A DNA stretch of 64,000 bases from Lutibacter sp. (GTDB taxonomy: Bacteria > Bacteroidota > Bacteroidia > Flavobacteriales > Flavobacteriaceae): positions 1-64,000 of the forward strand of contig NZ_JAEINV010000008.1 in assembly GCF_016342705.1 (NCBI RefSeq), in the 5' to 3' direction. Shown one piece after another: positions 1-64,000 of the stretch. How positions within the stretch are numbered: position 1 is the stretch's first letter; every line of letters begins with the position of its first letter. The notes under the pieces were generated by a model. It made no database searches. It was not told the origin of the DNA and saw only the letters and a list, made by a program, of their open reading frames with translations. A program made the position numbers and the translations under genes.

Positions 1-1
1 A

Positions 2-31
2 AAAACCTGTGAAGATATCTTCACAGGTTTT
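2..31. terminator. Palindromic terminator, probably bidirectional
   Basis: A perfect inverted repeat (arms aaaacctgtgaagat and atcttcacaggtttt) begins at the window edge and is flanked by A and T runs. It can act as an intrinsic terminator in either direction, most likely for a gene lying to the left of the window. Confidence 0.6.
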
Positions 32-80
32 CATTATTTTTTTTAATAATCGTCAACCTATTTTAGGACGACTCAAAAAT

Positions 81-128
81 AAAAAATCTTCAAAAATTTA
101 GGTGAACCTAAAGAAATGAAGATTTTTT
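81..128 (-). terminator. Intrinsic terminator of metK
   Basis: The outer stem aaaaaatcttca (81-92) pairs with tgaagatttttt (117-128). An inner stem tttagg/cctaaa (97-102 and 107-112) extends the hairpin. Read on the minus strand it lies about 20 bases after the metK stop codon and ends in a T tract, as expected for a Rho-independent terminator. Confidence 0.8.
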
Positions 129-150
129 ATTGTATTAAATAATATAATAA

Positions 151-1407
151 TTAAAGGCCAAAAGCAGTTTTTACTTTATCAACATAATCTAGTTTTTCCC
201 AAGTAAATAACTCAACGTCTATTATTTTTTCAGTTCCATCAACATTTGTAAACTTTTTTGTAACAGTTCTATTGTCACGTCCCATATGTCCGTAAGCCGC
301 TGTTTCTAAATACATTGGCTGGCGTAGTTTTAAACGTGCCTCAATAGCGGCTGGTCTCATATCAAATAGTTGTTCTACTATTTCTGCAATTTCTCCATCA
401 CCTTTATGAACCTTTGAAGTTCCGTACGTATTTACATAAATACCCATTGGTTTTACAACACCAATTGCATAAGAAACCTGAATTAAAATCTCATCAGCAA
501 TACCTGCAGCAACTAAATTTTTAGCAATATGACGTGTAGCATATGCAGCGCTTCTATCTACTTTACTTGGATCTTTACCTGAAAATGCTCCACCTCCGTG
601 AGCTCCTTTTCCACCGTACGTATCAACAATAATTTTTCTACCTGTTAAACCGGTATCTCCGTGAGGTCCACCAATTACAAATTTCCCAGTTGGGTTTACG
701 TGATACGTAATATTATCATTAAACAACGCTTTAATACTAGCTGGTAATTGTTTTAAAACTCTAGGAATTAAAATTGAAATAACATCACTTTTAATTTTGG
801 CTAGCATGGCTTCGTCTGTTGGTCCAAAGTCATCATGTTGTGTAGAAACTACAATATCTTTAATTCTAAAAGGAACATTATCATCAGTATATTCAATAGT
901 AACCTGACTTTTAGAATCTGGACGTAAATAAGTAATTTCTTTATTTTCACGTCTTAATGCAGCTAACTCGTGTAAAATTAAATGGCTTAAGTGCAATGCT
1001 AAAGGCATATAATTTTCGGTTTCGTTGGTTGCATAACCAAACATCATTCCTTGATCACCAGCACCTTGCTCTTCTTTGGTTGCTCTATCAACACCTTGAT
1101 TAATATCTTGTGATTGTTCGTGAATTGCAGAAAAAACTCCACAAGAATTTCCATCAAACATATACTCACTTTTAGTATAACCAATTTGATTGATAACATC
1201 ACGTGCTATTTTTTGAACATCTAAGTACGTGTTAGATTTTACTTCTCCTGCTAATACAACTTGGCCTGTAGTTACCAATGTTTCACAAGCTACTTTTGAG
1301 TTTTCGTCAAAAGCTAAAAAGTTATCTACTAATGAATCCGAAATTTGATCAGCAACTTTATCTGGATGTCCTTCAGAAACTGATTCGGATGTAAATAAAT
1401 ATGACAT
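151..1407 (-). CDS. metK: S-adenosylmethionine synthetase
   Basis: Methionine adenosyltransferase makes SAM from methionine and ATP in the cytoplasm. The 418-residue protein is in the usual bacterial size range. It carries the N-terminal GHPDK ATP-binding motif (about residues 13-17), the [10 protein letters not shown] hexamer-type motif near residue 116 and the glycine-rich loop [16 protein letters not shown] near residue 271. All three hallmark regions are intact. The ATG at 1407 is the only start that keeps the conserved N-terminus. The gene is monocistronic, with its own promoter, a SAM-II-like leader RNA and a terminator. It sits divergent from the methionine biosynthesis genes and supplies the ligand sensed by the riboswitches in this window. 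Confidence 0.98.
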
Positions 1408-1444
1408 AATTATTTAATTTTAAATTGTTTGAAGAAAATTTTGT

Positions 1445-1512
1445 TGATTGCGCTGGTCGCTAAAGAGAGTAAATAATTACTGCTTTAGCATTTTTTAACG
1501 AGGTTGCAATCA
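1445..1512 (-). promoter_or_regulatory. Anti-SAM alternative fold (expression platform) of metK leader
   Basis: Two segments downstream of the riboswitch are complementary to its core. CTTTAGC (1465-1459) pairs with the conserved GCTAAAG (1489-1483), supported by AGTAA/TTACT inside. GCAATCA (1451-1445) pairs with TGATTGC (1512-1506) in the riboswitch loop. Both pairings would be incompatible with the SAM-bound pseudoknot. No U tract follows, so control by translation or by another route seems more likely than intrinsic termination. The start codon is about 40 bases further on. Confidence 0.55.
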
Positions 1513-1530
1513 GTTCAAATTTTTCCTCTT
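1479..1530 (-). ncRNA. SAM-II-like riboswitch in the metK leader
   Basis: On the minus strand the leader has the SAM-II layout. A P1 helix GAGG (1528-1525)/CCTC encloses a loop with TTTGA, ACTG and ATTGCAA. It is followed by GTTAAAAAATGCTAAAG (1499-1483) and CAGT. ACTG in the loop can pair with CAGT downstream to form the diagnostic pseudoknot. TTGCAA and GCTAAA are strongly conserved in the SAM-II family. The element starts within about ten bases of the predicted transcription start. The family assignment comes from motif recall, not a covariance search. Confidence 0.75.
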
Positions 1531-1544
1531 GAATATTTCGTTTG

Positions 1545-1552
1545 CAAAGTTA
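1545..1552 (-). promoter_or_regulatory. metK promoter -7 box
   Basis: TAACTTTG on the minus strand fits the Bacteroidota -7 consensus TAnnTTTG. A TTG lies 22 bases further upstream. Transcription from here would start just before the SAM-II-like element. Confidence 0.6.
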
Positions 1553-1658
1553 TGAAAATTTAAAAATTAATTACCAATTAACTGTTAAATTATTTTTTGA
1601 TGATTTATTTGTAATGATTTTGAACTTTTTAAGACTATAATGTATAAAACTTAAACTT

Positions 1659-2084
1659 ATGATGAAAAAAATAGCCGTATTAGCACTTTTTGCTTTAATA
1701 TTTAGTAATTGTTCTGGAAACGATGAAATGGTAACTATTGTGGAGCAAATGGAAATAGAAGACGATAATACAATGAATGGAAGTACTTTTGTAATGGGAG
1801 ATTTTGTAAATGGAGCGCATCCAACTTCTGGAAAAGCATCTGTTAATTCTGATAAAACAGTACTAACTTTTACAAATTTTAAAACAGATAACGGGCCAAA
1901 ATTATTAGTGTATTTATCTACGGATGTAAATTCAACAGAATTTGTAAACTTGGGAGATTTAAAAGGGATTTCAGGAGATTTTACGTATACAATTCCTGAA
2001 AATATAGATTTAGCAAAGTATAAAATTGTGAATATTTGGTGTGTAGATTTTTCAGTTAGCTTTGGTACTTCAGAATTAAAATAA
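1659..2084 (+). CDS. DM13-domain lipoprotein
   Basis: A 141-residue predicted lipoprotein. It has a hydrophobic signal peptide ending in a lipobox with Cys at residue 18 (SNCSG), an acidic linker, and a C-terminal domain of about 100 residues. That domain has the DM13 pattern: SGKASV, a TFTNFKT strand, GPKLLVYLS, a LGDLKG turn, and a conserved tryptophan-cysteine pair in VNIWCVDF. DM13 domains are found in secreted and membrane proteins and have been proposed to act in redox or electron-transfer reactions. The specific role here is unknown. The gene is flanked by metK (divergent) and the met leader region, with no evidence that it belongs to either unit. Confidence 0.8.
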   Translation: MMKKIAVLALFALIFSNCSGNDEMVTIVEQMEIEDDNTMNGSTFVMGDFVNGAHPTSGKASVNSDKTVLTFTNFKTDNGPKLLVYLSTDVNSTEFVNLGDLKGISGDFTYTIPENIDLAKYKIVNIWCVDFSVSFGTSELK

Positions 2085-2095
2085 TTATTTTTTTG

Positions 2096-2125
2096 TTGTA
2101 TATTAAAAAAATGTGTTTACATTTG
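2096..2125 (+). promoter_or_regulatory. Promoter of the met leader/metY unit
   Basis: TTG at 2096-2098 and TACATTTG at 2118-2125 are separated by 19 bases, an excellent match to the Bacteroidota promoter. The predicted transcript starts near 2131, about 15 bases before the first leader reading frame. Confidence 0.7.
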
Positions 2126-2145
2126 TCGCATCAAAATAAAGAAAA

Positions 2146-2214
2146 ATGAAAATTATGTTTAACAAAATGCGTTATATGATGTGTAAAAATTACACAGAGG
2201 ATGCTATTGTTTAA
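2146..2214 (+). CDS. Methionine-rich leader peptide 1 (22 residues)
   Basis: A tiny reading frame begins about 15 bases after the predicted transcription start and ends with TAA at 2212. Of its 21 residues after the start, four are Met (positions 4, 8, 11 and 12, including an adjacent Met-Met pair) and position 13 is Cys. The frame ends 24 bases before an intrinsic terminator. Its 3' part contains CAGAGG (2195-2200), complementary to the terminator's first arm. The downstream gene makes the precursor of methionine. Together these point to a ribosome-stalling leader peptide for attenuation rather than a functional protein. Translation has not been shown. Confidence 0.7.
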   Translation: MKIMFNKMRYMMCKNYTEDAIV

Positions 2215-2247
2215 AATGTAATAATAAATAACAAATAGAAACCTCTG
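2180..2247 (+). promoter_or_regulatory. Attenuator 1: protector and antiterminator pairings
   Basis: Region 1 TGTGTAA (2180-2186) pairs with region 2 TTACACA (2190-2196), the protector hairpin inside the reading frame. Region 2 CAGAGG (2195-2200) alternatively pairs with region 3 CCTCTG (2242-2247), the first arm of terminator 1. A ribosome stalled at the Met-Met codons (2176-2181) covers region 1 but leaves CAGAGG free, which would favour antitermination. A ribosome at the stop codon would cover part of region 2 and allow termination. Confidence 0.65.
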
Positions 2248-2267
2248 ATAACTCAGAGGTTTTTTTA
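2239..2267 (+). terminator. Attenuator 1 intrinsic terminator
   Basis: A ten-base-pair stem AAACCTCTGA (2239-2248)/TCAGAGGTTT (2253-2262) with a four-base loop is followed by a T run. It lies between the two leader peptides, so it acts before metY and cannot serve the upstream DM13 gene alone. Confidence 0.8.
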
Positions 2268-2285
2268 TATCAAAAAAGTAATAAA

Positions 2286-2378
2286 ATGAATTTAAATTTT
2301 CAAAAAAATATGTGTATGCCAACAACAATGTTTATGCAAATAATGCGTAGCACAATGAAATGGTATTACCTAAAATAA
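2286..2378 (+). CDS. Methionine-rich leader peptide 2 (30 residues)
   Basis: A second tiny frame starts 24 bases after terminator 1. Six of its 29 residues after the start are Met (positions 9, 11, 15, 17, 20 and 24), and position 10 is Cys. Such density of Met codons is far above background. The frame ends at TAA 2376, 26 bases before the second terminator. It contains GGTATTACC (2362-2370), perfectly complementary to a segment of that terminator. It has no resemblance to a functional domain and is best read as a second methionine-sensing leader peptide. Confidence 0.72.
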   Translation: MNLNFQKNMCMPTTMFMQIMRSTMKWYYLK

Positions 2379-2424
2379 ATGGAAAAATAAAATCTATATA
2401 GATAAAAGTCCCTTTGGTAATACC
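2341..2424 (+). promoter_or_regulatory. Attenuator 2: protector and antiterminator pairings
   Basis: GGTATTACC (2362-2370) pairs perfectly over nine bases with GGTAATACC (2416-2424). After one bulged base, AAA (2372-2374) pairs with TTT (2413-2415). This would open the top of terminator 2. A weaker protector pairing is TAATGC (2341-2346) with GTATTA (2363-2368), including one G-U pair. Stalling at the Met codons up to 2345 leaves region 2 free, while a ribosome at the stop codon masks it. Confidence 0.62.
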
Positions 2425-2447
2425 TAAAACCAAAGGGACTTTTTTAT
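2404..2447 (+). terminator. Attenuator 2 intrinsic terminator
   Basis: A 15-base-pair stem (2404-2418 with 2429-2443, core GTCCCTTTGGT/ACCAAAGGGAC) is followed by a T tract, 39 bases before the metY start codon. Its position just before a coding start makes sense only as a conditional terminator. Confidence 0.85.
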
Positions 2448-2485
2448 TTAAATAAACATAGAATTAAAATATTAAAACATAAAAA

Positions 2486-3760
2486 ATGAGTACTCAAAAA
2501 ATTTCAACACAAGCGTTACACGCAGGACACGATACAACTAAAACAGGAGGAACAAGAGCGGTTCCAATTTATCAAACATCTTCGTATGTTTTTAATGATA
2601 CAGAACATGCAGCCAATTTATTTTCATTAAAAGAATTAGGATTTATTTATACACGATTAAACAATCCAACAAACGATATTTTACAACAACGTTTAGCGGC
2701 AATTGAAGGTGGAGTTGGAGCAGTGGTTTTTGCTTCGGGAACTTCAGCGATATCTACAGGTTTATTAACCTTATTAAAAGCTGGAGATCATATTGTCGCT
2801 TCCAGTAGTTTGTATGGCGGAACTTTTACATTATTAAATGTTACGTTACCAAGATTAGGAATTACTACAACTTTTGTAGATGCTTCAAATCCAGAAAATT
2901 TTAAAGAAGCGGTTCAAGAAAATACAAGAGCCTTTTTTGTGGAATCTTTAGGGAATCCAAAATTAGATGTGTTAGATTTAGAAGCAATTGCTGAACAATC
3001 TAAAGCTGCTGGAGTTCCGTTTATTGTAGATAATACAGTTGCAAGTCCAGCGTTGTTAAACCCAATTAAACATGGAGCAAATTTGGTAATTCATTCTTTA
3101 ACAAAATATATTGGCGGACAAGGAAACTCCTTAGGAGGCGCAATTATTGATGCAGGAACTTTTGATTGGACTAATGGGAAATTTCCAGAATTTACAGAAT
3201 CTTCAGCCGGCTATCACGGATTAGTTTATAGCGAAGCTTTAGGAGCGGCAGCATTTACCTTTAAATTAATTTTAGAAGGATTGCGTGATTTTGGTGGTGC
3301 TTTAAGTCCGTTTAATGCATTTCAAATTATTCAAGGATTAGAAACTTTGCCAGTTCGTATAAAACAACACAGCGCAAATGCGCTGGAATTGGCAAAATGG
3401 TTAGAAAGTAGAGACGAAGTTGCTTGGGTAAATTATCCTGGTTTAGAAAGTAGTAAATACCATACATTGGCTAAAAAATATTTACCAAAAGGACAGAGTG
3501 GATTGGTTACTTTTGGTGTAAAAGGCGGTTTTGAAGCAGCTAAAAAAGTAACGGATGCAACGCAACTATTTTCATTATTAGCCAATATTGGTGACACAAA
3601 ATCATTAATAATTCACCCGGCAAGTACAACGCATCAACAATTAACTGTTGAACAACAAGCAGGAGCTGGAGTAACTCAAGATTTAATTAGGTTATCTGTT
3701 GGATTGGAAGCTATTGAAGATTTAAAGCAAGATTTAGCAGCAGCCTTTAAAAAGATTTAG
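2486..3760 (+). CDS. metY: O-acetylhomoserine sulfhydrylase (MetY type)
   Basis: A PLP enzyme of the Cys/Met metabolism family. It is expected to condense O-acetylhomoserine with sulfide to give homocysteine and acetate. The 424-residue length and the motif SLTKYIGGQGNSLGG (PLP lysine K207) are those of the long MetY subgroup rather than cystathionine synthases. The insertion around residues 225-260 is also typical of MetY. The gene follows two Met-rich leader peptides and attenuators, so it is probably induced by methionine shortage. It precedes the homoserine acetyltransferase fusion gene that makes its substrate, though that gene has its own riboswitch. Activity as a cysteine synthase cannot be excluded. 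Confidence 0.93.
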   Translation: MSTQKISTQALHAGHDTTKTGGTRAVPIYQTSSYVFNDTEHAANLFSLKELGFIYTRLNNPTNDILQQRLAAIEGGVGAVVFASGTSAISTGLLTLLKAGDHIVASSSLYGGTFTLLNVTLPRLGITTTFVDASNPENFKEAVQENTRAFFVESLGNPKLDVLDLEAIAEQSKAAGVPFIVDNTVASPALLNPIKHGANLVIHSLTKYIGGQGNSLGGAIIDAGTFDWTNGKFPEFTESSAGYHGLVYSEALGAAAFTFKLILEGLRDFGGALSPFNAFQIIQGLETLPVRIKQHSANALELAKWLESRDEVAWVNYPGLESSKYHTLAKKYLPKGQSGLVTFGVKGGFEAAKKVTDATQLFSLLANIGDTKSLIIHPASTTHQQLTVEQQAGAGVTQDLIRLSVGLEAIEDLKQDLAAAFKKI

Positions 3761-3836
3761 TTTTTACTGAAATGTTTTGTATGAGAAAAAATTAATGCGT
3801 TAATTTGTCGCTTAGTTCATAAACTTATTGACTATT

Positions 3837-3933
3837 GTTATCAAGAAAGGCAGAGGGAATAGACCCATTGAAGCCTTAGCAACCCTTTATTTTTAAAGAA
3901 GGTGCTAAATTCTACCCAATATGGATAGATAAC
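3837..3933 (+). ncRNA. SAM-I (S-box) riboswitch, copy 1
   Basis: The element has the S-box signature: the P1 arms GTTATC (3837-3842) and GATAAC (3928-3933), then AAGAAAGGCAGAGGGA, TGAAGCCTTAGCAACC and AAGGTGCTAAATTCTACC. A candidate promoter (TTG, 20 bases, TTAATTTG near 3800) lies upstream. It precedes the fusion gene for homoserine synthesis and acetylation, which SAM should repress. A short hairpin aattact/agtaatt (about 3941-3957) follows but lacks a clear U tract, so the expression platform is not obvious. Confidence 0.92.
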
Positions 3934-4037
3934 TCAAAAGAATTACTTCTAGTAATTGCTGTATTTTCTCATAACATTATTTTTTAAGTAACACAAAGTC
4001 ATTTTTTATGATTTTAAATCAATTATAATATAATTTA

Positions 4038-7000
4038 ATGAGTCAATTGAAACATATTAAAATCACCAATTTTATTCCTGAAAAGGGAACTGTAGGTCAG
4101 GATATAAATCTTTCGTATCAATTATTTGGTCAAGATTTATATACTGCACCAGTAGTTTTGGTAAATCACGCATTAACTGGTAATAGCGATGTTGCTGGAG
4201 AAAATGGCTGGTGGAGCGATTTGGTTGGTGAAAATAAAGTAATTGACACCAATAAATACACCATTTTATCTTTCAATATTCCAGGGAATGGTTTTGACGG
4301 TTTTGTAATAGAAAATTATAAAGATTTTGTAACACGTGATATTGCAAACATCTTTTTAATTGGTTTGCAAGAATTAAAATTGAAGGAACTTTTTGCCCTT
4401 ATTGGAGGTTCATTAGGCGGTGGAATTGCTTGGGAAATGGCTGTATTAAATCCAGTAATAACAAAAAATTTAATAACCATTGCAACCGATTGGAAATCTA
4501 CCGATTGGTTAATTGCAAATTGCCAAATTCAGGAACAGTTTTTATCAAATTCTTGTAACCCAGTGCACGATGCGCGTATGCACGCAATGTTGTGTTACAG
4601 AACACCAGAATCATTTAAAGAACGTTTTCAGCGATCAAAAAATGAAGAGTTAGAGATTTTTAATGTAGAAAGTTGGTTGTTGCATCACGGTAAAAAATTA
4701 CAAGAACGTTTTCAGCTTTCAGCCTATAAATTAATGAATCAATTATTAAGAACAATTGATGTAACTAAGGGAAGAGAAGCAACAATTTTAGATTCAATAA
4801 AAGCAAGTATTCATATAATTGGAGTAGATTCTGATTTGTTTTTTACTGCGGAAGAAAATAGAGAAACACACAAACATTTAGCATTAACAAACCCAAAAGT
4901 TACCTATAACGAAATAAATTCGGTACACGGGCACGATGCTTTTTTAATGGAATATCAACAATTAGGTAAAATTATAGAGCCAATATTTAATCAAAGTTCT
5001 AAAAAAAATAAAATGAAAGTAGTAAAATTTGGAGGGAAATCCTTAGCAAACGGAATTGGAATAGATAGTACATTACAAATTATTGCTAATAAAATTAAAA
5101 ATGGAGAGAAAATTACTGTGGTTGTTTCAGCAAGAGGAAATACTACAGATTCTTTAGAGTCTATTTTAGAAAAAGCAAAAAATAATTTGCCATATGCTGA
5201 TGAGTTTGACAAACTAAAAAACTATCAATTAGAAATGGATAATTCAGTGGATTTAGCTGCTGAATTTAAGTTGTTAGATGAAATTTTTAGAGGTGTAAAT
5301 TTACTAGGAGATTACACCCCAAAGGTAAAAGATCAGGTGTTGGCGCAAGGTGAAATTTTATCAGCAAAAACCATCACACATTTGTTGAATAAACTACATG
5401 TGAAAGCCAATTTTGTAGATTCTAGAACTTTAATAAAAACAAATAATCAGTTTGGAAAAGCATTGCCTTTTGAAAGTGTTTCAGAAGAAAATGTAATTGA
5501 ACATTACAGAAAGAATAATGGCGATGTAACTCAAATAATTACTGGTTTTATTGCTTCAAATTTAAATGGAGAAACAACTACTTTGGGTAGAAATGGAAGT
5601 AATTATACAGCTTCATTAATTGCCAATTTTTTAAATGCTGAAGAATTTCAAAATTATACACACGTAAGTGGAATTTATACTGCAAATCCAGACTTGGTTG
5701 AAAATTCAAAAAAGATAGAAAAACTTTCGTATCAGGAAGCCAATGAAATGGCCAATTTTGGTGCAAATATTTTACATGCAAAAACTATTATTCCTTTAAT
5801 TGAAAAAAATATTCCTTTAAGAATTTTAAACACCTTTGATCCTGAAAACCCTGGTACTTTAATAGGTTCAGAATCTGAACAAGGTGGAATTAAATCCTTG
5901 TCAGTTCAAGAGGATGTTGCCTTGGTAAATTTAATTGGTAGAGGTTTGTTGGGTAAAGTGGGTGTTGATGGAAGGATTTTTAGTGCTTTAGGAAGAGAAA
6001 ATATCAGTATTAGTATTATTTCTCAAGGTTCATCGGAACGTGGAATTGGTTTTGTTGTAGACGCTAAAAATGGCTACAAAGCAAAAACGGTTTTAGAAAA
6101 CGAGTTTAGTAGTGAGTTTCAAAGTAAAGATGTAAGTCAGATTTATGTGACTGAAAAAGTTTCGGTAATTTCAATCATCGGTCAAAGTTTGTACTCTTTT
6201 AATCAGCCATACAGCGCTTTAATTAAAAACCATATCACGCCAATTTTAATTAACAATACGGTTACTGGAGAAAATGTGTGTTTGGTGGTAAAAAAATCGG
6301 ATTTAAACAAAGCGGTAAATGTAATTCACGGTGAAATTTTTGGTGTTTCTAAAAACATTAATATTGCCATTTTTGGAAAAGGATTGGTTGGAGGAACGCT
6401 GATTAATCAAATTTTAAAAAGTAAAGAAAACATCATCAATAGAAAAAATATCAACTTAAATATTTTTGCAGTTGCCAATTCTTCAAAAGTATTGTTGAAT
6501 AAAAATGGCGTTACTGAAAATTGGGCTACTGATTTAGAAAAAAGTGCAGTTGATAATGATGTTCAAAATATTATTGATTTCGCTGAGAAAAATCATTTAG
6601 AAAACTTAATTGCTATTGATAATACGGCAAATAGCGCATTTGTAGAAAATTATATAAATCTGGTTGAAAATGGTTTCGATTTAATTTCTTCAAATAAAAT
6701 AGCTAACACATTAAGCTATTCTTTTTATAAAGAATTACGCGCCAAATTAAGTAATTATAAAAAATCCTATTTATACGAAACCAATGTTGGTGCAGGTTTG
6801 CCGTTAATTGATACTATTAAATTATTGCATGATTCTGGTGAAAATATTACAAGAATTAGAGGTGTTTTTTCTGGTTCATTAAGTTATTTATTTAACAATT
6901 TCTCAGTTCAAAACAGGCCATTTAGTGAAGTTTTGGGTGAAGCTATTAAAAACGGATATACAGAACCAGATCCAAGAGAAGATTTATGCGGAAATGATGT

Positions 7001-7427
7001 TGGACGTAAATTATTAATTTTAGCGCGTGAGTTAGATTTACAGAATGAATTTAATGATGTGGTTATTGAAAATTTAATTCCGGAAAATTTACGTAAAGGT
7101 TCTGCAAAAGAATTTTTAGGGAAGTTAGACGAAATGAATGCGCATTACCAAACAATAAAAGAAGAACAGCAAGAAAACCATGTATTAAGATATATTGGTG
7201 ATTTATCGGGTAATTTACAAGAAGATAAAGGAGTTTTAGAAGTAAAATTAATTTCAGTTCCTGCAAATAGCGCCTTGGGACAAATACAAGGAGCCGATGC
7301 AATTTTTGAAGTATTTACAGAATCTTACGGCGAAAAACCAATTGTAATTCAGGGAGCAGGAGCAGGAGCAGCGGTTACAGCGCGTGGCGTTTTTGGAGAT
7401 ATTTTAAGGTTGGCTGAAAAAAATTAA
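4038..7427 (+). CDS. Trifunctional fusion: homoserine O-acetyltransferase / aspartokinase / homoserine dehydrogenase
   Basis: One 1129-residue frame joins three activities. Residues 1 to about 322 are an alpha/beta-hydrolase MetX domain with nucleophile Ser125 in GGSLGG, Asp266 in DSDLFF and His299 in GHDAFL. From Met326 (nucleotide 5013) a ThrA-like aspartokinase begins with VKFGGKSL. Regulatory ACT repeats follow at about 600-750. Homoserine dehydrogenase starts near residue 775 with the NAD-binding IAIFGKGLVGG and runs to the end. The protein would therefore cover the first and third steps from aspartate, plus acetylation of homoserine, leaving only semialdehyde dehydrogenase outside. It lies under a SAM-I riboswitch and probably shares a transcript with the next gene, 39 bases downstream. 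No frameshift or stop interrupts the joints. Confidence 0.92.
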   Translation: MSQLKHIKITNFIPEKGTVGQDINLSYQLFGQDLYTAPVVLVNHALTGNSDVAGENGWWSDLVGENKVIDTNKYTILSFNIPGNGFDGFVIENYKDFVTRDIANIFLIGLQELKLKELFALIGGSLGGGIAWEMAVLNPVITKNLITIATDWKSTDWLIANCQIQEQFLSNSCNPVHDARMHAMLCYRTPESFKERFQRSKNEELEIFNVESWLLHHGKKLQERFQLSAYKLMNQLLRTIDVTKGREATILDSIKASIHIIGVDSDLFFTAEENRETHKHLALTNPKVTYNEINSVHGHDAFLMEYQQLGKIIEPIFNQSSKKNKMKVVKFGGKSLANGIGIDSTLQIIANKIKNGEKITVVVSARGNTTDSLESILEKAKNNLPYADEFDKLKNYQLEMDNSVDLAAEFKLLDEIFRGVNLLGDYTPKVKDQVLAQGEILSAKTITHLLNKLHVKANFVDSRTLIKTNNQFGKALPFESVSEENVIEHYRKNNGDVTQIITGFIASNLNGETTTLGRNGSNYTASLIANFLNAEEFQNYTHVSGIYTANPDLVENSKKIEKLSYQEANEMANFGANILHAKTIIPLIEKNIPLRILNTFDPENPGTLIGSESEQGGIKSLSVQEDVALVNLIGRGLLGKVGVDGRIFSALGRENISISIISQGSSERGIGFVVDAKNGYKAKTVLENEFSSEFQSKDVSQIYVTEKVSVISIIGQSLYSFNQPYSALIKNHITPILINNTVTGENVCLVVKKSDLNKAVNVIHGEIFGVSKNINIAIFGKGLVGGTLINQILKSKENIINRKNINLNIFAVANSSKVLLNKNGVTENWATDLEKSAVDNDVQNIIDFAEKNHLENLIAIDNTANSAFVENYINLVENGFDLISSNKIANTLSYSFYKELRAKLSNYKKSYLYETNVGAGLPLIDTIKLLHDSGENITRIRGVFSGSLSYLFNNFSVQNRPFSEVLGEAIKNGYTEPDPREDLCGNDVGRKLLILARELDLQNEFNDVVIENLIPENLRKGSAKEFLGKLDEMNAHYQTIKEEQQENHVLRYIGDLSGNLQEDKGVLEVKLISVPANSALGQIQGADAIFEVFTESYGEKPIVIQGAGAGAAVTARGVFGDILRLAEKN

Positions 7428-7466
7428 ATTCAATACATTTTACAAATAAGCGAAATACTAAAAATA

Positions 7467-8636
7467 ATGAACGATAAACATTTTGAAACGGAAGCAATTA
7501 GATCACAATTAGAACGATCACAATTTCAAGAACATACAACGCCAATGTACATTACATCTAGTTTTGTTTTTGATGATGCAGAAGATATGAGAGCTTCTTT
7601 TTCAGAAGAAATAGATAGAAATATTTATTCTCGTTTTAGCAATCCAAATACTACAGAGTTTGTAGAAAAAGTAATTAAAATGGAAGGCGCAGAAGATGGT
7701 TATGCTTTTGCAACAGGAATGGCAGCCATTTATTCAACCTTTGCAGCTTTGTTAAGTAGTGGAGATCACATTGTATCAGCGCGCTCTGTTTTTGGTTCAA
7801 CGCATACATTGTTTACAAAATATTTTCCAAAATGGGGAATTGAAACTTCTTATTTTGATATTAATAAACCAGAGGAAATTGAACAATTTATTCAGCCAAA
7901 TTCAAAAATTTTATATGCGGAATCACCTACAAATCCAGGTGTTGATATTATTGATTTGGAGTTGTTGGGTAAAATTGCCAAAAAGCACAATTTATTATTA
8001 ATAATAGATAATTGTTTTGCAACACCATATATTCAGCAACCCATAAAATTTGGAGCAGATGTAGTGGTGCATTCGGCTACTAAATTAATGGACGGGCAAG
8101 GAAGAGTTTTAGGTGGAGTTGTAGTTGGAAGTTCAGATTTAGTTCGTGAAATTTATTTATTTTCAAGAAATACAGGTCCAGCAATGTCGCCATTTAATGC
8201 TTGGATTTTGAGTAAAAGTTTGGAAACTTTGGCGGTTAGAGTGGATAAACACTGCGAAAATGCGTTAAAAATTGCTGAATTTTTAGAAAATCATACAAAA
8301 GTAACTACTGTAAAATATCCATTTTTAAAATCGCATCCTCAATATGAAATTGCCAAAAAGCAAATGAAATTAGGAGGAAATATTATTGCAATAGATATTA
8401 AAGGAGGAATTGAAGCTGGGAGAAAATTTTTGAATGCTATAAAAATGTGCTCATTATCTGCAAATTTGGGAGATACCAGAACAATAGTTACGCATCCGGC
8501 ATCTACAACGCACAGTAAATTAACAGCTGAAGAACAATTATCTGCAGGTATTTTTCCTGGCTTAGTCCGTGTTTCTGTTGGGTTAGAGCATGTGAATGAT
8601 ATAATTCAAGACTTAGATCAAGCATTAAATAGTTAA
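7467..8636 (+). CDS. metZ: Homocysteine-forming PLP sulfhydrylase (MetZ type)
   Basis: A second Cys/Met family PLP enzyme of 389 residues, with PLP lysine K206 in SATKLMDGQGR. Length and motif match O-succinylhomoserine sulfhydrylase (MetZ) more closely than cystathionine gamma-synthase, although sequence alone does not fix the acyl group or sulfur donor. Its neighbour encodes an O-acetyl (not succinyl) transferase, so O-acetylhomoserine plus sulfide is the likely substrate pair. It follows the fusion gene by 39 bases and should share its SAM-I control. Having MetY and MetZ together suggests redundancy or division between sulfide levels. A short inverted repeat aagaat/attctt (8654-8671) follows the stop. 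Confidence 0.85.
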   Translation: MNDKHFETEAIRSQLERSQFQEHTTPMYITSSFVFDDAEDMRASFSEEIDRNIYSRFSNPNTTEFVEKVIKMEGAEDGYAFATGMAAIYSTFAALLSSGDHIVSARSVFGSTHTLFTKYFPKWGIETSYFDINKPEEIEQFIQPNSKILYAESPTNPGVDIIDLELLGKIAKKHNLLLIIDNCFATPYIQQPIKFGADVVVHSATKLMDGQGRVLGGVVVGSSDLVREIYLFSRNTGPAMSPFNAWILSKSLETLAVRVDKHCENALKIAEFLENHTKVTTVKYPFLKSHPQYEIAKKQMKLGGNIIAIDIKGGIEAGRKFLNAIKMCSLSANLGDTRTIVTHPASTTHSKLTAEEQLSAGIFPGLVRVSVGLEHVNDIIQDLDQALNS

Positions 8637-8691
8637 AAAATACTATTAATTTTTAAGAATATGTTAATTCTTTAATTTTTAACAATCTAAA

Positions 8692-8712
8692 AGTCTATCA
8701 ATTTGGTAGACT
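8692..8712 (+). promoter_or_regulatory. Inverted repeat (putative operator) at the cys operon promoter
   Basis: AGTCTATCA (8692-8700) and TGGTAGACT (8704-8712) form a nine-base inverted repeat with one G-U-type mismatch around att. It covers the -33 TTG of the promoter that follows, a position suited to a repressor. The regulator is not encoded nearby. Rrf2-family proteins often control sulfur genes in bacteria, but the assignment is only a guess. Confidence 0.5.
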
Positions 8713-8734
8713 AATAAAAAAAACCGTATGTTTG
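8703..8734 (+). promoter_or_regulatory. Promoter of the sulfate assimilation operon
   Basis: TTG at 8703-8705 and TATGTTTG at 8727-8734 fit the Bacteroidota consensus with 21-base spacing, 30 bases before the DUF2061 start. Confidence 0.6.
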
Positions 8735-8763
8735 CACAGTCAAAATATTTATAATTTATAATA

Positions 8764-9033
8764 ATGATTTTAGATCAAATTTTAACCTCAAATGAGCAAG
8801 AAACTGAGAAGAGTTTCGAAAAAGTTAAAAGCTCAGAAAACGCTGCGCGTAGTATTGTAAAAGCTATAAGTTGGCGCATGGTTGGTACTATTGATACAAT
8901 TGTAATATCATTCTTTATTACAGGTGAAATTAAAATGGCATTATCAATAGGTATGGTAGAAGTTATCACAAAAATGGTATTATACTTTTTCCATGAAAGA
9001 ATTTGGAATCTTGTAAAATGGGGAAAAAAATGA
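8764..9033 (+). CDS. DUF2061 membrane protein
   Basis: An 89-residue protein with the DUF2061 signature: an N-terminal polar stretch, then RSIVKAISWRMVGTIDT, a membrane segment (about residues 43-60), GMVEVITKMVLYFFHERIW and a basic end. It has two short hydrophobic segments and is probably an inner-membrane protein. It is the first gene of the sulfate-assimilation operon, and its TGA overlaps the cysH ATG (ATGA), so the two are translationally coupled. Biochemical function is not established for the family. Its place suggests a role in sulfate or sulfite handling, perhaps with transport, since no recognisable sulfate transporter is in the window. Confidence 0.85.
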   Translation: MILDQILTSNEQETEKSFEKVKSSENAARSIVKAISWRMVGTIDTIVISFFITGEIKMALSIGMVEVITKMVLYFFHERIWNLVKWGKK

Positions 9034-9647
9034 AAAATTTAGATATAGCAAAAATCAATAAAGATTTAAAAGATAAGTCGCCAGCTGAAATAATTGTATG
9101 GGCTTTAAGTATTACAAAAAACGCTTTAGTAACTACTAATTTCAGACCTTATGAAGTTGCAATTTTGCACGCAATTACACAGGTAGATCCAAATTTAAAA
9201 GTTATATGGTGCGATACGGGTTATAACACGCCACAAACCTATAAACATGCAAATGAATTAATTGATACATTAAAATTAAATGTTCATTTATATGTTCCTC
9301 AGCAAACGGCTGCGCACAGAGATGCTACTATTGGAATGCCTCAAATAGAAGATCCTTTACATAAAGTTTTTACAGAGCAAGTAAAGTTAGAACCTTTTAA
9401 TAGAGCAATGGCGGAGCATAAACCAGAAGTTTGGTTTACTAATTTAAGAAGTGGACAAACAGCTTTTAGAAATAGCATTGATGTTGTTTCGGTAAGTAAA
9501 GATGGTATTTTAAAGGTAAGTCCTTTTTATCATTGGACTGATGCACAATTAGATGTGTATTTAAAAGAGCACAGTTTACCAAACGAGTTTAAATATTTCG
9601 ACCCAACAAAAGTATTAGAAAACAGAGAATGCGGATTGCATTCATAA
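9030..9647 (+). CDS. cysH: Phosphoadenylyl-sulfate (or adenylyl-sulfate) reductase
   Basis: A 205-residue reductase of the PAPS/APS family, which makes sulfite from activated sulfate using thioredoxin. The start at 9030 overlaps the DUF2061 stop; the longer frame from 9003 only reads into that gene. The C-terminal catalytic motif RECGLHS (Cys201) is present. The only other Cys is in IWCDTG, so the CC and CxxC pairs that bind a 4Fe-4S cluster in APS reductases are missing. That pattern normally means PAPS specificity, yet no APS kinase is in this operon. Thioredoxin, the likely electron donor, is encoded at 20.6 kb. Confidence 0.92.
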   Translation: MKNLDIAKINKDLKDKSPAEIIVWALSITKNALVTTNFRPYEVAILHAITQVDPNLKVIWCDTGYNTPQTYKHANELIDTLKLNVHLYVPQQTAAHRDATIGMPQIEDPLHKVFTEQVKLEPFNRAMAEHKPEVWFTNLRSGQTAFRNSIDVVSVSKDGILKVSPFYHWTDAQLDVYLKEHSLPNEFKYFDPTKVLENRECGLHS

Positions 9648-9657
9648 AATAAAGATA

Positions 9658-10557
9658 ATGACAGAGAAGTTACATATTAACGCACTTGAAAACGAAGCAA
9701 TTTATATTTTTAGAGAAGTTGCAGCGCAGTTTGAAAAACCAGTATTGTTATTTTCTGGAGGAAAAGATTCAATTACCTTGGTAAGATTGGCACAAAAAGC
9801 ATTCTTTCCAGCAAAAATTCCTTTTCCTTTAATGCATATAGATACAGGACATAATTTTCCTGAAACTATTGAGTTTAGAGACAGATTGGTTGAAGAATTA
9901 GGTGTTGAATTAATTGTTAGAAACGTTCAAGATTCAATAGACCAAGGTAAAGTAAAAGAAGAATCTGGAAGATATTCAAGTAGAAATATGTTGCAAACTA
10001 CTACTTTGTTAGATGCTATTGAAGAATTTAAATTTGATGCTTGTATTGGTGGAGCGCGAAGAGATGAAGAGAAAGCAAGAGCAAAAGAACGTATTTTTTC
10101 TGTTCGTGATGATTTTGGTCAATGGGATGAAAAAAATCAACGCCCGGAATTGTTCGATATGTTAAATGGTCAAATAGAATTAGGTCAAAATGTACGTGTT
10201 TTCCCAATTTCAAACTGGACCGAGTTAGATGTTTGGACCTATATTGAACGTGAAAACCTAGAAATTCCTTCAATTTATTTTGCACATAAACGTGAAACTT
10301 TTTTACGAGATGGGTTAATTTGGACTGCATCAGAACATGTGTATAGGGATGAAGATGAGGAGGTTGAAGAGCGTTGGGTGCGTTTTAGAACGGTTGGAGA
10401 TATGAGTTGTACGGCGGCCGTAGATTCTTATGCAACTACAATTAGCCAAGTAGTTGCCGAAATTAGAGATTCTAGCATTTCTGAAAGAGGAGCAAGAATT
10501 GATGATAAACGCTCAGAAGCGGCCATGGAAAAACGTAAACAACAAGGATATTTCTAA
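9658..10557 (+). CDS. cysD: Sulfate adenylyltransferase subunit 2
   Basis: The catalytic small subunit of ATP sulfurylase forms adenylyl sulfate from ATP and sulfate, driven by GTP hydrolysis in CysN. The 299-residue protein has the PP-loop motif LLFSGGKDSITLVRL (about residues 30-44), the downstream MHIDTGHNFPETIEFRD and the basic IGGARRDEEKARAKER loop, all typical of CysD. It starts 10 bases after cysH and precedes cysN. Confidence 0.97.
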   Translation: MTEKLHINALENEAIYIFREVAAQFEKPVLLFSGGKDSITLVRLAQKAFFPAKIPFPLMHIDTGHNFPETIEFRDRLVEELGVELIVRNVQDSIDQGKVKEESGRYSSRNMLQTTTLLDAIEEFKFDACIGGARRDEEKARAKERIFSVRDDFGQWDEKNQRPELFDMLNGQIELGQNVRVFPISNWTELDVWTYIERENLEIPSIYFAHKRETFLRDGLIWTASEHVYRDEDEEVEERWVRFRTVGDMSCTAAVDSYATTISQVVAEIRDSSISERGARIDDKRSEAAMEKRKQQGYF

Positions 10558-10670
10558 AATTTTAGTAATAAAATTTTGCCTTTAGCTATTGGTTTTTAGC
10601 CCTTAGCACATTATAAAATATAAAATTAAGCCAATAGCCCAAAGCGAATGGCAAAAAGCTAAACAAAAGA
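10558..10670. repeat. Intergenic imperfect inverted repeat between cysD and cysN
   Basis: The only sizeable gap in the cys operon contains ttgcctttagctattggt and, inverted, gccaatagcccaaagcgaatggcaa, plus short internal repeats of ttagc. It could form a weak long hairpin in the transcript and may tune cysN expression or mRNA stability. It may equally be an inserted intergenic repeat. Confidence 0.4.
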
Positions 10671-11918
10671 ATGGAAGTTTTAAAAATAGCAACAGCAGGA
10701 AGCGTAGATGATGGGAAAAGTACCTTAATTGGAAGATTATTGTATGATACAAAATCATTAACATCAGATAAATTAGAAGCAATTGAACGTAGTAGTAAAC
10801 AAAAAGGATACGATTATTTAGATTTTTCTTTAGCTACAGATGGATTAGTTGCAGAGCGTGAACAAGGAATTACTATTGATGTTGCCCATATTTATTTTTC
10901 AACAGCAACAAAAAGTTATATAATAGCAGATACTCCAGGCCACGTAGAATATACAAGAAACATGGTAACTGGTGCTTCAACTTCACAAGCTGCAATTATA
11001 TTAATTGATGCGCGTCACGGTGTAATAGAGCAAACATATCGTCACTTTTTCATTAATAATTTGTTGAGAATTAAAGATGTAATTGTTGCCATAAATAAAA
11101 TGGATTTGGTTGATTTTTCTGAAGATAGATACAATGAAATTAAAGCCGATTTTCAAAAATTAGTTGATAAAAGTGATTATGAAGATCAAAACATAACTTT
11201 TATTCCTGTTAGTGCTTTAAAAGGCGATAATGTTGTGACAAAATCAAACGCAATGCAATGGTTTAAAGGGCAAACTTTATTAGAGCATTTAGAAAAATTA
11301 GATACTATAGATATTTATAACAGAGGAAGAGTTCGTTTTCCTGTTCAGTATGTAATTAGACCGAAAACTGAAGAATATCACGATTTTAGAGGATATGCTG
11401 GTAAAGTTTATGGTGGTGAAATTAAAGTTGGAGATGAGGTTATTGTGTTACCTTCTGAAACGAAGAGTAGAGTAAAGGAAATTTATTTTTACGATAAAAG
11501 GTTTGAAACGGCAGCAAGAAGATCTTCTTGTACAATAACATTAGAAGATAATGTAAATGTTAGTAGAGGAGATATGATTGTAAAAGTGGATGAATTGCCA
11601 AAAGTTCAAAAGCAATTTACGGCTACAATTTCTTGGATGGATGTTAAAAATTTAACTGCTGGTTCAAAATATGTGTTGCAACATGGTGTTAATAAAGTTT
11701 TAGCAAAAGTAAGCACCATAAATCATAAAATTGAAACAGATTTTTCTGGAATTAAATCGGATATTACAAGTTTAGGAATGAACGATATTGCATCTGTTTC
11801 ATTTCAATTAAATAAACCAATATTTTTCGATTCATTTAAAGAACATAGAACAAATGGAGCGTTTATTTTAATAGATCCACAAACTAATAACACAGCGGGC
11901 GCAGGATTTATAGAATAA
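10671..11918 (+). CDS. cysN: Sulfate adenylyltransferase subunit 1 (GTPase)
   Basis: An EF-Tu-like GTPase that couples GTP hydrolysis to sulfate activation by CysD. The 415-residue protein shows P-loop GSVDDGKSTLIGRLL (about residues 10-24), switch II DTPGHVEYTRNM and the guanine motif NKMD, followed by two beta-barrel domains. It ends without the C-terminal APS kinase (CysC) domain seen in CysNC fusions, which matters because no separate cysC is present here. Confidence 0.97.
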   Translation: MEVLKIATAGSVDDGKSTLIGRLLYDTKSLTSDKLEAIERSSKQKGYDYLDFSLATDGLVAEREQGITIDVAHIYFSTATKSYIIADTPGHVEYTRNMVTGASTSQAAIILIDARHGVIEQTYRHFFINNLLRIKDVIVAINKMDLVDFSEDRYNEIKADFQKLVDKSDYEDQNITFIPVSALKGDNVVTKSNAMQWFKGQTLLEHLEKLDTIDIYNRGRVRFPVQYVIRPKTEEYHDFRGYAGKVYGGEIKVGDEVIVLPSETKSRVKEIYFYDKRFETAARRSSCTITLEDNVNVSRGDMIVKVDELPKVQKQFTATISWMDVKNLTAGSKYVLQHGVNKVLAKVSTINHKIETDFSGIKSDITSLGMNDIASVSFQLNKPIFFDSFKEHRTNGAFILIDPQTNNTAGAGFIE

Positions 11919-12013
11919 GTAATGTTCTAAAAACCAAAAACATACATATTATTTTACTTCAATCAAAAGATTGAGGCAGGAGATTTTTATACTAACTAAA
12001 AAAATCAAAAACA

Positions 12014-14104
12014 ATGCAAAGTTTCAGAACCGAGATCGAAAATCCGATCGTCGAAAAGGATATTATTGACCTAGAAAAAAAGATTGCACTTTATTACGAA
12101 GGCAAAATTGACGAGGAACGTTTTAGAAGTTTACGTTTAGCGCGTGGAGTATACGGACAACGTCAGTTCGGCGTACAAATGATTCGAATTAAATTGCCTT
12201 ATGGTAGAATTACCAGTGAACAATTACACAGAATTTCAAATGTTTCCGATGAATATTCTAGAGGAAGATTACACATTACCACACGTCAAGATATTCAAAT
12301 TCACCACGTAAGTTTAGATAGAACACCTGAACTTTGGGCAGAGTTGGAGAAAGATGATATTACCTTACGTGAGGCTTGTGGAAACACGGTAAGAAACGTT
12401 ACCGCCTCTGAAACTGCTGGGATTGATATTAATGAACCTTTTGATGTATCTCCGTATGCACATGCGGTGTTCGAATTCTTCTTACGTAATCCTATTTGTC
12501 AGGAAATGGGGCGTAAATTCAAAATTTCATTTTCTGGAACTGATGAAGATACTGCCTTAAGTTTTATGCACGATTTAGGTTTTATAGCAAAAATAAAAAA
12601 TGGTGAAATTGGTTTTAAAGTAATGTTGGGTGGTGGTTTAGGATCGCAAGCGCGTTTGGCTGATACCTTATTTGAATTTATTTCAGCAGATAAAATTATT
12701 CCAATTACGGAAGCAGTTTTACGTGTTTTTGATAGACATGGAGAACGGGCGAAAAGAGCCAGAGCACGATTAAAATTTTTAGTAAAAGAAATTGGTTTTG
12801 ATGCCTTTGTGAAATTGGTTGAGCAAGAACAAAAAGCATTATCAGTTACAGCATATAAAATTGATACTTCAAAATTTGATACAGCTATAGAAATTCCATC
12901 TGTAGAAATTCCATCTGTAAAAATTGAAGATGCAAATGACTATGAGTTTTGGAAAACTTCTAATGTAATTGCGCAAAAACAAGAAGGATTATATGCTATT
13001 GGTGTTAAGGTTCATTTAGGAGATTTTTACACAGATAAAGCACGTTTGTTAGCCGATTTAGTAAAAAAATATGCTGGAAACGACATGCGTTTATCGCTTC
13101 GTCAAAATATATTAATTCGCCATGTAAGAGAAGAATTATTACCTTTCTTTTATGTTGAATTAAAGAAATTAGGCTTTGCTGAAATTGGTTACAACAGCAC
13201 TTTGGATATTACTTCGTGCCCAGGAACCGATACCTGTAATTTAGGAATTGCAAGTAGCACGGGAGTTACCGCTGAATTAGAAAGGGTATTAAAATCTGAA
13301 TTTCCGCACTACGCAAATAATAAGGAAATTACCATAAAAATTAGTGGTTGTATGAATTCTTGTGGGCAACATTCAATGGCGCACATAGGTTTTCAAGGAA
13401 TGACTGTTAAATCTGGTAAATTAGTTGCTCCAGCCTTACAAGTGTTATTAGGTGGTGGTGTGTTAGGAAATGGAGAAGGAAGAGTTTCTAATAAAGTAAT
13501 AAAAATTCCGAGTAAAAGAGGTCCAGAAGCATTACGAACTATTTTAAAAGATTATGAAAGTAATGTTAAAACGGGAGAATCTTTCTTAAATTATTACGAC
13601 AGGCATGGTGAAAGATATTTTTATAATATTTTAAAACCATTAGCAGATACTTCTAATTTGGTACGAAGCGATTTTATAGATTGGGGTTCAGAAGAACAAT
13701 ACGAAATGGCAGTTGGAGTTGGAGAATGTGCAGGTGTTGTAATAGATTTAGTAGCTACATTATTATTTGAAAGCGAAGAAAAAATTGAAAATGCCACAGA
13801 GGCTTTAAAGTTAGATCAATATTCAGATAGTATTTACTACGCCTATACAAGTATGGTAAATACAGCAAAAGCATTGTTGTTAACTGAAGGTGAAAGTACC
13901 AATACTCAAGCAAATATTATTTCACTATTTGAAACTGTTTTTTCTGAAAAAATAGGGTTGCCAACAACGTTTTCAGAGTTTGTATATCAGATTCAAAAAA
14001 ATGGACCAACAAAACAATTTGCAGAAAAATATGTGGCCGATGCACAATTATTTTATGCAAAAGCGAATGAATACAGAATTAAAAACGGATCTGATGAAGC
14101 TTAA
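12014..14104 (+). CDS. Siroheme-dependent sulfite reductase with C-terminal HEPN-like domain
   Basis: A 696-residue assimilatory nitrite/sulfite reductase. Two ferredoxin-like/sirohaem repeats fill residues 1 to about 550. The 4Fe-4S/sirohaem ligands are C402 and C408 (SCPGTDTC) with C446 and C450 (GCMNSCG). Siroheme genes immediately follow and sulfate activation genes precede, so sulfite to sulfide is the likely reaction. Residues about 560-690 are an extra helical domain (for example GSEEQYEMAVGVGECAGVV and SIYYAYTSMVNTAKALLL) resembling HEPN domains; the role of this tail is unknown. The stop overlaps the cobA start region. Electron donor (ferredoxin or a reductase subunit) is not in the window. 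Confidence 0.9.
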   Translation: MQSFRTEIENPIVEKDIIDLEKKIALYYEGKIDEERFRSLRLARGVYGQRQFGVQMIRIKLPYGRITSEQLHRISNVSDEYSRGRLHITTRQDIQIHHVSLDRTPELWAELEKDDITLREACGNTVRNVTASETAGIDINEPFDVSPYAHAVFEFFLRNPICQEMGRKFKISFSGTDEDTALSFMHDLGFIAKIKNGEIGFKVMLGGGLGSQARLADTLFEFISADKIIPITEAVLRVFDRHGERAKRARARLKFLVKEIGFDAFVKLVEQEQKALSVTAYKIDTSKFDTAIEIPSVEIPSVKIEDANDYEFWKTSNVIAQKQEGLYAIGVKVHLGDFYTDKARLLADLVKKYAGNDMRLSLRQNILIRHVREELLPFFYVELKKLGFAEIGYNSTLDITSCPGTDTCNLGIASSTGVTAELERVLKSEFPHYANNKEITIKISGCMNSCGQHSMAHIGFQGMTVKSGKLVAPALQVLLGGGVLGNGEGRVSNKVIKIPSKRGPEALRTILKDYESNVKTGESFLNYYDRHGERYFYNILKPLADTSNLVRSDFIDWGSEEQYEMAVGVGECAGVVIDLVATLLFESEEKIENATEALKLDQYSDSIYYAYTSMVNTAKALLLTEGESTNTQANIISLFETVFSEKIGLPTTFSEFVYQIQKNGPTKQFAEKYVADAQLFYAKANEYRIKNGSDEA

Positions 14105-14879
14105 TATAAAACCAAAAGTAACTTTAGTTGGAGCAGGACCTGGTGACCCAGATTTAATAACTATAAAAGGTGTGAAAGCGTTGAAAAATGCAAATGTTGT
14201 GTTGTATGATGCGCTGATAAACAGAAAATTACTAGAATATGTTCCGAAAAACGCCAAAAAAATATTTGTTGGAAAACGTAAAGGAATGCACAGTTTTACT
14301 CAAGATGAAATAAATGAGTTAATTGTTAAAAATGCTTTTGAATTTGGGAATGCTGTCCGGTTAAAAGGTGGCGATCCATTTATTTTTGGACGAGGAGCTG
14401 AGGAGATAGATTATATTGAATCTTTTGGAATTGAAACTGAAGTTGTTTCAGGGATTTCATCATCAATGGCAGTTCCTGCAAGTCAAGGAATTCCATTAAC
14501 AAAAAGAGGTGTTTCTGAGAGTTTTTGGGTAATTACAGGCACAACAACTGAAAGAAAATTATCAATGGACGTTCATTTAGCAGCCCAATCAACAGCAACG
14601 GTTGTTATTTTAATGGGAATGAGTAAGTTAAATGAAATTGTTTCGGTTTTTAAAAAATATAATAAAAGCAACGTTCCAACTGCAATTATTCAAAATGGAA
14701 CAACAGCCAGTGAGAAAATTGGAGTTGGCACCATAGATTCAATTTTAGAAGTTGTAGAGCAGCAAAAATTAGGTTCACCTGCAATTATTATAATTGGAGA
14801 AGTAGTTTCTGAAAGTGCCAAATTACGTTCGTTTTATGAGCAGATAGCTATTAATAATTCATCATATAATCTATTCTAA
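14094..14879 (+). CDS. cobA: Uroporphyrinogen-III C-methyltransferase
   Basis: SUMT adds two SAM-derived methyl groups to uroporphyrinogen III to give precorrin-2, the first step to siroheme. From the ATG at 14094 the protein is 261 residues and begins next to the family motif VTLVGAGPGDPDLITIKG. A longer frame opens at 13980 but would only overlap the sulfite reductase tail. The start overlaps the upstream stop by 11 bases, so translation is likely coupled. RLKGGDPFIFGRGAEE (the SAM-site motif) is intact. It works with the next gene to supply siroheme for the upstream reductase. Confidence 0.95.
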   Translation: MKLNIKPKVTLVGAGPGDPDLITIKGVKALKNANVVLYDALINRKLLEYVPKNAKKIFVGKRKGMHSFTQDEINELIVKNAFEFGNAVRLKGGDPFIFGRGAEEIDYIESFGIETEVVSGISSSMAVPASQGIPLTKRGVSESFWVITGTTTERKLSMDVHLAAQSTATVVILMGMSKLNEIVSVFKKYNKSNVPTAIIQNGTTASEKIGVGTIDSILEVVEQQKLGSPAIIIIGEVVSESAKLRSFYEQIAINNSSYNLF

Positions 14880-14882
14880 AAG

Positions 14883-15452
14883 ATGGAACAAAACGAATTA
14901 TATCCAATTTTTTTAAAAGTTACTCAATTGCAAGTATTAATAATTGGAGGTGGCAATGTTGGTTTGGAAAAATTAACTTTTTTGTTAAAATCTAGTCCAA
15001 ATGCACATGTTACGGTTGTTTCTTTAACGTTTTTACCAGAACTTGTTGCCTTAGCTAAAAGCCATAAAGTTCATTTGGTTGAGGATAGTTATAATGATTC
15101 CTTTTTAATGGGTAAACATATGGTGATTGCAACTACTGATAAAATTGATGTAAATATTCAAGTTTATAAAGATTGTAAGGATCGAAACATTTTAATAAAT
15201 GTTGCTGACAATCCTCCCTATTGCGATTTTTATATGGGTGGAATTGTAACTAAAGGAAATATTAAAATAGCAATTTCTACTAACGGAAAATCGCCAACCT
15301 TAGCAAAACGCTTACGTCAATTTTTTGAAGAAGTAATTCCAAATGATATTGATGATTTAGCTAAAAACTTAAATAAATTTAGAAAAACCATAAAAGGAGA
15401 TTTTTCAAATAAAGTGGCGGAAATGAATAAATTAACTGAAAAGTTATTATAG
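14883..15452 (+). CDS. Precorrin-2 dehydrogenase / sirohydrochlorin ferrochelatase
   Basis: A 189-residue homologue of Met8p and of the N-terminal part of CysG. It oxidises precorrin-2 with NAD and may also insert iron. The Rossmann motif VLIIGGGNVGLEKL lies at about residues 18-31. Asn-Val-Ala-Asp-Asn-Pro near residue 111 and TNGKSPTLAKRLRQFFEE in the dimerisation part are typical. It starts three bases after cobA and ends the cys operon. The short C-terminal helical part suggests a single, Met8p-like enzyme rather than a full CysG. Confidence 0.92.
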   Translation: MEQNELYPIFLKVTQLQVLIIGGGNVGLEKLTFLLKSSPNAHVTVVSLTFLPELVALAKSHKVHLVEDSYNDSFLMGKHMVIATTDKIDVNIQVYKDCKDRNILINVADNPPYCDFYMGGIVTKGNIKIAISTNGKSPTLAKRLRQFFEEVIPNDIDDLAKNLNKFRKTIKGDFSNKVAEMNKLTEKLL

Positions 15453-15533
15453 AATATCATAATTATAAGCTACAGTTTGTAATTCATAAGAATATGCCGT
15501 TTATTTGCACAAAGTTCATAAACATTCTAATTA

Positions 15534-15631
15534 GTTATTAAGAAAGGCAGAGGGAATAGACCTGTTGAAGCCTTAGCAACCCTTTAAAACTAAAGAAGGT
15601 GCTACGTTCTACCATATTCTGGACAGATAAC
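15534..15631 (+). ncRNA. SAM-I (S-box) riboswitch, copy 2
   Basis: The core AAGAAAGGCAGAGGGAATAG, TGAAGCCTTAGCAACCC and AAGAAGGTGCTACGTTCTACC, closed by GTTAT/ATAAC, is nearly identical to copy 1. Both copies also share AGTTCATAAAC just upstream. A promoter candidate (TTG, 20 bases, TTTATTTG at about 15500) precedes it. It governs the methionine synthase genes, which should be shut off when SAM is plentiful. Confidence 0.92.
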
Positions 15632-15658
15632 ACTTGTGTTTTTAAAGCACACCTTCTT
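15593..15658 (+). promoter_or_regulatory. Expression platform of the metH riboswitch
   Basis: AGCAC-a-CCTTCTT (15646-15658) is complementary over 11 bases, with one bulge, to AAGAAGGTGCT (15593-15603) in the riboswitch core. This pairing would compete with the SAM-bound fold. There is no strong U tract before the start codon at 15694. Confidence 0.5.
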
Positions 15659-15693
15659 AATAACTTCCAACATGTTTGTGTAAAATTTATAAA

Positions 15694-16695
15694 ATGGAAG
15701 ACATTCGAAACGTATTAAAAAATAAAATTCTAGTGCTTGATGGCGCAATGGGAACTATGATCCAACAGTACAAATTTACTGAAGAAGATTATAGAGGTGA
15801 AAAATTTAAAGATTTTCATATTTCTGTTAAAGGAAATAATGATATGCTTTCAATCACTCAGCCAAAAGCAATTAAAGAAATTCACGCAAAATATTTAGAG
15901 GCTGGAGCTGATATTATTGAAACAAATACATTTAGTAGTACAACCGTTGCAATGGCTGATTATGAAATGGAAGACTTTGTATATGAGTTAAACTTTCAAT
16001 CGGCAAAAATAGCCAAAGAAGTTGCTGATGAATTTACAGCTAAAAATCCTGATAAACCGCGTTTTGTGGCGGGTTCAATTGGGCCAACAAATCGTACGGC
16101 AAGTATGTCACCAGATGTAAACGATCCGGGATTTAGAGCAGTAACTTTTGAAGATTTAAGAAAAGCCTATAAGCAACAAGCTGAAGCGTTAATTGATGGT
16201 GGAGTAGATGTATTGTTGGTTGAAACCGTTTTTGATACTTTAAATGCAAAAGCAGCTTTATTTGCTATTGAAGAAATAAAAAGTGAACGAAATATTGATA
16301 TTCCAATTATGTTAAGCGGTACAATTACCGATGCAAGTGGAAGAACTTTATCTGGGCAAACTGCGGAAGCATTTTTAATTTCTGTTTCTCATATTCCATT
16401 ATTAACAGTTGGTTTTAATTGTGCTTTAGGAGCAAAACAATTAACACCTCATTTAGAGGTGTTGGCTCAAAAATCAGATTTAAAAATTTCGGCACATCCA
16501 AATGCTGGACTGCCAAATGCTTTTGGTGAATATGATGAAAGTCCAGAGATGATGGCAGGTCAAATAAAAGAATATTTAGATAAAAGCTTAATCAACATTA
16601 TTGGTGGTTGTTGTGGAACAACTCCGGCACATATTAAAGCAATTGCTGATATGGTGAAAGAATATAAACCTAGAATGGTTGCTAAAGTTAATTAG
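15694..16695 (+). CDS. metH: Methionine synthase, homocysteine-binding part (split MetH, gene 1)
   Basis: A 333-residue homocysteine S-methyltransferase domain equivalent to the N-terminal third of cobalamin-dependent MetH. LDGAMGTMIQ opens the barrel. Zinc ligands are the Cys of GFNCALG and the Cys pair in GGCCGTTPAHI near the C-terminus. The ATG at 15694 is preferred to an upstream in-frame TTG at 15676, which would only add six residues. The frame stops cleanly before the second MetH gene, which starts 56 bases later. The two products must cooperate to methylate homocysteine. Confidence 0.95.
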   Translation: MEDIRNVLKNKILVLDGAMGTMIQQYKFTEEDYRGEKFKDFHISVKGNNDMLSITQPKAIKEIHAKYLEAGADIIETNTFSSTTVAMADYEMEDFVYELNFQSAKIAKEVADEFTAKNPDKPRFVAGSIGPTNRTASMSPDVNDPGFRAVTFEDLRKAYKQQAEALIDGGVDVLLVETVFDTLNAKAALFAIEEIKSERNIDIPIMLSGTITDASGRTLSGQTAEAFLISVSHIPLLTVGFNCALGAKQLTPHLEVLAQKSDLKISAHPNAGLPNAFGEYDESPEMMAGQIKEYLDKSLINIIGGCCGTTPAHIKAIADMVKEYKPRMVAKVN

Positions 16696-16704
16696 TACAA
16701 ATTG

Positions 16705-16742
16705 AATTTATACGTCATTCTGAACTTGTTTCAGAATCACAT
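16705..16742. repeat. Dispersed intergenic repeat
   Basis: cgtcattctgaacttg followed by tttcagaatcac is an imperfect palindrome (ctgaac/gtttcag). A related copy lies at 40682-40712 in the polysaccharide locus. It separates the two halves of methionine synthase and could form a hairpin in their transcript. Confidence 0.5.
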
Positions 16743-16751
16743 TAAGATAAA

Positions 16752-19433
16752 ATGAAAACAGAAAAAAAATATTTAAAACTTTCAGGGCTTGAACCCTTAA
16801 TAATTACTCCAGAAAGTAATTTTATTAATGTTGGTGAGCGCACAAATGTTGCGGGTTCTCGTAAGTTTTTACGATTAATAAAAGATGAAAAATTTGATGA
16901 AGCGCTAGCGATAGCAAGAGATCAAGTTGATGGTGGAGCACAAATTATAGACATTAATATGGATGATGGTTTGTTGGACGGAAAAGAAGCAATGGTTCGT
17001 TTTATGAACTTAATTGCTGCGGAACCTGATATTGCTCGTGTTCCTATTATGATTGATAGCTCTAAATGGGAAATTATTGAAGCTGGTTTGCAAGTTGCAC
17101 AAGGTAAATGTGTGGTAAATTCTATCAGTTTAAAAGAAGGAGAAGCGCAATTTATTGAACATGCAAAAAAAATAAAAATGTATGGTGCAGCCGTTATTGT
17201 AATGGCTTTTGATGAGGTTGGACAAGCAGATAATTACAAGAGAAGAATAGAGATCGCACAACGTTCCTATAACATATTGGTCAACATTGTCCACTTTCCT
17301 TCGGAAGATATTATTTTTGATTTAAATATATTTCCTGTTGCAACAGGAATGGATGAGCATAAAAGAAATGCCATTGATTTTATTGAAGCTACGCGTTGGG
17401 TACGTGAAAACTTACCAAATGCAAGTGTAAGTGGAGGTGTAAGTAATGTGTCATTTTCTTTTCGTGGAAATGATGCTGTTCGTGAAGCTATGCATTCGGT
17501 ATTTCTATACCATGCTATAAAAGCAGGAATGAATATTGGAATTGTAAATCCAACAATGTTAGAGGTGTATGATGAGATTCCAAAAGATTTATTAGAGCGT
17601 GTTGAAGATGTTATTTTAGATAGAAGAGAAGATGCAACGGAGCGTTTGTTAGATTTTGCAGAAAGTGTTATCAGCACTACTAAAGAGCGTAAAGTAGATT
17701 TGTCTTGGCGTGAAAAACCATTACAAGATAGGATTACACATTCTTTAGTTAAAGGATTAGATGAATTTATTGTTGAAGATGTTGAGGAAGCAAGATTACA
17801 AGCAGATAAACCAATTGAAGTTATTGAAAAAAACTTAATGATTGGAATGAATGTAGTAGGTGATTTGTTTGGTTCTGGGAAGATGTTTTTACCGCAGGTT
17901 GTAAAATCTGCGCGAGTTATGAAACGTGCCGTAGCTTATTTATTACCATTTATTGAACTAGATAAAGGTGGTCTAAGTGAATCAAACGGTAAGATTTTAC
18001 TAGCAACAGTAAAAGGTGATGTGCATGATATTGGTAAAAATATTGTGGGTGTAGTTTTGGGTTGCAATAATTATGATATTGTAGATTTAGGAGTAATGGT
18101 AGCTCCTGAAAAAATTATTCAAGCAGCAAAAGATCAAAATGTTGATGTTATTGGTTTGAGTGGTTTAATTACGCCAAGTTTAGACGAAATGGTGTATTTA
18201 GCAAAAGAAATGGAGCGTCAAAATTTTGAAGTTCCGTTATTGATTGGTGGTGCAACAACATCAAAAGCACATACGGCTGTAAAAATAGATCCTCAATATA
18301 AAAATGCAGTGGTGCATGTGCATGATGCTTCTAGAGCAGTTACGGTTGTAGGAGATTTATTAGACAAAAGAAAGAATCAAAAATATATTAGTGATATAAA
18401 AGCTGATTATGTAAAAGTAAGAGAGGGCTTTGCAAATAGATCTAGTAAAAAGGAGTTTTTAACGTTAGATGAGGCTCGTAAAAATAAGTTTAAAATTGAT
18501 TGGAATTCTGCTAATATAGCAACACCTAATTTTATAGGAACACAGGTTTTTGAAGATGTAGATTTGAGCAAATTAGTAGATTATATAGATTGGACACCAT
18601 TTTTTAGAACGTGGGAATTAGCGGGTAAATTTCCAGCTATTTTAACCGATGAGGTTGTTGGTGAAGCGGCATCAAATTTATTTAGAGATGCTAAAATAAT
18701 GTTGGCAAAAGTATTGGATGAAGATTTATTGACTGCGAAAGCAGTTTTTGGTATTTTCCCTGCGAACTCAGTAGAAGATGATATTGAGGTTTACAATTCT
18801 GAAAGTCGTGATAGCGTAAATGTAAAGTTTGTAACCTTACGTCAGCAATTAAAAAAGAAAGAAGGAATTCCATCTAGTGCATTAGCAGATTTTATTGCTC
18901 CAAAAGAAAAAGGAATTCAAGATTATGTTGGTGCTTTTTGCGTGTCCACAGGTTTTGGAACAGCAGAATTGGCTGCAGCGTTTGAAAAAGATCACGACGA
19001 TTATAATTCGATTATGATTAAAGCCTTGGCGGATAGATTAGCGGAAGCTTTTGCTGAATATTTACACAAAAAAGTAAGAACTGAATATTGGGGTTATGCA
19101 AATGCTGAAAAATTATCGAACGAAGAATTGATAAAAGAAAACTATAAAGGAATAAGGCCAGCACCAGGTTATCCTGCTTGTCCGGATCATACTGAAAAAT
19201 GGACTATTTGGGATTTGTTAAGTGTAAAAGAGACTATTGGTGTTGAGCTGACAGATAGTTTGGCTATGTGGCCAGCTGCATCTGTATCGGGTTATTATTT
19301 TGCTAATGAACAAGCTAAATATTTTGGTTTGGGTAAAATAAGAGAAGATCAAGTGAAAGATTTTGCTGTTAGAAAAAACATGAATTTGGATGAAGCTAAA
19401 AAATGGTTAAATCCTAATTTGGCTGATAGTTAG
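16752..19433 (+). CDS. metH: Methionine synthase, folate/cobalamin/activation part (split MetH, gene 2)
   Basis: An 893-residue protein carrying the rest of MetH. Order: pterin-binding barrel (about 10-280, starting [12 protein letters not shown]), cobalamin cap (about 320-410), B12-binding domain with the axial histidine in [11 protein letters not shown] (Asp423-His425), and SAM-dependent reactivation domain (about 590-893, with [15 protein letters not shown]). It transfers the methyl group of methyltetrahydrofolate through cobalamin to homocysteine bound by the preceding gene product. All hallmark motifs are intact, so the split is a stable arrangement and not a recent break. Confidence 0.95.
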
Positions 19434-19480
19434 CTATTAAAAGTGACTATTGAGTATTCAGATTGTTAAAAAGTATAAAT

Positions 19481-19560
19481 GCGTTAGCGATTGCAGTGAT
19501 ATCCTTTTTGAAGTGTAACGAAAAAAAGATTAAACGGAAAGCGCGACCTGCAAGGGAACG
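19481..19560. repeat. Dispersed repeat element of flavobacterial type
   Basis: An 80-base GC-richer stretch between metH and metF, with an internal imperfect hairpin (atccttttt/aaaaaaagat) and the ending gaaagcgcgacctgcaaggg. It resembles an interspersed repeat I recall from many Flavobacteriaceae genomes. It has no coding potential. Confidence 0.5.
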
Positions 19561-19575
19561 TTCAAAAAAATAAAA

Positions 19576-20532
19576 ATGAAAGTAACAGATCATATAAAAA
19601 ACGCTCACGGAAAAACATTGTTTTCCTTTGAAATAGTTCCACCACAAAAGGGCCAAAATATTGAAGATTTATATAGCAATGTTGATCCGTTAATGGAATT
19701 TAATCCGCCTTTTATTGATGTTACAACTTCTAGAGAGGAGTATGTTTACATTAAAAAGGAAAATGGATTGTTGGAACAAAAAATGACGAGAATGCGTCCG
19801 GGAACGGTGGGAATTTGTGCAGCGTTGAAATATAAATATGATGTGGACGCAATTCCGCATGTATTATGTGGAGGTTTTACCAAAGAAGAAACTGAGTATG
19901 TGTTGGTTGATTGTCATTATTTAGGATTAGATAATATTATGGCTTTGCGTGGTGACGCTATGAAACACGAACCTTATTTTAAACCTACAGTTGGCGGAAA
20001 TAGTTATGCCTTTGAATTGGTGCAACAAATTAAGGAGTTGAATGAAGGGAAATACTTACATAATATAATTGAAACAGCTAATAAATCGGATTTTTGTATT
20101 GGTGTTGCTGGGTATCCAGAGAAACATTTAGAAGCGCCCAATATGGATACGGATTTAAAAAGATTAAAGGAAAAAGTTGATGCAGGAGCTGATTATGTAG
20201 TAACCCAAATGTTTTTTGATAATAAAAAGTATTTTGAATTTGTTGAAAAGGCTAGAAAAATGGGAATTAAGGTTCCAATTATTCCGGGTATTAAACCAAT
20301 TGCAGTTCAAAGGCATTTGCAAGTACTTCCGCAGGTTTTTAGATTAGATTTACCGGAAGATTTAATAACTGCCGTTGATAAATGTAAGGATAGCAAGCAG
20401 ATTCGACAAGTTGGTATAGAGTGGGCAATTCAGCAATCTAAAGAGCTGATTAAAAGTGGTGTACCTGTTGTTCATTTTTATTCCATGGGGAAATCTGATA
20501 ATATTAAAGCAATTGCTAAAGAAATATTTTAA
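19576..20532 (+). CDS. metF: 5,10-methylenetetrahydrofolate reductase
   Basis: An FAD-containing barrel enzyme that makes methyltetrahydrofolate, the methyl donor for the split methionine synthase upstream. The 318-residue length fits bacterial MetF. FSFEIVPPQKG at the N-terminus, ALRGDA near residue 123 and the TQMFFDNKKYFEFVEKA segment are characteristic. It is co-oriented with metH and probably under the same SAM-I riboswitch, separated by a dispersed repeat. Confidence 0.96.
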   Translation: MKVTDHIKNAHGKTLFSFEIVPPQKGQNIEDLYSNVDPLMEFNPPFIDVTTSREEYVYIKKENGLLEQKMTRMRPGTVGICAALKYKYDVDAIPHVLCGGFTKEETEYVLVDCHYLGLDNIMALRGDAMKHEPYFKPTVGGNSYAFELVQQIKELNEGKYLHNIIETANKSDFCIGVAGYPEKHLEAPNMDTDLKRLKEKVDAGADYVVTQMFFDNKKYFEFVEKARKMGIKVPIIPGIKPIAVQRHLQVLPQVFRLDLPEDLITAVDKCKDSKQIRQVGIEWAIQQSKELIKSGVPVVHFYSMGKSDNIKAIAKEIF

Positions 20533-20579
20533 TATTACTTTTACAAATGGCTCTATAAAGAAAAGTAATAAATGTTAAA

Positions 20580-20609
20580 TTGTTTTGGTGAAATATTTGT
20601 GTACTTTTG
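20580..20609 (+). promoter_or_regulatory. trxA promoter
   Basis: TTG at 20580-20582 and TACTTTTG at 20602-20609 have 19-base spacing, a strong match to the Bacteroidota consensus, 38 bases before the start codon. Confidence 0.65.
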
Positions 20610-20646
20610 CATAAGAATTAGAAATTATTAATTAAAAAAATAAAAC

Positions 20647-20964
20647 ATGGCATTAGAAGTAACAGATGCAACTTTTAACGAAGTAGTATTACAATCGGAC
20701 AAACCAGTAATGGTTGATTTTTGGGCGGCTTGGTGTGGACCTTGTAGAATGGTTGCTCCAATTATGGATGAATTAACTTCAGAATATGAAGGGAAAGCTA
20801 CAATTACAAAAGTTGATGTAGATTCAAATCAAGAATTTGCAGCCAAATACGGAGTTAGAAATATTCCTACAGTATTAGTTTTTAAAAATGGTGAAGTTGT
20901 TGAAAAGCAAGTTGGTGTTGCTCCTAAAGCTACATACGCTCAAAAAATTGATGCTCATTTATAA
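20647..20964 (+). CDS. trxA: Thioredoxin
   Basis: A 105-residue classical thioredoxin with active site WCGPC (residues 29-33) in VDFWAAWCGPCRM and the conserved cis-proline in RNIPTVLVFKNGE. It reduces protein disulfides in the cytoplasm and is the expected electron donor for CysH. It has its own promoter and terminator. Proximity to the sulfur genes may or may not reflect co-regulation. Confidence 0.97.
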   Translation: MALEVTDATFNEVVLQSDKPVMVDFWAAWCGPCRMVAPIMDELTSEYEGKATITKVDVDSNQEFAAKYGVRNIPTVLVFKNGEVVEKQVGVAPKATYAQKIDAHL

Positions 20965-20984
20965 AATTCGCAATAAATACTAAG

Positions 20985-21014
20985 AAAGGCTCAACAATTT
21001 GTTGAGCCTTTTCT
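20985..21014 (+). terminator. trxA terminator
   Basis: The stem AAAGGCTCAACA/TGTTGAGCCTTT, with a four-base loop, ends in TTCTTTTT. It lies 20 bases after the trxA stop. Confidence 0.85.
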
Positions 21015-21044
21015 TTTTATATACTATCTTAGTTTTTTAAAATT

Positions 21045-21968
21045 ATGGATAATCTATCAGTAAAACATATTTCAGAACTCAACAATCTTGAATTGTTAGC
21101 AAATCAGGTTGTTGAAGGATTTATAACAGGAATGCATAAAAGTCCGTTTCACGGTTTTTCTGTGGAGTTTGCAGAGCATAGATTATATAACAAAGGAGAA
21201 AGTACTAAAGATATTGATTGGAAATTATTTGCAAAAACAAAAAAGCTCTTTGTAAAAAAATATGAAGAAGAAACTAATTTAAGATGCCATTTAATTATAG
21301 ATAATTCAGCATCTATGAATTACCCTATCATTAAAAATCCAACTATAGAAAATTTATCCAAAATTAATTTTTCAGCATTAGCAAGTGCAGCTTTATTAGA
21401 GATTTTAAAAAGGCAACGAGATGCAGTTGGAATAAGTATTTATTCTGAAGAAATTGATTATTATGCACCGGCTAAAGGAAGTGATCGTCATAGAAGAATG
21501 ATCTTGGCAAGGCTTGAAGATTTATTAAAAAATAATTCAAAAGCAACTACAAACACCTATAAAGCTTTACACGAAATTTCTGAAAAAATACATAAAAGGT
21601 CTTTAATTTTTCTTTTTACAGATATGTTTCAAGTTTCAAGCAATGAAAAAGATTTATTTGAGGCATTAAGGCATTTAAAATACAACAAACATGAGGTTGT
21701 TTTGTTCCATACGTATGATGGAAAATTAGAATTTGACTTTAATTTTGAAAATTCTCCCAAAAAATTTGTGGATGTAGAAACTAATGAACAAATTAATTTA
21801 TACGCAAATTCAGTAAGGGAAATTTACACCAAAGAGGTTAAAAAATATTTTAATGATTTGAAATTGAAGTGTATGCAATATAAAATTGAGTACGTGCCAG
21901 TGGATATTCATAAAGGGTTTAACCAAGTGCTAATATCATATTTAATAAGCAGGAAAAAATTTTTGTAA
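21045..21968 (+). CDS. DUF58 domain protein
   Basis: A 307-residue soluble DUF58 protein. GMHKSPFHGFSVEFAEHRLY and DIDWKLFAKTKKLFVKKYEEE are the family core. A von Willebrand-A-like metal motif follows (LIIDNSASM, about residues 84-92). DUF58 proteins usually accompany MoxR ATPases and von Willebrand-A proteins in chaperone-like systems, but none is seen here, so the partner must lie elsewhere. No signal peptide or membrane segment. It starts 31 bases after the trxA terminator. Confidence 0.88.
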   Translation: MDNLSVKHISELNNLELLANQVVEGFITGMHKSPFHGFSVEFAEHRLYNKGESTKDIDWKLFAKTKKLFVKKYEEETNLRCHLIIDNSASMNYPIIKNPTIENLSKINFSALASAALLEILKRQRDAVGISIYSEEIDYYAPAKGSDRHRRMILARLEDLLKNNSKATTNTYKALHEISEKIHKRSLIFLFTDMFQVSSNEKDLFEALRHLKYNKHEVVLFHTYDGKLEFDFNFENSPKKFVDVETNEQINLYANSVREIYTKEVKKYFNDLKLKCMQYKIEYVPVDIHKGFNQVLISYLISRKKFL

Positions 21969-21985
21969 AAAAATTAAAAAAAGTT

Positions 21986-22015
21986 TTGCAGAAATCAAAA
22001 ACACGCTTATATTTG
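21986..22015 (+). promoter_or_regulatory. tRNA-Asp promoter
   Basis: TTG at 21986-21988 and TATATTTG at 22008-22015, spaced by 19 bases, form a consensus promoter just before the tRNA. Confidence 0.65.
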
Positions 22016-22032
22016 CAACCGCTAACAGCAAC

Positions 22033-22106
22033 GGTTTGGTAGTTCAGCTGGTTAGAATACCTGCCTGTCACGCAGGGGGTCGCGGGTTCGAGTCCCGTCC
22101 AGACCG
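22033..22106 (+). tRNA. tRNA-Asp (GTC)
   Basis: The acceptor GGTTTGG pairs with CCAGACC and is followed by discriminator G. The anticodon stem CCTGC/GCAGG encloses loop CTGTCAC, giving anticodon GTC. The T arm GCGGGTTCGAGTCCCGT is standard. The 3' CCA is not encoded. It is monocistronic, with its own promoter and terminator. Confidence 0.96.
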
Positions 22107-22107
22107 C

Positions 22108-22137
22108 AAAAGGCTTCTCATTGAGAAGCCTTTTTTT
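22108..22137 (+). terminator. tRNA-Asp terminator
   Basis: AAAGGCTTCTCA/TGAGAAGCCTTT with seven following T residues directly after the tRNA. Confidence 0.85.
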
Positions 22138-22281
22138 GTTTAGTCTTTCTTCAATTTTCTATTTTTTTTTTGTAGTTTCTGGACTTATTTAATGTGAAAT
22201 TTTATAAAAATTATAGTATTTAAACTAGATTTATTTTCATGAATTAGAGGAAGTGCCTATTTTATATAAAACAAAAAGTAT

Positions 22282-22659
22282 TTACGTAAGTATTTTAATA
22301 GGGAAGTATTGATTTATTTTTTTTAACAATTCACCCTTTGAAATAGGTTTGGAAACATAATCATTACAACCAGCGTTTATCGCTTTTTTTCTATCGGCAT
22401 TCATTGCATTGGCTGTTTGTGCAATAATAATTACGTTTTTATTGGTACTTCTTATTTGCTTGGTAGCTTCGTAGCCATCTAAATCAGGTAATTTAATGTC
22501 CATTAAAATAAGATCAATATCTGAATGATTTTTGCAATACTCTATTCCTTTTAAACCTCTTGAAGTAATCAAAATTTCTCTTGAAATACTTTCAACAATT
22601 TCTGTTAAAAATATTTGAGAAACTTCATCATCTTCAATAATTAATATTTTTAGTTTCAT
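22282..22659 (-). CDS. Single-domain response regulator
   Basis: A 125-residue CheY-like receiver with acidic pocket IIEDDE (residues 8-11), phospho-acceptor Asp54 in LMDIKLPDLDG, Thr in AQTANAM and Lys in SKPISKG. There is no output domain. It is the last gene of the six-gene minus-strand signalling cluster, 23 bases after the hybrid kinase. It is probably the terminal phosphate acceptor or a shuttle, with an unknown target. Confidence 0.93.
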   Translation of the reverse strand: MKLKILIIEDDEVSQIFLTEIVESISREILITSRGLKGIEYCKNHSDIDLILMDIKLPDLDGYEATKQIRSTNKNVIIIAQTANAMNADRKKAINAGCNDYVSKPISKGELLKKINQYFPIKILT

Positions 22660-22682
22660 TAAATAATCTTGTTATTTCAATA

Positions 22683-25600
22683 TTAAATTTTGACAGGTAA
22701 CTTCATGAAAAAGGTTGTTCCTAAACCTTCTGATGAGGTTAGCCAAATTTCACCACCTAACATTTTTACATAAGTTTTAGAAATGGCTAATCCTAAACCA
22801 GAACCTTCAAACACTGCTTTATCTTCTATATCTGCCTGCACAAAACGATCAAAAACAAATGCTTGTCTATTTGCAGGGATTCCAATTCCGGTATCTTTTA
22901 CATAAAACTCAAAGAAATTTTCTTTTTTAGAACAACCTATTTCAATATTTCCGCTTGGTGTAAATTTCACAGCGTTTTTAATAAGGTTAGTCATAATTGA
23001 AATTACTTTTTGTTCATCTGAAAGCATGAAAGATTCGTCTTCAATTAAGTTATTTTGTATTGTTAATTCTAATCCTTTTTTAGAAGTTTCAGTTTCAAAA
23101 AAACTAAAAAGTTCTTCTAATTTTTCTTTTAAATTAAAGGTTGATTTAGAGACAATCATTAAACCTGCTTCAATTTTGGAGATATCCATAATGTCATTGA
23201 TGGTTGATAACATGCGTTTTCCGCTTTTTTCTATAAGATTGATGTATTTTTGTTGTTTTTCAGAACTTAAATCTGGGGTTTTTAATAAATCTGAAAATCC
23301 TAGAATACCATTCATAGGTGTTCTGATTTCATGACTCATATTGGCTAAAAAGGCTGATTTTAAACGATCTGACTCCTTTGCTTGTTCTAAGGCTTTTATC
23401 AACTCATCTTCATATTGTTTGCGCTCTACAGAGATACTAATTTGATTAGAAATAATTTCTAACATTTCTTTGTCTTTCTCTGAGTAAACATTAGTTTTTG
23501 AATAAGTCTGTATTACCAAAGCACCTGTTACTTTTCCTTTTATTTTAAGTGGAACACCAAGCCAAGCTTCTGAAATATCCCCAACAAGTTTTACCAATTC
23601 ATCGGTTTCTAATTTTATTAAGTCTGCATTGGTTAATAGTAATGGTTTACCTTGTTTAATTAAATACCCTGTAACAGTTTTTTTAGCAGGAAAATAGGAA
23701 ACATCATCCTTCTCATCTTCATAGTAAGGCAAATGAATAGTGTCATTTTCTTCATTATATAATGCTACAAAGAAATTTTTTGTATCTACTAAACGGCCTA
23801 ATTCTTTTTGTATAAATTTAAGTAATGATGGTAAATCCTTCACCGCTTGTGAAGCATTTGATATATTTAAAATTATTTTTTGAATAAGCTCATTGCGTTT
23901 TTTTTCTGTAATATCAGTGCAATATGCCATTATTCTATTTCCAGGCAGCACGAGTGATTCTATATTAGCATAAAAATCATCGCCGTTTTTTTTTCGCAAC
24001 AAAACTTCATGGTGTATTTCTTTTTTTTCCAATAACTGGTTAAATTCCAGCATTACTTTTTCTAATACTTCAGGAGCTATTAAGTTGGGTAGTGACATGC
24101 TTAGCAATTCTTCTTTTGAATAGCCAGTCATTTTGCAAGCTTCCGGATTAACATCAATATATTTACCATCTAAATTTGCAATGAAAATTCCCTGAGGGGC
24201 ATGACTCACATACAAACTATGTTTTTCTTCACTTTCAAGTAATGCTTTATTGGCAAGTTTCCGTTGGGTAATATCACGTTGAATTCCAATATATCCTGAA
24301 ATTTCCCCGCGTTCATCAATAATTGGATTGGCAGATGCTTCAATTTCAATGAGTTTGCCATCTTTACATTTGTTGATGAATTGGAAATCAACAACGCTTT
24401 TCTTTTGTTTCAAATTATCCCAAAAATGGTTATAAATTACTTCTGGGTGATTTCCACTTTTTAGAATTCTTGGAGTTGTTTTTCCAATTATTTCATCGGA
24501 ATTATAGCCATATTTTTCTGTGAAAACGGGATTTATATAGTTTATAATGCCTTCAGCATCTGTCATAAAAATAATATCACTAGAGTTACTAATGGCTTTA
24601 TTTAATTTAAGTAATAATTTAACTTGTTGCTTAAATACTGTTATATCTCTGTTAACACCGCGTTGTCCTAAATAATTTTTATCATCATCATACACAGGTC
24701 TGCAAAAATGACTAATCCATTTAATAGAGCCGTCTAATGCTTTTATTTTAAACTCAATAGGTTCGTGTATGTCTGTTAAATTTTTAGAAAAATGTTCGGA
24801 AACTAAATCTCTATATTCGGGTAGTGTAATATCTACTAATAAATCTTTATTTTTTACAAAATCTTGATGCGTATATCCGGAAGTTTGTTCACAAACTGGA
24901 GAATTATAAATATATTCTTTTTGCTGATCTACCCAAAATTCCCATTCAGATGAATAATCGGCTAGTAAACGGAATTTTAGTTCGCTTTGTTTTAATGCGT
25001 GTTGTTGACGTTCAATTTCTCTATGTTGATATGAATTCATTATAATAGAAGGCAAACGCAATAAATATTGTTCTTTTTTAACTACATAATCATCTACGCC
25101 AATTTTAAGTGCTTCGGCCGCAATAGCTTCATCTCCTTGCCCTGTTACAATTATTATGGGGATAAATAATTTTCTTTCCTCACGAATAATTTTTATAATT
25201 TCTAAAGCATTTAAACCCGGTAATTTATAATCCAATAAAATTAAATCATACTCACAGGGTAAATTGCTGTTTTTTGGCAAAAGACTTAAAGCAATATCTC
25301 CATCAGAAACATTGGTGATGTGAATATGTGGAGCGTGCTTTTGTAGATAGTGGTTGGTTAATTCTATATCAGCTTTATGATGTTCTATATATAAAACATT
25401 TAGCGATTTCTTATATTTAAGCGATTGCTTAAGTGTGAATTCTATTTGCTCAGGAAGTGATTTTTCATAATCAAACTTTTTTGAAATGTAATTGTTAGCG
25501 CCTGATTTTATAGCGGTTATAACTGCTTCTTCAGATCCTATACTAGTATACACAATTATAGGGGTTTGAAAATTTTTGTTACGTAATTCGGTTAACAATT

Positions 25601-25793
25601 CCATTCCATTACCATCAGGTAATTTTAAATCAAAAATGGCAATATCAAATATGGTATCATCAGTAAATAAATCTCTAGCCTCAGATAATTTACTAGCCAG
25701 CACTAGTTCAACATTAGGCCACTTTTTTTTAAGTTCTCTGCTTACCAAATCAGCATCGAAAGAATTATCCTCCAGCAGTAATATTTTTTTCAT
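22683..25793 (-). CDS. Histidine kinase with two N-terminal receivers, PAS domains and GAF domain
   Basis: A 1036-residue soluble kinase. Order: receiver 1 (1-122, phospho-Asp55 in FDLKLPDG), receiver 2 (131-255, Asp188 in LLDYKLPG), PAS regions (about 270-390, 395-515 and 517-635), GAF (about 645-790), dimerisation domain with His821 in MSHEIRTPMNG, and HATPase (about 925-1036, with DTGIGIP and GSGLGLAIS). Receiver 2 has Glu137-His138-His139 where an acidic pair is usual, so its magnesium site looks weakened. Having receivers before the sensor and kinase is the reverse of usual hybrids and suggests input from other kinases. No membrane segment is seen. Confidence 0.92.
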   Translation of the reverse strand: MKKILLLEDNSFDADLVSRELKKKWPNVELVLASKLSEARDLFTDDTIFDIAIFDLKLPDGNGMELLTELRNKNFQTPIIVYTSIGSEEAVITAIKSGANNYISKKFDYEKSLPEQIEFTLKQSLKYKKSLNVLYIEHHKADIELTNHYLQKHAPHIHITNVSDGDIALSLLPKNSNLPCEYDLILLDYKLPGLNALEIIKIIREERKLFIPIIIVTGQGDEAIAAEALKIGVDDYVVKKEQYLLRLPSIIMNSYQHREIERQQHALKQSELKFRLLADYSSEWEFWVDQQKEYIYNSPVCEQTSGYTHQDFVKNKDLLVDITLPEYRDLVSEHFSKNLTDIHEPIEFKIKALDGSIKWISHFCRPVYDDDKNYLGQRGVNRDITVFKQQVKLLLKLNKAISNSSDIIFMTDAEGIINYINPVFTEKYGYNSDEIIGKTTPRILKSGNHPEVIYNHFWDNLKQKKSVVDFQFINKCKDGKLIEIEASANPIIDERGEISGYIGIQRDITQRKLANKALLESEEKHSLYVSHAPQGIFIANLDGKYIDVNPEACKMTGYSKEELLSMSLPNLIAPEVLEKVMLEFNQLLEKKEIHHEVLLRKKNGDDFYANIESLVLPGNRIMAYCTDITEKKRNELIQKIILNISNASQAVKDLPSLLKFIQKELGRLVDTKNFFVALYNEENDTIHLPYYEDEKDDVSYFPAKKTVTGYLIKQGKPLLLTNADLIKLETDELVKLVGDISEAWLGVPLKIKGKVTGALVIQTYSKTNVYSEKDKEMLEIISNQISISVERKQYEDELIKALEQAKESDRLKSAFLANMSHEIRTPMNGILGFSDLLKTPDLSSEKQQKYINLIEKSGKRMLSTINDIMDISKIEAGLMIVSKSTFNLKEKLEELFSFFETETSKKGLELTIQNNLIEDESFMLSDEQKVISIMTNLIKNAVKFTPSGNIEIGCSKKENFFEFYVKDTGIGIPANRQAFVFDRFVQADIEDKAVFEGSGLGLAISKTYVKMLGGEIWLTSSEGLGTTFFMKLPVKI

Positions 25794-25805
25794 TTTTTAA
25801 AGTTA

Positions 25806-26234
25806 TTACGGCAATTTATTTAAAACGTTCCAGTACAATTCAATTTGTCCTGCTACTTTTAAAAAATTATCAAAATTTACTGGTTTTACAATGTATGAAT
25901 TTACCCCTAGTTTATAGGCTGCTTTTATGTCTGAATTTTCTGATGAAGAGGTTAAAACAACAATAGGAATTGTTTTATAAATGGTATGTTCTTTTAAAGT
26001 TTTTAAAACATCTAATCCATCTACTTTGGGTAATTTTAAATCAAGCAAAATTACAACTGGAATTGCGGCGCCATCATCCCATTTTTTAATATATTTTAAA
26101 GCTTCTTCTCCATCACGAGCAACTTCAATAGGATTTATAAGGTTACTGCTTTTAAAAGCGCGTATGGTTAAATCAACATCAAGAGGGTTATCTTCTACTA
26201 ATAAAATTGGATTGTTCTTTAATTGATAATTCAT
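25806..26234 (-). CDS. Rcp1-like response regulator
   Basis: A 142-residue receiver with acidic pair in LLVEDNPLDVDL, phospho-Asp65 in LLDLKLPKVDG, TSSSENSD and the PVNFDNF end. The extended form with LKLPK matches the Rcp1 family that partners phytochrome-like and CHASE histidine kinases. It starts 11 bases after the CHASE kinase gene, its likely phosphodonor. No output domain. Confidence 0.93.
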   Translation of the reverse strand: MNYQLKNNPILLVEDNPLDVDLTIRAFKSSNLINPIEVARDGEEALKYIKKWDDGAAIPVVILLDLKLPKVDGLDVLKTLKEHTIYKTIPIVVLTSSSENSDIKAAYKLGVNSYIVKPVNFDNFLKVAGQIELYWNVLNKLP

Positions 26235-26245
26235 GCTGAAAAATT

Positions 26246-28906
26246 TTATTTTTTAAATTCTAAATAAAAACAAGTTCCTATATTCAATTCACTTTCCGCC
26301 CAAATGCTGCCATTCATTCTATGCATGGCTTTTTCTACCATTGCCAAACCAATTCCGGTTCCTTCATATTCTTCGGGTAAATGTAATCGTTGGAATATTT
26401 TAAAGATTCTGTCATGGTACTTCATATCAAAACCAACACCGTTGTCTCGTACAAATATAAGCCAATGTGTTGAATTTTCGCTACTTCCAATCTCAATTTT
26501 AGGGTTTTTGCTTTTGCTAGAAAATTTAATAGCATTATCTAATAAATTACGAAGTGCTAATTTTAAGCCGTTACTATCTGCTAAGAGCATAAAATTATTT
26601 GAGAAAGAAGTTTTAATTTGAATATTAGATTTTTTTATTTCACCTGATAAGAGTGTTAAAAGATCATTTATTAAAGGTTTAAGTGGTACATTTTTAATTT
26701 GAAATTCTTGTCGTTCTATGCGCGAATAGGATAGTAAATCTTCAATTAAGAGATTCATTTGTAAAGTTCCAGTTCGAATATTTTTTAAAAATCCTTGCGC
26801 TTCTTCATTCAAATCATTTTTATACAAATCTATTAAAAGTTTACTGTATCCATCAATTCCTCTTAATGGCGCTTTTAAATCATGCGATACAGAATAGGTA
26901 AATGTTTCCATTTCAGCGTTGATACTGGCTAATTTTTTATTAACAGTATCCAATGCGGAGGTTTGCATATTTAAATCATCCACCAAATTTAACAAAGCGC
27001 CTTCGCTGAGTTCTAATTGAAGGGTTCTTTCAGCAACACGATCTTCTAACGCTGCATTTAATTTTGCAACTTCTTCATTGGCTGTTTTTTGTTGTGTAAT
27101 TTCAGTAAAATTGATCACTATTTCATCAATTTCATTAGTATCATTAATTTCAAGAAATCCGCTAACAGTTAACCAAACAATATTGTTTAATTCTGATTTA
27201 ATAACTCCTAAAATGAGATCTTGAAAAGGCTTCCGGCTGTTTAAAATTCTATTTACGGGATAATCTTCGGGTGCTATTGGAATGCTATTTTGGTCAATAA
27301 ATTTCCAGTAAGGATCAATGGCTGTTTTACCTTTCAATTGATCTACTGTTAAACCCAATAATTCTGAAGCCTTTTTGTTACTCAAAATAATAGAAGTATC
27401 TGGCGCATGCACAACAATTCCTGCTTCTAAATTTGTTAATAATCTACTATATCTTTCTTCACTTTTTCTAACTTTTTCTTGTGTTTTTTTCCAACTGGAA
27501 ATATCTCTCCAAGATGATATTGAAAATAGGATTTTTCCTGTTTTATCTTTTACAGATTTTACATTAAGTAATACCTCAATTTTACTTCCATTTTTTGTTT
27601 TAAGAAGTAATTCCTTACTTAAAACTTCACCAGTTTCCATAAATTGTTGGAATGCTTTTTTTACTTCGTCTATACAACTTTTGTGGTACATTTTGAATAT
27701 TGAAGTTCCAATAATCTCTTCTCTTAAATAGCCAGTTTTTTGAAGAAGTGTTTCATTGCATTGTAAAATTAGAGCGTCAGTTGGAGATATGGAAACAAGC
27801 ATATCTGGAGATTCGTGATATAATATTTTAAATTTTTCTTCAGATTCTTGTAATGATTGTTCTGCCTTTTTTCTGTTTTTTTGTTCTTTTTGGAAACGAA
27901 ATAATATTTCTTTACTTTTTTCGCCTTTGATTTGTAAAAAGATAAGTAATAACGCCAATATTAGTGTAATTAGTAAGCCTGTTAATAATGAATTATAAGC
28001 TCCCTTAAATTTATAGAAAACTGGTTTTGGAGTAAAGTGTAATTCCCATATTCTTCCTCCAATTTCAATAATCCTTTTTTGAGTATGAATTTCATCGATG
28101 CTATCTCCGTTTTTGTAAATATTTTCATTTAAACCATTTGTAATATCATAAATATATAAATCAATATCTTCTTCAGATGTTTTATAAAATGCCGTATTTA
28201 TTAAATTATTTATTTTACATACAACAGATATTAATCCTTTTACATTAGTAAAACTTATTGAATCTTTAGTGGGTTTCGTATAATCATATACTGGCAAAAT
28301 ACCTAAAACACTATTTTCAGTAGAGTCTTGCACCAAATTTATTACAGGGGTTAATTGAAATGTTCTAGTTTCAACGGCCTTTATTATGGTTGATTGTCGA
28401 TCAATATTTGAAAAAATATCATAGCCTATTGCATTTTTATTGCCTTGTATAGGCTCTATGAAGTTTACCGAAAAGTAAAAGTTTCTTTTTTTTGCTTTGG
28501 TAAATTTATTTTCAGTATTGAGCTCTTTAATAAAAAAGTCTTTAATTATATGTTCATCACGACCTTTTGATTCAAATTCAAATCGTCTATTATCTTCAAT
28601 TTTAGGAACCCACGAAATAGCTTTAATTCCAGAATTAATTGTTAGAATTGGTGAGGTGTAATTTTTAAATTCTTCTCTTGAAATAACACTATTCATCTCA
28701 AAAAAATACTTAAGAACTTCTATAGATTGAAAAGTTTTTTTTAATTCTTGATTTATAGTATTTTTTTTAGTTGTTATGATATTGGTTAATAGGCTGTTTT
28801 TTGCGTTTATAAAGTCCCCTTTAGTTTTAAGATGAATTGAAACTGAAATAACAATACCAATTATTAAAACAAATAAAACGGGAACTAACGTATATTTTTT
28901 TTTCAT
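26246..28906 (-). CDS. CHASE-domain sensor histidine kinase
   Basis: An 886-residue membrane kinase. An N-terminal membrane helix (about 5-25), a periplasmic CHASE domain (about 40-290, with SWVPKIEDNRRFEFE and SVNFIEPIQGNKNAIGYD) and a second helix (about 305-325) precede two PAS domains (about 355-475 and 485-600). A coiled coil leads to the dimerisation domain with His675 in YSVSHDLKAPLRG and a HATPase ending the protein (RDNGVGFDMKYHDRIFKIF). CHASE domains bind small extracellular ligands, not identifiable here. It is co-transcribed with the receiver that follows. Confidence 0.93.
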   Translation of the reverse strand: MKKKYTLVPVLFVLIIGIVISVSIHLKTKGDFINAKNSLLTNIITTKKNTINQELKKTFQSIEVLKYFFEMNSVISREEFKNYTSPILTINSGIKAISWVPKIEDNRRFEFESKGRDEHIIKDFFIKELNTENKFTKAKKRNFYFSVNFIEPIQGNKNAIGYDIFSNIDRQSTIIKAVETRTFQLTPVINLVQDSTENSVLGILPVYDYTKPTKDSISFTNVKGLISVVCKINNLINTAFYKTSEEDIDLYIYDITNGLNENIYKNGDSIDEIHTQKRIIEIGGRIWELHFTPKPVFYKFKGAYNSLLTGLLITLILALLLIFLQIKGEKSKEILFRFQKEQKNRKKAEQSLQESEEKFKILYHESPDMLVSISPTDALILQCNETLLQKTGYLREEIIGTSIFKMYHKSCIDEVKKAFQQFMETGEVLSKELLLKTKNGSKIEVLLNVKSVKDKTGKILFSISSWRDISSWKKTQEKVRKSEERYSRLLTNLEAGIVVHAPDTSIILSNKKASELLGLTVDQLKGKTAIDPYWKFIDQNSIPIAPEDYPVNRILNSRKPFQDLILGVIKSELNNIVWLTVSGFLEINDTNEIDEIVINFTEITQQKTANEEVAKLNAALEDRVAERTLQLELSEGALLNLVDDLNMQTSALDTVNKKLASINAEMETFTYSVSHDLKAPLRGIDGYSKLLIDLYKNDLNEEAQGFLKNIRTGTLQMNLLIEDLLSYSRIERQEFQIKNVPLKPLINDLLTLLSGEIKKSNIQIKTSFSNNFMLLADSNGLKLALRNLLDNAIKFSSKSKNPKIEIGSSENSTHWLIFVRDNGVGFDMKYHDRIFKIFQRLHLPEEYEGTGIGLAMVEKAMHRMNGSIWAESELNIGTCFYLEFKK

Positions 28907-28975
28907 ATTTTATATGAATAAAGTAGGATTACATTTTTTAAGAATATTAGCTTAAATTTATTAGCCTTCTTTAGT

Positions 28976-30052
28976 TTATTTATTATTTTTCAATTCTGCC
29001 ATTCTTAATTCACGGCCTACAAAAACTTTATTTAGTTTATCTAATTTTTTATTTTTTTCTTCTAATTCTGATGTTCTTTCTTTTATAATTTCTTCTAAGT
29101 GTTCTTGGTAGTTTTTAAGTTCTTTCTCTGCTTCTTTATGTTGGGTAATGTCATGCATTGCAACCACTGCACCAAGTGAATTTCCTTCACTGTCAATAAC
29201 TCTTTGCCCATTAGTGATAAATGTTTTAGCTTCTCCATTTTTTGGAATAATGGTTATTTCAGTGTCTTTTATAATCCCATCTTTTAATGCTTTAAATAAT
29301 GGGATGTCTTCTTTTTGCATGGGAGTTATTCCATCAGGATGATACAAATTATAATGGTTTGCCCATTCATTTGCAGGAATTGGTTCTTTTGGCAATCCGT
29401 GAAACTCCATGGTTGCATTATTAAATCGGTTTAAAATCCCATGTTCATCACATGAAACGATCCCTTCTGAAAGACTGTTGAAAACGGCTTCAAGATATTG
29501 TTTTTCTTTCAATAAAGCTTGCTCAGATTGTTTTCTCACCATTTTTTGTTTAGTAATATCGCAAAATAGCAACGTCATATTCAATAAAAAATCCATGGCG
29601 GTTTTTGCATCATCTTTAGATACGATAGGTACTTTTTTGAGGGCATTCATATACGTTTCCTCATTGTATCCATATTGTTTAGCCTGATTTCTAAAAAAAT
29701 CTAAGTTGGGTTCTTTAAAAAGAAATTGACCTGTAAAAAGGTTTCCTAAATGTTCTCCGTCAATGATGATGGGAACTGCCACATCTACCAAGCCGTTCAA
29801 ACATTCGTAGGCATGATACTTTTCACCTTCAGCCATTTGTTTAGATAGCATGGTATCACTTACAAAACATTTTTCGCATGTTTTGGAGTTCACTCGGTGA
29901 AAATCGGTACAGATTTCCCGCCAGCCAGATTTTGAAAGCACATTCCCTTCAAGATCTAGGATTGCTGTAAGAAATCCAGTTGTTTTATGAAATAAATCTA
30001 ATAATACATTAATCCGCTCAGAATCAATAAAATCTTGTAATTTATAGTTCAT
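28976..30052 (-). CDS. PocR-ligand-domain and PAS sensor without kinase
   Basis: A 358-residue protein. Residues about 5-165 form a PocR domain (sensor domain named after the propanediol regulator) with a Cys pattern in CTDFHR, CEKCF and YECLNGLVD that could bind a metal or cluster. A PAS domain follows (about 185-310), then a coiled coil ending in FVGRELRMAELK. In related kinases such a tail leads into a histidine kinase domain, but here the frame stops at once. It starts eight bases after the next PAS gene, so the pair is co-transcribed. It may signal by dimerising with a kinase. Confidence 0.88.
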   Translation of the reverse strand: MNYKLQDFIDSERINVLLDLFHKTTGFLTAILDLEGNVLSKSGWREICTDFHRVNSKTCEKCFVSDTMLSKQMAEGEKYHAYECLNGLVDVAVPIIIDGEHLGNLFTGQFLFKEPNLDFFRNQAKQYGYNEETYMNALKKVPIVSKDDAKTAMDFLLNMTLLFCDITKQKMVRKQSEQALLKEKQYLEAVFNSLSEGIVSCDEHGILNRFNNATMEFHGLPKEPIPANEWANHYNLYHPDGITPMQKEDIPLFKALKDGIIKDTEITIIPKNGEAKTFITNGQRVIDSEGNSLGAVVAMHDITQHKEAEKELKNYQEHLEEIIKERTSELEEKNKKLDKLNKVFVGRELRMAELKNNK

Positions 30053-30059
30053 AGTATTA

Positions 30060-31067
30060 TTATTTTTTTTCTTTTAATTTTTCTATTTCTTCTTTCAATT
30101 CAGCCATTCGTAATTCACGACCCACAAATAATTTGTTTAAACTATTTAGTTTTTCGTTTTTTTCTTTTAATGTTTTAGTTCGTTCATTTACAAGTGCTTC
30201 TAAATTTGTGTTTAAAGATTCTAATTCTCTCAATATCTTTTTTCGTTCGGTAATGTCATCAAAAACAACTACGGCCCCAACAGTTTTTCCTTCCTGTAAA
30301 ATGGGTGTTGATGTGTATTCTACCTGGAATGGAGATCCATCCTTTTTCCAAAATACTTCATCTGTTATATTGTGACTCACGGAATCTTTAATAGTAGAGA
30401 GGATAAAACATTCTGAAGAATGATACACTGTTCCGTCTACTTTGTGATGATGGTGAGTGCTATGCATTTCTTTTCCAATTAACTCATCTTTTGTATATCC
30501 GAGTAAATCTGCTCCTTTTTGATTTATAAAAGTAGTATTTCCTTGCAGATCTATACCGTAAATACCTTTACCGGCATTTTCAAGTAAAGAAGCATTTAAA
30601 TTAAGTGTGTTGGTTAAAGTTTTTGATTTTTCTTTTAGAACTATTTCTGTTTTTTTAAGTTCATTATAGGCTTCCTTAATTTCGGAAGTTTGTTTTTTAA
30701 CAATTTGTGCAATTTTATTATTTTCATCTATTTCTAAGGGTAGCCACTTTTTAATTAGTAATATTAAAATGATCAAGGCAGTTATTAAGTTTAAAAACTT
30801 TGGAAATATAACCATTTGAGGTTGTGACAAATAGTTGTAGACACCAATTGGAATGTAGCCTGAGAGCGATGTAAACCAAGCACCGAAATAAACACTTTCA
30901 AAAAAAGATCTAAAGGCGTCTAACGCCAAAATAACCAATAGTAATTTCAATAATTTAAAGGATTTTAAATTATTAATTTTATTAATGTAAAAGACAAATA
31001 TAACTCCCCAAATAATAGCAATACACCAATAAATAATTGGGGTTAATAAGTTAAAAAATCTCTCCAT
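30060..31067 (-). CDS. Membrane PAS sensor without kinase
   Basis: A 335-residue protein. Three hydrophobic segments (about 10-27, 40-55 and 90-108) anchor it in the membrane. A coiled coil (about 120-160) and a PAS domain follow (about 160-280, FINQKGADLLGYTKDELIGKE). It ends in a second coiled coil with FVGRELRMAELK, the same tail as the next gene. No kinase or cyclase domain. It is the first gene of the signalling cluster. Confidence 0.87.
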   Translation of the reverse strand: MERFFNLLTPIIYWCIAIIWGVIFVFYINKINNLKSFKLLKLLLVILALDAFRSFFESVYFGAWFTSLSGYIPIGVYNYLSQPQMVIFPKFLNLITALIILILLIKKWLPLEIDENNKIAQIVKKQTSEIKEAYNELKKTEIVLKEKSKTLTNTLNLNASLLENAGKGIYGIDLQGNTTFINQKGADLLGYTKDELIGKEMHSTHHHHKVDGTVYHSSECFILSTIKDSVSHNITDEVFWKKDGSPFQVEYTSTPILQEGKTVGAVVVFDDITERKKILRELESLNTNLEALVNERTKTLKEKNEKLNSLNKLFVGRELRMAELKEEIEKLKEKK

Positions 31068-31484
31068 AAATATATATTTTGTAAAATGTTACTTTTATTT
31101 AATTGATGGTATATTATTTTTCCTAAACTAAATAGTAAAAACATTGCTATTGATTACAAAATTGTAATTGTTCAAAACAAATAAGCATTAAATTAATTTG
31201 TGAATTATAACTTAAATATACAATTAAATTTAAATTGTAAGAAATTAAATTTACTGATTATCAATTAGTTTATTGGAAGATGTTTTTATGTAATTAATTT
31301 TTAAGCATGTTGAAAATGCAAAAACAACAAATTTTAATGTTGCTTTGTAATTACATATTTGTGATTTTTTTAATGTTAAAATGAAATTAGAAATTGATGA
31401 TTTGCTAAAGCCATTGTTCTTGGTGAAATTCTTAAAAAAAAGCATCTCCTTAGAGATGCTTTTTTTGTTTATTGTGAGCAAAAA
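31068..31484. other. AT-rich intergenic region
   Basis: This 417-base stretch separates the lipoprotein cluster from the signalling cluster, both on the minus strand. It should hold the promoter of the signalling genes, but I found no convincing TAnnTTTG box on that strand. Besides the terminator at 31434-31467 I see nothing. A 76-codon minus-strand frame at 31251-31481 overlaps the terminator and has no recognisable domain. Confidence 0.5.
31434..31467 (-). terminator. Terminator of the lipoprotein pair
   Basis: AGCATCTC/GAGATGCT with a four-base loop, flanked by A and T runs. It lies 17 bases after the stop of the minus-strand lipoprotein gene. Confidence 0.85.
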
Positions 31485-32627
31485 TTAATAATTAACAAAA
31501 TAAGGAATGTTGGCACTCCAAATTGCTGAACCTATTTTACTTCTTTCAACTCTGGTAATTTTACGATCTTTTACCCAGTAATAGGTTAACTTACTAACTT
31601 CAGTTGATAATTTTTTATGTAAGTTATAGTAATTATTTCCTGTATATTGACTGTTTATTAGGTTAATAATATCTTGAATTTCATCAGCCATTGTTCCGCA
31701 GTTTTCAAATACATTTTCAACACCCGTGTCAATTCCTTCAATTAAAATAGTATCGGTCATTATAGAACGTGGATACGGATCTTCATCGTTTAAACAGCCA
31801 TCATTATCAACATCTTTATCACAAGCATCTCCCAGACCATCATTATCAAAATCAGCCTGATCACCATTTGCAGTTTCTGGGCAATTATCTATATAATCAG
31901 CAATTAAGTCACCATCATAATCTTCCATCACAGTTTGATTAATTACTCTTAAGTGATCAAATACAATTGAATTTTCTCCCACACAAGCATAATTAGCCAA
32001 AACAATCCTTATAGAAGAAAACGCGATATCCTCTCCCATGGTAGAAAGATCTAATATGGCATCGCCTTTAGCAGTATCAAGTTCTGTGTAACTTTCGGGC
32101 GCATCATTTACATAATACTCATATAACCCACTAATCACACCTTGGCCGTAGAACACGTGCATCCCTACTTCATTATTAAATTCATCATAAATATAAACTA
32201 CAATATATGGAAAATTATAATAATCCATAGTTGATGTAAATTCTAAATAGGCTTTTAGTTTTGTTTCATTTGTGTTTCCACTTATGTTGTACACTTTTTG
32301 AATGTTCTGACTTGGACACATAGAAATTGTAACTCCAACAACACTTGTTTTAATTGCAGTGCTGCCATCTAAAGGAGACGCTATTTCAACATAGGTAAAA
32401 TAAGGGTTCCCTCCCGTATTATTCACAGTCCATTCTGATAAACTACCTGCTAATACTTCATCAACAAGTACTTCATTGTCAACTCTATTAAAAAGAGGTT
32501 GTATATTTTTATTACTTGTAGCCTGTTGATTATTCAAGGTATTTTGCGGAAAAACAACTTCTGTTTCGGTTTCACAACTAACAAAGAATAAGGCTATAAT
32601 AATGAAAATGAATTTTAAATTTTTCAT
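31485..32627 (-). CDS. Paralogous lipoprotein A with thrombospondin type 3-like repeats
   Basis: A 380-residue predicted lipoprotein with Cys18 in the lipobox (FFVSC) and acidic residues after it, as in surface-exported Bacteroidota lipoproteins. The middle looks like a beta-rich binding domain. Residues about 240-290 hold DxDxDGxxD calcium-type repeats (DYDGDLIADYIDNC, DFDNDGLGDACD, DVDNDGCLNDED). The last 100 residues are a domain shared with the next two genes, including LHKKLSTEVSKLTYYWVKDR. I do not recognise that C-terminal domain. It starts 11 bases after lipoprotein B and is probably co-transcribed with it. Confidence 0.8.
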   Translation of the reverse strand: MKNLKFIFIIIALFFVSCETETEVVFPQNTLNNQQATSNKNIQPLFNRVDNEVLVDEVLAGSLSEWTVNNTGGNPYFTYVEIASPLDGSTAIKTSVVGVTISMCPSQNIQKVYNISGNTNETKLKAYLEFTSTMDYYNFPYIVVYIYDEFNNEVGMHVFYGQGVISGLYEYYVNDAPESYTELDTAKGDAILDLSTMGEDIAFSSIRIVLANYACVGENSIVFDHLRVINQTVMEDYDGDLIADYIDNCPETANGDQADFDNDGLGDACDKDVDNDGCLNDEDPYPRSIMTDTILIEGIDTGVENVFENCGTMADEIQDIINLINSQYTGNNYYNLHKKLSTEVSKLTYYWVKDRKITRVERSKIGSAIWSANIPYFVNY

Positions 32628-32638
32628 GATAAGTTATT

Positions 32639-33715
32639 TTAATATGTATTTGTAAAAAGTGGAATGTTAGCACTCCATATTGCAGAACCTATTTTACTTC
32701 TTTCAATTCTGGTAATTTTACGGTCTTTTACCCAGTAATAGGTTAGCTTACTAACTTCGGTAGATAGTTTTTTATGTAAAGTGTAGTAATTATCTCCTGT
32801 ATATTGACTGTTTATTTGATTGATGATGGTTTGAATTTCATCGGCCATAGTACCGCAGTTTTCAAAGGTATTTTCAACTCCTGTGTCAATTCCATCAATA
32901 ATGATGTTTTCAGTCATTATGGAATTTGGATACGGATCTTCTTCATTAGGACAACCATCACCATCGGCATCACTACACGAACCAAAGCCAATAAAATCAA
33001 CTCCCTCATAGCCATAAGGGTTCTCCGAAGTAATCACTATTTTTTTGATTGGTTGTACAGAGCTAATTGCTAAATATTGTGCAGTGTATTCTGGAGTATA
33101 AACATTGGTTGAGCCTATTTGTTCATCGTTGAAATTATATACAAGTACTAAAACGTCAGTATTTATTAGATTATATAAATTCATACTTACATCAGAAACC
33201 GTATTTGTAGTAAATCTAATTACTAAATCAGTATTCCAATTATTACTCATTAATACATTTGGCATACCATCCCAGTTACAAATAAATAAACCATTTTCTA
33301 AATTGTTTGGTGTCTCAAATGAAATGCCTGACAAAATATCTCCAGGAGAAATAATATTGTTATTCGAAAATTCATCTAGATAACTTGGGAATGATTGATT
33401 TATATAATTAAAATCTTCAAAATCTTCTGTTGGAAAATTACAATCAAAATCATCGGCATCATAATAAAAATGAATTACAGTCATATCATCTGGTTCTTGA
33501 ATGGTTGCTCTACTTTCAAAAGTTTTAATTGTATTTAGTTTATTAAAATGAGTTTTTAAATCAACTCCTTCAGCAATTAACGTGGTAATTGGTGTGTTCG
33601 ATTGCATTTGTAAATCCTGGATTTCTTTAGATTCAGGGATAATAGCTGATTCTTTTTGGCAGCCTATAAGAATAACCGCTAGTAGTAGCACGTAAAAAAA
33701 GATAAGACGTTTCAT
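32639..33715 (-). CDS. Paralogous lipoprotein B
   Basis: A 358-residue predicted lipoprotein with Cys19 after a hydrophobic signal (LIGC). Its middle differs from lipoprotein A but has one calcium-type motif, DADGDGCPNEEDPYP, before the shared C-terminal domain of about 100 residues. The DNA of that domain is nearly identical to the one in lipoprotein A, which points to recent duplication or gene conversion. Function unknown; probably anchored to the outer membrane. Confidence 0.78.
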   Translation of the reverse strand: MKRLIFFYVLLLAVILIGCQKESAIIPESKEIQDLQMQSNTPITTLIAEGVDLKTHFNKLNTIKTFESRATIQEPDDMTVIHFYYDADDFDCNFPTEDFEDFNYINQSFPSYLDEFSNNNIISPGDILSGISFETPNNLENGLFICNWDGMPNVLMSNNWNTDLVIRFTTNTVSDVSMNLYNLINTDVLVLVYNFNDEQIGSTNVYTPEYTAQYLAISSVQPIKKIVITSENPYGYEGVDFIGFGSCSDADGDGCPNEEDPYPNSIMTENIIIDGIDTGVENTFENCGTMADEIQTIINQINSQYTGDNYYTLHKKLSTEVSKLTYYWVKDRKITRIERSKIGSAIWSANIPLFTNTY

Positions 33716-33940
33716 AATAGTTTATTTAGTGATTAATTGAAATTGTATTGAACTATTTTTTACTAATAAGATGTATAAAGACATTACAGTAGTAAAACAA
33801 ATTTTAACATTAATTAGGGGTTTTACGTATGTAGAATTGAAAATACTGAATGACTTATTTAAATTTACGGAAATTTAAAGTAGGCGACTTTTTAAATCGT
33901 AAAATGAAGGTAAAGTGCTGTTTGTGAATTGTGTAAATAA

Positions 33941-33970
33941 AAAAAGCACTTCAATATTGAAGTGCTTTTT
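33941..33970 (-). terminator. Terminator of lipoprotein C
   Basis: A perfect palindrome, AAAAAGCACTTCAA/TTGAAGTGCTTTTT with a two-base centre, lies 20 bases after the stop of the minus-strand gene. Confidence 0.85.
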
Positions 33971-33989
33971 TACGATTTGGGTATTTTAA

Positions 33990-35171
33990 TTATCCTATTT
34001 CTTGAAAATAAGGAACACTTGTACTCCAAGCAAAGCTAGAAATTTTTGAACGCTCTCTACTTGTAATTAATCTGCTTTTATACCAGTAGTAACTTAATTT
34101 TGCAACTTCAGATACAAACTTTTTGTGAAGTTGGTTGTAGTTATCTCCTGTATATTGTGCGTTTAGTAAATTTATAAGGTTATCCATTTCATCAGCCATT
34201 GTTACTCCGTTTGTTTTAGTAAATTTATTTAGTATTGATGTATTTATTTCATCAATAAAAAGTGTTTCACTTAAATTTGAATTTGGATATGGATCTTCAT
34301 TATCCAAAACGCCATCATTATCAGCATCTGAAATACATTGTCCAAAAGAAATAGCGTCAAGTCCTATAAAGTTTGGTGCATAATGCATATAATAATCATT
34401 AGTATACATGTATAGTTTTTTAATAGGCACAGGAGATTTTATGTATAAAAGTTCTTTTGTAAATTCAATCATTTCCTCCTCTTCAAATTCATTATACGTT
34501 GGGTCGATTATAATATGCCCCAAATAGTTATCTTCGCTATCAACGGCATATACCATTGTGCTTGAATAAGCTAATAAAATTAGGTCAGCGGTAATTGCAT
34601 TTATATTGTAGCTTTCAAAAGTAATTTCTAATGGAGCAGCAGAAATGTTGAAAAAAGTGTTATCAATATTCAAATTTTCTAAGCCGCTTGTATAAGAATT
34701 GGCAAAAATCCAGTTATATTCATCTTGTGTTGAAAATTGTATGCCACTTACAATATCGCCAGGTTCAATATACATCATTTCTTCATTACCATATGAAGTG
34801 TTTTCATCAAGAACCCCATTAATGTTGTACACTTCAATAATATCTCTTTCAATGTCAATATTATTAAAATCTTCTGTAGTTAATGAGCCGCTACAATTAA
34901 AGCTTTCGGCATCATTTAAATAAAATTCGGCAACAGCTTCAAGTTCTTCTTCTTCAATGCGTGATTGTAAGTTTTGTAATTTTTTAGCAGATTTAGTTGT
35001 AAGTGTATTGTTTTTAAGCAGATCTAAAAAAGAAATTTTAGAATTTTGAGGCTGGGTTGCTTCGGTTTCCTGAAGTGCAGCATTATCTAGAACTTCTGTA
35101 GCATCTTTTTCACAACTTATTAAAAATGTGGTTAAACAAATTAGTAAGCCAAGGGTTTTTAAATTTTTCAT
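33990..35171 (-). CDS. Paralogous lipoprotein C
   Basis: A 393-residue predicted lipoprotein, Cys20 in LISC. It has the plan of lipoprotein B: a divergent middle domain with a strand-rich pattern, a calcium-type motif DADNDGVLDNEDPYP (about 285-299) and the C-terminal domain with LHKKFVSEVAKLSYYWYKSR. It is more diverged than A and B are from each other, so it is probably the older copy. It has its own terminator. Function unknown. Confidence 0.78.
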   Translation of the reverse strand: MKNLKTLGLLICLTTFLISCEKDATEVLDNAALQETEATQPQNSKISFLDLLKNNTLTTKSAKKLQNLQSRIEEEELEAVAEFYLNDAESFNCSGSLTTEDFNNIDIERDIIEVYNINGVLDENTSYGNEEMMYIEPGDIVSGIQFSTQDEYNWIFANSYTSGLENLNIDNTFFNISAAPLEITFESYNINAITADLILLAYSSTMVYAVDSEDNYLGHIIIDPTYNEFEEEEMIEFTKELLYIKSPVPIKKLYMYTNDYYMHYAPNFIGLDAISFGQCISDADNDGVLDNEDPYPNSNLSETLFIDEINTSILNKFTKTNGVTMADEMDNLINLLNAQYTGDNYNQLHKKFVSEVAKLSYYWYKSRLITSRERSKISSFAWSTSVPYFQEIG

Positions 35172-35295
35172 GTATTTTTATATTTTTTATTATTATGCTA
35201 AAAATAGTATTTTTTTTTAATTATCAAAAAGTCAGTTTAGTATTTTAAAGTAATCATTTAGTTTTCTTAATATTGAACTTTCTTATTTTAAACAA

Positions 35296-36225
35296 ATGAA
35301 GAATTCTAAAAACCCTATTTTAATTGTTGTTGCTTTTTTTTCAATTTATGTAATTTGGGGATCTACCTATTTGCTAAATAAAATTGCCGTAACAGAATTA
35401 CCGCCATTTATGTTAGCTGGTATGCGTTTTTTAATGGCGAGCGTGCTTATTTTTATCATTGCTAAAATAATAGGACTTAAATTAAGTATTACAAAAGTTC
35501 AATTAAAAAACACCACTATTGCAGGTTTTCTGTTTCTAACTTTTGGTAACGGTGTTGTTGTTTGGGCGTTAAAATATGTAGACAGTAGTTTTGCTGCGTT
35601 ACAAGTTTCTGCGCAACCTTTAATTGTATTATTAATGATGCGTTTTTTAGAAGGTAAAAAAATTCAGGCAATGTCCATTATTGGAGTTTTTCTTGGGATT
35701 ATTGGCATCTTTTTATTGGTTAGTCAAAAGGGAATGATCACCAAAGAAGGAATGACTATGGGAATGGTGATGATTTTTGTATGTATGTTAAGTTGGGGTT
35801 ATGGTAGCTTATTTGTTACCAAAGCGGATTTACCCTCCAATTTTTTCGTAAACACGGGGTATCAGATGCTAACGGGTGGAAGTATGTTGTTAATTGGAAG
35901 CCTTGCATTTGGTGAATCTTGGTCAAATCCAATAGACTGGAGCTTAAAGGTGCAATTATCCATGGCAGGTTTAATTATTTTTGGAAGTATAGTTGCTTTT
36001 ACCTCTTTTAATTATTTGCTAAAAACGGTTTCACCTGAAAAAGTAGCAACATCTAACTATGTAAATCCAATCATAGCCATGCTATTAGGTTGGTATTTTT
36101 TAAATGAACCCATAACAGTGCAGTCTGTTATTGCTGCTTTTATTTTGCTCTCGGGCGTTTACTTTATTAATACTAAAAAGAAAATGGTGATGTATGCTAG
36201 ATTTAAGCGTCAAAAAACTGTATAA
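35296..36225 (+). CDS. EamA/DMT family permease
   Basis: A 309-residue inner-membrane protein with ten hydrophobic segments in two EamA repeats (about 8-140 and 155-290). WGSTYLLNKIAVTELPP near the N-terminus and the PIIAMLLGWYFLNEPIT segment are typical of RhaT/EamA drug-metabolite transporters. The substrate cannot be told from the sequence; relatives export amino acids or metabolites. It is a single gene between two minus-strand units. Confidence 0.92.
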   Translation: MKNSKNPILIVVAFFSIYVIWGSTYLLNKIAVTELPPFMLAGMRFLMASVLIFIIAKIIGLKLSITKVQLKNTTIAGFLFLTFGNGVVVWALKYVDSSFAALQVSAQPLIVLLMMRFLEGKKIQAMSIIGVFLGIIGIFLLVSQKGMITKEGMTMGMVMIFVCMLSWGYGSLFVTKADLPSNFFVNTGYQMLTGGSMLLIGSLAFGESWSNPIDWSLKVQLSMAGLIIFGSIVAFTSFNYLLKTVSPEKVATSNYVNPIIAMLLGWYFLNEPITVQSVIAAFILLSGVYFINTKKKMVMYARFKRQKTV

Positions 36226-36334
36226 AATACCATGGGAAAATAGTCATTGTCTATAAACTTAGGAACAAAAATTCCCTTTTATTAAAGTGGTTTTAGTGTT
36301 TAAAGATAAATTAAACGTTTAGGAGTTGAGATTG

Positions 36335-37039
36335 TTAAATTTCAAAATTAAGTCCTTCCGCAATAAGTTCATCAAATTTTTCTTTATTAAATGCATACAA
36401 AAAAGCTCCTTTTTTAGAACCCGATTTGTCTTTTTTATTGGTTTTGGTTAAAATATCTAACGATAATATTTTTTTCCGGAAGTTTCTAGCGTCCAATTCC
36501 CGTTGGTAAATACTTTCGTATAAAATTTGTAATTCGGGAATAGTAAAATATGCTGGTAATAAATTAAAACCTATAGGTTGGTGTTTTGCATTTGTTCTTA
36601 ATTGTTTAATGGCATCAGATACCATTTGACCATGGTCAAAAATTAATTCGGGTACATCATCTAAATCAAACCAATGTGCATCGTATTTCTCAACACTTTC
36701 TAATTCAAATTTATCTACACTAATTAAACTATAATAAACAACAGAAATTACTCTTCCAGCAATGTCTCTATATACGTCACCATAAGTTTTTAGTTGCTCT
36801 AAATAAATATCTTGTAAACCAGTTGATTCAAATAAAATCTGTTTTGCGCCATCATCAATAGATTGGTCATTTTTTATAAACGCACCAATTAAAGACCATA
36901 AACCTTTGGATGGTTCAACTTTTCTTTTAAACAGTAATAATTTTAGTTTTTTAGAATCAAAGCCAAAAATAATACAGTCTACAGCCACTAAAATGTTTTG
37001 TTGTGCAGTATAAATATTAGTGTTATTTATTAATTTCAT
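36335..37039 (-). CDS. Nudix-domain transcriptional regulator (NrtR/AraR-like)
   Basis: A 234-residue protein from the ATG at 37039 (an upstream in-frame start at 37123 adds an unrelated hydrophobic stretch). Residues about 12-150 are a Nudix fold and about 155-230 a winged-helix DNA-binding domain, the architecture of NrtR-type regulators, which in Bacteroidota include sugar-responsive AraR-like proteins. The Nudix box GAFIKNDQSIDDGAKQILFESTG-type region lacks the canonical REUxEE residues (KQILFES instead). It probably senses a ligand rather than hydrolysing nucleotides. Target genes are not obvious here; it is divergent from rfbA. Confidence 0.85.
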   Translation of the reverse strand: MKLINNTNIYTAQQNILVAVDCIIFGFDSKKLKLLLFKRKVEPSKGLWSLIGAFIKNDQSIDDGAKQILFESTGLQDIYLEQLKTYGDVYRDIAGRVISVVYYSLISVDKFELESVEKYDAHWFDLDDVPELIFDHGQMVSDAIKQLRTNAKHQPIGFNLLPAYFTIPELQILYESIYQRELDARNFRKKILSLDILTKTNKKDKSGSKKGAFLYAFNKEKFDELIAEGLNFEI

Positions 37040-37236
37040 AAAGGCATCTTTTTGTAAAAGTAATAAAATGTAATCATAACAGTTTAAAAAAATAAGAGAG
37101 CTGTCATAAAATATATAAAACAAATGGCTTATTATAATTAGTGTAAGTAATAATTGGCATGGTTAAATTGCTGATTGATTGCAAGGATATTCAGTTAGAA
37201 TTGGTTAATTTCGCACAATATAATATTGAATTAGAT

Positions 37237-38109
37237 ATGAAAGGAATTATTTTAGCTGGAGGCTCAGGAACTAGATTGTATCCAATCACTAAAGGAACCT
37301 CAAAACAATTGTTGTCTATTTACGATAAACCAATGGTTTACTATCCTTTATCTATTTTAATGTTAGCCGGAATCACAGAGGTTTTAATAATTTCAACGCC
37401 ACAAGATTTACCAAATTTTAAAAAATTATTTGGAGATGGATCTTCTGTTGGAATGCAGTTTTCTTATATAGAACAACCTTCACCAGATGGTTTAGCCCAA
37501 GCATTTATTTTAGGTGAAGCATTTATTGGAAATGATGATGTTTGTTTAATATTAGGGGATAATATTTTTTATGGTGCTGGTATAGAAAATTTATTAGAAG
37601 ATGCGTTAAAAACGGTTGCAGACGAACAAAAAGCGGCCATTTTTGGATATTATGTGCAAGATCCGGAACGTTATGGTGTTGCTGAATTTGATGCCAAAGG
37701 CAATGTAATTTCTATTGAAGAAAAACCGGTAGCGCCCAAAAGTAGTTATGCGGTAGTGGGGCTGTATTTTTATCCGAATAATGTTGTTGAAATTGCTAAA
37801 AATATTAAACCAAGTGCACGCGGTGAGTTAGAAATAACTACGGTAAATCAAACGTATTTGAGTAGTAAAAATTTAAAATTGAATAAAATGGGTAGAGGGT
37901 ATGCTTGGCTAGATACAGGCACGCAAGATTCTCTATTAGAAGCATCTAATTTTATTCAAACTATAGAAAAAAGGCAAGGTTTAAAAATAGCTTGTATTGA
38001 AGAAATTGCGTTTGAAAAAGGCTATATTTCAAAAGAGCAATTACTTGCTATTGCAGCAGAATATAAAGGCAATGATTACGGGAAGTATTTAATGAAATTG
38101 GTAAAATAG
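37237..38109 (+). CDS. rfbA: Glucose-1-phosphate thymidylyltransferase
   Basis: Makes dTDP-glucose, the first step of dTDP-L-rhamnose synthesis. From the ATG at 37237 the protein is 290 residues and starts with [16 protein letters not shown], the nucleotide-binding loop. A longer frame from 37159 adds 26 unrelated residues and is rejected. [28 protein letters not shown] and [11 protein letters not shown] are all typical of RfbA. It opens the polysaccharide locus and the rfbACDB set. Confidence 0.97.
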
Positions 38110-38182
38110 AAAGGTCAAAACATCAAAAAAATGAGTAAATCACTATATCCTATAAACTTTAGCCTTTAAACTTGTAAAATCT

Positions 38183-38755
38183 ATGGAATTTATAAAAACA
38201 GAAATACCTGATGTTGTTATTTGTAAACCAACAATTATAAATGATGAAAGAGGTTATTTTTTTGAATCATTTAAAAAAGAAGCACTTGAAAAGGCCTTAG
38301 GATATCCATTACATTTTATTCAAGATAACGAAGCAAAATCAACCAAAGGAGTTTTACGAGGATTACATTACCAATTACCACCATTTGCTCAAACAAAATT
38401 AGTACGCGTAATTCAGGGAAGTGTGTTAGATATTGTTGTTGATATTAGAAAGGATTCCTCAACTTTCGGAAAACAAGTGGCTATTGAGTTAAATGATGAA
38501 AATAAATGGCAATTGTTAGTTCCAAAGGGATTTGCACACGGCTATTTAGTTTTGAGTGATACCGCTATTTTTAGCTATAAAGTTGATAATTATTACAATA
38601 AGGAAAGTGAACGCGGAATTATTTACAACGATAAACAATTAAATATTAATTGGAATTTTCCTGAAAATGAACTCATTATTTCTGAAAAAGACACCAAACA
38701 ACCTATTTTTGCAAAGGCAGATGTATTTGAAAAAGCCACTATTATAAATGAGTAA
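38183..38755 (+). CDS. rfbC: dTDP-4-dehydrorhamnose 3,5-epimerase
   Basis: A 190-residue cupin epimerase of the dTDP-L-rhamnose pathway. FFESFKKEALE, RGLHYQLPPFAQTKLVRV (catalytic His in GLHYQ) and PKGFAHGYLVLSD are diagnostic. Its end overlaps the rfbD start by eight bases. Confidence 0.97.
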   Translation: MEFIKTEIPDVVICKPTIINDERGYFFESFKKEALEKALGYPLHFIQDNEAKSTKGVLRGLHYQLPPFAQTKLVRVIQGSVLDIVVDIRKDSSTFGKQVAIELNDENKWQLLVPKGFAHGYLVLSDTAIFSYKVDNYYNKESERGIIYNDKQLNINWNFPENELIISEKDTKQPIFAKADVFEKATIINE

Positions 38756-39608
38756 TATTTTAGTAACAGGCTCAAAAGGGCAACTTGGAACAGAATTGTC
38801 GGCTATAAATAGTCAGTTTCCTCATTTTAAATTGTTTTTAACAGATAAAGATGCGTTAGATATTACCAATTTTAATGCTGTTGAAAATTTCATTATAAAA
38901 AATAAGATTAAAGCTATTATAAATTGTGCAGCATATACCAATGTAGATAAAGCTGAAGAGGAGGTTGAAGTAGCTAACAAAATAAATTTTGAAGCCGTTA
39001 AAAACCTAGCTGAAATTACCAAAAAACACGCTTTAAAATTAATACATATATCAACCGATTATGTGTTTGATGGTATTTCTGAAATACCCTATAAAGAAAC
39101 GGCTACCACAAATCCCCAAAATCAATATGGGAAGTCTAAAGCATTGGGAGAAAAAGCGTTGATAGCAGTGAACCCTAAAAATACAATAATTATCAGAACC
39201 TCTTGGTTGTATGCAGTTTCAGGACATAATTTTGTAAAAACCATCTTAAAATTAAGTAAAGAGCAAAGTGAAATAAAGGTGGTTAATGATCAAATTGGTT
39301 CACCCACAAATGCAAAAGATTTAGCAGTAGTACTCTTGACTGTTTTACCTAAAATTGAGCATAAAAATGTTGAAATTTACCAGTATTCAAATCAAGGATC
39401 GTGTAGTTGGTTTCAATTTGCTCAAGAAATAGTGCAGCAAACAAACAGTAATTGTACCGTTTTACCAACAACATCAAAAGAATTTAATTCAAAAGCGTAT
39501 CGGCCAAATTTCAGTTTATTAAATACTGAAAAAATTAAAAATACGTTTCAAATAAAGATTCCTACTTGGCAAGAATCGTTAAAAGAATGTTTAAAACAAC
39601 TAACGTAA
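38748..39608 (+). CDS. rfbD: dTDP-4-dehydrorhamnose reductase
   Basis: A 286-residue short-chain reductase that completes dTDP-L-rhamnose. VTGSKGQLGTEL is the cofactor loop. INCAAYTNVDKAE and the active-site STDYVFDG with YGKSKALGE are conserved. It overlaps rfbC and is followed within 11 bases by rfbB. Confidence 0.97.
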   Translation: MSNILVTGSKGQLGTELSAINSQFPHFKLFLTDKDALDITNFNAVENFIIKNKIKAIINCAAYTNVDKAEEEVEVANKINFEAVKNLAEITKKHALKLIHISTDYVFDGISEIPYKETATTNPQNQYGKSKALGEKALIAVNPKNTIIIRTSWLYAVSGHNFVKTILKLSKEQSEIKVVNDQIGSPTNAKDLAVVLLTVLPKIEHKNVEIYQYSNQGSCSWFQFAQEIVQQTNSNCTVLPTTSKEFNSKAYRPNFSLLNTEKIKNTFQIKIPTWQESLKECLKQLT

Positions 39609-39619
39609 AAGAATTATTT

Positions 39620-40633
39620 ATGAAATCAATTTTAATTACAGGAGGCGCAGGTTTTATTGGCTCAAATTTAGTAGAAATGTTACTAAAAAAGTATCCAACC
39701 TATAAATTTGTGGTGTTAGATTTATTAACCTACGCAGGAGATTTACATAATTTAAATGAGGTTAAAAAAGCCAAAAATTTTACGTTTGTAAATGGTAATA
39801 TTTGCGATAGAAGCTTGGTAGAGCGTATTTTTCAGCACTATTATATTAATAATGTTATTCATTTAGCGGCGGAATCTCACGTAGATAATTCAATTTCAGA
39901 TCCAGGAGTTTTTATTGAAACTAATGTAAAAGGAACGTTTACTTTAGTAGATGTAGCCTATAAATATTGGATGGAAAAACCTTTTGTTGTTAAAAATGGT
40001 TTTGAAGAAAGTCGGTTTTTACACGTGTCAACAGATGAAGTGTATGGCACTTTAGGAAAAACAGGCTTGTTTACCGAGCAAACTCCGTATGCACCAAATT
40101 CACCATACAGCGCATCTAAAGCAAGTAGCGATTTTATTGTGCGAAGTTACCATCATACCTACGGAATGAATACCGTAATTACCAATTGCTCCAATAATTA
40201 TGGTCCAAAGCAACACGATGAGAAGTTAATACCTACAGTCATTAGAAAAGCATTGGCAGGTGAAAATATTCCTATTTATGGCGATGGAAGCAACGTGAGA
40301 GATTGGTTATATGTAGCCGATCATTGTAGCGGAATTGATACTGCTTTTCATAAAGGAGAAAATGGTGAAGTGTATAATATTGGAGGAAAAAATGAACAAA
40401 ACAATAATTACATTGCCGCTAAAATTTGTGAACTATTAGATGAAATACATCCGTTAAAAACGGGAAGTTATAAAAATCAAATTTCGTTTGTAGCAGATCG
40501 TGCTGGTCACGATTTTAGATATGCTATTGATGCTAGTAAAATTGAAAATGAATTAGGTTGGAAAGCCAATGAGAATTTTGATTCTGGAATTGAGAAAACT
40601 GTTAAATGGTATTTAGAAAAGTATAAGGAGTGA
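39620..40633 (+). CDS. rfbB: dTDP-glucose 4,6-dehydratase
   Basis: A 337-residue extended short-chain dehydrogenase, second step of the rhamnose pathway. ITGGAGFIGSNLVE, HLAAESHVDNSI, STDEVYGTL and YSASKASSDFIV are the family motifs. The start at 39620 lies at the cofactor loop; the frame extends back to 39566 only through overlap with rfbD. Confidence 0.97.
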   Translation: MKSILITGGAGFIGSNLVEMLLKKYPTYKFVVLDLLTYAGDLHNLNEVKKAKNFTFVNGNICDRSLVERIFQHYYINNVIHLAAESHVDNSISDPGVFIETNVKGTFTLVDVAYKYWMEKPFVVKNGFEESRFLHVSTDEVYGTLGKTGLFTEQTPYAPNSPYSASKASSDFIVRSYHHTYGMNTVITNCSNNYGPKQHDEKLIPTVIRKALAGENIPIYGDGSNVRDWLYVADHCSGIDTAFHKGENGEVYNIGGKNEQNNNYIAAKICELLDEIHPLKTGSYKNQISFVADRAGHDFRYAIDASKIENELGWKANENFDSGIEKTVKWYLEKYKE

Positions 40634-40681
40634 AGAGTGAAGAGTGAGAAGTTGAAAGTAGCTCGCACGGAGCCCATTTGA

Positions 40682-40712
40682 AACGACATCCTGAACTTGT
40701 TTCAGTAACTGC
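40682..40712. repeat. Dispersed intergenic repeat
   Basis: The stretch tcctgaacttgtttcag is related to the copy at 16705-16742. It lies between rfbB and the nucleotide-sugar dehydrogenase gene. Confidence 0.45.
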
Positions 40713-40754
40713 TTCAAAAAAGTTGATTACCAAAGAATACGTAAAAAAGGATAC

Positions 40755-42038
40755 ATGAAAGAAAACAATAAAATAGCAATAATAGGTTTAGGGTATGTTG
40801 GTTTGCCATTAGCCAGATTGTTTGCTACAAAATATCCAGTTGTTGGATTTGATATAAACATCAAAAGGATTGAAGAACTGAAGCAAGGAATTGATGATAC
40901 TTTAGAAATAGAAAAAGAGTTACTTCAGAAAGTACTAGTAAACAAATCAACAGGGGAAAATGGCTTATTTTGCTCTTCTGAAATTTCGGATATTAAAGCT
41001 TGTAAGTATTATGTAGTTACCGTTCCAACACCGGTAGATAAAAATAACAAGCCAGATTTAACACCTTTAGTTAAAGCCAGTGAAACTGTTGGGAAGGTCT
41101 TAAAAAAGGGAGCTATAGTCATTTATGAATCTACCGTATATCCTGGTGCAACAGAAGAAATTTGTGTGCCAATTTTAGAAGAAGTTTCAGGATTACAATT
41201 CAACAAAGATTTTTTTGTAGGCTATTCACCAGAACGCATTAATCCGGGAGATAAAGAACATACCGTTGAAAAAATATTAAAAGTGACTTCAGGTTCTACA
41301 CCTGAAATTGGTGAGAAAGTAAACCAATTATATGCATCTGTAATTATAGCAGGTACACATTTAGCACCTACTATAAAAGTGGCCGAAGCTGCCAAAGTAA
41401 TAGAAAATTCGCAACGAGATATTAATATTGCTTTTGTAAATGAATTAGCCAAAATATTTAATATTCTAAATATTGATACTCAAGCAGTGTTAGAAGCTGC
41501 AGGAACAAAATGGAACTTTTTACCTTTTAAACCAGGCTTGGTTGGCGGACATTGTATTGGTGTAGACCCATATTATTTGGCGCAAAAAGCACAAGAAGTG
41601 GGCTATCATCCTGAAATTATTTTAGCAGGAAGAAGAGTAAATGACAGCATGGGCTTATTTGTCGCTTCTGAAGTCATAAAATTAATGGTGAAAAGTAATA
41701 TCGAAATTAAGAAATCTAAAGTATTGGTATTAGGCATTACCTTTAAAGAAAATTGTCCCGATGTTAGAAATACAAAGGTAATTGATGTTATAAAAAACCT
41801 ACAAGACTTTGGAAGTGAAGTAGTTATTTTTGATCCTTGGGCAAATCCAGAAGAAGTAAAGCTAGAATACAACGTAGCAACCGTTAAAAATATGCCTCAA
41901 AATAAGTTTGATGGAATTGTATTAACAGTGGCGCACAAAGAATTCTTACAGATAGATTTAGAAAAGTATTTAAAGAAAAACGGTGTTATTTATGATGTAA
42001 AAGGTGTGTTGAAAGGAAAAGTAGATGGGAAGTTGTAA
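40755..42038 (+). CDS. UDP-N-acetylhexosamine 6-dehydrogenase (WbpA/TviB type)
   Basis: A 427-residue nucleotide-sugar dehydrogenase that oxidises C6 to a uronic acid. AIIGLGYVGLPLA (Rossmann loop), VTVPTPVD, YESTVYPGATEEICVP, YSPERINPGD and the catalytic-Cys motif GGHCIGVDPYYL are intact. The E-A-A-K-V-I-E-N and ERINPGD motifs fit the N-acetylhexosamine (WbpA, WbpO, TviB) branch rather than UDP-glucose dehydrogenase. It probably makes an acidic sugar for the oxidoreductase two genes on. Confidence 0.9.
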   Translation: MKENNKIAIIGLGYVGLPLARLFATKYPVVGFDINIKRIEELKQGIDDTLEIEKELLQKVLVNKSTGENGLFCSSEISDIKACKYYVVTVPTPVDKNNKPDLTPLVKASETVGKVLKKGAIVIYESTVYPGATEEICVPILEEVSGLQFNKDFFVGYSPERINPGDKEHTVEKILKVTSGSTPEIGEKVNQLYASVIIAGTHLAPTIKVAEAAKVIENSQRDINIAFVNELAKIFNILNIDTQAVLEAAGTKWNFLPFKPGLVGGHCIGVDPYYLAQKAQEVGYHPEIILAGRRVNDSMGLFVASEVIKLMVKSNIEIKKSKVLVLGITFKENCPDVRNTKVIDVIKNLQDFGSEVVIFDPWANPEEVKLEYNVATVKNMPQNKFDGIVLTVAHKEFLQIDLEKYLKKNGVIYDVKGVLKGKVDGKL

Positions 42039-42069
42039 GCGTCTTGAAGTCTCGCTTCGCATTTATTGC

Positions 42070-42222
42070 CTTGCGGTCTTGCAGTCGTTTTGTCTCGGTT
42101 CGCTCTTGTTGAAGAACACAAAGTAAATAAATCAACTAAAGAATGGTACAAATAAGTTAAGAAATATAAATAAATAAAAGCACTGCAAGACTGCACAATC
42201 CCACGACAGCAGGACCGCACGA
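42070..42222. repeat. Short repeats left of the four-helix gene
   Basis: A segment ttgcggtcttgcagtcgttt (42071-42090) is an inverted copy of the array on the other side of the four-helix gene. At 42181-42220 an eight-base period is visible (cactgcaa, gactgcac, aatcccac, gacagcag, gaccgcac). Confidence 0.5.
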
Positions 42223-42237
42223 TAAATATAGAAAAAA

Positions 42238-42603
42238 ATGGCTACAATTAAAGATTTTGAAGAATTAGAAGTGTGGAAATCCTCTAGAGTATTATCTAAA
42301 CAGGTATATTTAGATTTTAAAGAGAATAGGGATTACGGTTTTCGAGATCAAATTCAAAGATGTGCTGTTTCTGTAATGAATAATATTGCAGAAGGATTTT
42401 GCAGGAATGGAGATAAAGAATTTCATCAGTTTTTAAATATAGCGAAAGCTTCTTGTGGCGAATTAAAAAGCATGTATTATTTAGCAGAAGATATAGAATA
42501 TATAAATAAGGATATCGCGAATGAAAGGAGATTGCAAGCAAATCAATTAATGAATGGTATAGGTGAGTTTATGCAATACCTTAGAAAAACAAATAAAAAA
42601 TAA
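42238..42603 (+). CDS. Four-helix bundle protein (23S rRNA intervening-sequence family)
   Basis: A 121-residue helical protein of the S23 family. It has FEELEVWKSSRVLSKQVY, the DQIQRCAVSVMNNIAEG core, and the FLNIAKASCGELKSMYYLAED helix. Such proteins were first seen in inserts of 23S rRNA genes and often appear between polysaccharide genes in Bacteroidota. Function is not known. Here the gene sits between two sugar-oxidation genes and is bracketed by eight-base repeats, so it may be a mobile or passenger element. Confidence 0.88.
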   Translation: MATIKDFEELEVWKSSRVLSKQVYLDFKENRDYGFRDQIQRCAVSVMNNIAEGFCRNGDKEFHQFLNIAKASCGELKSMYYLAEDIEYINKDIANERRLQANQLMNGIGEFMQYLRKTNKK

Positions 42604-42607
42604 TTAA

Positions 42608-43627
<1,020 letters not shown>

Positions 43628-44136
43628 GTAAGCATTTATTAAAACGATGCCTCGTCACTTCAAGTGATTTTATAAAGCGAGGCGAAATAAAATTGTAGTG
43701 AGAAGCGTTCAGTACTAATGCTTGATACACCAACGTTGCATACGGTACTAGAACTGATGTTAGTTCGTCACTTTAAGTGGTTTTAAGAAATGAAATAGAG
43801 TAAAATTGTATTGATAAGTAATTGTAATTAAATCTTAGTACAGCTCCGTTGCGCTGAGGAACTCAACCAGAGGAGAAATACGTCACTTCGAGTGGTTTCA
43901 CGAAATGAAATAAAGTGAAATTGTATCGATAAGTAATTGTAATTAAATCTTAATACAGCTCCGTTGCGTTGAGGAACTCAACCAGAGGAGAAATACGTCA
44001 CTTCGAGTGGTTTCACGAAATGAAATAGAGTGAAATTGTATCGAGAAGTTACAGGTTTAATGAAACCCCAATTGGATGGGAAACTAGTAAAAAAACGGAA
44101 CCAAATTCAAATTAAATAAAAGAAAAAACAACCAAG
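43628..44136. repeat. Intergenic region with a 115-base tandem repeat
   Basis: A unit starting cgtcacttcgagtggttt repeats with exact 115-base spacing at 43766 (diverged), 43881 and 43996 (partial). It contains the dispersed element also found at 56.3 and 60.1 kb. There are no reading frames of note. It separates the sugar-synthesis block from the flippase block. Confidence 0.75.
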
Positions 44137-45624
44137 GTGAGTCAATTAAAAAAAGGAGCATTACTTTCCTACTTCACTATCTTTTTAACCAATATAATAG
44201 GGTTAGTTTTAACGCCTTTTATTATTAGAAGTATAGGTGATGCTGAATATGGCTTATACACTTTAATAGGTGCTTTTGTAGGATATATTAGTGTGTTAGA
44301 TTTTGGTTTAAACAATACTATTATAAGGTTTGTAGCCAAATACAGAGCAGAAAAAGATAAAAAGGGAGAAGAGAATTTTTTGGCAATTACCATGCTCATA
44401 TATGTTGTAATTTCAGTTGTAATAGCAATAATTGGAATTATACTTTATTTCAATTTAGATGTCTTATTTTCTAATTCTTTAACCTTAGATGAGATTGCCA
44501 AAGCAAAGGTGATGTTTATTATTCTAATTTTTAACTTGGTAATTACATTACCTGGTGGCGCATTTACCGCAATTTGTTCTGGCTACGAGCATTTTGTATT
44601 TCCAAGAACTATTAATATTATTAGGTATATTGTAAGATCGGTATTAGTTGTAGGTTTGTTACTTTATGGAGGTGATGCTATTGGTTTGGTAGTGTTAGAT
44701 ACTATTATGAATGTATTGGTGATTGTCTTTAATGGATACTATGTGTTTAAGAAACTTAAAGTAACGTTTAAATTGTATGAATTTCAATTGCCATTAGTAA
44801 AAGAAATTTTTTCATATTCTGTTTGGATATTTATATATGCATTAGTTTATAAAATGCAATGGAATGCTGGTCAAGTAGTGCTGGGTATGAATACTGACAC
44901 TGTTACAGTTGCAATTTATGCGGTTGGAATAATGTTAGGTGGATATTATGGGGCATTCGCAGGCGCTATAAATGGCTTGCTAGTACCAAAAGCCACTCAA
45001 ATGAGTGTACAAAAACGCTCAGGGACTGAATATACTAATGAAATGATTAAAATTGGGCGTCTCAATTCTTTTTTACTCTTTTTCATTTTAAATGGATTTA
45101 TACTTTTTGGTAAAGATTTTATCAATTTATGGTTAGGTGAATCTTATATAAATTCCTGGTATATTGCACTTTGTATTATGATTGTTATGTCGTTGCCACT
45201 TATACAAGCATTCGGAAATTCAATATTAGAAGCTAAAAAGAAAAATAGATTTAAATCTGTTTTGAGTTTAACTACCGTTGCTCTGGGTGTTTTTATAGGT
45301 TTTTATTTTAGTAAAATTTATGGAGTTTTTGGTGTTATTTTGCCACTGGTTCTTGCTATGGGATTTAATAGTTTAATTATGATATTTTATTATAAAAAAA
45401 TATTTGGTTTAAAGATTAGACAGTTTTTTATAAATACTTTGGGCAAAATTTTTCTAATTACAAGTGTTTTGGGTATTATATCTTATTTTATAATCATTTA
45501 TTTTCCTATTTTAAATTGGTTCGACTTATTTTTACAAATCTTCATTTATTCACTAGCTTATTCTTTGGTAGTTTATTTTGTAGTTTTAAATAAATTTGAA
45601 AAATCTTTGATTCTGACAAAATGA
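44137..45624 (+). CDS. wzx: Oligosaccharide flippase (Wzx type)
   Basis: A 495-residue polytopic membrane protein with about 12-14 hydrophobic segments, of the polysaccharide transport family. LSYFTIFLTNIIGLVLTPFI and SIGDAEYGLYTLIGAFVG open the protein as in Wzx. It would flip lipid-linked repeat units to the periplasm. The start is GTG at 44137. Its end overlaps the next gene by four bases (ATGA), starting a tightly packed run of genes. Confidence 0.9.
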   Translation: MSQLKKGALLSYFTIFLTNIIGLVLTPFIIRSIGDAEYGLYTLIGAFVGYISVLDFGLNNTIIRFVAKYRAEKDKKGEENFLAITMLIYVVISVVIAIIGIILYFNLDVLFSNSLTLDEIAKAKVMFIILIFNLVITLPGGAFTAICSGYEHFVFPRTINIIRYIVRSVLVVGLLLYGGDAIGLVVLDTIMNVLVIVFNGYYVFKKLKVTFKLYEFQLPLVKEIFSYSVWIFIYALVYKMQWNAGQVVLGMNTDTVTVAIYAVGIMLGGYYGAFAGAINGLLVPKATQMSVQKRSGTEYTNEMIKIGRLNSFLLFFILNGFILFGKDFINLWLGESYINSWYIALCIMIVMSLPLIQAFGNSILEAKKKNRFKSVLSLTTVALGVFIGFYFSKIYGVFGVILPLVLAMGFNSLIMIFYYKKIFGLKIRQFFINTLGKIFLITSVLGIISYFIIIYFPILNWFDLFLQIFIYSLAYSLVVYFVVLNKFEKSLILTK

Positions 45625-46727
45625 AAATTAAAACCATAACCTGCCACGAAGTTTATAATTACGGCGCAAGTTTACAGGAGTTTGCCTTATTAATCTACCT
45701 AGAAAGTTTAGGACATACAGTAGAAGCAATCCATTATAAGCCTATGTATTTATCTCAACATTTTAATTTAAAAGCAGTCTCAAATCCTAGGTTTGAGAAG
45801 CCTTTTTTGAAACAACTATATATTTTAGCAAAATTAATAGGGAGGTTAAAAGATTTAAAACGGAAAAAGGCATTTGATTTATTCGCAACAAAATACATTC
45901 CTACAGGGAAGATAAGATATGCAAATAATGATGAATTAAAAGAAAACCCTCCAGAAGCAGATGCATTTATTTGTGGAAGTGACCAAATTTGGAATTCTTT
46001 TTTTGAAAATGGAAAAGACCCTGCTTTTTATTTAGATTTTGTGCCAGATACTAAACTTAAAATATCATATGCAGCAAGTTTTGCAATTGATGAAATTAAA
46101 GAAGATTTAAAACCCTTTGTAAAAGCAAAAATAAGTCGAATTGACCATATCTCTGTACGTGAAACTTCAGGAGTTACTATATTAAATAATTTAGGAATTG
46201 AAAATGTAGTACAAGTTTTAGACCCTGTTTTTTTATTAAGTGCCAATTATTGGAAAGAAACATTTGTAAAAAGCATTGATAAAAAATTCATTTTTGTGTA
46301 TGATTTTGATTCCAATCCTTTGATAAAGCAGATTGCCTTAGATTTAAAAAAAGAAAAAGGCTTTAAAATTTATACGGTCAATAAAAATATAAACTATGCA
46401 GATGAAAGTTACTATTTAGAAGGGCCTGAACAATTTATAAGTTTAATGTATTGTGCACAATTTGTTATTACTAATTCGTTTCATGCAGCTGCATTTTCAT
46501 TAATTTTTGAAAAACAATTTGTTGTTGTAAACAGAATGGAAAGTATAAATACAAGAATGCGTGATTTGTTATATTTATTAAATATTCAAAATTCTCTGAT
46601 ATCCTGTTTTTCAGAGTTTAAAGAAATGGAGAGAATTAATTATGGTGTAATTAATTCTCATGTGTTAGACAATATTATTCATTCAAAGGCATTCTTATTA
46701 GAATCTTTAAAATTAAAAAATAAATGA
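45621..46727 (+). CDS. Polysaccharide pyruvyl transferase family protein
   Basis: A 368-residue member of the pyruvyl transferase/CsaB family. TCHEVYNYGASLQEFAL at the N-terminus, ADAFICGSDQIWN (about residues 112-124) and ITNSFHAAAFSLIFEKQFVVV (about 282-302) are the conserved blocks. It may add ketal-linked pyruvate to a sugar of the repeat unit. It overlaps its neighbours on both sides by four bases. Confidence 0.85.
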   Translation: MKIKTITCHEVYNYGASLQEFALLIYLESLGHTVEAIHYKPMYLSQHFNLKAVSNPRFEKPFLKQLYILAKLIGRLKDLKRKKAFDLFATKYIPTGKIRYANNDELKENPPEADAFICGSDQIWNSFFENGKDPAFYLDFVPDTKLKISYAASFAIDEIKEDLKPFVKAKISRIDHISVRETSGVTILNNLGIENVVQVLDPVFLLSANYWKETFVKSIDKKFIFVYDFDSNPLIKQIALDLKKEKGFKIYTVNKNINYADESYYLEGPEQFISLMYCAQFVITNSFHAAAFSLIFEKQFVVVNRMESINTRMRDLLYLLNIQNSLISCFSEFKEMERINYGVINSHVLDNIIHSKAFLLESLKLKNK

Positions 46728-47863
46728 AAAAAGTAGTTTATATAATTGAGTCATTGAATTTAGGAGGAGCTGAAACTAGTTTGGTAACTTTTTTAATTAA
46801 TCTGGATTATTCTAAATATGAAGTAGACTTAATATTATTTACAGAGGAAAATTTTTTTATTAATTATCTTCCTAAAGAAGTAAATGTTATAATAATTGAT
46901 TTTCCAAAAATCAATATAATTAATAGAATTAAGTACAAATGCCAAAGGATTTTTAATTTTAAAAAATCACATTCAGCACAAATTCTTTGGAAACTAATCG
47001 ATTCAAAATTAAAAGTGTTTGAAAAAGATTATGATATTGCACATGCTTATAATCAAGGTTTTTCTACATACTACACTTCTAAATTTATAAAATCAAAAAA
47101 GAAGTTAGCTTGGATTAATATTGATTATCAGAAAGTAAAATATAAAATTCAATTTGATTTTCCATTTTACACAAAATATGATAAAGTTATTGCAATTTCA
47201 AATAAAGTTAAACAGGGTTTTGAAGAAGAGTTAAATAAAATTAATAAAACTGTTGATATAGAAACTATTAAACTTTTTGCTGATGAAAAAATTTTAGAGC
47301 AAAAATCATCTGAAAACCTTCCAATTAAGTTTGATAAAAATAAAATAAATATTGTTACAACTTGTAGATTATCAAAACAAAAAGGGTTGCATTTGGCTAT
47401 TGAAAGTTGTAGAAAATTGATTAATAAAGGATATGAAATTCATTGGTATGTAGTTGGTGAAGGGGAAGAGAGAGGCAATTTAGAAAAATTAATTAGAAAA
47501 AATAAGATTTCTAACCACTTTACGCTTTTAGGTAAAACAACTAATCCTTTTCCTTATATGAAAGCTTGTGATATATATGTTCAAACCAGCATTTTTGAAG
47601 GCTGGGGTTTGACCGTTATTGAAGCTTTATTATTGAGGAAGTTGGTAGTTTCAACAAATTTCCCAACGGCGTATGATATTATTGTTAATAACATGACAGG
47701 ATTAATATCAGAGATGGAAAGTGATGATATTGTGAGAAATATTGAACGTTACATTTTAGATGAAGATTTTACAGAAAGTATAAAAGAGAATCTTTTAAAA
47801 AGAAAAAATTTCGACAAAGAAGAATCATTAAATAAATTGGAAGAAATTATTATATCACTTTAA
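46724..47863 (+). CDS. Glycosyltransferase family 4
   Basis: A 379-residue GT-B enzyme. The N-terminal ESLNLGGAETSLVTFL loop and the C-terminal donor-binding motif FEGWGLTVIEALLLRK with E-x7-E spacing mark a retaining GT4. Its donor and acceptor are unknown. The start overlaps the pyruvyl transferase stop (ATGA). Confidence 0.9.
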   Translation: MKKVVYIIESLNLGGAETSLVTFLINLDYSKYEVDLILFTEENFFINYLPKEVNVIIIDFPKINIINRIKYKCQRIFNFKKSHSAQILWKLIDSKLKVFEKDYDIAHAYNQGFSTYYTSKFIKSKKKLAWINIDYQKVKYKIQFDFPFYTKYDKVIAISNKVKQGFEEELNKINKTVDIETIKLFADEKILEQKSSENLPIKFDKNKINIVTTCRLSKQKGLHLAIESCRKLINKGYEIHWYVVGEGEERGNLEKLIRKNKISNHFTLLGKTTNPFPYMKACDIYVQTSIFEGWGLTVIEALLLRKLVVSTNFPTAYDIIVNNMTGLISEMESDDIVRNIERYILDEDFTESIKENLLKRKNFDKEESLNKLEEIIISL

Positions 47864-47888
47864 TAGTATCATTTTAAATTATTTGTTG

Positions 47889-47917
47889 TTGGTAAATATA
47901 AATTAAAGGTATTTTTG
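47889..47917 (+). promoter_or_regulatory. Candidate internal promoter of the polysaccharide locus
   Basis: TTG at 47889-47891 and TATTTTTG at 47910-47917 in the only gap of the flippase-to-transferase run fit the Bacteroidota consensus with 18-base spacing. It would start transcription ahead of the next glycosyltransferase. Confidence 0.45.
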
Positions 47918-48010
47918 TTTCGCAATATTCCATTTTATATTTATAGTAGGAATATTAATTTATAATTGAAAAGGTATTTGTAAAATATTAAGAATATATA
48001 AATTGCAACA

Positions 48011-49108
48011 ATGAAACTACTCTACATCACAAATGGTATTAATGGGGCAGGAGGTTTAGAGCGCGTGCTCTCTATTAAAGCTTCTTATTTAGCAGATGAA
48101 TATGGTTATCAGGTAACAATTCTGTCATTAAATGATGCACATTTGAATCCATTTTATACCTTTTCAGATAAAATTAAAATGAAGAGTATTCGTGTAATTG
48201 GAAATCCTTTGCAATACGCTATTTTATATATAAAAGGTATTCAAAATGTGGTTTCAGAAGTCAACCCTGATGTGATTGCTGTTTGCGATGATGGATTAAA
48301 GGCTTTTTTTACACCACTAATTTTAGGTGAAAAGATTCCCATTATTTATGAACGACACGTGTCTAAATTAATAGAACAACATGCTTCAGATGGTTTTGTA
48401 AAACGTATTTCAACTAAAATAAAATGGTTTTTGATGAATACCTTAGGAAACAAATTTCAAAAATTTGTGGTGTTAACCAAGGGCAATTTATTAGAGTGGA
48501 AAAAACTATCAAATTTACAAGTAATTTCAAATCCTTTATCTTTCTTTCCTACAAGATCAAGCTCTTTAGAAAATAAAAAAGTAATTGCAGTAGGGAAACA
48601 AGGCTATCAAAAAGGATACGACTTATTGTTACCTGCTTGGAAAATTGTAGCCCAAAAGCATCCAGATTGGAAATTAGAAGTTTACGGAACTTTTAATCCT
48701 AAAGAGAATTTGGAACCACTTGCAATTGAACTGGAAATAGAGAAATCAGTTTCGTTTAAATTACCTGTAAAAGAAATTGAACAAAAATATTTAGAAGCAG
48801 CTATTTATGTAATGAGTTCTCGTTATGAGGGGTTTGGCATGGTGCTAATAGAGGCTATGGCATGTGGTGTTCCGTGCGTGTCTTTTAATTGTAATTATGG
48901 CCCTTCGGATATTATTAAAAATGGTGTTGACGGCTATTTAGCAGCACAACAAAATAGTGAAGCGTTGGCTTCAAAACTATTACTTTTAATAGAAAATGAA
49001 GCATTGCGCAAAGAACTAGGCCAAAAAGCCAAACAAAACGTTCAGCGTTATTTGCCAGAAAAGATTCTAAAGCAGTGGGATGAATTATTTAAATCGGTTG
49101 TGCAATGA
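48011..49108 (+). CDS. Glycosyltransferase family 4
   Basis: A 365-residue GT-B enzyme with NGINGAGGLERVLS at the acceptor side and SSRYEGFGMVLIEAMACGVP at the donor side. It resembles WcaK/AmsD-like or galactosyl-type GT4 proteins. It follows a 147-base gap that may hold a promoter, and overlaps the next gene by four bases. Confidence 0.9.
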   Translation: MKLLYITNGINGAGGLERVLSIKASYLADEYGYQVTILSLNDAHLNPFYTFSDKIKMKSIRVIGNPLQYAILYIKGIQNVVSEVNPDVIAVCDDGLKAFFTPLILGEKIPIIYERHVSKLIEQHASDGFVKRISTKIKWFLMNTLGNKFQKFVVLTKGNLLEWKKLSNLQVISNPLSFFPTRSSSLENKKVIAVGKQGYQKGYDLLLPAWKIVAQKHPDWKLEVYGTFNPKENLEPLAIELEIEKSVSFKLPVKEIEQKYLEAAIYVMSSRYEGFGMVLIEAMACGVPCVSFNCNYGPSDIIKNGVDGYLAAQQNSEALASKLLLLIENEALRKELGQKAKQNVQRYLPEKILKQWDELFKSVVQ

Positions 49109-50208
49109 AAATAATGTATGTAACGGATCAACTATATTTACATGGCGGTATAGAAAAAATAACCACAGAAAAAATGAATTATCTAACAGATAATTTTGGT
49201 TATGAAGTAATTTTATGCACTTCAGAGCATAAAGAGAATGCATTTGTTTATAAACTGTCTAAAAAAGTAAGGCACCTAGATTTAGGGATTAATTATTTTC
49301 GGAAGCTCAGTTATTTTCATCCTAAAAATTTACTCAAAAGTATATCTCACTATAGAGCTTTAAGAAAATTAATTCAACAAGAAAAACCAGCTATTATTAT
49401 TTCTGTAAATTATACACCAGAGCAGTTTTTTTTACCTTTTATAGCTAAGGAAATAGCAAAAGTTAAAGAGTTTCACTCTTCGGGGTATGTATTAAAAACT
49501 CCAGTGAATTTAATGGATAAGCTAAAATACCAAATGTTTTTATTGTTGGATAAATACCATATTAAAGTTGTTTTAAATGATTGTGAAAAACAATATTATC
49601 CTTTTAAAAACATTGAAGTAATACCTAATTTTATTAGTTATAATAATAAATTAAAATCAACAGTTGTTAAAGAAAAAACAATTATTGCTGCGGGTAGAAT
49701 AGCACCAGTAAAACAATTTGATCATTTAATAAAAGCTTGGAGTTTAATTGCAACTAATTTTCCAGATTGGCGTGTTAAAATTTTTGGTGATGGTGATGCC
49801 GAACTTTCGTTAAAATTGGAAGGTTTAATAAAGGAATTAAAGGTGCCTAATATTTATTTAATGGGAGCAACCAATTGTTTAGAAGAAGAATTTCAAAAAT
49901 CTTCTTGTTATGCCATGACCTCTGCAACGGAATGTTTTCCGATGGTGCTTTTGGAAGCAATGTCGCAAGGTTTGCCAATTGTTTCGTATGATTGTCCTCA
50001 CGGGCCAAGTACTATAATTACAGATAGTGAAGATGGTATTCTTGTTGATCACAATGATATTGATATTTTTGCAAATAAATTAGCTTTTTTAATATCAAAT
50101 AAGGATTTAAGAGATTTAATGAGCAAAGAAGCCATAAAAAAAGCTTCAAAATTTGAAGCTAAAGTAATAATGCAACAGTGGAAAAAACTATTTTTAAATA
50201 TTAAATAA
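49105..50208 (+). CDS. Glycosyltransferase family 4
   Basis: A 367-residue GT-B enzyme (DQLYLHGGIEKITTEK; AAGRIAPVKQFDHLI; ECFPMVLLEAMSQGLP). It is similar in plan to the preceding gene, with which it overlaps (ATGA), and the two may be ancient paralogues. Sugar specificity is unknown. Confidence 0.9.
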   Translation: MKIMYVTDQLYLHGGIEKITTEKMNYLTDNFGYEVILCTSEHKENAFVYKLSKKVRHLDLGINYFRKLSYFHPKNLLKSISHYRALRKLIQQEKPAIIISVNYTPEQFFLPFIAKEIAKVKEFHSSGYVLKTPVNLMDKLKYQMFLLLDKYHIKVVLNDCEKQYYPFKNIEVIPNFISYNNKLKSTVVKEKTIIAAGRIAPVKQFDHLIKAWSLIATNFPDWRVKIFGDGDAELSLKLEGLIKELKVPNIYLMGATNCLEEEFQKSSCYAMTSATECFPMVLLEAMSQGLPIVSYDCPHGPSTIITDSEDGILVDHNDIDIFANKLAFLISNKDLRDLMSKEAIKKASKFEAKVIMQQWKKLFLNIK

Positions 50209-50214
50209 TACATC

Positions 50215-51300
50215 ATGTTTGATTGGATTCCCTTACCATATTACACACCCGTATTTTATAATACAATGTTGGTGGTGATTGTTTTAGCTGCATTGCAGCT
50301 ATTTACAAAAGGGTATGTTATTCAAAATCCAAATAAAAAAGAATATGCGTCAATACTATTACTCATATTAGTTACCTTTTATTTGGGGTTACGTCCTGTA
50401 AGTGGTAGGTATTTTGGAGATATGGGAATGTATAATTATGAATTTGAACATTATGCCAAAGGAGGTGAAATATTTAAATCAAGAGATTTTGTGTGGAATG
50501 TTTTTATGAAGTTTTGTAGTAGTATAATGAGTGCCAAATTATTTTTTTTACTATGCGCTACTTTATATATTTTACCATTATACTTAGCTTGTAAAAAGTG
50601 GTTAGGAAAAGATAGTTATTTTTTATTTTTAATGTTTGTGGCTTCCTTTTCATTTTGGGCTTATGGTATAAATGGCATTCGTAATGGGATAGCTACTTCA
50701 TTATTTGTTTTAGCATTAACCTATTATAAAAAGAGATACATACAATTTAGCTTGTTAGCAATTTCTTATTTTATACATGGAAGTATGTTAATTCCATTGG
50801 CAGCATTTGTGTTGACGCTTTTTTATAAAAACCCAAAGTATTATTTATTAGGCTGGTTACTTGCAATTCCCTTATCTCTAGCTTTTGGTAGTTTTATTGA
50901 AAATATTTTCTTGTCACTTGGTATTAGTGACCAAAGAGTCAGTTACTTAACAATGAGTGAGTTTGATGATCAGTTTTCATCTTTAGGTTTTCGTTGGGAT
51001 TTTTTAGTATATAGTGCTGCTGCTATATATGCAGGGTATTATTTTATAATAAAGCTGAAATTTAAAGATAAAATATATATTCAATTATTTAATATTTATG
51101 TAACAGCCAATGCTTTTTGGATTTTGGTAATACGTGCTAGTTTTTCTAACCGTTTTGCCTATTTATCATGGTTTTTAATGGCAATAATTATATTTTATCC
51201 TTTTTTTAAACAACAATTTTTTAAACAACAACAAAAAGTATTGGCTTATTTAGTATTGGCTTATTTTGGATTTACATATTTTATGTTTTTAATTATTTAG
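50215..51300 (+). CDS. EpsG-type polysaccharide polymerase (Wzy function)
   Basis: A 361-residue membrane protein with about ten hydrophobic segments. It has the EpsG family features LGLRPVSGRYFGDMGMYNYEF and SFWAYGINGIRNGIATSLFVL, followed by FIHGSMLIPL. Such proteins polymerise lipid-linked repeat units in the periplasm. This is the only polymerase candidate in the locus, matching the single flippase. Confidence 0.85.
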   Translation: MFDWIPLPYYTPVFYNTMLVVIVLAALQLFTKGYVIQNPNKKEYASILLLILVTFYLGLRPVSGRYFGDMGMYNYEFEHYAKGGEIFKSRDFVWNVFMKFCSSIMSAKLFFLLCATLYILPLYLACKKWLGKDSYFLFLMFVASFSFWAYGINGIRNGIATSLFVLALTYYKKRYIQFSLLAISYFIHGSMLIPLAAFVLTLFYKNPKYYLLGWLLAIPLSLAFGSFIENIFLSLGISDQRVSYLTMSEFDDQFSSLGFRWDFLVYSAAAIYAGYYFIIKLKFKDKIYIQLFNIYVTANAFWILVIRASFSNRFAYLSWFLMAIIIFYPFFKQQFFKQQQKVLAYLVLAYFGFTYFMFLII

Positions 51301-51302
51301 TT

Positions 51303-52037
51303 ATGAAAAAGGTTATTAAAATTATTTTGCCTCAAATATTTATAAATTTATGTTTAAGAGTTGTAACTTTCATTTCTATCCAGTTATATAAATTTAGGTT
51401 TGGAGATTTTAAAATTAGAAAAAACACAAGTGATTTTAGCGTTTTTTCTAGCGTATTTGTGTTAAAGGAATTTAAATTGCCTATAAAAGTTAATCCTAAA
51501 CTTATTATTGATGCTGGCGCCTATACTGGGATTTCGTCATTATATTTTTCATTATATTATCCCAATTCGACTATCATTGCTATAGAGCCTGAAACTTCAA
51601 ATTTTGAGGTTTTAAAACTAAATACAATTAGAAGAAAAAATATTAATCTAATTAAAGCAGGTATTTGGTATCAGAAATCGTTTCTTAAAATTAAAAATAT
51701 TAACAAAGGAAAATGGAGTTTTCAAGTTCATGAAGTTTTAGAAACGGATGATTTCGATATAAAAGCAATTACTATAGATTCAATTTTGAAAGAATCAAAA
51801 TTTAAATATATAGATATATTAAAACTTGATATTGAAGGTGCCGAAATAGAAGTTTTTTCAAAAGGTTCTATTGAATGGTTAGAGAAAACTAATATAATAA
51901 TTGTAGAACTTCACGATAGATTTAAGGATGGTTGTTCGGATTCTCTTTATAAGTCAATTAATGTAGCTGATTGGAAAATTTATAAAAATGGTGAAAAGGT
52001 AGTTTTAATAAGAAAAAAAATATTAATAAATGAATAG
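51303..52037 (+). CDS. FkbM family methyltransferase
   Basis: A 244-residue SAM-dependent methyltransferase. The SAM-binding motif LIIDAGAYTGISSLYF (about residues 67-82) is followed by IAIEPETSNFEVLKLN and the ILKLDIEGAEIEVF segment. FkbM proteins O-methylate sugars. It starts two bases after the polymerase stop. Confidence 0.88.
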   Translation: MKKVIKIILPQIFINLCLRVVTFISIQLYKFRFGDFKIRKNTSDFSVFSSVFVLKEFKLPIKVNPKLIIDAGAYTGISSLYFSLYYPNSTIIAIEPETSNFEVLKLNTIRRKNINLIKAGIWYQKSFLKIKNINKGKWSFQVHEVLETDDFDIKAITIDSILKESKFKYIDILKLDIEGAEIEVFSKGSIEWLEKTNIIIVELHDRFKDGCSDSLYKSINVADWKIYKNGEKVVLIRKKILINE

Positions 52038-52046
52038 GGGGAAATT

Positions 52047-53108
52047 ATGAAAAATAACATCAAGATTTCTGTAATAATACCGGTATATAATACCGGAAAA
52101 TATTTAAGAAAGTGTTTGAATTCAGTAATTAATCAAACAATTAAGGAAATTGAGATTATTGTCGTGAACGATGGTTCCACCGATAATAGCCTTTCTATTT
52201 GTGAAGAATTTTCAAAAAAAGATAAAAGGATTTTCATTATTGATAAGGCAAATGAAGGCCTTGAAATGGCTCGGAAAACTGGTTTAAAAAAGGCTTTAGG
52301 AGAATATGTTACACATTTGGATTCAGATGATTGGTTAAAAAAAAATGCTTTAGAAATATTATATAATGCAGCCACTAAATCCAATGCAGAAATTGTAAGT
52401 GGAAATAGTATGAGGGTAATGGATAAATTTGGTCTACTTAAACTTAAAAACCGCAGTGGTTTTATGTTATCGGATAATTTAATTATTCAAGAAGATTTTA
52501 TAAAATATTATTATAAAAATTTTTTTGGCATAAATATTTTTCCGGTATCGATGTGGGGGCGTTTATATAAAAAAAGTTTTATTGATAATATAGATGTAAT
52601 TCCAATTAGATGTTTAAAATTAGGAGAAGATTTGAATTATAATATTCAGGTATTTCCTGAAGCAAAAAATATTTATTTCACAAAGGAAGTAGTTTATAAT
52701 TATAGATTTGGAGGAATGACATCTAAATTTAATTCTGAAATTATAGAGGAAGCACTTAAGATGTATGTTCTAAAACAAGAAATGATTTTAAAATATAAAT
52801 TGCCAGAGTTAGATAAGTATATTAAAATTGAACTAAAGAATTATTTGAGAACCTATATTGAAATGTTACTTATATACAAGCCTTTTTCAAAAGAACAATC
52901 ATATGGAGAAATTGAAAAATTGATGGAGCATAATAATTATAAAGAAATAATAGCATTTTATAAAAAAAACGGTATTAATGGTGATGATTTTGCCGAAGCA
53001 TTAATTCAAAAAAATGTGAAAAGAATGTTTGAAATCATACAAATAAAAGTCACTAAAGAAAGATATGTTAGAAAACTTAAAATGTTTATTTCAAAAGTTT
53101 TAAATTAG
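52047..53108 (+). CDS. Glycosyltransferase family 2
   Basis: A 353-residue GT-A enzyme. ISVIIPVYNTGKYLRKCLNS starts the nucleotide-binding half, with VVNDGSTDNSL and the metal-binding HLDSDDWL (DxD-type). The C-terminal part has helices typical of polysaccharide GT2 proteins. Specificity unknown. Confidence 0.92.
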   Translation: MKNNIKISVIIPVYNTGKYLRKCLNSVINQTIKEIEIIVVNDGSTDNSLSICEEFSKKDKRIFIIDKANEGLEMARKTGLKKALGEYVTHLDSDDWLKKNALEILYNAATKSNAEIVSGNSMRVMDKFGLLKLKNRSGFMLSDNLIIQEDFIKYYYKNFFGINIFPVSMWGRLYKKSFIDNIDVIPIRCLKLGEDLNYNIQVFPEAKNIYFTKEVVYNYRFGGMTSKFNSEIIEEALKMYVLKQEMILKYKLPELDKYIKIELKNYLRTYIEMLLIYKPFSKEQSYGEIEKLMEHNNYKEIIAFYKKNGINGDDFAEALIQKNVKRMFEIIQIKVTKERYVRKLKMFISKVLN

Positions 53109-53111
53109 AAA

Positions 53112-53999
53112 ATGCTTAAGAAAATCACAGTATTTACGCCAACTTTTAACAGAGCCTATTGCCTGCATCAATTGTATGAAAGTTTATTAAGGCAATCATC
53201 AAAAGATTTTTGTTGGCTAGTTATTGATGATGGTTCAACGGATACAACCAAAGAGCTGGTTCAATCTTGGGTTATAACAGCTGAAATTGAAATAAAATAT
53301 GTGTATCAAGATAATCAAGGAATGCATGGTGCCCATAATACTGCATATCAATTAATTGAAACGGAATTAAATGTATGTATAGATTCAGATGATTATATGC
53401 CAGATAATGCTATTCAATTAATTTTAGATAAATGGAGTGAGGTATCTAATAAAGAAAACATGGCAGGGATTGTTGGGGTTGATATTTTTAAAGATGGTAA
53501 AATTGTTGGTGCTGAGATTCCGGATAAATTAGCTTCTAGTACACTATATGATTTGTATTATAAATATAAGATTAGTGGTGATAAAAAGTTGGTTTTAAGA
53601 ACTGAGATTGTAAAAGAGTATCCTAAATATCCACTATTTGGAGAGGAACGTTTTGTTCCCTTGGGAATTTTGTATTTAATGATTGATCAACAGTATCAAT
53701 TGGCCTGCTTAAATAAACCATTATGTGTGGTTGAATATTTACCTGATGGTTCTTCTCGTAATATTTTTAAACAGTATAAAAAAAATCCGAACGGCTTTAG
53801 ATATTCAAGAATTATTGAATTAAAGTATATTAAAAATTTTAAAATTAGTGTATTAAAAGTACTACATTTAATATCTTCAACTTTATTTATTGGCGACTAT
53901 CAATTTTTTAAAAACAACCCTCGGAAATGGTTGACTTTTATATGTTTACCTATGGGGTTACTATTTCATGTATATATACTTTTTAAAATAAAAAAATGA
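53112..53999 (+). CDS. Glycosyltransferase family 2
   Basis: A 295-residue GT-A enzyme (ITVFTPTFNRAYCLHQLYES, IDDGSTDTTKELV, CIDSDDYMPDNA). A hydrophobic C-terminus (about 270-292) may attach it to the membrane. It overlaps the next gene by four bases. Confidence 0.92.
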   Translation: MLKKITVFTPTFNRAYCLHQLYESLLRQSSKDFCWLVIDDGSTDTTKELVQSWVITAEIEIKYVYQDNQGMHGAHNTAYQLIETELNVCIDSDDYMPDNAIQLILDKWSEVSNKENMAGIVGVDIFKDGKIVGAEIPDKLASSTLYDLYYKYKISGDKKLVLRTEIVKEYPKYPLFGEERFVPLGILYLMIDQQYQLACLNKPLCVVEYLPDGSSRNIFKQYKKNPNGFRYSRIIELKYIKNFKISVLKVLHLISSTLFIGDYQFFKNNPRKWLTFICLPMGLLFHVYILFKIKK

Positions 54000-55105
54000 A
54001 AATTCTGCAAGTGATTAATAGTTTAAATACGGGTGGTGCAGAAAAGTTATTACTAGAAGGTATTCCTTTATACGCAAAAAAAAGGATGACAATGGATATT
54101 TTACTATTAAATGGCGCGGATACTCCTTTTTTAATAGCATTAAAAAAACAAGAGTGTTGCAATATTTATAGCTTAGGAAAAGGTTCTGTTTACAATCCTT
54201 TTATAATTTTGAAGCTAATCCCTTTCTTAAAAAAATATGATATAATACATGTTCATTTATTTCCTGCGCAATATTTCGTAGTATTTGCGAAACTAATTTC
54301 GTTTTCAAAAGTGCCATTAATTTTTACAGAGCATAGCACTAATAATAGGAGGTTGGAAAGCTCTATGATAAAATGGATTGATAAATATATTTATAAATTT
54401 TACAAACGAATTATTTGTATTACAGAAGAGGTTTTCAAGATTATACAAAAGCATTCAAATTTACCTAAAGAAAAATTTAGTATTATTAAAAATGGAGTGA
54501 ATGTTAGTGTTTTTAAAGAAAGTACTATCTTGAATAAAAATGAAATAATTCCAACCTTTAAACTGGAGCACAAAGTTGTAATTCAGGTATCCAGTTTTCA
54601 AGAACCAAAAGACCAACCCACTTTAATTAAAGCCATGAAGCATTTACCAGAATATGTAAAATTAATTTTAGTAGGGGAAGGAATTTTGAGAAAAGAATGC
54701 GAGAATTTGGTTAGAAAGTTGAATTTAGAAAATAGGATCTTTTTTTTAGGAATCCGTACAGATGTGCCACAATTGCTTAAAAGCTCAGATGTTGTAGTGC
54801 TTTCATCTAAATATGAAGGCTTATCTTTAGCTAGTATTGAAGGGATGGCTTCAGGAAAACCATTTATAGCATCTAATGTCCCAGGCTTAAAGGAAGTTGT
54901 TGATGGCGCTGGTTTATTGTTTCCGCAGGGAGATGAAATTGCATTAGCTGAAAAGATAACAGCTTTGATAACTAATGAAATACTATATAGTAAAGTTGCT
55001 GTGGCTTGTCAATCGAGAGCATTATTATATGATATAAATAATATGGTTGAAAAGCATATTGCATTGTATCAATCAATTGAATTAAATGAAAAAAAAATTA
55101 ATTAG
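53996..55105 (+). CDS. Glycosyltransferase family 4
   Basis: A 369-residue GT-B enzyme with NSLNTGGAEKLLLEG, EHSTNNRR, IKNGVNVSVFK and SSKYEGLSLASIEGMASGKP. Its end overlaps the next gene by 20 bases in another frame, an unusually long overlap for this locus. Confidence 0.92.
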   Translation: MKILQVINSLNTGGAEKLLLEGIPLYAKKRMTMDILLLNGADTPFLIALKKQECCNIYSLGKGSVYNPFIILKLIPFLKKYDIIHVHLFPAQYFVVFAKLISFSKVPLIFTEHSTNNRRLESSMIKWIDKYIYKFYKRIICITEEVFKIIQKHSNLPKEKFSIIKNGVNVSVFKESTILNKNEIIPTFKLEHKVVIQVSSFQEPKDQPTLIKAMKHLPEYVKLILVGEGILRKECENLVRKLNLENRIFFLGIRTDVPQLLKSSDVVVLSSKYEGLSLASIEGMASGKPFIASNVPGLKEVVDGAGLLFPQGDEIALAEKITALITNEILYSKVAVACQSRALLYDINNMVEKHIALYQSIELNEKKIN

Positions 55106-56258
55106 AACAGCAACTGTTTCCTTGTCTTTAGATGTTTTATTAAAGGGACAACTTCATTTTTTAAATGATTGTTACCAAGTAATTGCGGTTTCTGGTGCAG
55201 ATGAATTATTGCAAAAAGTGAAAGAACGTGAACAAATACAAGTAGTTCCAATTGAAATGCAACGTTCTATTTCACCTATTAAAGATGTAATATCTTTATG
55301 GAAACTGTACCAATGTTTTAAAAAAGAGAAACCAATCATTGTACATTCCATCACGCCGAAAGCGGGGCTATTAAGTATGGTAGCTGCCTATTTTGCAAAA
55401 GTTCCTATTCGGATACATACCTTTACCGGACTTATATTTCCTAGTAAAAAAGGGTGGATGCAATTAGTATTAATTGCTATGGATAGATTATTGTGCAAAT
55501 GCGCCACGCATATTTATCCGGAAGGTTTAGGTGTGAAAAATGATTTGATACACTATAGAATTACACAAAAACCATTAAAAGTTTTGGCAAATGGCAATGT
55601 AAACGGTATTGACACCTCCTATTTTAACCCACAACTATGTTCATCCAACCAAAATGAAGATTTAAAAAAGGAATTAGGAATCCATAAGGATGATTTCGTG
55701 TTTATTTTTGTGGGTAGGTTAGTTGGAGATAAAGGAATTAATGAATTGATAGGTGCTTTTAAAAAACTAACAGCCAATGGGCAACAACCTCAAGCGAAAC
55801 TACTTTTGGTAGGTCCTTTTGAAACGGAATTGGATCCTTTATCACAAAAAACGCTGTACGAAATTTCTGACAATTCAAAAATTATTACAGTAGGCTATCA
55901 AGATGATGTACGGCCTTATTTTGCCATTGCCGATGTATTGGTTTTTCCAAGCTATAGAGAGGGGTTTCCAAATGTTGTTTTGCAAGCTGGAGCAATGGAA
56001 TTGCCAAGCATTGTTACCGATATTAATGGTTGTAATGAAATTATTCATGAAGGGGAAAATGGCTGGATTGTTCCTCCAAAAGATGCAGAGGCAGTGTACA
56101 AAGCGATGGTGTATTGTTGTGAAAATCTTGAAATAGTGACCGCTATAAAGAAAGATACACGTGTCATGGTTACAAGCCGTTTTGAACAGCAACAGGTTTG
56201 GAATGCCTTATTGGAAGAATATCAAAGGCTAGAAAGTAGGTTACATACTAACCCTTAA
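55086..56258 (+). CDS. Glycosyltransferase family 4 (PglA-like)
   Basis: A 390-residue GT-B enzyme. The N-terminus (VIAVSGADELLQKVKER, IVHSITPKAGLLSMVAAY, RIHTFTGLIFP) is like PglA/CapM-type transferases that act on diacetylbacillosamine- or N-acetylfucosamine-type lipid-linked sugars, followed by FPSYREGFPNVVLQAGAMELP. Such an enzyme would fit as the second transferase after the phosphoglycosyl transferase. It ends the glycosyltransferase run. Confidence 0.88.
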   Translation: MKKKLIRTATVSLSLDVLLKGQLHFLNDCYQVIAVSGADELLQKVKEREQIQVVPIEMQRSISPIKDVISLWKLYQCFKKEKPIIVHSITPKAGLLSMVAAYFAKVPIRIHTFTGLIFPSKKGWMQLVLIAMDRLLCKCATHIYPEGLGVKNDLIHYRITQKPLKVLANGNVNGIDTSYFNPQLCSSNQNEDLKKELGIHKDDFVFIFVGRLVGDKGINELIGAFKKLTANGQQPQAKLLLVGPFETELDPLSQKTLYEISDNSKIITVGYQDDVRPYFAIADVLVFPSYREGFPNVVLQAGAMELPSIVTDINGCNEIIHEGENGWIVPPKDAEAVYKAMVYCCENLEIVTAIKKDTRVMVTSRFEQQQVWNALLEEYQRLESRLHTNP

Positions 56259-56815
56259 AGACACTTCTAGTGAATTTACGAAGTATAGCTAAGTAAATAA
56301 TTATCGAGAAGCATTCAGCTTGTCATTTCGAACGATAGAGAGAAATCCCATTATTTTGAGCCTTTTTATGCGATTCCTCCGTTGTCGGAATGACAAATAG
56401 TGGTCACTTCTAGTGATTTTTTGAAATGGAATAGGAAAAATTGTATCCATAAGTTAAATTCCCCTCTTGAGAGGGGTTAGGGGTGTGTTTAACACGTAAC
56501 TTTTGGCTAAGTTAAGAAAGATAATGGGGCAAAATGGTATAGAAAATAATTCCTTACTAGTTCTCGATACACTTCCATTGCACTCCAGCACTCGAACTGG
56601 CGTGTTGGTGTCCGTTACTTCTAGTGGTTTTTTGAAAAGCAATTGAAAAAATGGTATTCATGAGGTATATTCCCCTCTTGAGAGGGGTTAGGGGTGTGTA
56701 AAAAAATGTACGTTACTTGTTCTTTGCTTCAAAAGTTATTCTGAGGGTCATTACAAACAAATCTTCGAATGTGCGAGGATGACGATTATAAAAAAGTGAG
56801 GCACTTTAATTCAAT

Positions 56816-56890
56816 AGTTGCACAACTAATTTTAAAAGTTGCGCAACTAATTTAAAAAGGTGTACAACTAATTTTAAAAGTTGCGCAACT
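56816..56890. repeat. Four palindromes with exact 21-base spacing
   Basis: AGTTGCACAACT, AGTTGCGCAACT, AGGTGTACAACT and AGTTGCGCAACT start at 56816, 56837, 56858 and 56879. The spacers are all taattttaaa-like. Each unit is a 12-base palindrome, with two of the four perfect. 21 bases are two helical turns, so the palindromes lie on one face of the DNA. Confidence 0.7.
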
Positions 56891-56941
56891 ATTGCATCAT
56901 TAAGGATGTAGTTTAAAATAAAGAAATTACCAAGAGAGCAT

Positions 56942-56973
56942 AAAAAAAGCGATACTATGACGTATCGCTTTTA
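56942..56973 (-). terminator. Terminator of the HU-like gene
   Basis: AAAGCGATAC/GTATCGCTTT with a six-base loop, flanked by A and T runs, lies about 48 bases after the minus-strand stop. Confidence 0.75.
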
Positions 56974-57020
56974 GCACTATGTTGCTAAAATCCTTTTATA
57001 GGATTTAAAAACAGGATTAT

Positions 57021-57401
57021 TTAAGAGACCATTTGAAAATCAATAGTAGAAATTTGTTTGCTAAACTCTTTTGCAGGTCTAAATCGTACATTTAAACCTT
57101 TAATTTTAGAAACGTGAAAGGCTTCTTTACTTACAGCAGGTTCACTAGAAATGGTGCTTCTAAAAGTTCCAAAATCTCCTAACTTAATAATTTTACCATT
57201 GGAAATTTCATCGGGAATAATTTGTAATAAACCCTCTAAAACAGCCATGGCATCCATACTACTTACGGTACTTTCTCTACTAATTCTCCTAGCAAAGTCG
57301 CGCAATGTTAAGGTTTCCTGTTTTTGTTTTACAGGTAAAAAAGTTTTTGGAGCTGTTACATCTCTTGGGTCTACTTGTTCTTTTAATTTATAATGAATCA
57401 T
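57021..57401 (-). CDS. HU/IHF-family DNA-binding protein (Bacteroidota histone-like type)
   Basis: A 126-residue protein from the ATG at 57401; upstream in-frame residues to 57476 look unrelated. After a variable N-terminus (MIHYKLKEQVDPRDV) come the HU helices (LTLRDFARRISRESTVSSMDA) and the strand motif GKIIKLGDFGTFRSTISSE, ending in NVRFRPAKEF. It matches the long HU-like family of Bacteroidota (TIGR01201 type). It is the only minus-strand gene in the polysaccharide locus and may help organise it, though a general nucleoid role is equally likely. Confidence 0.9.
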   Translation of the reverse strand: MIHYKLKEQVDPRDVTAPKTFLPVKQKQETLTLRDFARRISRESTVSSMDAMAVLEGLLQIIPDEISNGKIIKLGDFGTFRSTISSEPAVSKEAFHVSKIKGLNVRFRPAKEFSKQISTIDFQMVS

Positions 57402-57634
57402 ATTGCTACAATTTATAGTGTATAACTTTTGAAAAAGGTAGTTATACCGACACCTTCTTTTTAAAATAATACGCATTAAATAACACCTTTACGCTTGGTA
57501 AATGAAAACACTACGTTTTTAGTTGTTTTCACCTGAATGTAGAACATTTAAGTGTGTTGTTGACTTTAAATTAGATCATTATGTCCTTTCTCATAATTTC
57601 TTATGCCTAAAATTATTGTTAAAATTTTAGGTAG

Positions 57635-57745
57635 GCTAAAAGAAGAATTGTAGATTTGTAAAACAAAATTAAAAATCTAACGCTTCTTTTAGCGTTACCA
57701 ACTCAATCAAGTCTTAAAGCTGTAACTTTAAGACTTTTTGTTTTT
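57635..57745 (+). ncRNA. Candidate structured RNA with terminator
   Basis: GCTAAAAGAAG (57635-57645) pairs with CTTCTTTTAGC (57683-57693), and inside TAGATTT (57651-57657) pairs with AAATCTA (57673-57679). After 16 bases an intrinsic terminator follows, AGTCTTAAAG (57710-57719)/CTTTAAGACT (57726-57735) with a T run. A TAGATTTG box at 57651 could alternatively be a promoter for a shorter RNA. No reading frame is present. Confidence 0.45.
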
Positions 57746-57747
57746 TT
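57710..57747 (+). terminator. Intrinsic terminator ending the candidate RNA
   Basis: A ten-base-pair stem with a six-base loop followed by TTTTGTTTTTTT. There is no gene on this strand upstream within 1.4 kb, so it must end a non-coding transcript or a leader. Confidence 0.75.
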
Positions 57748-58197
57748 AATAGGTACTGTAGTTTTACAACCAGTAGCCTTCAAAATAACAAGTGCAAAAC
57801 CAAGGATAGGAATTCAAAATAGAATGGTTTTTAAACTTTTTGCATAGCACTTGCAGTTCCATTACAAAGTAACAAAAAATTGTAGTTCCATAAAAAGACT
57901 TTTATTAACATTTAATGCTGATTTGTGCAGAATTGCGTTGAAAAGTAAATGATTAAAAATGCAATTAATTATTAAATATTTTGTAGTAAACACTTTATAG
58001 ACAATATTTTAAATGACTGTCAAAGCGTATCATTTACAGCCAAAATGGCATAAAACGGGTAAAATTTACATAAACTTACTGTAACTTTTGTATAACAAAT
58101 GAGGGCAATTGGGGGTATTTTGTTATTTCTAAAAAACCTGATTTACGCTTTTTTTTACTAGAAAAAAGGAGTAATTTTTCTATTTTTAGTAGTAGTT

Positions 58198-58830
58198 TTG
58201 TTAATAAAAAATAAAAACACACCAATATTGTACCAGAAATTTGTAAAAAGAAGCCTAGATATTGTTATTTCAGTCCTTGTGTTGCTTATTTTCCTGCCTT
58301 TTGGATGTTTAATTACGGTAGTATTAACAATTGTAAACCATGGGAAACCATTCTTTTTTCAGGTGCGACCAGGTTTAAACGAAAAATTGTTTAAAATAAT
58401 GAAGTTTAAAACCATGACCGATGCTGTTAATGAACAAGGAAAATTATTATCCGATGCCGAAAGGATGACCGCAACTGGAAGTTTTATTAGAAAAACATCG
58501 TTAGATGAAATTCCACAACTCATCAACGTTTTAAAAGGCGAAATGAGTATTGTAGGTCCACGACCCTTGTTGCCTGAATATGTACCATTATACACTGCTA
58601 TTCAAAAAAAGCGACATGAAGTTCGTCCCGGAATTACAGGCTGGGCGCAAGTAAATGGTAGAAATGCAATTAGCTGGCAACAGAAATTTGAATATGATGT
58701 GTGGTATGTTCAAAATGTAAGCGCACAACTAGATATAAAAATTGTATTTTTAACCATTCAAAAAATACTGAAAAGAGAAGGGATTTCAGCTGAAAACACT
58801 GCTACAATGGAAAAATTTAAAGGGAATTAA
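58198..58830 (+). CDS. Phosphoglycosyl transferase 1 (initiating sugar transferase)
   Basis: A 210-residue bacterial sugar transferase with one membrane hairpin (about residues 15-40). It has the catalytic core: KFVKRSLDIVIS, FFQVRPGLNEKLFKIMKFKTM, DEIPQLINVLKGEMSIVGPRPLLPEY and RPGITGWAQVNGRN. It is of the small PglC type that loads a sugar-1-phosphate onto undecaprenyl phosphate. No ATG fits the N-terminus, so the start is probably TTG at 58198. It precedes the acetyltransferase by one base. Confidence 0.92.
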   Translation: MLIKNKNTPILYQKFVKRSLDIVISVLVLLIFLPFGCLITVVLTIVNHGKPFFFQVRPGLNEKLFKIMKFKTMTDAVNEQGKLLSDAERMTATGSFIRKTSLDEIPQLINVLKGEMSIVGPRPLLPEYVPLYTAIQKKRHEVRPGITGWAQVNGRNAISWQQKFEYDVWYVQNVSAQLDIKIVFLTIQKILKREGISAENTATMEKFKGN

Positions 58831-58831
58831 C

Positions 58832-59434
58832 ATGTATATATTTGGAGCTAGCGGACACGGAAAGGTGATAGCAAGTATGTTAAAAGACATAAATGTTGCG
58901 GTAAAAGGTTTTATTGATGATGCTCCAAAAGAAGCTACATTTTTTAATTTGCCCGTGTTTAATTCAGAAAAATATAAAAATTTAGAAGTTTCAAAATTAA
59001 TAATTGGGATTGGTGATAATGCTGCTAGAAAAAAGTGTGCCTTAAAATATGCCGCGAACTATATATCTGTAAAGCATCCATCAGCTATTGTACATGCCTC
59101 AGTTAAATTAGAAGAGGGAACAGTGATGATGCCCAATGTGGTGGTAAATGTAGATGCATGTATTGGCAAACATTGCATTATAAATACGGGAGCCATTATA
59201 GAACATGATTGTGCAATTTCAGATTTTGTGCATATTTCACCAAATGTGGCTTTAGCAGGAAATGTTTCGGTGGGTGAAGGAACACATATTGGTATTGGAG
59301 CAAGTGTTATTCCGGGTATGACCATTGGAAAATGGGCAATTATTGGAGCTGGAGCAGTAGTGACTAAAAATGTGCCAGATGGAGCAGTGGTAGTTGGCGT
59401 GCCGGGTAAAATTATAAAGGTAAATCAAATTTAA
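58832..59434 (+). CDS. PglD/NeuD-family acetyltransferase
   Basis: A 200-residue protein with an N-terminal Rossmann-like part (MYIFGASGHGKVIASML) and a left-handed beta-helix of hexapeptide repeats (HISPNVALAGNVSVGEGTHIG, VIPGMTIGKWAIIGAGAVVT). This is the plan of PglD, which acetylates UDP-4-amino sugars. With the aminotransferase and dehydratase downstream it could complete UDP-diacetylbacillosamine synthesis. Confidence 0.93.
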   Translation: MYIFGASGHGKVIASMLKDINVAVKGFIDDAPKEATFFNLPVFNSEKYKNLEVSKLIIGIGDNAARKKCALKYAANYISVKHPSAIVHASVKLEEGTVMMPNVVVNVDACIGKHCIINTGAIIEHDCAISDFVHISPNVALAGNVSVGEGTHIGIGASVIPGMTIGKWAIIGAGAVVTKNVPDGAVVVGVPGKIIKVNQI

Positions 59435-59435
59435 A

Positions 59436-59990
59436 ATGATAAAAAGAAGCGTTGATTCTATTGGTGCGTTGCTTGCTTATTTTATAGTGTTTCCATTTTT
59501 GTTAATTTTTATTCTACTATGCGCAATAGATACAAAATCTTCGGGCTTGTTTTTACAACAGCGTATTGGGCAGTTTGGGAAGCCTTTTATAATTTTTAAA
59601 TTAAGAACTATACACGCCTCCAACAATACCATTTCTGCTTGGGGAAAGTTTGTTCGAAAATATAAAATGGATGAATTGCCACAATTAATAAATGTATTGA
59701 AAGGTGATATGAGTTTGGTAGGTCCACGACCTGATGTTGCAGGCTATTATGATGTTTTAATGGGTGAAGAAAGAAAAATATTGGAATTAAAACCGGGGTT
59801 AACGAGTGAAGCAGCTTTAAAATATGGCAATGAAGATGAAATTTTAGAACAACAAGTTGATCCATTAACGTATAATGATACTGTTATTTTTCCTGATAAG
59901 GTGCGTTTGAATTTAGCGTATTATTATAACCGTTCCTTTTTAGGTGATGTAAAAATTTTATGGAAAACCATTTGGTTGGTGTTTCAATAA
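59436..59990 (+). CDS. Phosphoglycosyl transferase 2 (short sugar transferase)
   Basis: A 184-residue second sugar transferase. It keeps KRSVDSIGALLAYFIVFPFL, FLQQRIGQFGKPFIIFKLRT, DELPQLINVLKGDMSLVGPRPDVAGY and LKPGLTSEAALKYGNED, so the core looks complete, though shorter after KLRT than usual. It starts one base after the acetyltransferase. The two transferases may act on different sugars or make different glycans. Confidence 0.88.
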   Translation: MIKRSVDSIGALLAYFIVFPFLLIFILLCAIDTKSSGLFLQQRIGQFGKPFIIFKLRTIHASNNTISAWGKFVRKYKMDELPQLINVLKGDMSLVGPRPDVAGYYDVLMGEERKILELKPGLTSEAALKYGNEDEILEQQVDPLTYNDTVIFPDKVRLNLAYYYNRSFLGDVKILWKTIWLVFQ

Positions 59991-60629
59991 AAAGAATTTC
60001 GTCAGTACGAGACCATGGGCTATCGCTCAGGACAGGCTGAAGTCGAGAACTATTACGGAACACTTCTCGATACAATTTTTTTCAATTTCATTTCAAAAAA
60101 CCACTCGAAGTGACGCATCAAAAAAAACGTGATTTGAAGCGCTTCGGTTATGGTTCAGGACAGGCTGAAGTTGATTTGTCAGTTCGAGCCCTTGGGCTAT
60201 CGCTCAGGACGGGCTGAAGTCGAGAACTATTACGGAATACTTCTCGATACAACTTTTTTTAATTTCATTTCAAAAAACCATTCAAAGTTACGCATCAAAA
60301 AAAACGTGAGTTGAAGGGCTTCGGTTATGGTTCAGGACAGGCTGAAGTTGATTTGTCAGTTCGAGCCCTTGGGCTATCGCTCAGGACGGGCTGAAGTCGA
60401 GAACTATTACGGAATACTTCTCGATACAACTTTTTTTAATTTCATTTCAAAAAACCATTCAAAGTTACGCATCAAAAAATCGTCAGTTCGAGTGCCGAAG
60501 TGAAACGGAGGTGTATCGAGAACAATTGCGGAATCCTTTTAACCTTCAACTCCCCACTTTTCACATCTCACCTCTCAAAATCAAAATAAATTATAGTAAT
60601 TTTGCGTTTCATAGTGAATTTAGCAAAGA
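59991..60629. repeat. Intergenic region with a 177-base tandem repeat
   Basis: A unit starting gtcagtacgag/gtcagttcgag recurs with exact 177-base spacing at 60001, 60178 and 60355 (partial), with a further fragment at 60482. Units 2 and 3 are nearly identical. Each contains the dispersed element in inverted orientation (acttctcgatacaa, aaaaaaccactcgaagtgac). A promoter-like TAATTTTG at 60597-60604 precedes the next gene. No reading frames. Confidence 0.8.
60597..60604 (+). promoter_or_regulatory. Candidate promoter of the aminotransferase gene
   Basis: TAATTTTG fits the -7 consensus and lies 26 bases before the start codon, after the tandem repeats. No clear -33 TTG is present. Confidence 0.45.
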
Positions 60630-61742
60630 ATGAGCACTAAAATATGGTTGTCATCTCCTCATATGGGGGGAGGAGAATTAAAATACATACATGAAGCTTT
60701 CAATACCAATTGGATAGCGCCATTAGGTCCTAATGTAAATGCATTTGAAGCGGCGTTGCAGGCGTATGTAGGAGAAAAAAAGGAAATTGCAGCGTTAAGT
60801 TCAGGAACTGCAGCCATACATTTGGCTTTAATTTTGTTAGGAGTCACCATAGGCGACGAAGTAATTTGTCAGAGTTTTACGTTTTCAGCTTCAGTAAATC
60901 CAATTTTGTACCAGGGAGCAACACCAGTTTTTGTGGATAGTGAATTAGAAACGTGGAATATTTGTCCGCAACAACTAGAAATAGCGATTAAAGACCGTAT
61001 TAAAAAAGGAAAAAAACCGAAAGCAATTATTGCGGTGCATTTGTATGGAATGCCGTATAATGTAATCAAAGTTAAGGAGCTAAGTATAAAATATAATATA
61101 CCAGTTATTGAAGACAGTGCCGAGGCTTTGGGTAGTAAGGTAAACGGACAACAATGTGGAACTTTTGGAGATCTTGGAATTTTTTCTTTCAATGGAAATA
61201 AAATAATTACAACATCAGGTGGAGGTGCTTTAGTTTGTAATGATGCCGCAACAAAACAACAAGCTGTTTTTTTAGCTACACAGGCAAGAGATGAAGCGCC
61301 ACATTACCAGCATTCTCAGTTGGGGTATAACTATAGACTTAGCAATGTGTTGGCTGGAATAGGTAGAGGTCAGTTAGAAGTGCTTCAGGATAGAATTGAT
61401 GCGCGCCGAGCAAATTTTGAGTACTATAAACTACATTTAAAAGCGCAAAATTTTCAATTTTTAGAAGAGCCTGCTGGGTATTTTTCAAATAGGTGGTTAA
61501 CGTGTATTTTGACACCTTCTTTTCAAATGAGAGAAAAAATTAGAGTACATTTACAAACCTTAGATATTGAATCCAGACCTTTATGGAAACCGATGCATAC
61601 ACAGCCAATATTTTTGAAATATCCCCGTTATGTAAATGGCGTTTCAGAAAAATTATTTGAAATAGGATTGTGTTTACCAAGTGGATCTAATAATACTGAA
61701 AATGAATTAGACAGTATTGTTGGGGTTCTAAAAGGGTTTTAG
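60630..61742 (+). CDS. DegT/DnrJ/EryC1/StrS-family sugar aminotransferase (PglE-like)
   Basis: A 370-residue PLP enzyme that aminates a 4-keto nucleotide sugar. WLSSPHMGGGELKYIHEAFNTN and the PLP lysine Lys191 in FNGNKIITTSGGG match PglE/WbpE-type proteins; YNYRLSNVLAGIGRGQLEVL is also conserved. It starts about 25 bases after a promoter box and is followed within two bases by the dehydratase that would make its substrate. Confidence 0.93.
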   Translation: MSTKIWLSSPHMGGGELKYIHEAFNTNWIAPLGPNVNAFEAALQAYVGEKKEIAALSSGTAAIHLALILLGVTIGDEVICQSFTFSASVNPILYQGATPVFVDSELETWNICPQQLEIAIKDRIKKGKKPKAIIAVHLYGMPYNVIKVKELSIKYNIPVIEDSAEALGSKVNGQQCGTFGDLGIFSFNGNKIITTSGGGALVCNDAATKQQAVFLATQARDEAPHYQHSQLGYNYRLSNVLAGIGRGQLEVLQDRIDARRANFEYYKLHLKAQNFQFLEEPAGYFSNRWLTCILTPSFQMREKIRVHLQTLDIESRPLWKPMHTQPIFLKYPRYVNGVSEKLFEIGLCLPSGSNNTENELDSIVGVLKGF

Positions 61743-61743
61743 T

Positions 61744-63630
61744 ATGATTATAAAATTATTTAAAAAAATTGTTAAAAGGAACATTCCACGTTGGATAGTG
61801 TTACTGATTGATATTTATATTGTTATAAATACCTTTATATTATCATATTTGGTGCGTTTTAACTTTATTTTTACTTTTGATACCTCAAAGTTACTCATCC
61901 AAATACCTTTAGTAATTCTAGCTGCTCTCGTTGCATTTTTGTTGGTGGGTTCCTACAAAGGGATTATTAGACATACAGGTTTTAAAGACTCTATGAATGT
62001 AACAATTGCTAGTTTTTTAATATTAGCAATGCTAGGTGTCATAGTTATAATAAATAGGTATTCTGCAATTCAATCAAATTTTACTATTCCTATATCTATT
62101 TTAGCGATCCATTTTTTATTAAATGTGCTTGCGTTAATTTCTAGCCGTTATTTATTTAAAGAGGTGTATAATTATGTAATGTCTGGCTTTGGAGTCCAAA
62201 AAAAAGTAATCATTTATGGTGCAGGAGAAGCAGGGATGTTGGTGTACTCTATTTTATCTGAAGACAAAAAGAATAAAACAAATGTGATTGCATTTATTGA
62301 TGACGATAAGAGTAAAATAGGAAAAAAAATTAATGGAATAAGCGTGTATGAGTCTTCTAAAATTGATGAAGAATTTATTAGTGATAAAGAAGTACATGAA
62401 ATTATTATTTCCATTCAAAATATACGCCCTTCTAAATTATTAGAATTGGTTGATAGGCTTTCGAAATTACCTTCAAAAGTGAAAATTGTACCTCCTGTAC
62501 AATCTTGGATTGATGGAACCTTAAATCCGAAACAAATTAAAGCGGTTAAAATAGAAGATTTGTTAGGGAGAGCACCTATTTCATTAAATAACCCAACGCT
62601 TCAAAAAGAGTTTGATCATAAGGTGATATTAGTCACAGGAGCAGCAGGTTCTATTGGTAGTGAAATTACCCGTCAAATTTCAAAATTCAATGTTAAAAAT
62701 TTGATATTGGTAGATCAGGCAGAATCTGATTTATACAACTTACAACAATATTTAGTGCATAAACAGTTTAGCAATGTAAAAGCAATTGTTGCAGATGTAC
62801 GCAATAAAAATAGAATGGAGGGATTGATAAAAAAGTATCAGCCAGCCATTATTTTTCACGCAGCAGCTTATAAGCATGTGCCTTTTATGGAGGAAAATCC
62901 AAATGAGGCCGTAAATACAAATGTTGTTGGCACTAAAATTATGGTAGATTTAGCCATTCAGTATCAGGTAGAGAAATTTGTGTTCATTTCTACAGATAAA
63001 GCTGTAAACCCAACAAATATAATGGGTGCCACCAAGCGAATTGCTGAAATGTATATTAATTGTTCCAATGCAAAGGGTATTACCAAATTTATTACCACAA
63101 GGTTTGGAAATGTGTTGGGTTCTAATGGATCTGTAATTCCACTTTTTCAATCTCAAATAAAAAGAGGAGGACCAATTACGGTAACCCACAAGGATATTAC
63201 ACGATATTTTATGACCATTCCTGAGGCGTGTCAATTGGTTTTAGAAGCGGGTTGTATGGGGAATGGTGGTGAAATTTTTGTATTTGATATGGGCGATTCC
63301 ATTAAAATATTTGATTTAGCGTTGAATATGATTCGATTATCGGGACTCAAATACCCTTCCGAAATTGATATAAAAATTACGGGTTTACGTCCAGGTGAAA
63401 AAATTTATGAAGAATTATTAGCTTCGGGTGAAAATACAACCACCACGTACAACGAGAAAATTATGATTGCCAAAGTAAAAAAATTAGATTTTGATAAAAC
63501 TACCCGTAAAATTGAACAATTAGTGGCTCTTAATGGAAATTTAAATTTTGAAGAAACGGTTTTAAAAATGAAAAAAATAGTGCCAGAATTTATCTCTAAT
63601 AATTCAAAGTATGAATTATTAGATAGTTAA
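61744..63630 (+). CDS. UDP-N-acetylhexosamine 4,6-dehydratase (PglF/WbpM type)
   Basis: A 628-residue membrane enzyme. Four N-terminal membrane segments (about residues 15-125) precede a CoA-binding-like domain (VIIYGAGEAGMLVYSIL) and the catalytic short-chain dehydrogenase domain (VTGAAGSIGSEITRQ, FHAAAYKHVPFMEENP, STDKAVNPTNIMGATKR, GLRPGEKIYEELL). It dehydrates UDP-GlcNAc, first step to bacillosamine- or N-acetylfucosamine-type sugars. It ends the second sugar block. Confidence 0.94.
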   Translation: MIIKLFKKIVKRNIPRWIVLLIDIYIVINTFILSYLVRFNFIFTFDTSKLLIQIPLVILAALVAFLLVGSYKGIIRHTGFKDSMNVTIASFLILAMLGVIVIINRYSAIQSNFTIPISILAIHFLLNVLALISSRYLFKEVYNYVMSGFGVQKKVIIYGAGEAGMLVYSILSEDKKNKTNVIAFIDDDKSKIGKKINGISVYESSKIDEEFISDKEVHEIIISIQNIRPSKLLELVDRLSKLPSKVKIVPPVQSWIDGTLNPKQIKAVKIEDLLGRAPISLNNPTLQKEFDHKVILVTGAAGSIGSEITRQISKFNVKNLILVDQAESDLYNLQQYLVHKQFSNVKAIVADVRNKNRMEGLIKKYQPAIIFHAAAYKHVPFMEENPNEAVNTNVVGTKIMVDLAIQYQVEKFVFISTDKAVNPTNIMGATKRIAEMYINCSNAKGITKFITTRFGNVLGSNGSVIPLFQSQIKRGGPITVTHKDITRYFMTIPEACQLVLEAGCMGNGGEIFVFDMGDSIKIFDLALNMIRLSGLKYPSEIDIKITGLRPGEKIYEELLASGENTTTTYNEKIMIAKVKKLDFDKTTRKIEQLVALNGNLNFEETVLKMKKIVPEFISNNSKYELLDS

Positions 63631-63666
63631 CTGGTAATTATTAAATATATTTGTAAAAAAGGACAT

Positions 63667-64000
63667 ATGAAAAAAAGCTACATATATAAAAATATACTGT
63701 TACTGTTGGGGTGCATTGCAATTACGTCGTGTGTTTCAAAAAAAGATATGGTGTATTTTCAAAATGAAGAAACCATTCAAAATGAAGTTTTAAAAAACTA
63801 CGCGCCTAAAATTCAAACAGACGATATTGTATCAATTTTTGTGAGCGCCCAAGATACGGAGGCAGCCGCACCTTTCAATTTATTTCAAGGTGGAAGTCAA
63901 GCCAATGCAAACAAACCAATTACCTATTTAGTAGATATTCAAGGTGAAATTACCTTTCCAGTATTGGGGCAATTAAAAGTAGTGGGATTAACAACCAACG
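63667..64000 (+). CDS. wza: Polysaccharide export lipoprotein (Wza type), partial
   Basis: The frame begins at ATG 63667 and runs past the window end. The visible 111 residues have a lipobox (AITSCVS, Cys22), the conserved VYFQNEE start of Bacteroidota export proteins, and the N-terminal export domain (IQTDDIVSIFVSAQDTEAAAPFNL, YLVDIQGEITFPVLGQLKV). It would form the outer-membrane exit channel. A TATATTTG box at 63646-63653 may be its promoter. Confidence 0.9.
   Translation, partial: MKKSYIYKNILLLLGCIAITSCVSKKDMVYFQNEETIQNEVLKNYAPKIQTDDIVSIFVSAQDTEAAAPFNLFQGGSQANANKPITYLVDIQGEITFPVLGQLKVVGLTTN

Follow-up and report, generated by a model that had tools for sequence, protein, structure and literature searches.

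The metY locus and its leader region

The window is the whole 64,000-nt stretch that we analysed, from a contig of Lutibacter sp. (NZ_JAEINV010000008.1). Its metY gene encodes O-acetylhomoserine sulfhydrylase, and the nearest named metY, at 93%, is that of Lutibacter sp. HS1-25. Three methionine-pathway RNA sensors lie side by side within 2.5 kb: a SAM-II riboswitch, two putative leader-peptide attenuators in tandem and a SAM-I riboswitch. The features are as follows.

1475-1534, minus strand: SAM-II riboswitch before metK (Rfam match, RF01726)
2118..2125, plus strand: -7 box TACATTTG of the single predicted promoter (perfect consensus match), with the transcription start predicted near 2130
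2146..2214, plus strand: leader peptide 1, 22 aa, MKIMFNKMRYMMCKNYTEDAIV, four internal Met and one Cys (open reading frame, conserved in relatives)
2176..2184, plus strand: predicted control codons ATG ATG TGT of leader 1 (stall folds, stall scan, MM pair in relatives)
2180..2186, plus strand: segment 1 of attenuator 1, TGTGTAA, pairing with TTACAC at 2190-2195 (folding)
2195..2200, plus strand: segment 2 of attenuator 1 (antiterminator arm), CAGAGG, pairing with CCTCTG at 2242-2247
2239..2266, plus strand: terminator 1 and its T run, with segment 3 CCTCTG at 2242-2247 and segment 4 CAGAGG at 2254-2259 (folding, terminator finder)
2286..2378, plus strand: leader peptide 2, 30 aa, MNLNFQKNMCMPTTMFMQIMRSTMKWYYLK, six internal Met and one Cys (open reading frame, conserved in relatives)
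2362..2370, plus strand: segment 2 of attenuator 2 (antiterminator arm), GGTATTACC, pairing with GGTAATACC at 2416-2424
2408..2446, plus strand: terminator 2, stem 2408-2439, with segment 3 GGTAATACC at 2416-2424, and its T run (folding, terminator finder)
2486..3760, plus strand: metY, the putatively controlled gene (TIGR01326, 619 bits against a cut-off of 495)
3835-3935, plus strand: SAM-I riboswitch before the metX fusion gene (Rfam match, RF00162)
4038-7427, plus strand: 1129-aa frame, MetX joined to aspartate kinase-homoserine dehydrogenase (family search)

In the 1129-aa frame, the MetX-like domain scored 177 bits, under the family cut-off of 500, and the bifunctional aspartate kinase/homoserine dehydrogenase part scored 734 bits, over its cut-off. 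Two classes of SAM riboswitch flank what would be a tRNA-type sensor of metY. Between 2096 and 2486, neither RF00162 nor RF01726 (SAM-I and SAM-II) gave a match. A search of window positions 1-12000 at E values up to 5 found no T-box, and no Rfam family at or over its cut-off at 2096-2486. Rows under the cut-off at the leader (MIR5743, BSnc120, Phe_leader and STnc370) were discarded as chance.

A promoter had been proposed ahead of both leaders, and the box at 2118-2125 bears this out with a perfect match to the -7 consensus TAnnTTTG (PMC9723704, main text). The same box stood upstream of leader 1 in 41 of the 47 leader-bearing loci described below, mostly 26-29 nt before the ATG. It was seen in none of 40 loci within 45 nt before leader 2 and in none of 47 within 70 nt before metY. 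With boxes before leader 1 and none before leader 2 or metY, one polymerase most likely meets both units, which supports the proposed layout of two trp/his-type attenuators in series. The response of such a pair would be steeper, as the product of two readthrough probabilities.

The first-pass annotation had counted two Met-rich frames before metY, of 22 and 30 aa with four and six internal Met, and we obtained the same counts. The in-frame ATG count was matched by 0.6% of 20,000 dinucleotide shuffles for leader 1 and by 0.015% of 20,000 for leader 2. The Met count of leader 1 is by itself only moderately unusual, and it is the comparison with relatives that makes it secure. Among related leaders, Met and Cys made up 17.0% and 8.8% of 1002 non-start residues in leader 1 and 19.7% and 10.8% of 1180 in leader 2 (raw percentages, not set against a proteome background). 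An MM pair occurred in 45 of 47 leader-1 peptides; the next residue was Cys in 33 of these 45 and Trp in 7. Both are short leader frames enriched in codons for the amino acid of the pathway to which metY, the gene behind them, belongs. Chance occurrence of the Met codons was rejected: the codons are conserved, and outside the leader loci the leader rule is triggered at 4 of 206, two of which (L100 and L182) duplicate leader loci.

Mixing of Met and Cys codons in one run suggests a joint sulfur amino-acid signal. The earlier claim of a signal tuned to methionine needs amending in this respect: the leaders are rich in codons of both types, and the signal is probably Met plus Cys.

Terminators, competing pairings and their conservation

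A terminator had been placed after each frame, and each was found to have a stem and a T run. The stem of terminator 1 has its core at 2242-2259 and extends to 2239-2262, with the T run reaching about 2266; in attenuator 2, segment 3 (GGTAATACC) lies at the top of the terminator stem 2408-2439. The list from a generic terminator scan lacked hairpin 2 and gave hairpin 1 on the minus strand alone; a dedicated terminator finder reported both on the plus strand. Folding z-scores against shuffles were -4.9 for attenuator 1 and -6.1 for attenuator 2. Each frame had also been said to contain a segment complementary to the following terminator. This was confirmed (CAGAGG with CCTCTG; GGTATTACC with GGTAATACC), and the segment-2 match of either window leader was equalled in 0 of 200 shuffles.

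We folded the leader RNA with a ribosome assumed to cover 13 nt from the first base of its A-site codon. For stalls at 2176, 2179 or 2182 in leader 1, and at 2310-2343 in leader 2, pairing of segments 2 and 3 (2:3) was the best predicted fold while segment 3 was the last part to have emerged. A stall at 2355 would leave segment 2 unfreed. For the window RNA, a ribosome at the stop codon gave the terminator fold, and no ribosome gave the 1:2 pairing plus the terminator. Once segment 4 was out, the terminator was preferred in the model even with a stalled ribosome (-17.5 kcal/mol against -12.8 for 2:3 alone). As the full RNA folds to the terminator, antitermination must be kinetic, not thermodynamic. 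The leaders thus have an antiterminator that excludes the terminator and would be released by a stalled ribosome, with a kinetic preference and with a weak match in 6 of 47 leader-1 units (see below).

When stall positions were scanned along the related frames, the permissive side held 251 of 258 Met/Cys codons against 329 of 744 others in leader 1; for leader 2, the counts were 325 of 360 and 667 of 820. Part of this contrast follows from the need to encode segment 2 in the 3′ half of each frame; for this reason, and because the leaders are related, no probability was assigned to it.

For comparison, 254 regions upstream of metY were collected from 80 named contigs, 28 genus loci, 28 plus 117 family loci and the window, and they became 237 distinct regions after merging of those with an identical last 170 nt. 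The gene was present in 29 of 38 genus genomes and in at least 171 of 249 family genomes; 145 family loci were read among the matches listed. Leaders with terminators occurred in 47 of the 237 regions: by rule, 38 were tandem, 8 had leader 1 only and 1 had leader 2 only, and on reading by eye L115, L197 and L198 also have leader 2. All 29 genus metY loci had at least one leader. By rule, 27 of them were tandem, counting the duplicate L100; L115 was tandem on reading, and L092 ends at a contig edge. Leaders were also found in contigs of Kordia, Flavobacterium and further genera. One case counts against the pattern: L066, a metagenome-assembled genome labelled Lutibacter, has SAM-I in place of leaders. 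The gap between terminator 2 and metY, usually about 45 nt, is about 270-305 nt in L106, L107, L109, L222 and L226, and in L106 and L109 it contains GC-rich repeated stretches.

Duplicates L100 and L182 were dropped (L100 repeats L001, the HS1-25 contig recurring in the window's genus). From 91 frame-terminator pairs, less four spurious frames, 47 leader-1 and 40 leader-2 units remained, of which 28 and 22, respectively, entered the covariation alignments. Terminators 1 and 2 were paired in 100% of cells, 21 and 14 of which had changed on both sides. For antiterminator 1, 85.2% of cells were paired and 7 had changed on both sides (slid control 33-58%); for antiterminator 2, the values were 89.2% and 8 (slid control 26-52%). 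The middle strand CCTCTG has become CCTTTG in L197 and L198 and CCGCTG in L204, L226 and L237; the terminator partner follows these changes fully and the leader strand largely. In six of the 47 leader-1 units (L091, L097, L098, L102, L111 and L249), the segment-2 match was reached by at least 24 of 200 shuffles. For the leader-1 antiterminator, two of five shuffle measures were unexceptional (39/500 and 210/500). The evidence for the antiterminators is good on these alignments and is not independent proof, because the 2:3 figures share a strand with the 3:4 terminator, two measures were unexceptional and six matches were weak.

The alignment of relatives that the first-pass annotation had proposed as a check came out in its favour: relatives combine the frames with Met codons and with both pairings, and no loss of frames with retention of hairpins was found. 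Frames, codon bias, promoter and competing pairings are thus present and conserved on the evidence of sequence and comparison.

Exchange with SAM-I and leaders before other genes

Among the 237 metY regions, 175 had SAM-I without a leader, 47 had leaders without SAM-I and 15 had neither. A pattern search for SAM-I, applied to every region, missed 21 loci that Infernal found. The two elements stood together before metY in none of the 47 leader regions, absence of SAM-I being called by Infernal in 39 of them and by pattern only in the other 8. Eleven of the 15 regions with neither element were scanned by Infernal, and L065, L236, L245 and L253 by pattern only; among the 15, L036 shows a leader-2-like remnant on a cut contig and four seem to lie directly behind metK. 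As in the window, SAM-I lies downstream of metY in 19 of 20 leader-bearing loci checked. Naville and Gautheret report other cases in which leader peptides and T-boxes or riboswitches replace each other (passages of PMC2965389), so exchange as such is already known. Matches to the Flavo-1 RNA motif were seen downstream of metY in L049, L037, L038 and L109.

A model of leader 1 (R1) gave one strong match in its own genome, at 116.7 bits; the next scored 35.3, and none of seven weaker places inspected there (L262-L268) had the Met/Cys layout. Two other leaders of this genome serve as an internal control for the metY attenuators: a His-run leader, MRFIQSHHHHFHTCTRAS, with a terminator before hisG (L312, C6 near 93391), and a Phe/Tyr-run leader, MITNNTWNSFYFYFYFSNKR, with a terminator before a pheA-type prephenate dehydratase gene (L313, C34 near 69460).

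Across the order, R1 matched in 130 of 296 genomes at E 0.01, mostly with weak terminator-like matches, so that this number is not a prevalence. We inspected 43 of these places (29 loci, L269-L297, and 14 regions, L298-L311). The genes behind them were metY (12, of which L269 and L278 had already been surveyed), TonB receptor (8), metX (8), cysE (2), cysH (2), OsmC-like (2) and others (9); the last comprised one PLP enzyme, asnA with an Asn leader, two unidentified genes and five places without a convincing leader or gene. Family searches were run on L270, L274, L276, L289, L293, L305, L277, L280, L302 and L303, with no Pfam match in L280 and L302 and with L276 and L293 under NCBIfam cut-offs; at the remaining places, genes were named from the similarity of their translated start.

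Clear Met/Cys leaders stood before metY, cysE, cysH and TonB-receptor genes and before some OsmC and metX genes. In L289, the second cysH leader contains nine Cys and two internal Met; the cysH leader in L305 is Met-rich, not Cys-rich. Most metX leaders were Met-poor or missed by the rule, with none in L304, and in L301, L304, L306 and L307 metX is merely the first frame of more than 120 aa, 0.9-1.0 kb downstream. In the Flavobacterium loci L277, L279, L282-L285, L287 and L288, TonB-dependent receptor genes lie behind Met/Cys leaders (the plug domain was tested in L277, the others being named by resemblance); these receptors are candidate importers of a sulfur compound. Before asnA in L303 (335-515, plus strand), an Asn-rich frame (7 Asn of 25, by eye) with a terminator is a possible asparagine attenuator.

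Class-wide, R1 matched in 12 of 295 genomes at E 1e-5. Three of the six genomes outside the order had Met/Cys leaders, before metY (L314), a sulfite/nitrite reductase gene (L315) and an OsmC gene (L319). The other three looked like chance on inspection, as did several weaker matches.

We lean slightly towards a sulfur-amino-acid attenuator regulon across Bacteroidia. Its mixed Met/Cys leaders would act as an OR-type sensor of both sulfur amino-acid tRNAs, doubled before metY for a steeper response and replacing SAM-I there; within one pathway, metX and (through SAM-II) metK would then respond to SAM, and metY to tRNA charging. We go no further than this because just one of the two cysH leaders is dominated by Cys and those before metX are weak. 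A Met:Cys ratio tuned to the gene is a suggestion from the Cys-dominated cysH leader in L289, which L305 does not share.

Proposed mechanism and comparison with known attenuators

From these data, we consider the leader at 2130-2486 to be a series of two ribosome-mediated transcription attenuators through which the charging of sulfur amino-acid tRNAs gates metY, with a probability of roughly 0.86. The signal would be charging of elongator Met-tRNA, with Cys-tRNA probably contributing. When Met and Cys are plentiful, a ribosome at the leader stop codon would cover segment 2, the 3:4 terminator would form and the polymerase would leave. When charged tRNA is short, the ribosome would halt on the Met/Cys run and cover segment 1, leaving segment 2 free to pair as soon as segment 3 emerges, and 2:3 would pre-empt the terminator. 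A polymerase past attenuator 1 would face the same test at leader 2. If a leader were untranslated, 1:2 and 3:4 would form and transcription would end. Translation of the frames, stalling, the response of termination, its sharpening by multiplication and the contribution of Cys to the signal are what we infer from this architecture.

The same mechanism might respond to charging of Met-tRNA alone, the Cys codons being incidental. Each window leader has a single Cys, MM is nearly constant in leader 1 (45/47) yet followed by Cys in only 33 of 45 and by Trp in 7, and the L305 leader, one of two before cysH, is Met-rich. We nevertheless regard a Met-only signal as unlikely, given the Cys content of the leaders (8.8% and 10.8% of non-start residues, with no proteome background) and the nine Cys against two internal Met in the second cysH leader of L289.

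Met starvation affects initiation as well as elongation. A limit on initiation would lead to termination, and this counts against the two-attenuator reading. A shortage of Met might then be sensed through fMet-tRNA, and hence through leader translation, with no stalling at internal codons. Such an initiation sensor would leave the internal Met/Cys runs before the permissive boundary unexplained, and the terminator fold predicted with no ribosome gives it the wrong sign for a biosynthetic gene; we hold it to be very improbable. A role of the peptides themselves, as metal- or redox-binding proteins rich in Met/Cys or as arrest peptides beside ordinary terminators, would fit frames that are conserved and rich in sulfur residues. 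It seems a shade more improbable still: apart from the Met/Cys run, the peptide sequence varies freely; its conserved 3′ half corresponds to the pairing segment, which changes in step with the terminator; and both frames lie downstream of a single promoter and upstream of metY, no second promoter having been seen. The least likely reading is a riboswitch or T-box with chance frames. SAM-I does hold the same place in most relatives; against this, no Rfam family reached its cut-off at 2096-2486, and the frames and their codons are conserved.

Riboswitches or repressors are the controls usually described for methionine genes. The metY gene of this flavobacterium appears to be under two back-to-back RNA switches that respond to the speed at which ribosomes move through Met (and Cys) codons, and most relatives use a riboswitch for that job. 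A ribosome-mediated Met sensor stands apart in that starvation for Met limits initiation too, and separation of the two limits becomes testable here. Exchange of leaders and SAM-I at one gene, with three sensors within 2.5 kb, offers a natural experiment on the replacement of RNA sensors. In a literature search that excluded Lopatovskaya 2010 and the F. psychrophilum supplement, we found no published attenuator reading Met, or Met plus Cys, no same-signal attenuator pair in series and no attenuator exchanged with SAM-I.

SAM-I before metY (RF00162), in the same place in 175 of 237 regions, differs from the leaders in that it binds SAM directly. Closer in codon content are the Cys leader peptides of mycobacterial cys operons, reportedly the subject of Canestrari 2020. 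Like the metY leaders, they have runs of Cys codons before sulfur genes; unlike them, they belong to another phylum, have no Met, and come with no conserved terminator in the passages of PMC1262725 that describe them. The leader of Salmonella mgtCBR also has two short frames, each affecting transcription of the genes behind, but according to the relevant passages of PMC3641672 its units read different signals (ATP and proline), whereas the metY units appear to read the same one. Attenuation had been noted as known mainly from proteobacteria, and it is not only proteobacterial: in F. psychrophilum, of the same family as the window, there are strong clues for leader-peptide attenuation, with conserved structured 5′ elements at pheA, hisG and other genes (PMC9723704, main text, where neither "methionine" nor "metY" occurs; a supplementary table lay outside this search). 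The metY leaders lend further weight to the view that attenuation is common in Bacteroidota.

The classic mechanism is leader-peptide attenuation of trp, his, phe, ilv and thr, and the multi-amino-acid leaders of ilv and thr are precedents for a mixed signal. As in these systems, the metY leaders combine a control-codon frame for the pathway product, the 1:2, 2:3 and 3:4 pairings and an intrinsic terminator, the arrangement of the attenuation model (PMC1183508, in part). They differ in using Met and Cys codons and in placing two complete units in series before one gene. Judged from their sequence, the metY leaders work like the trp and his attenuators, with every defining feature tested present.
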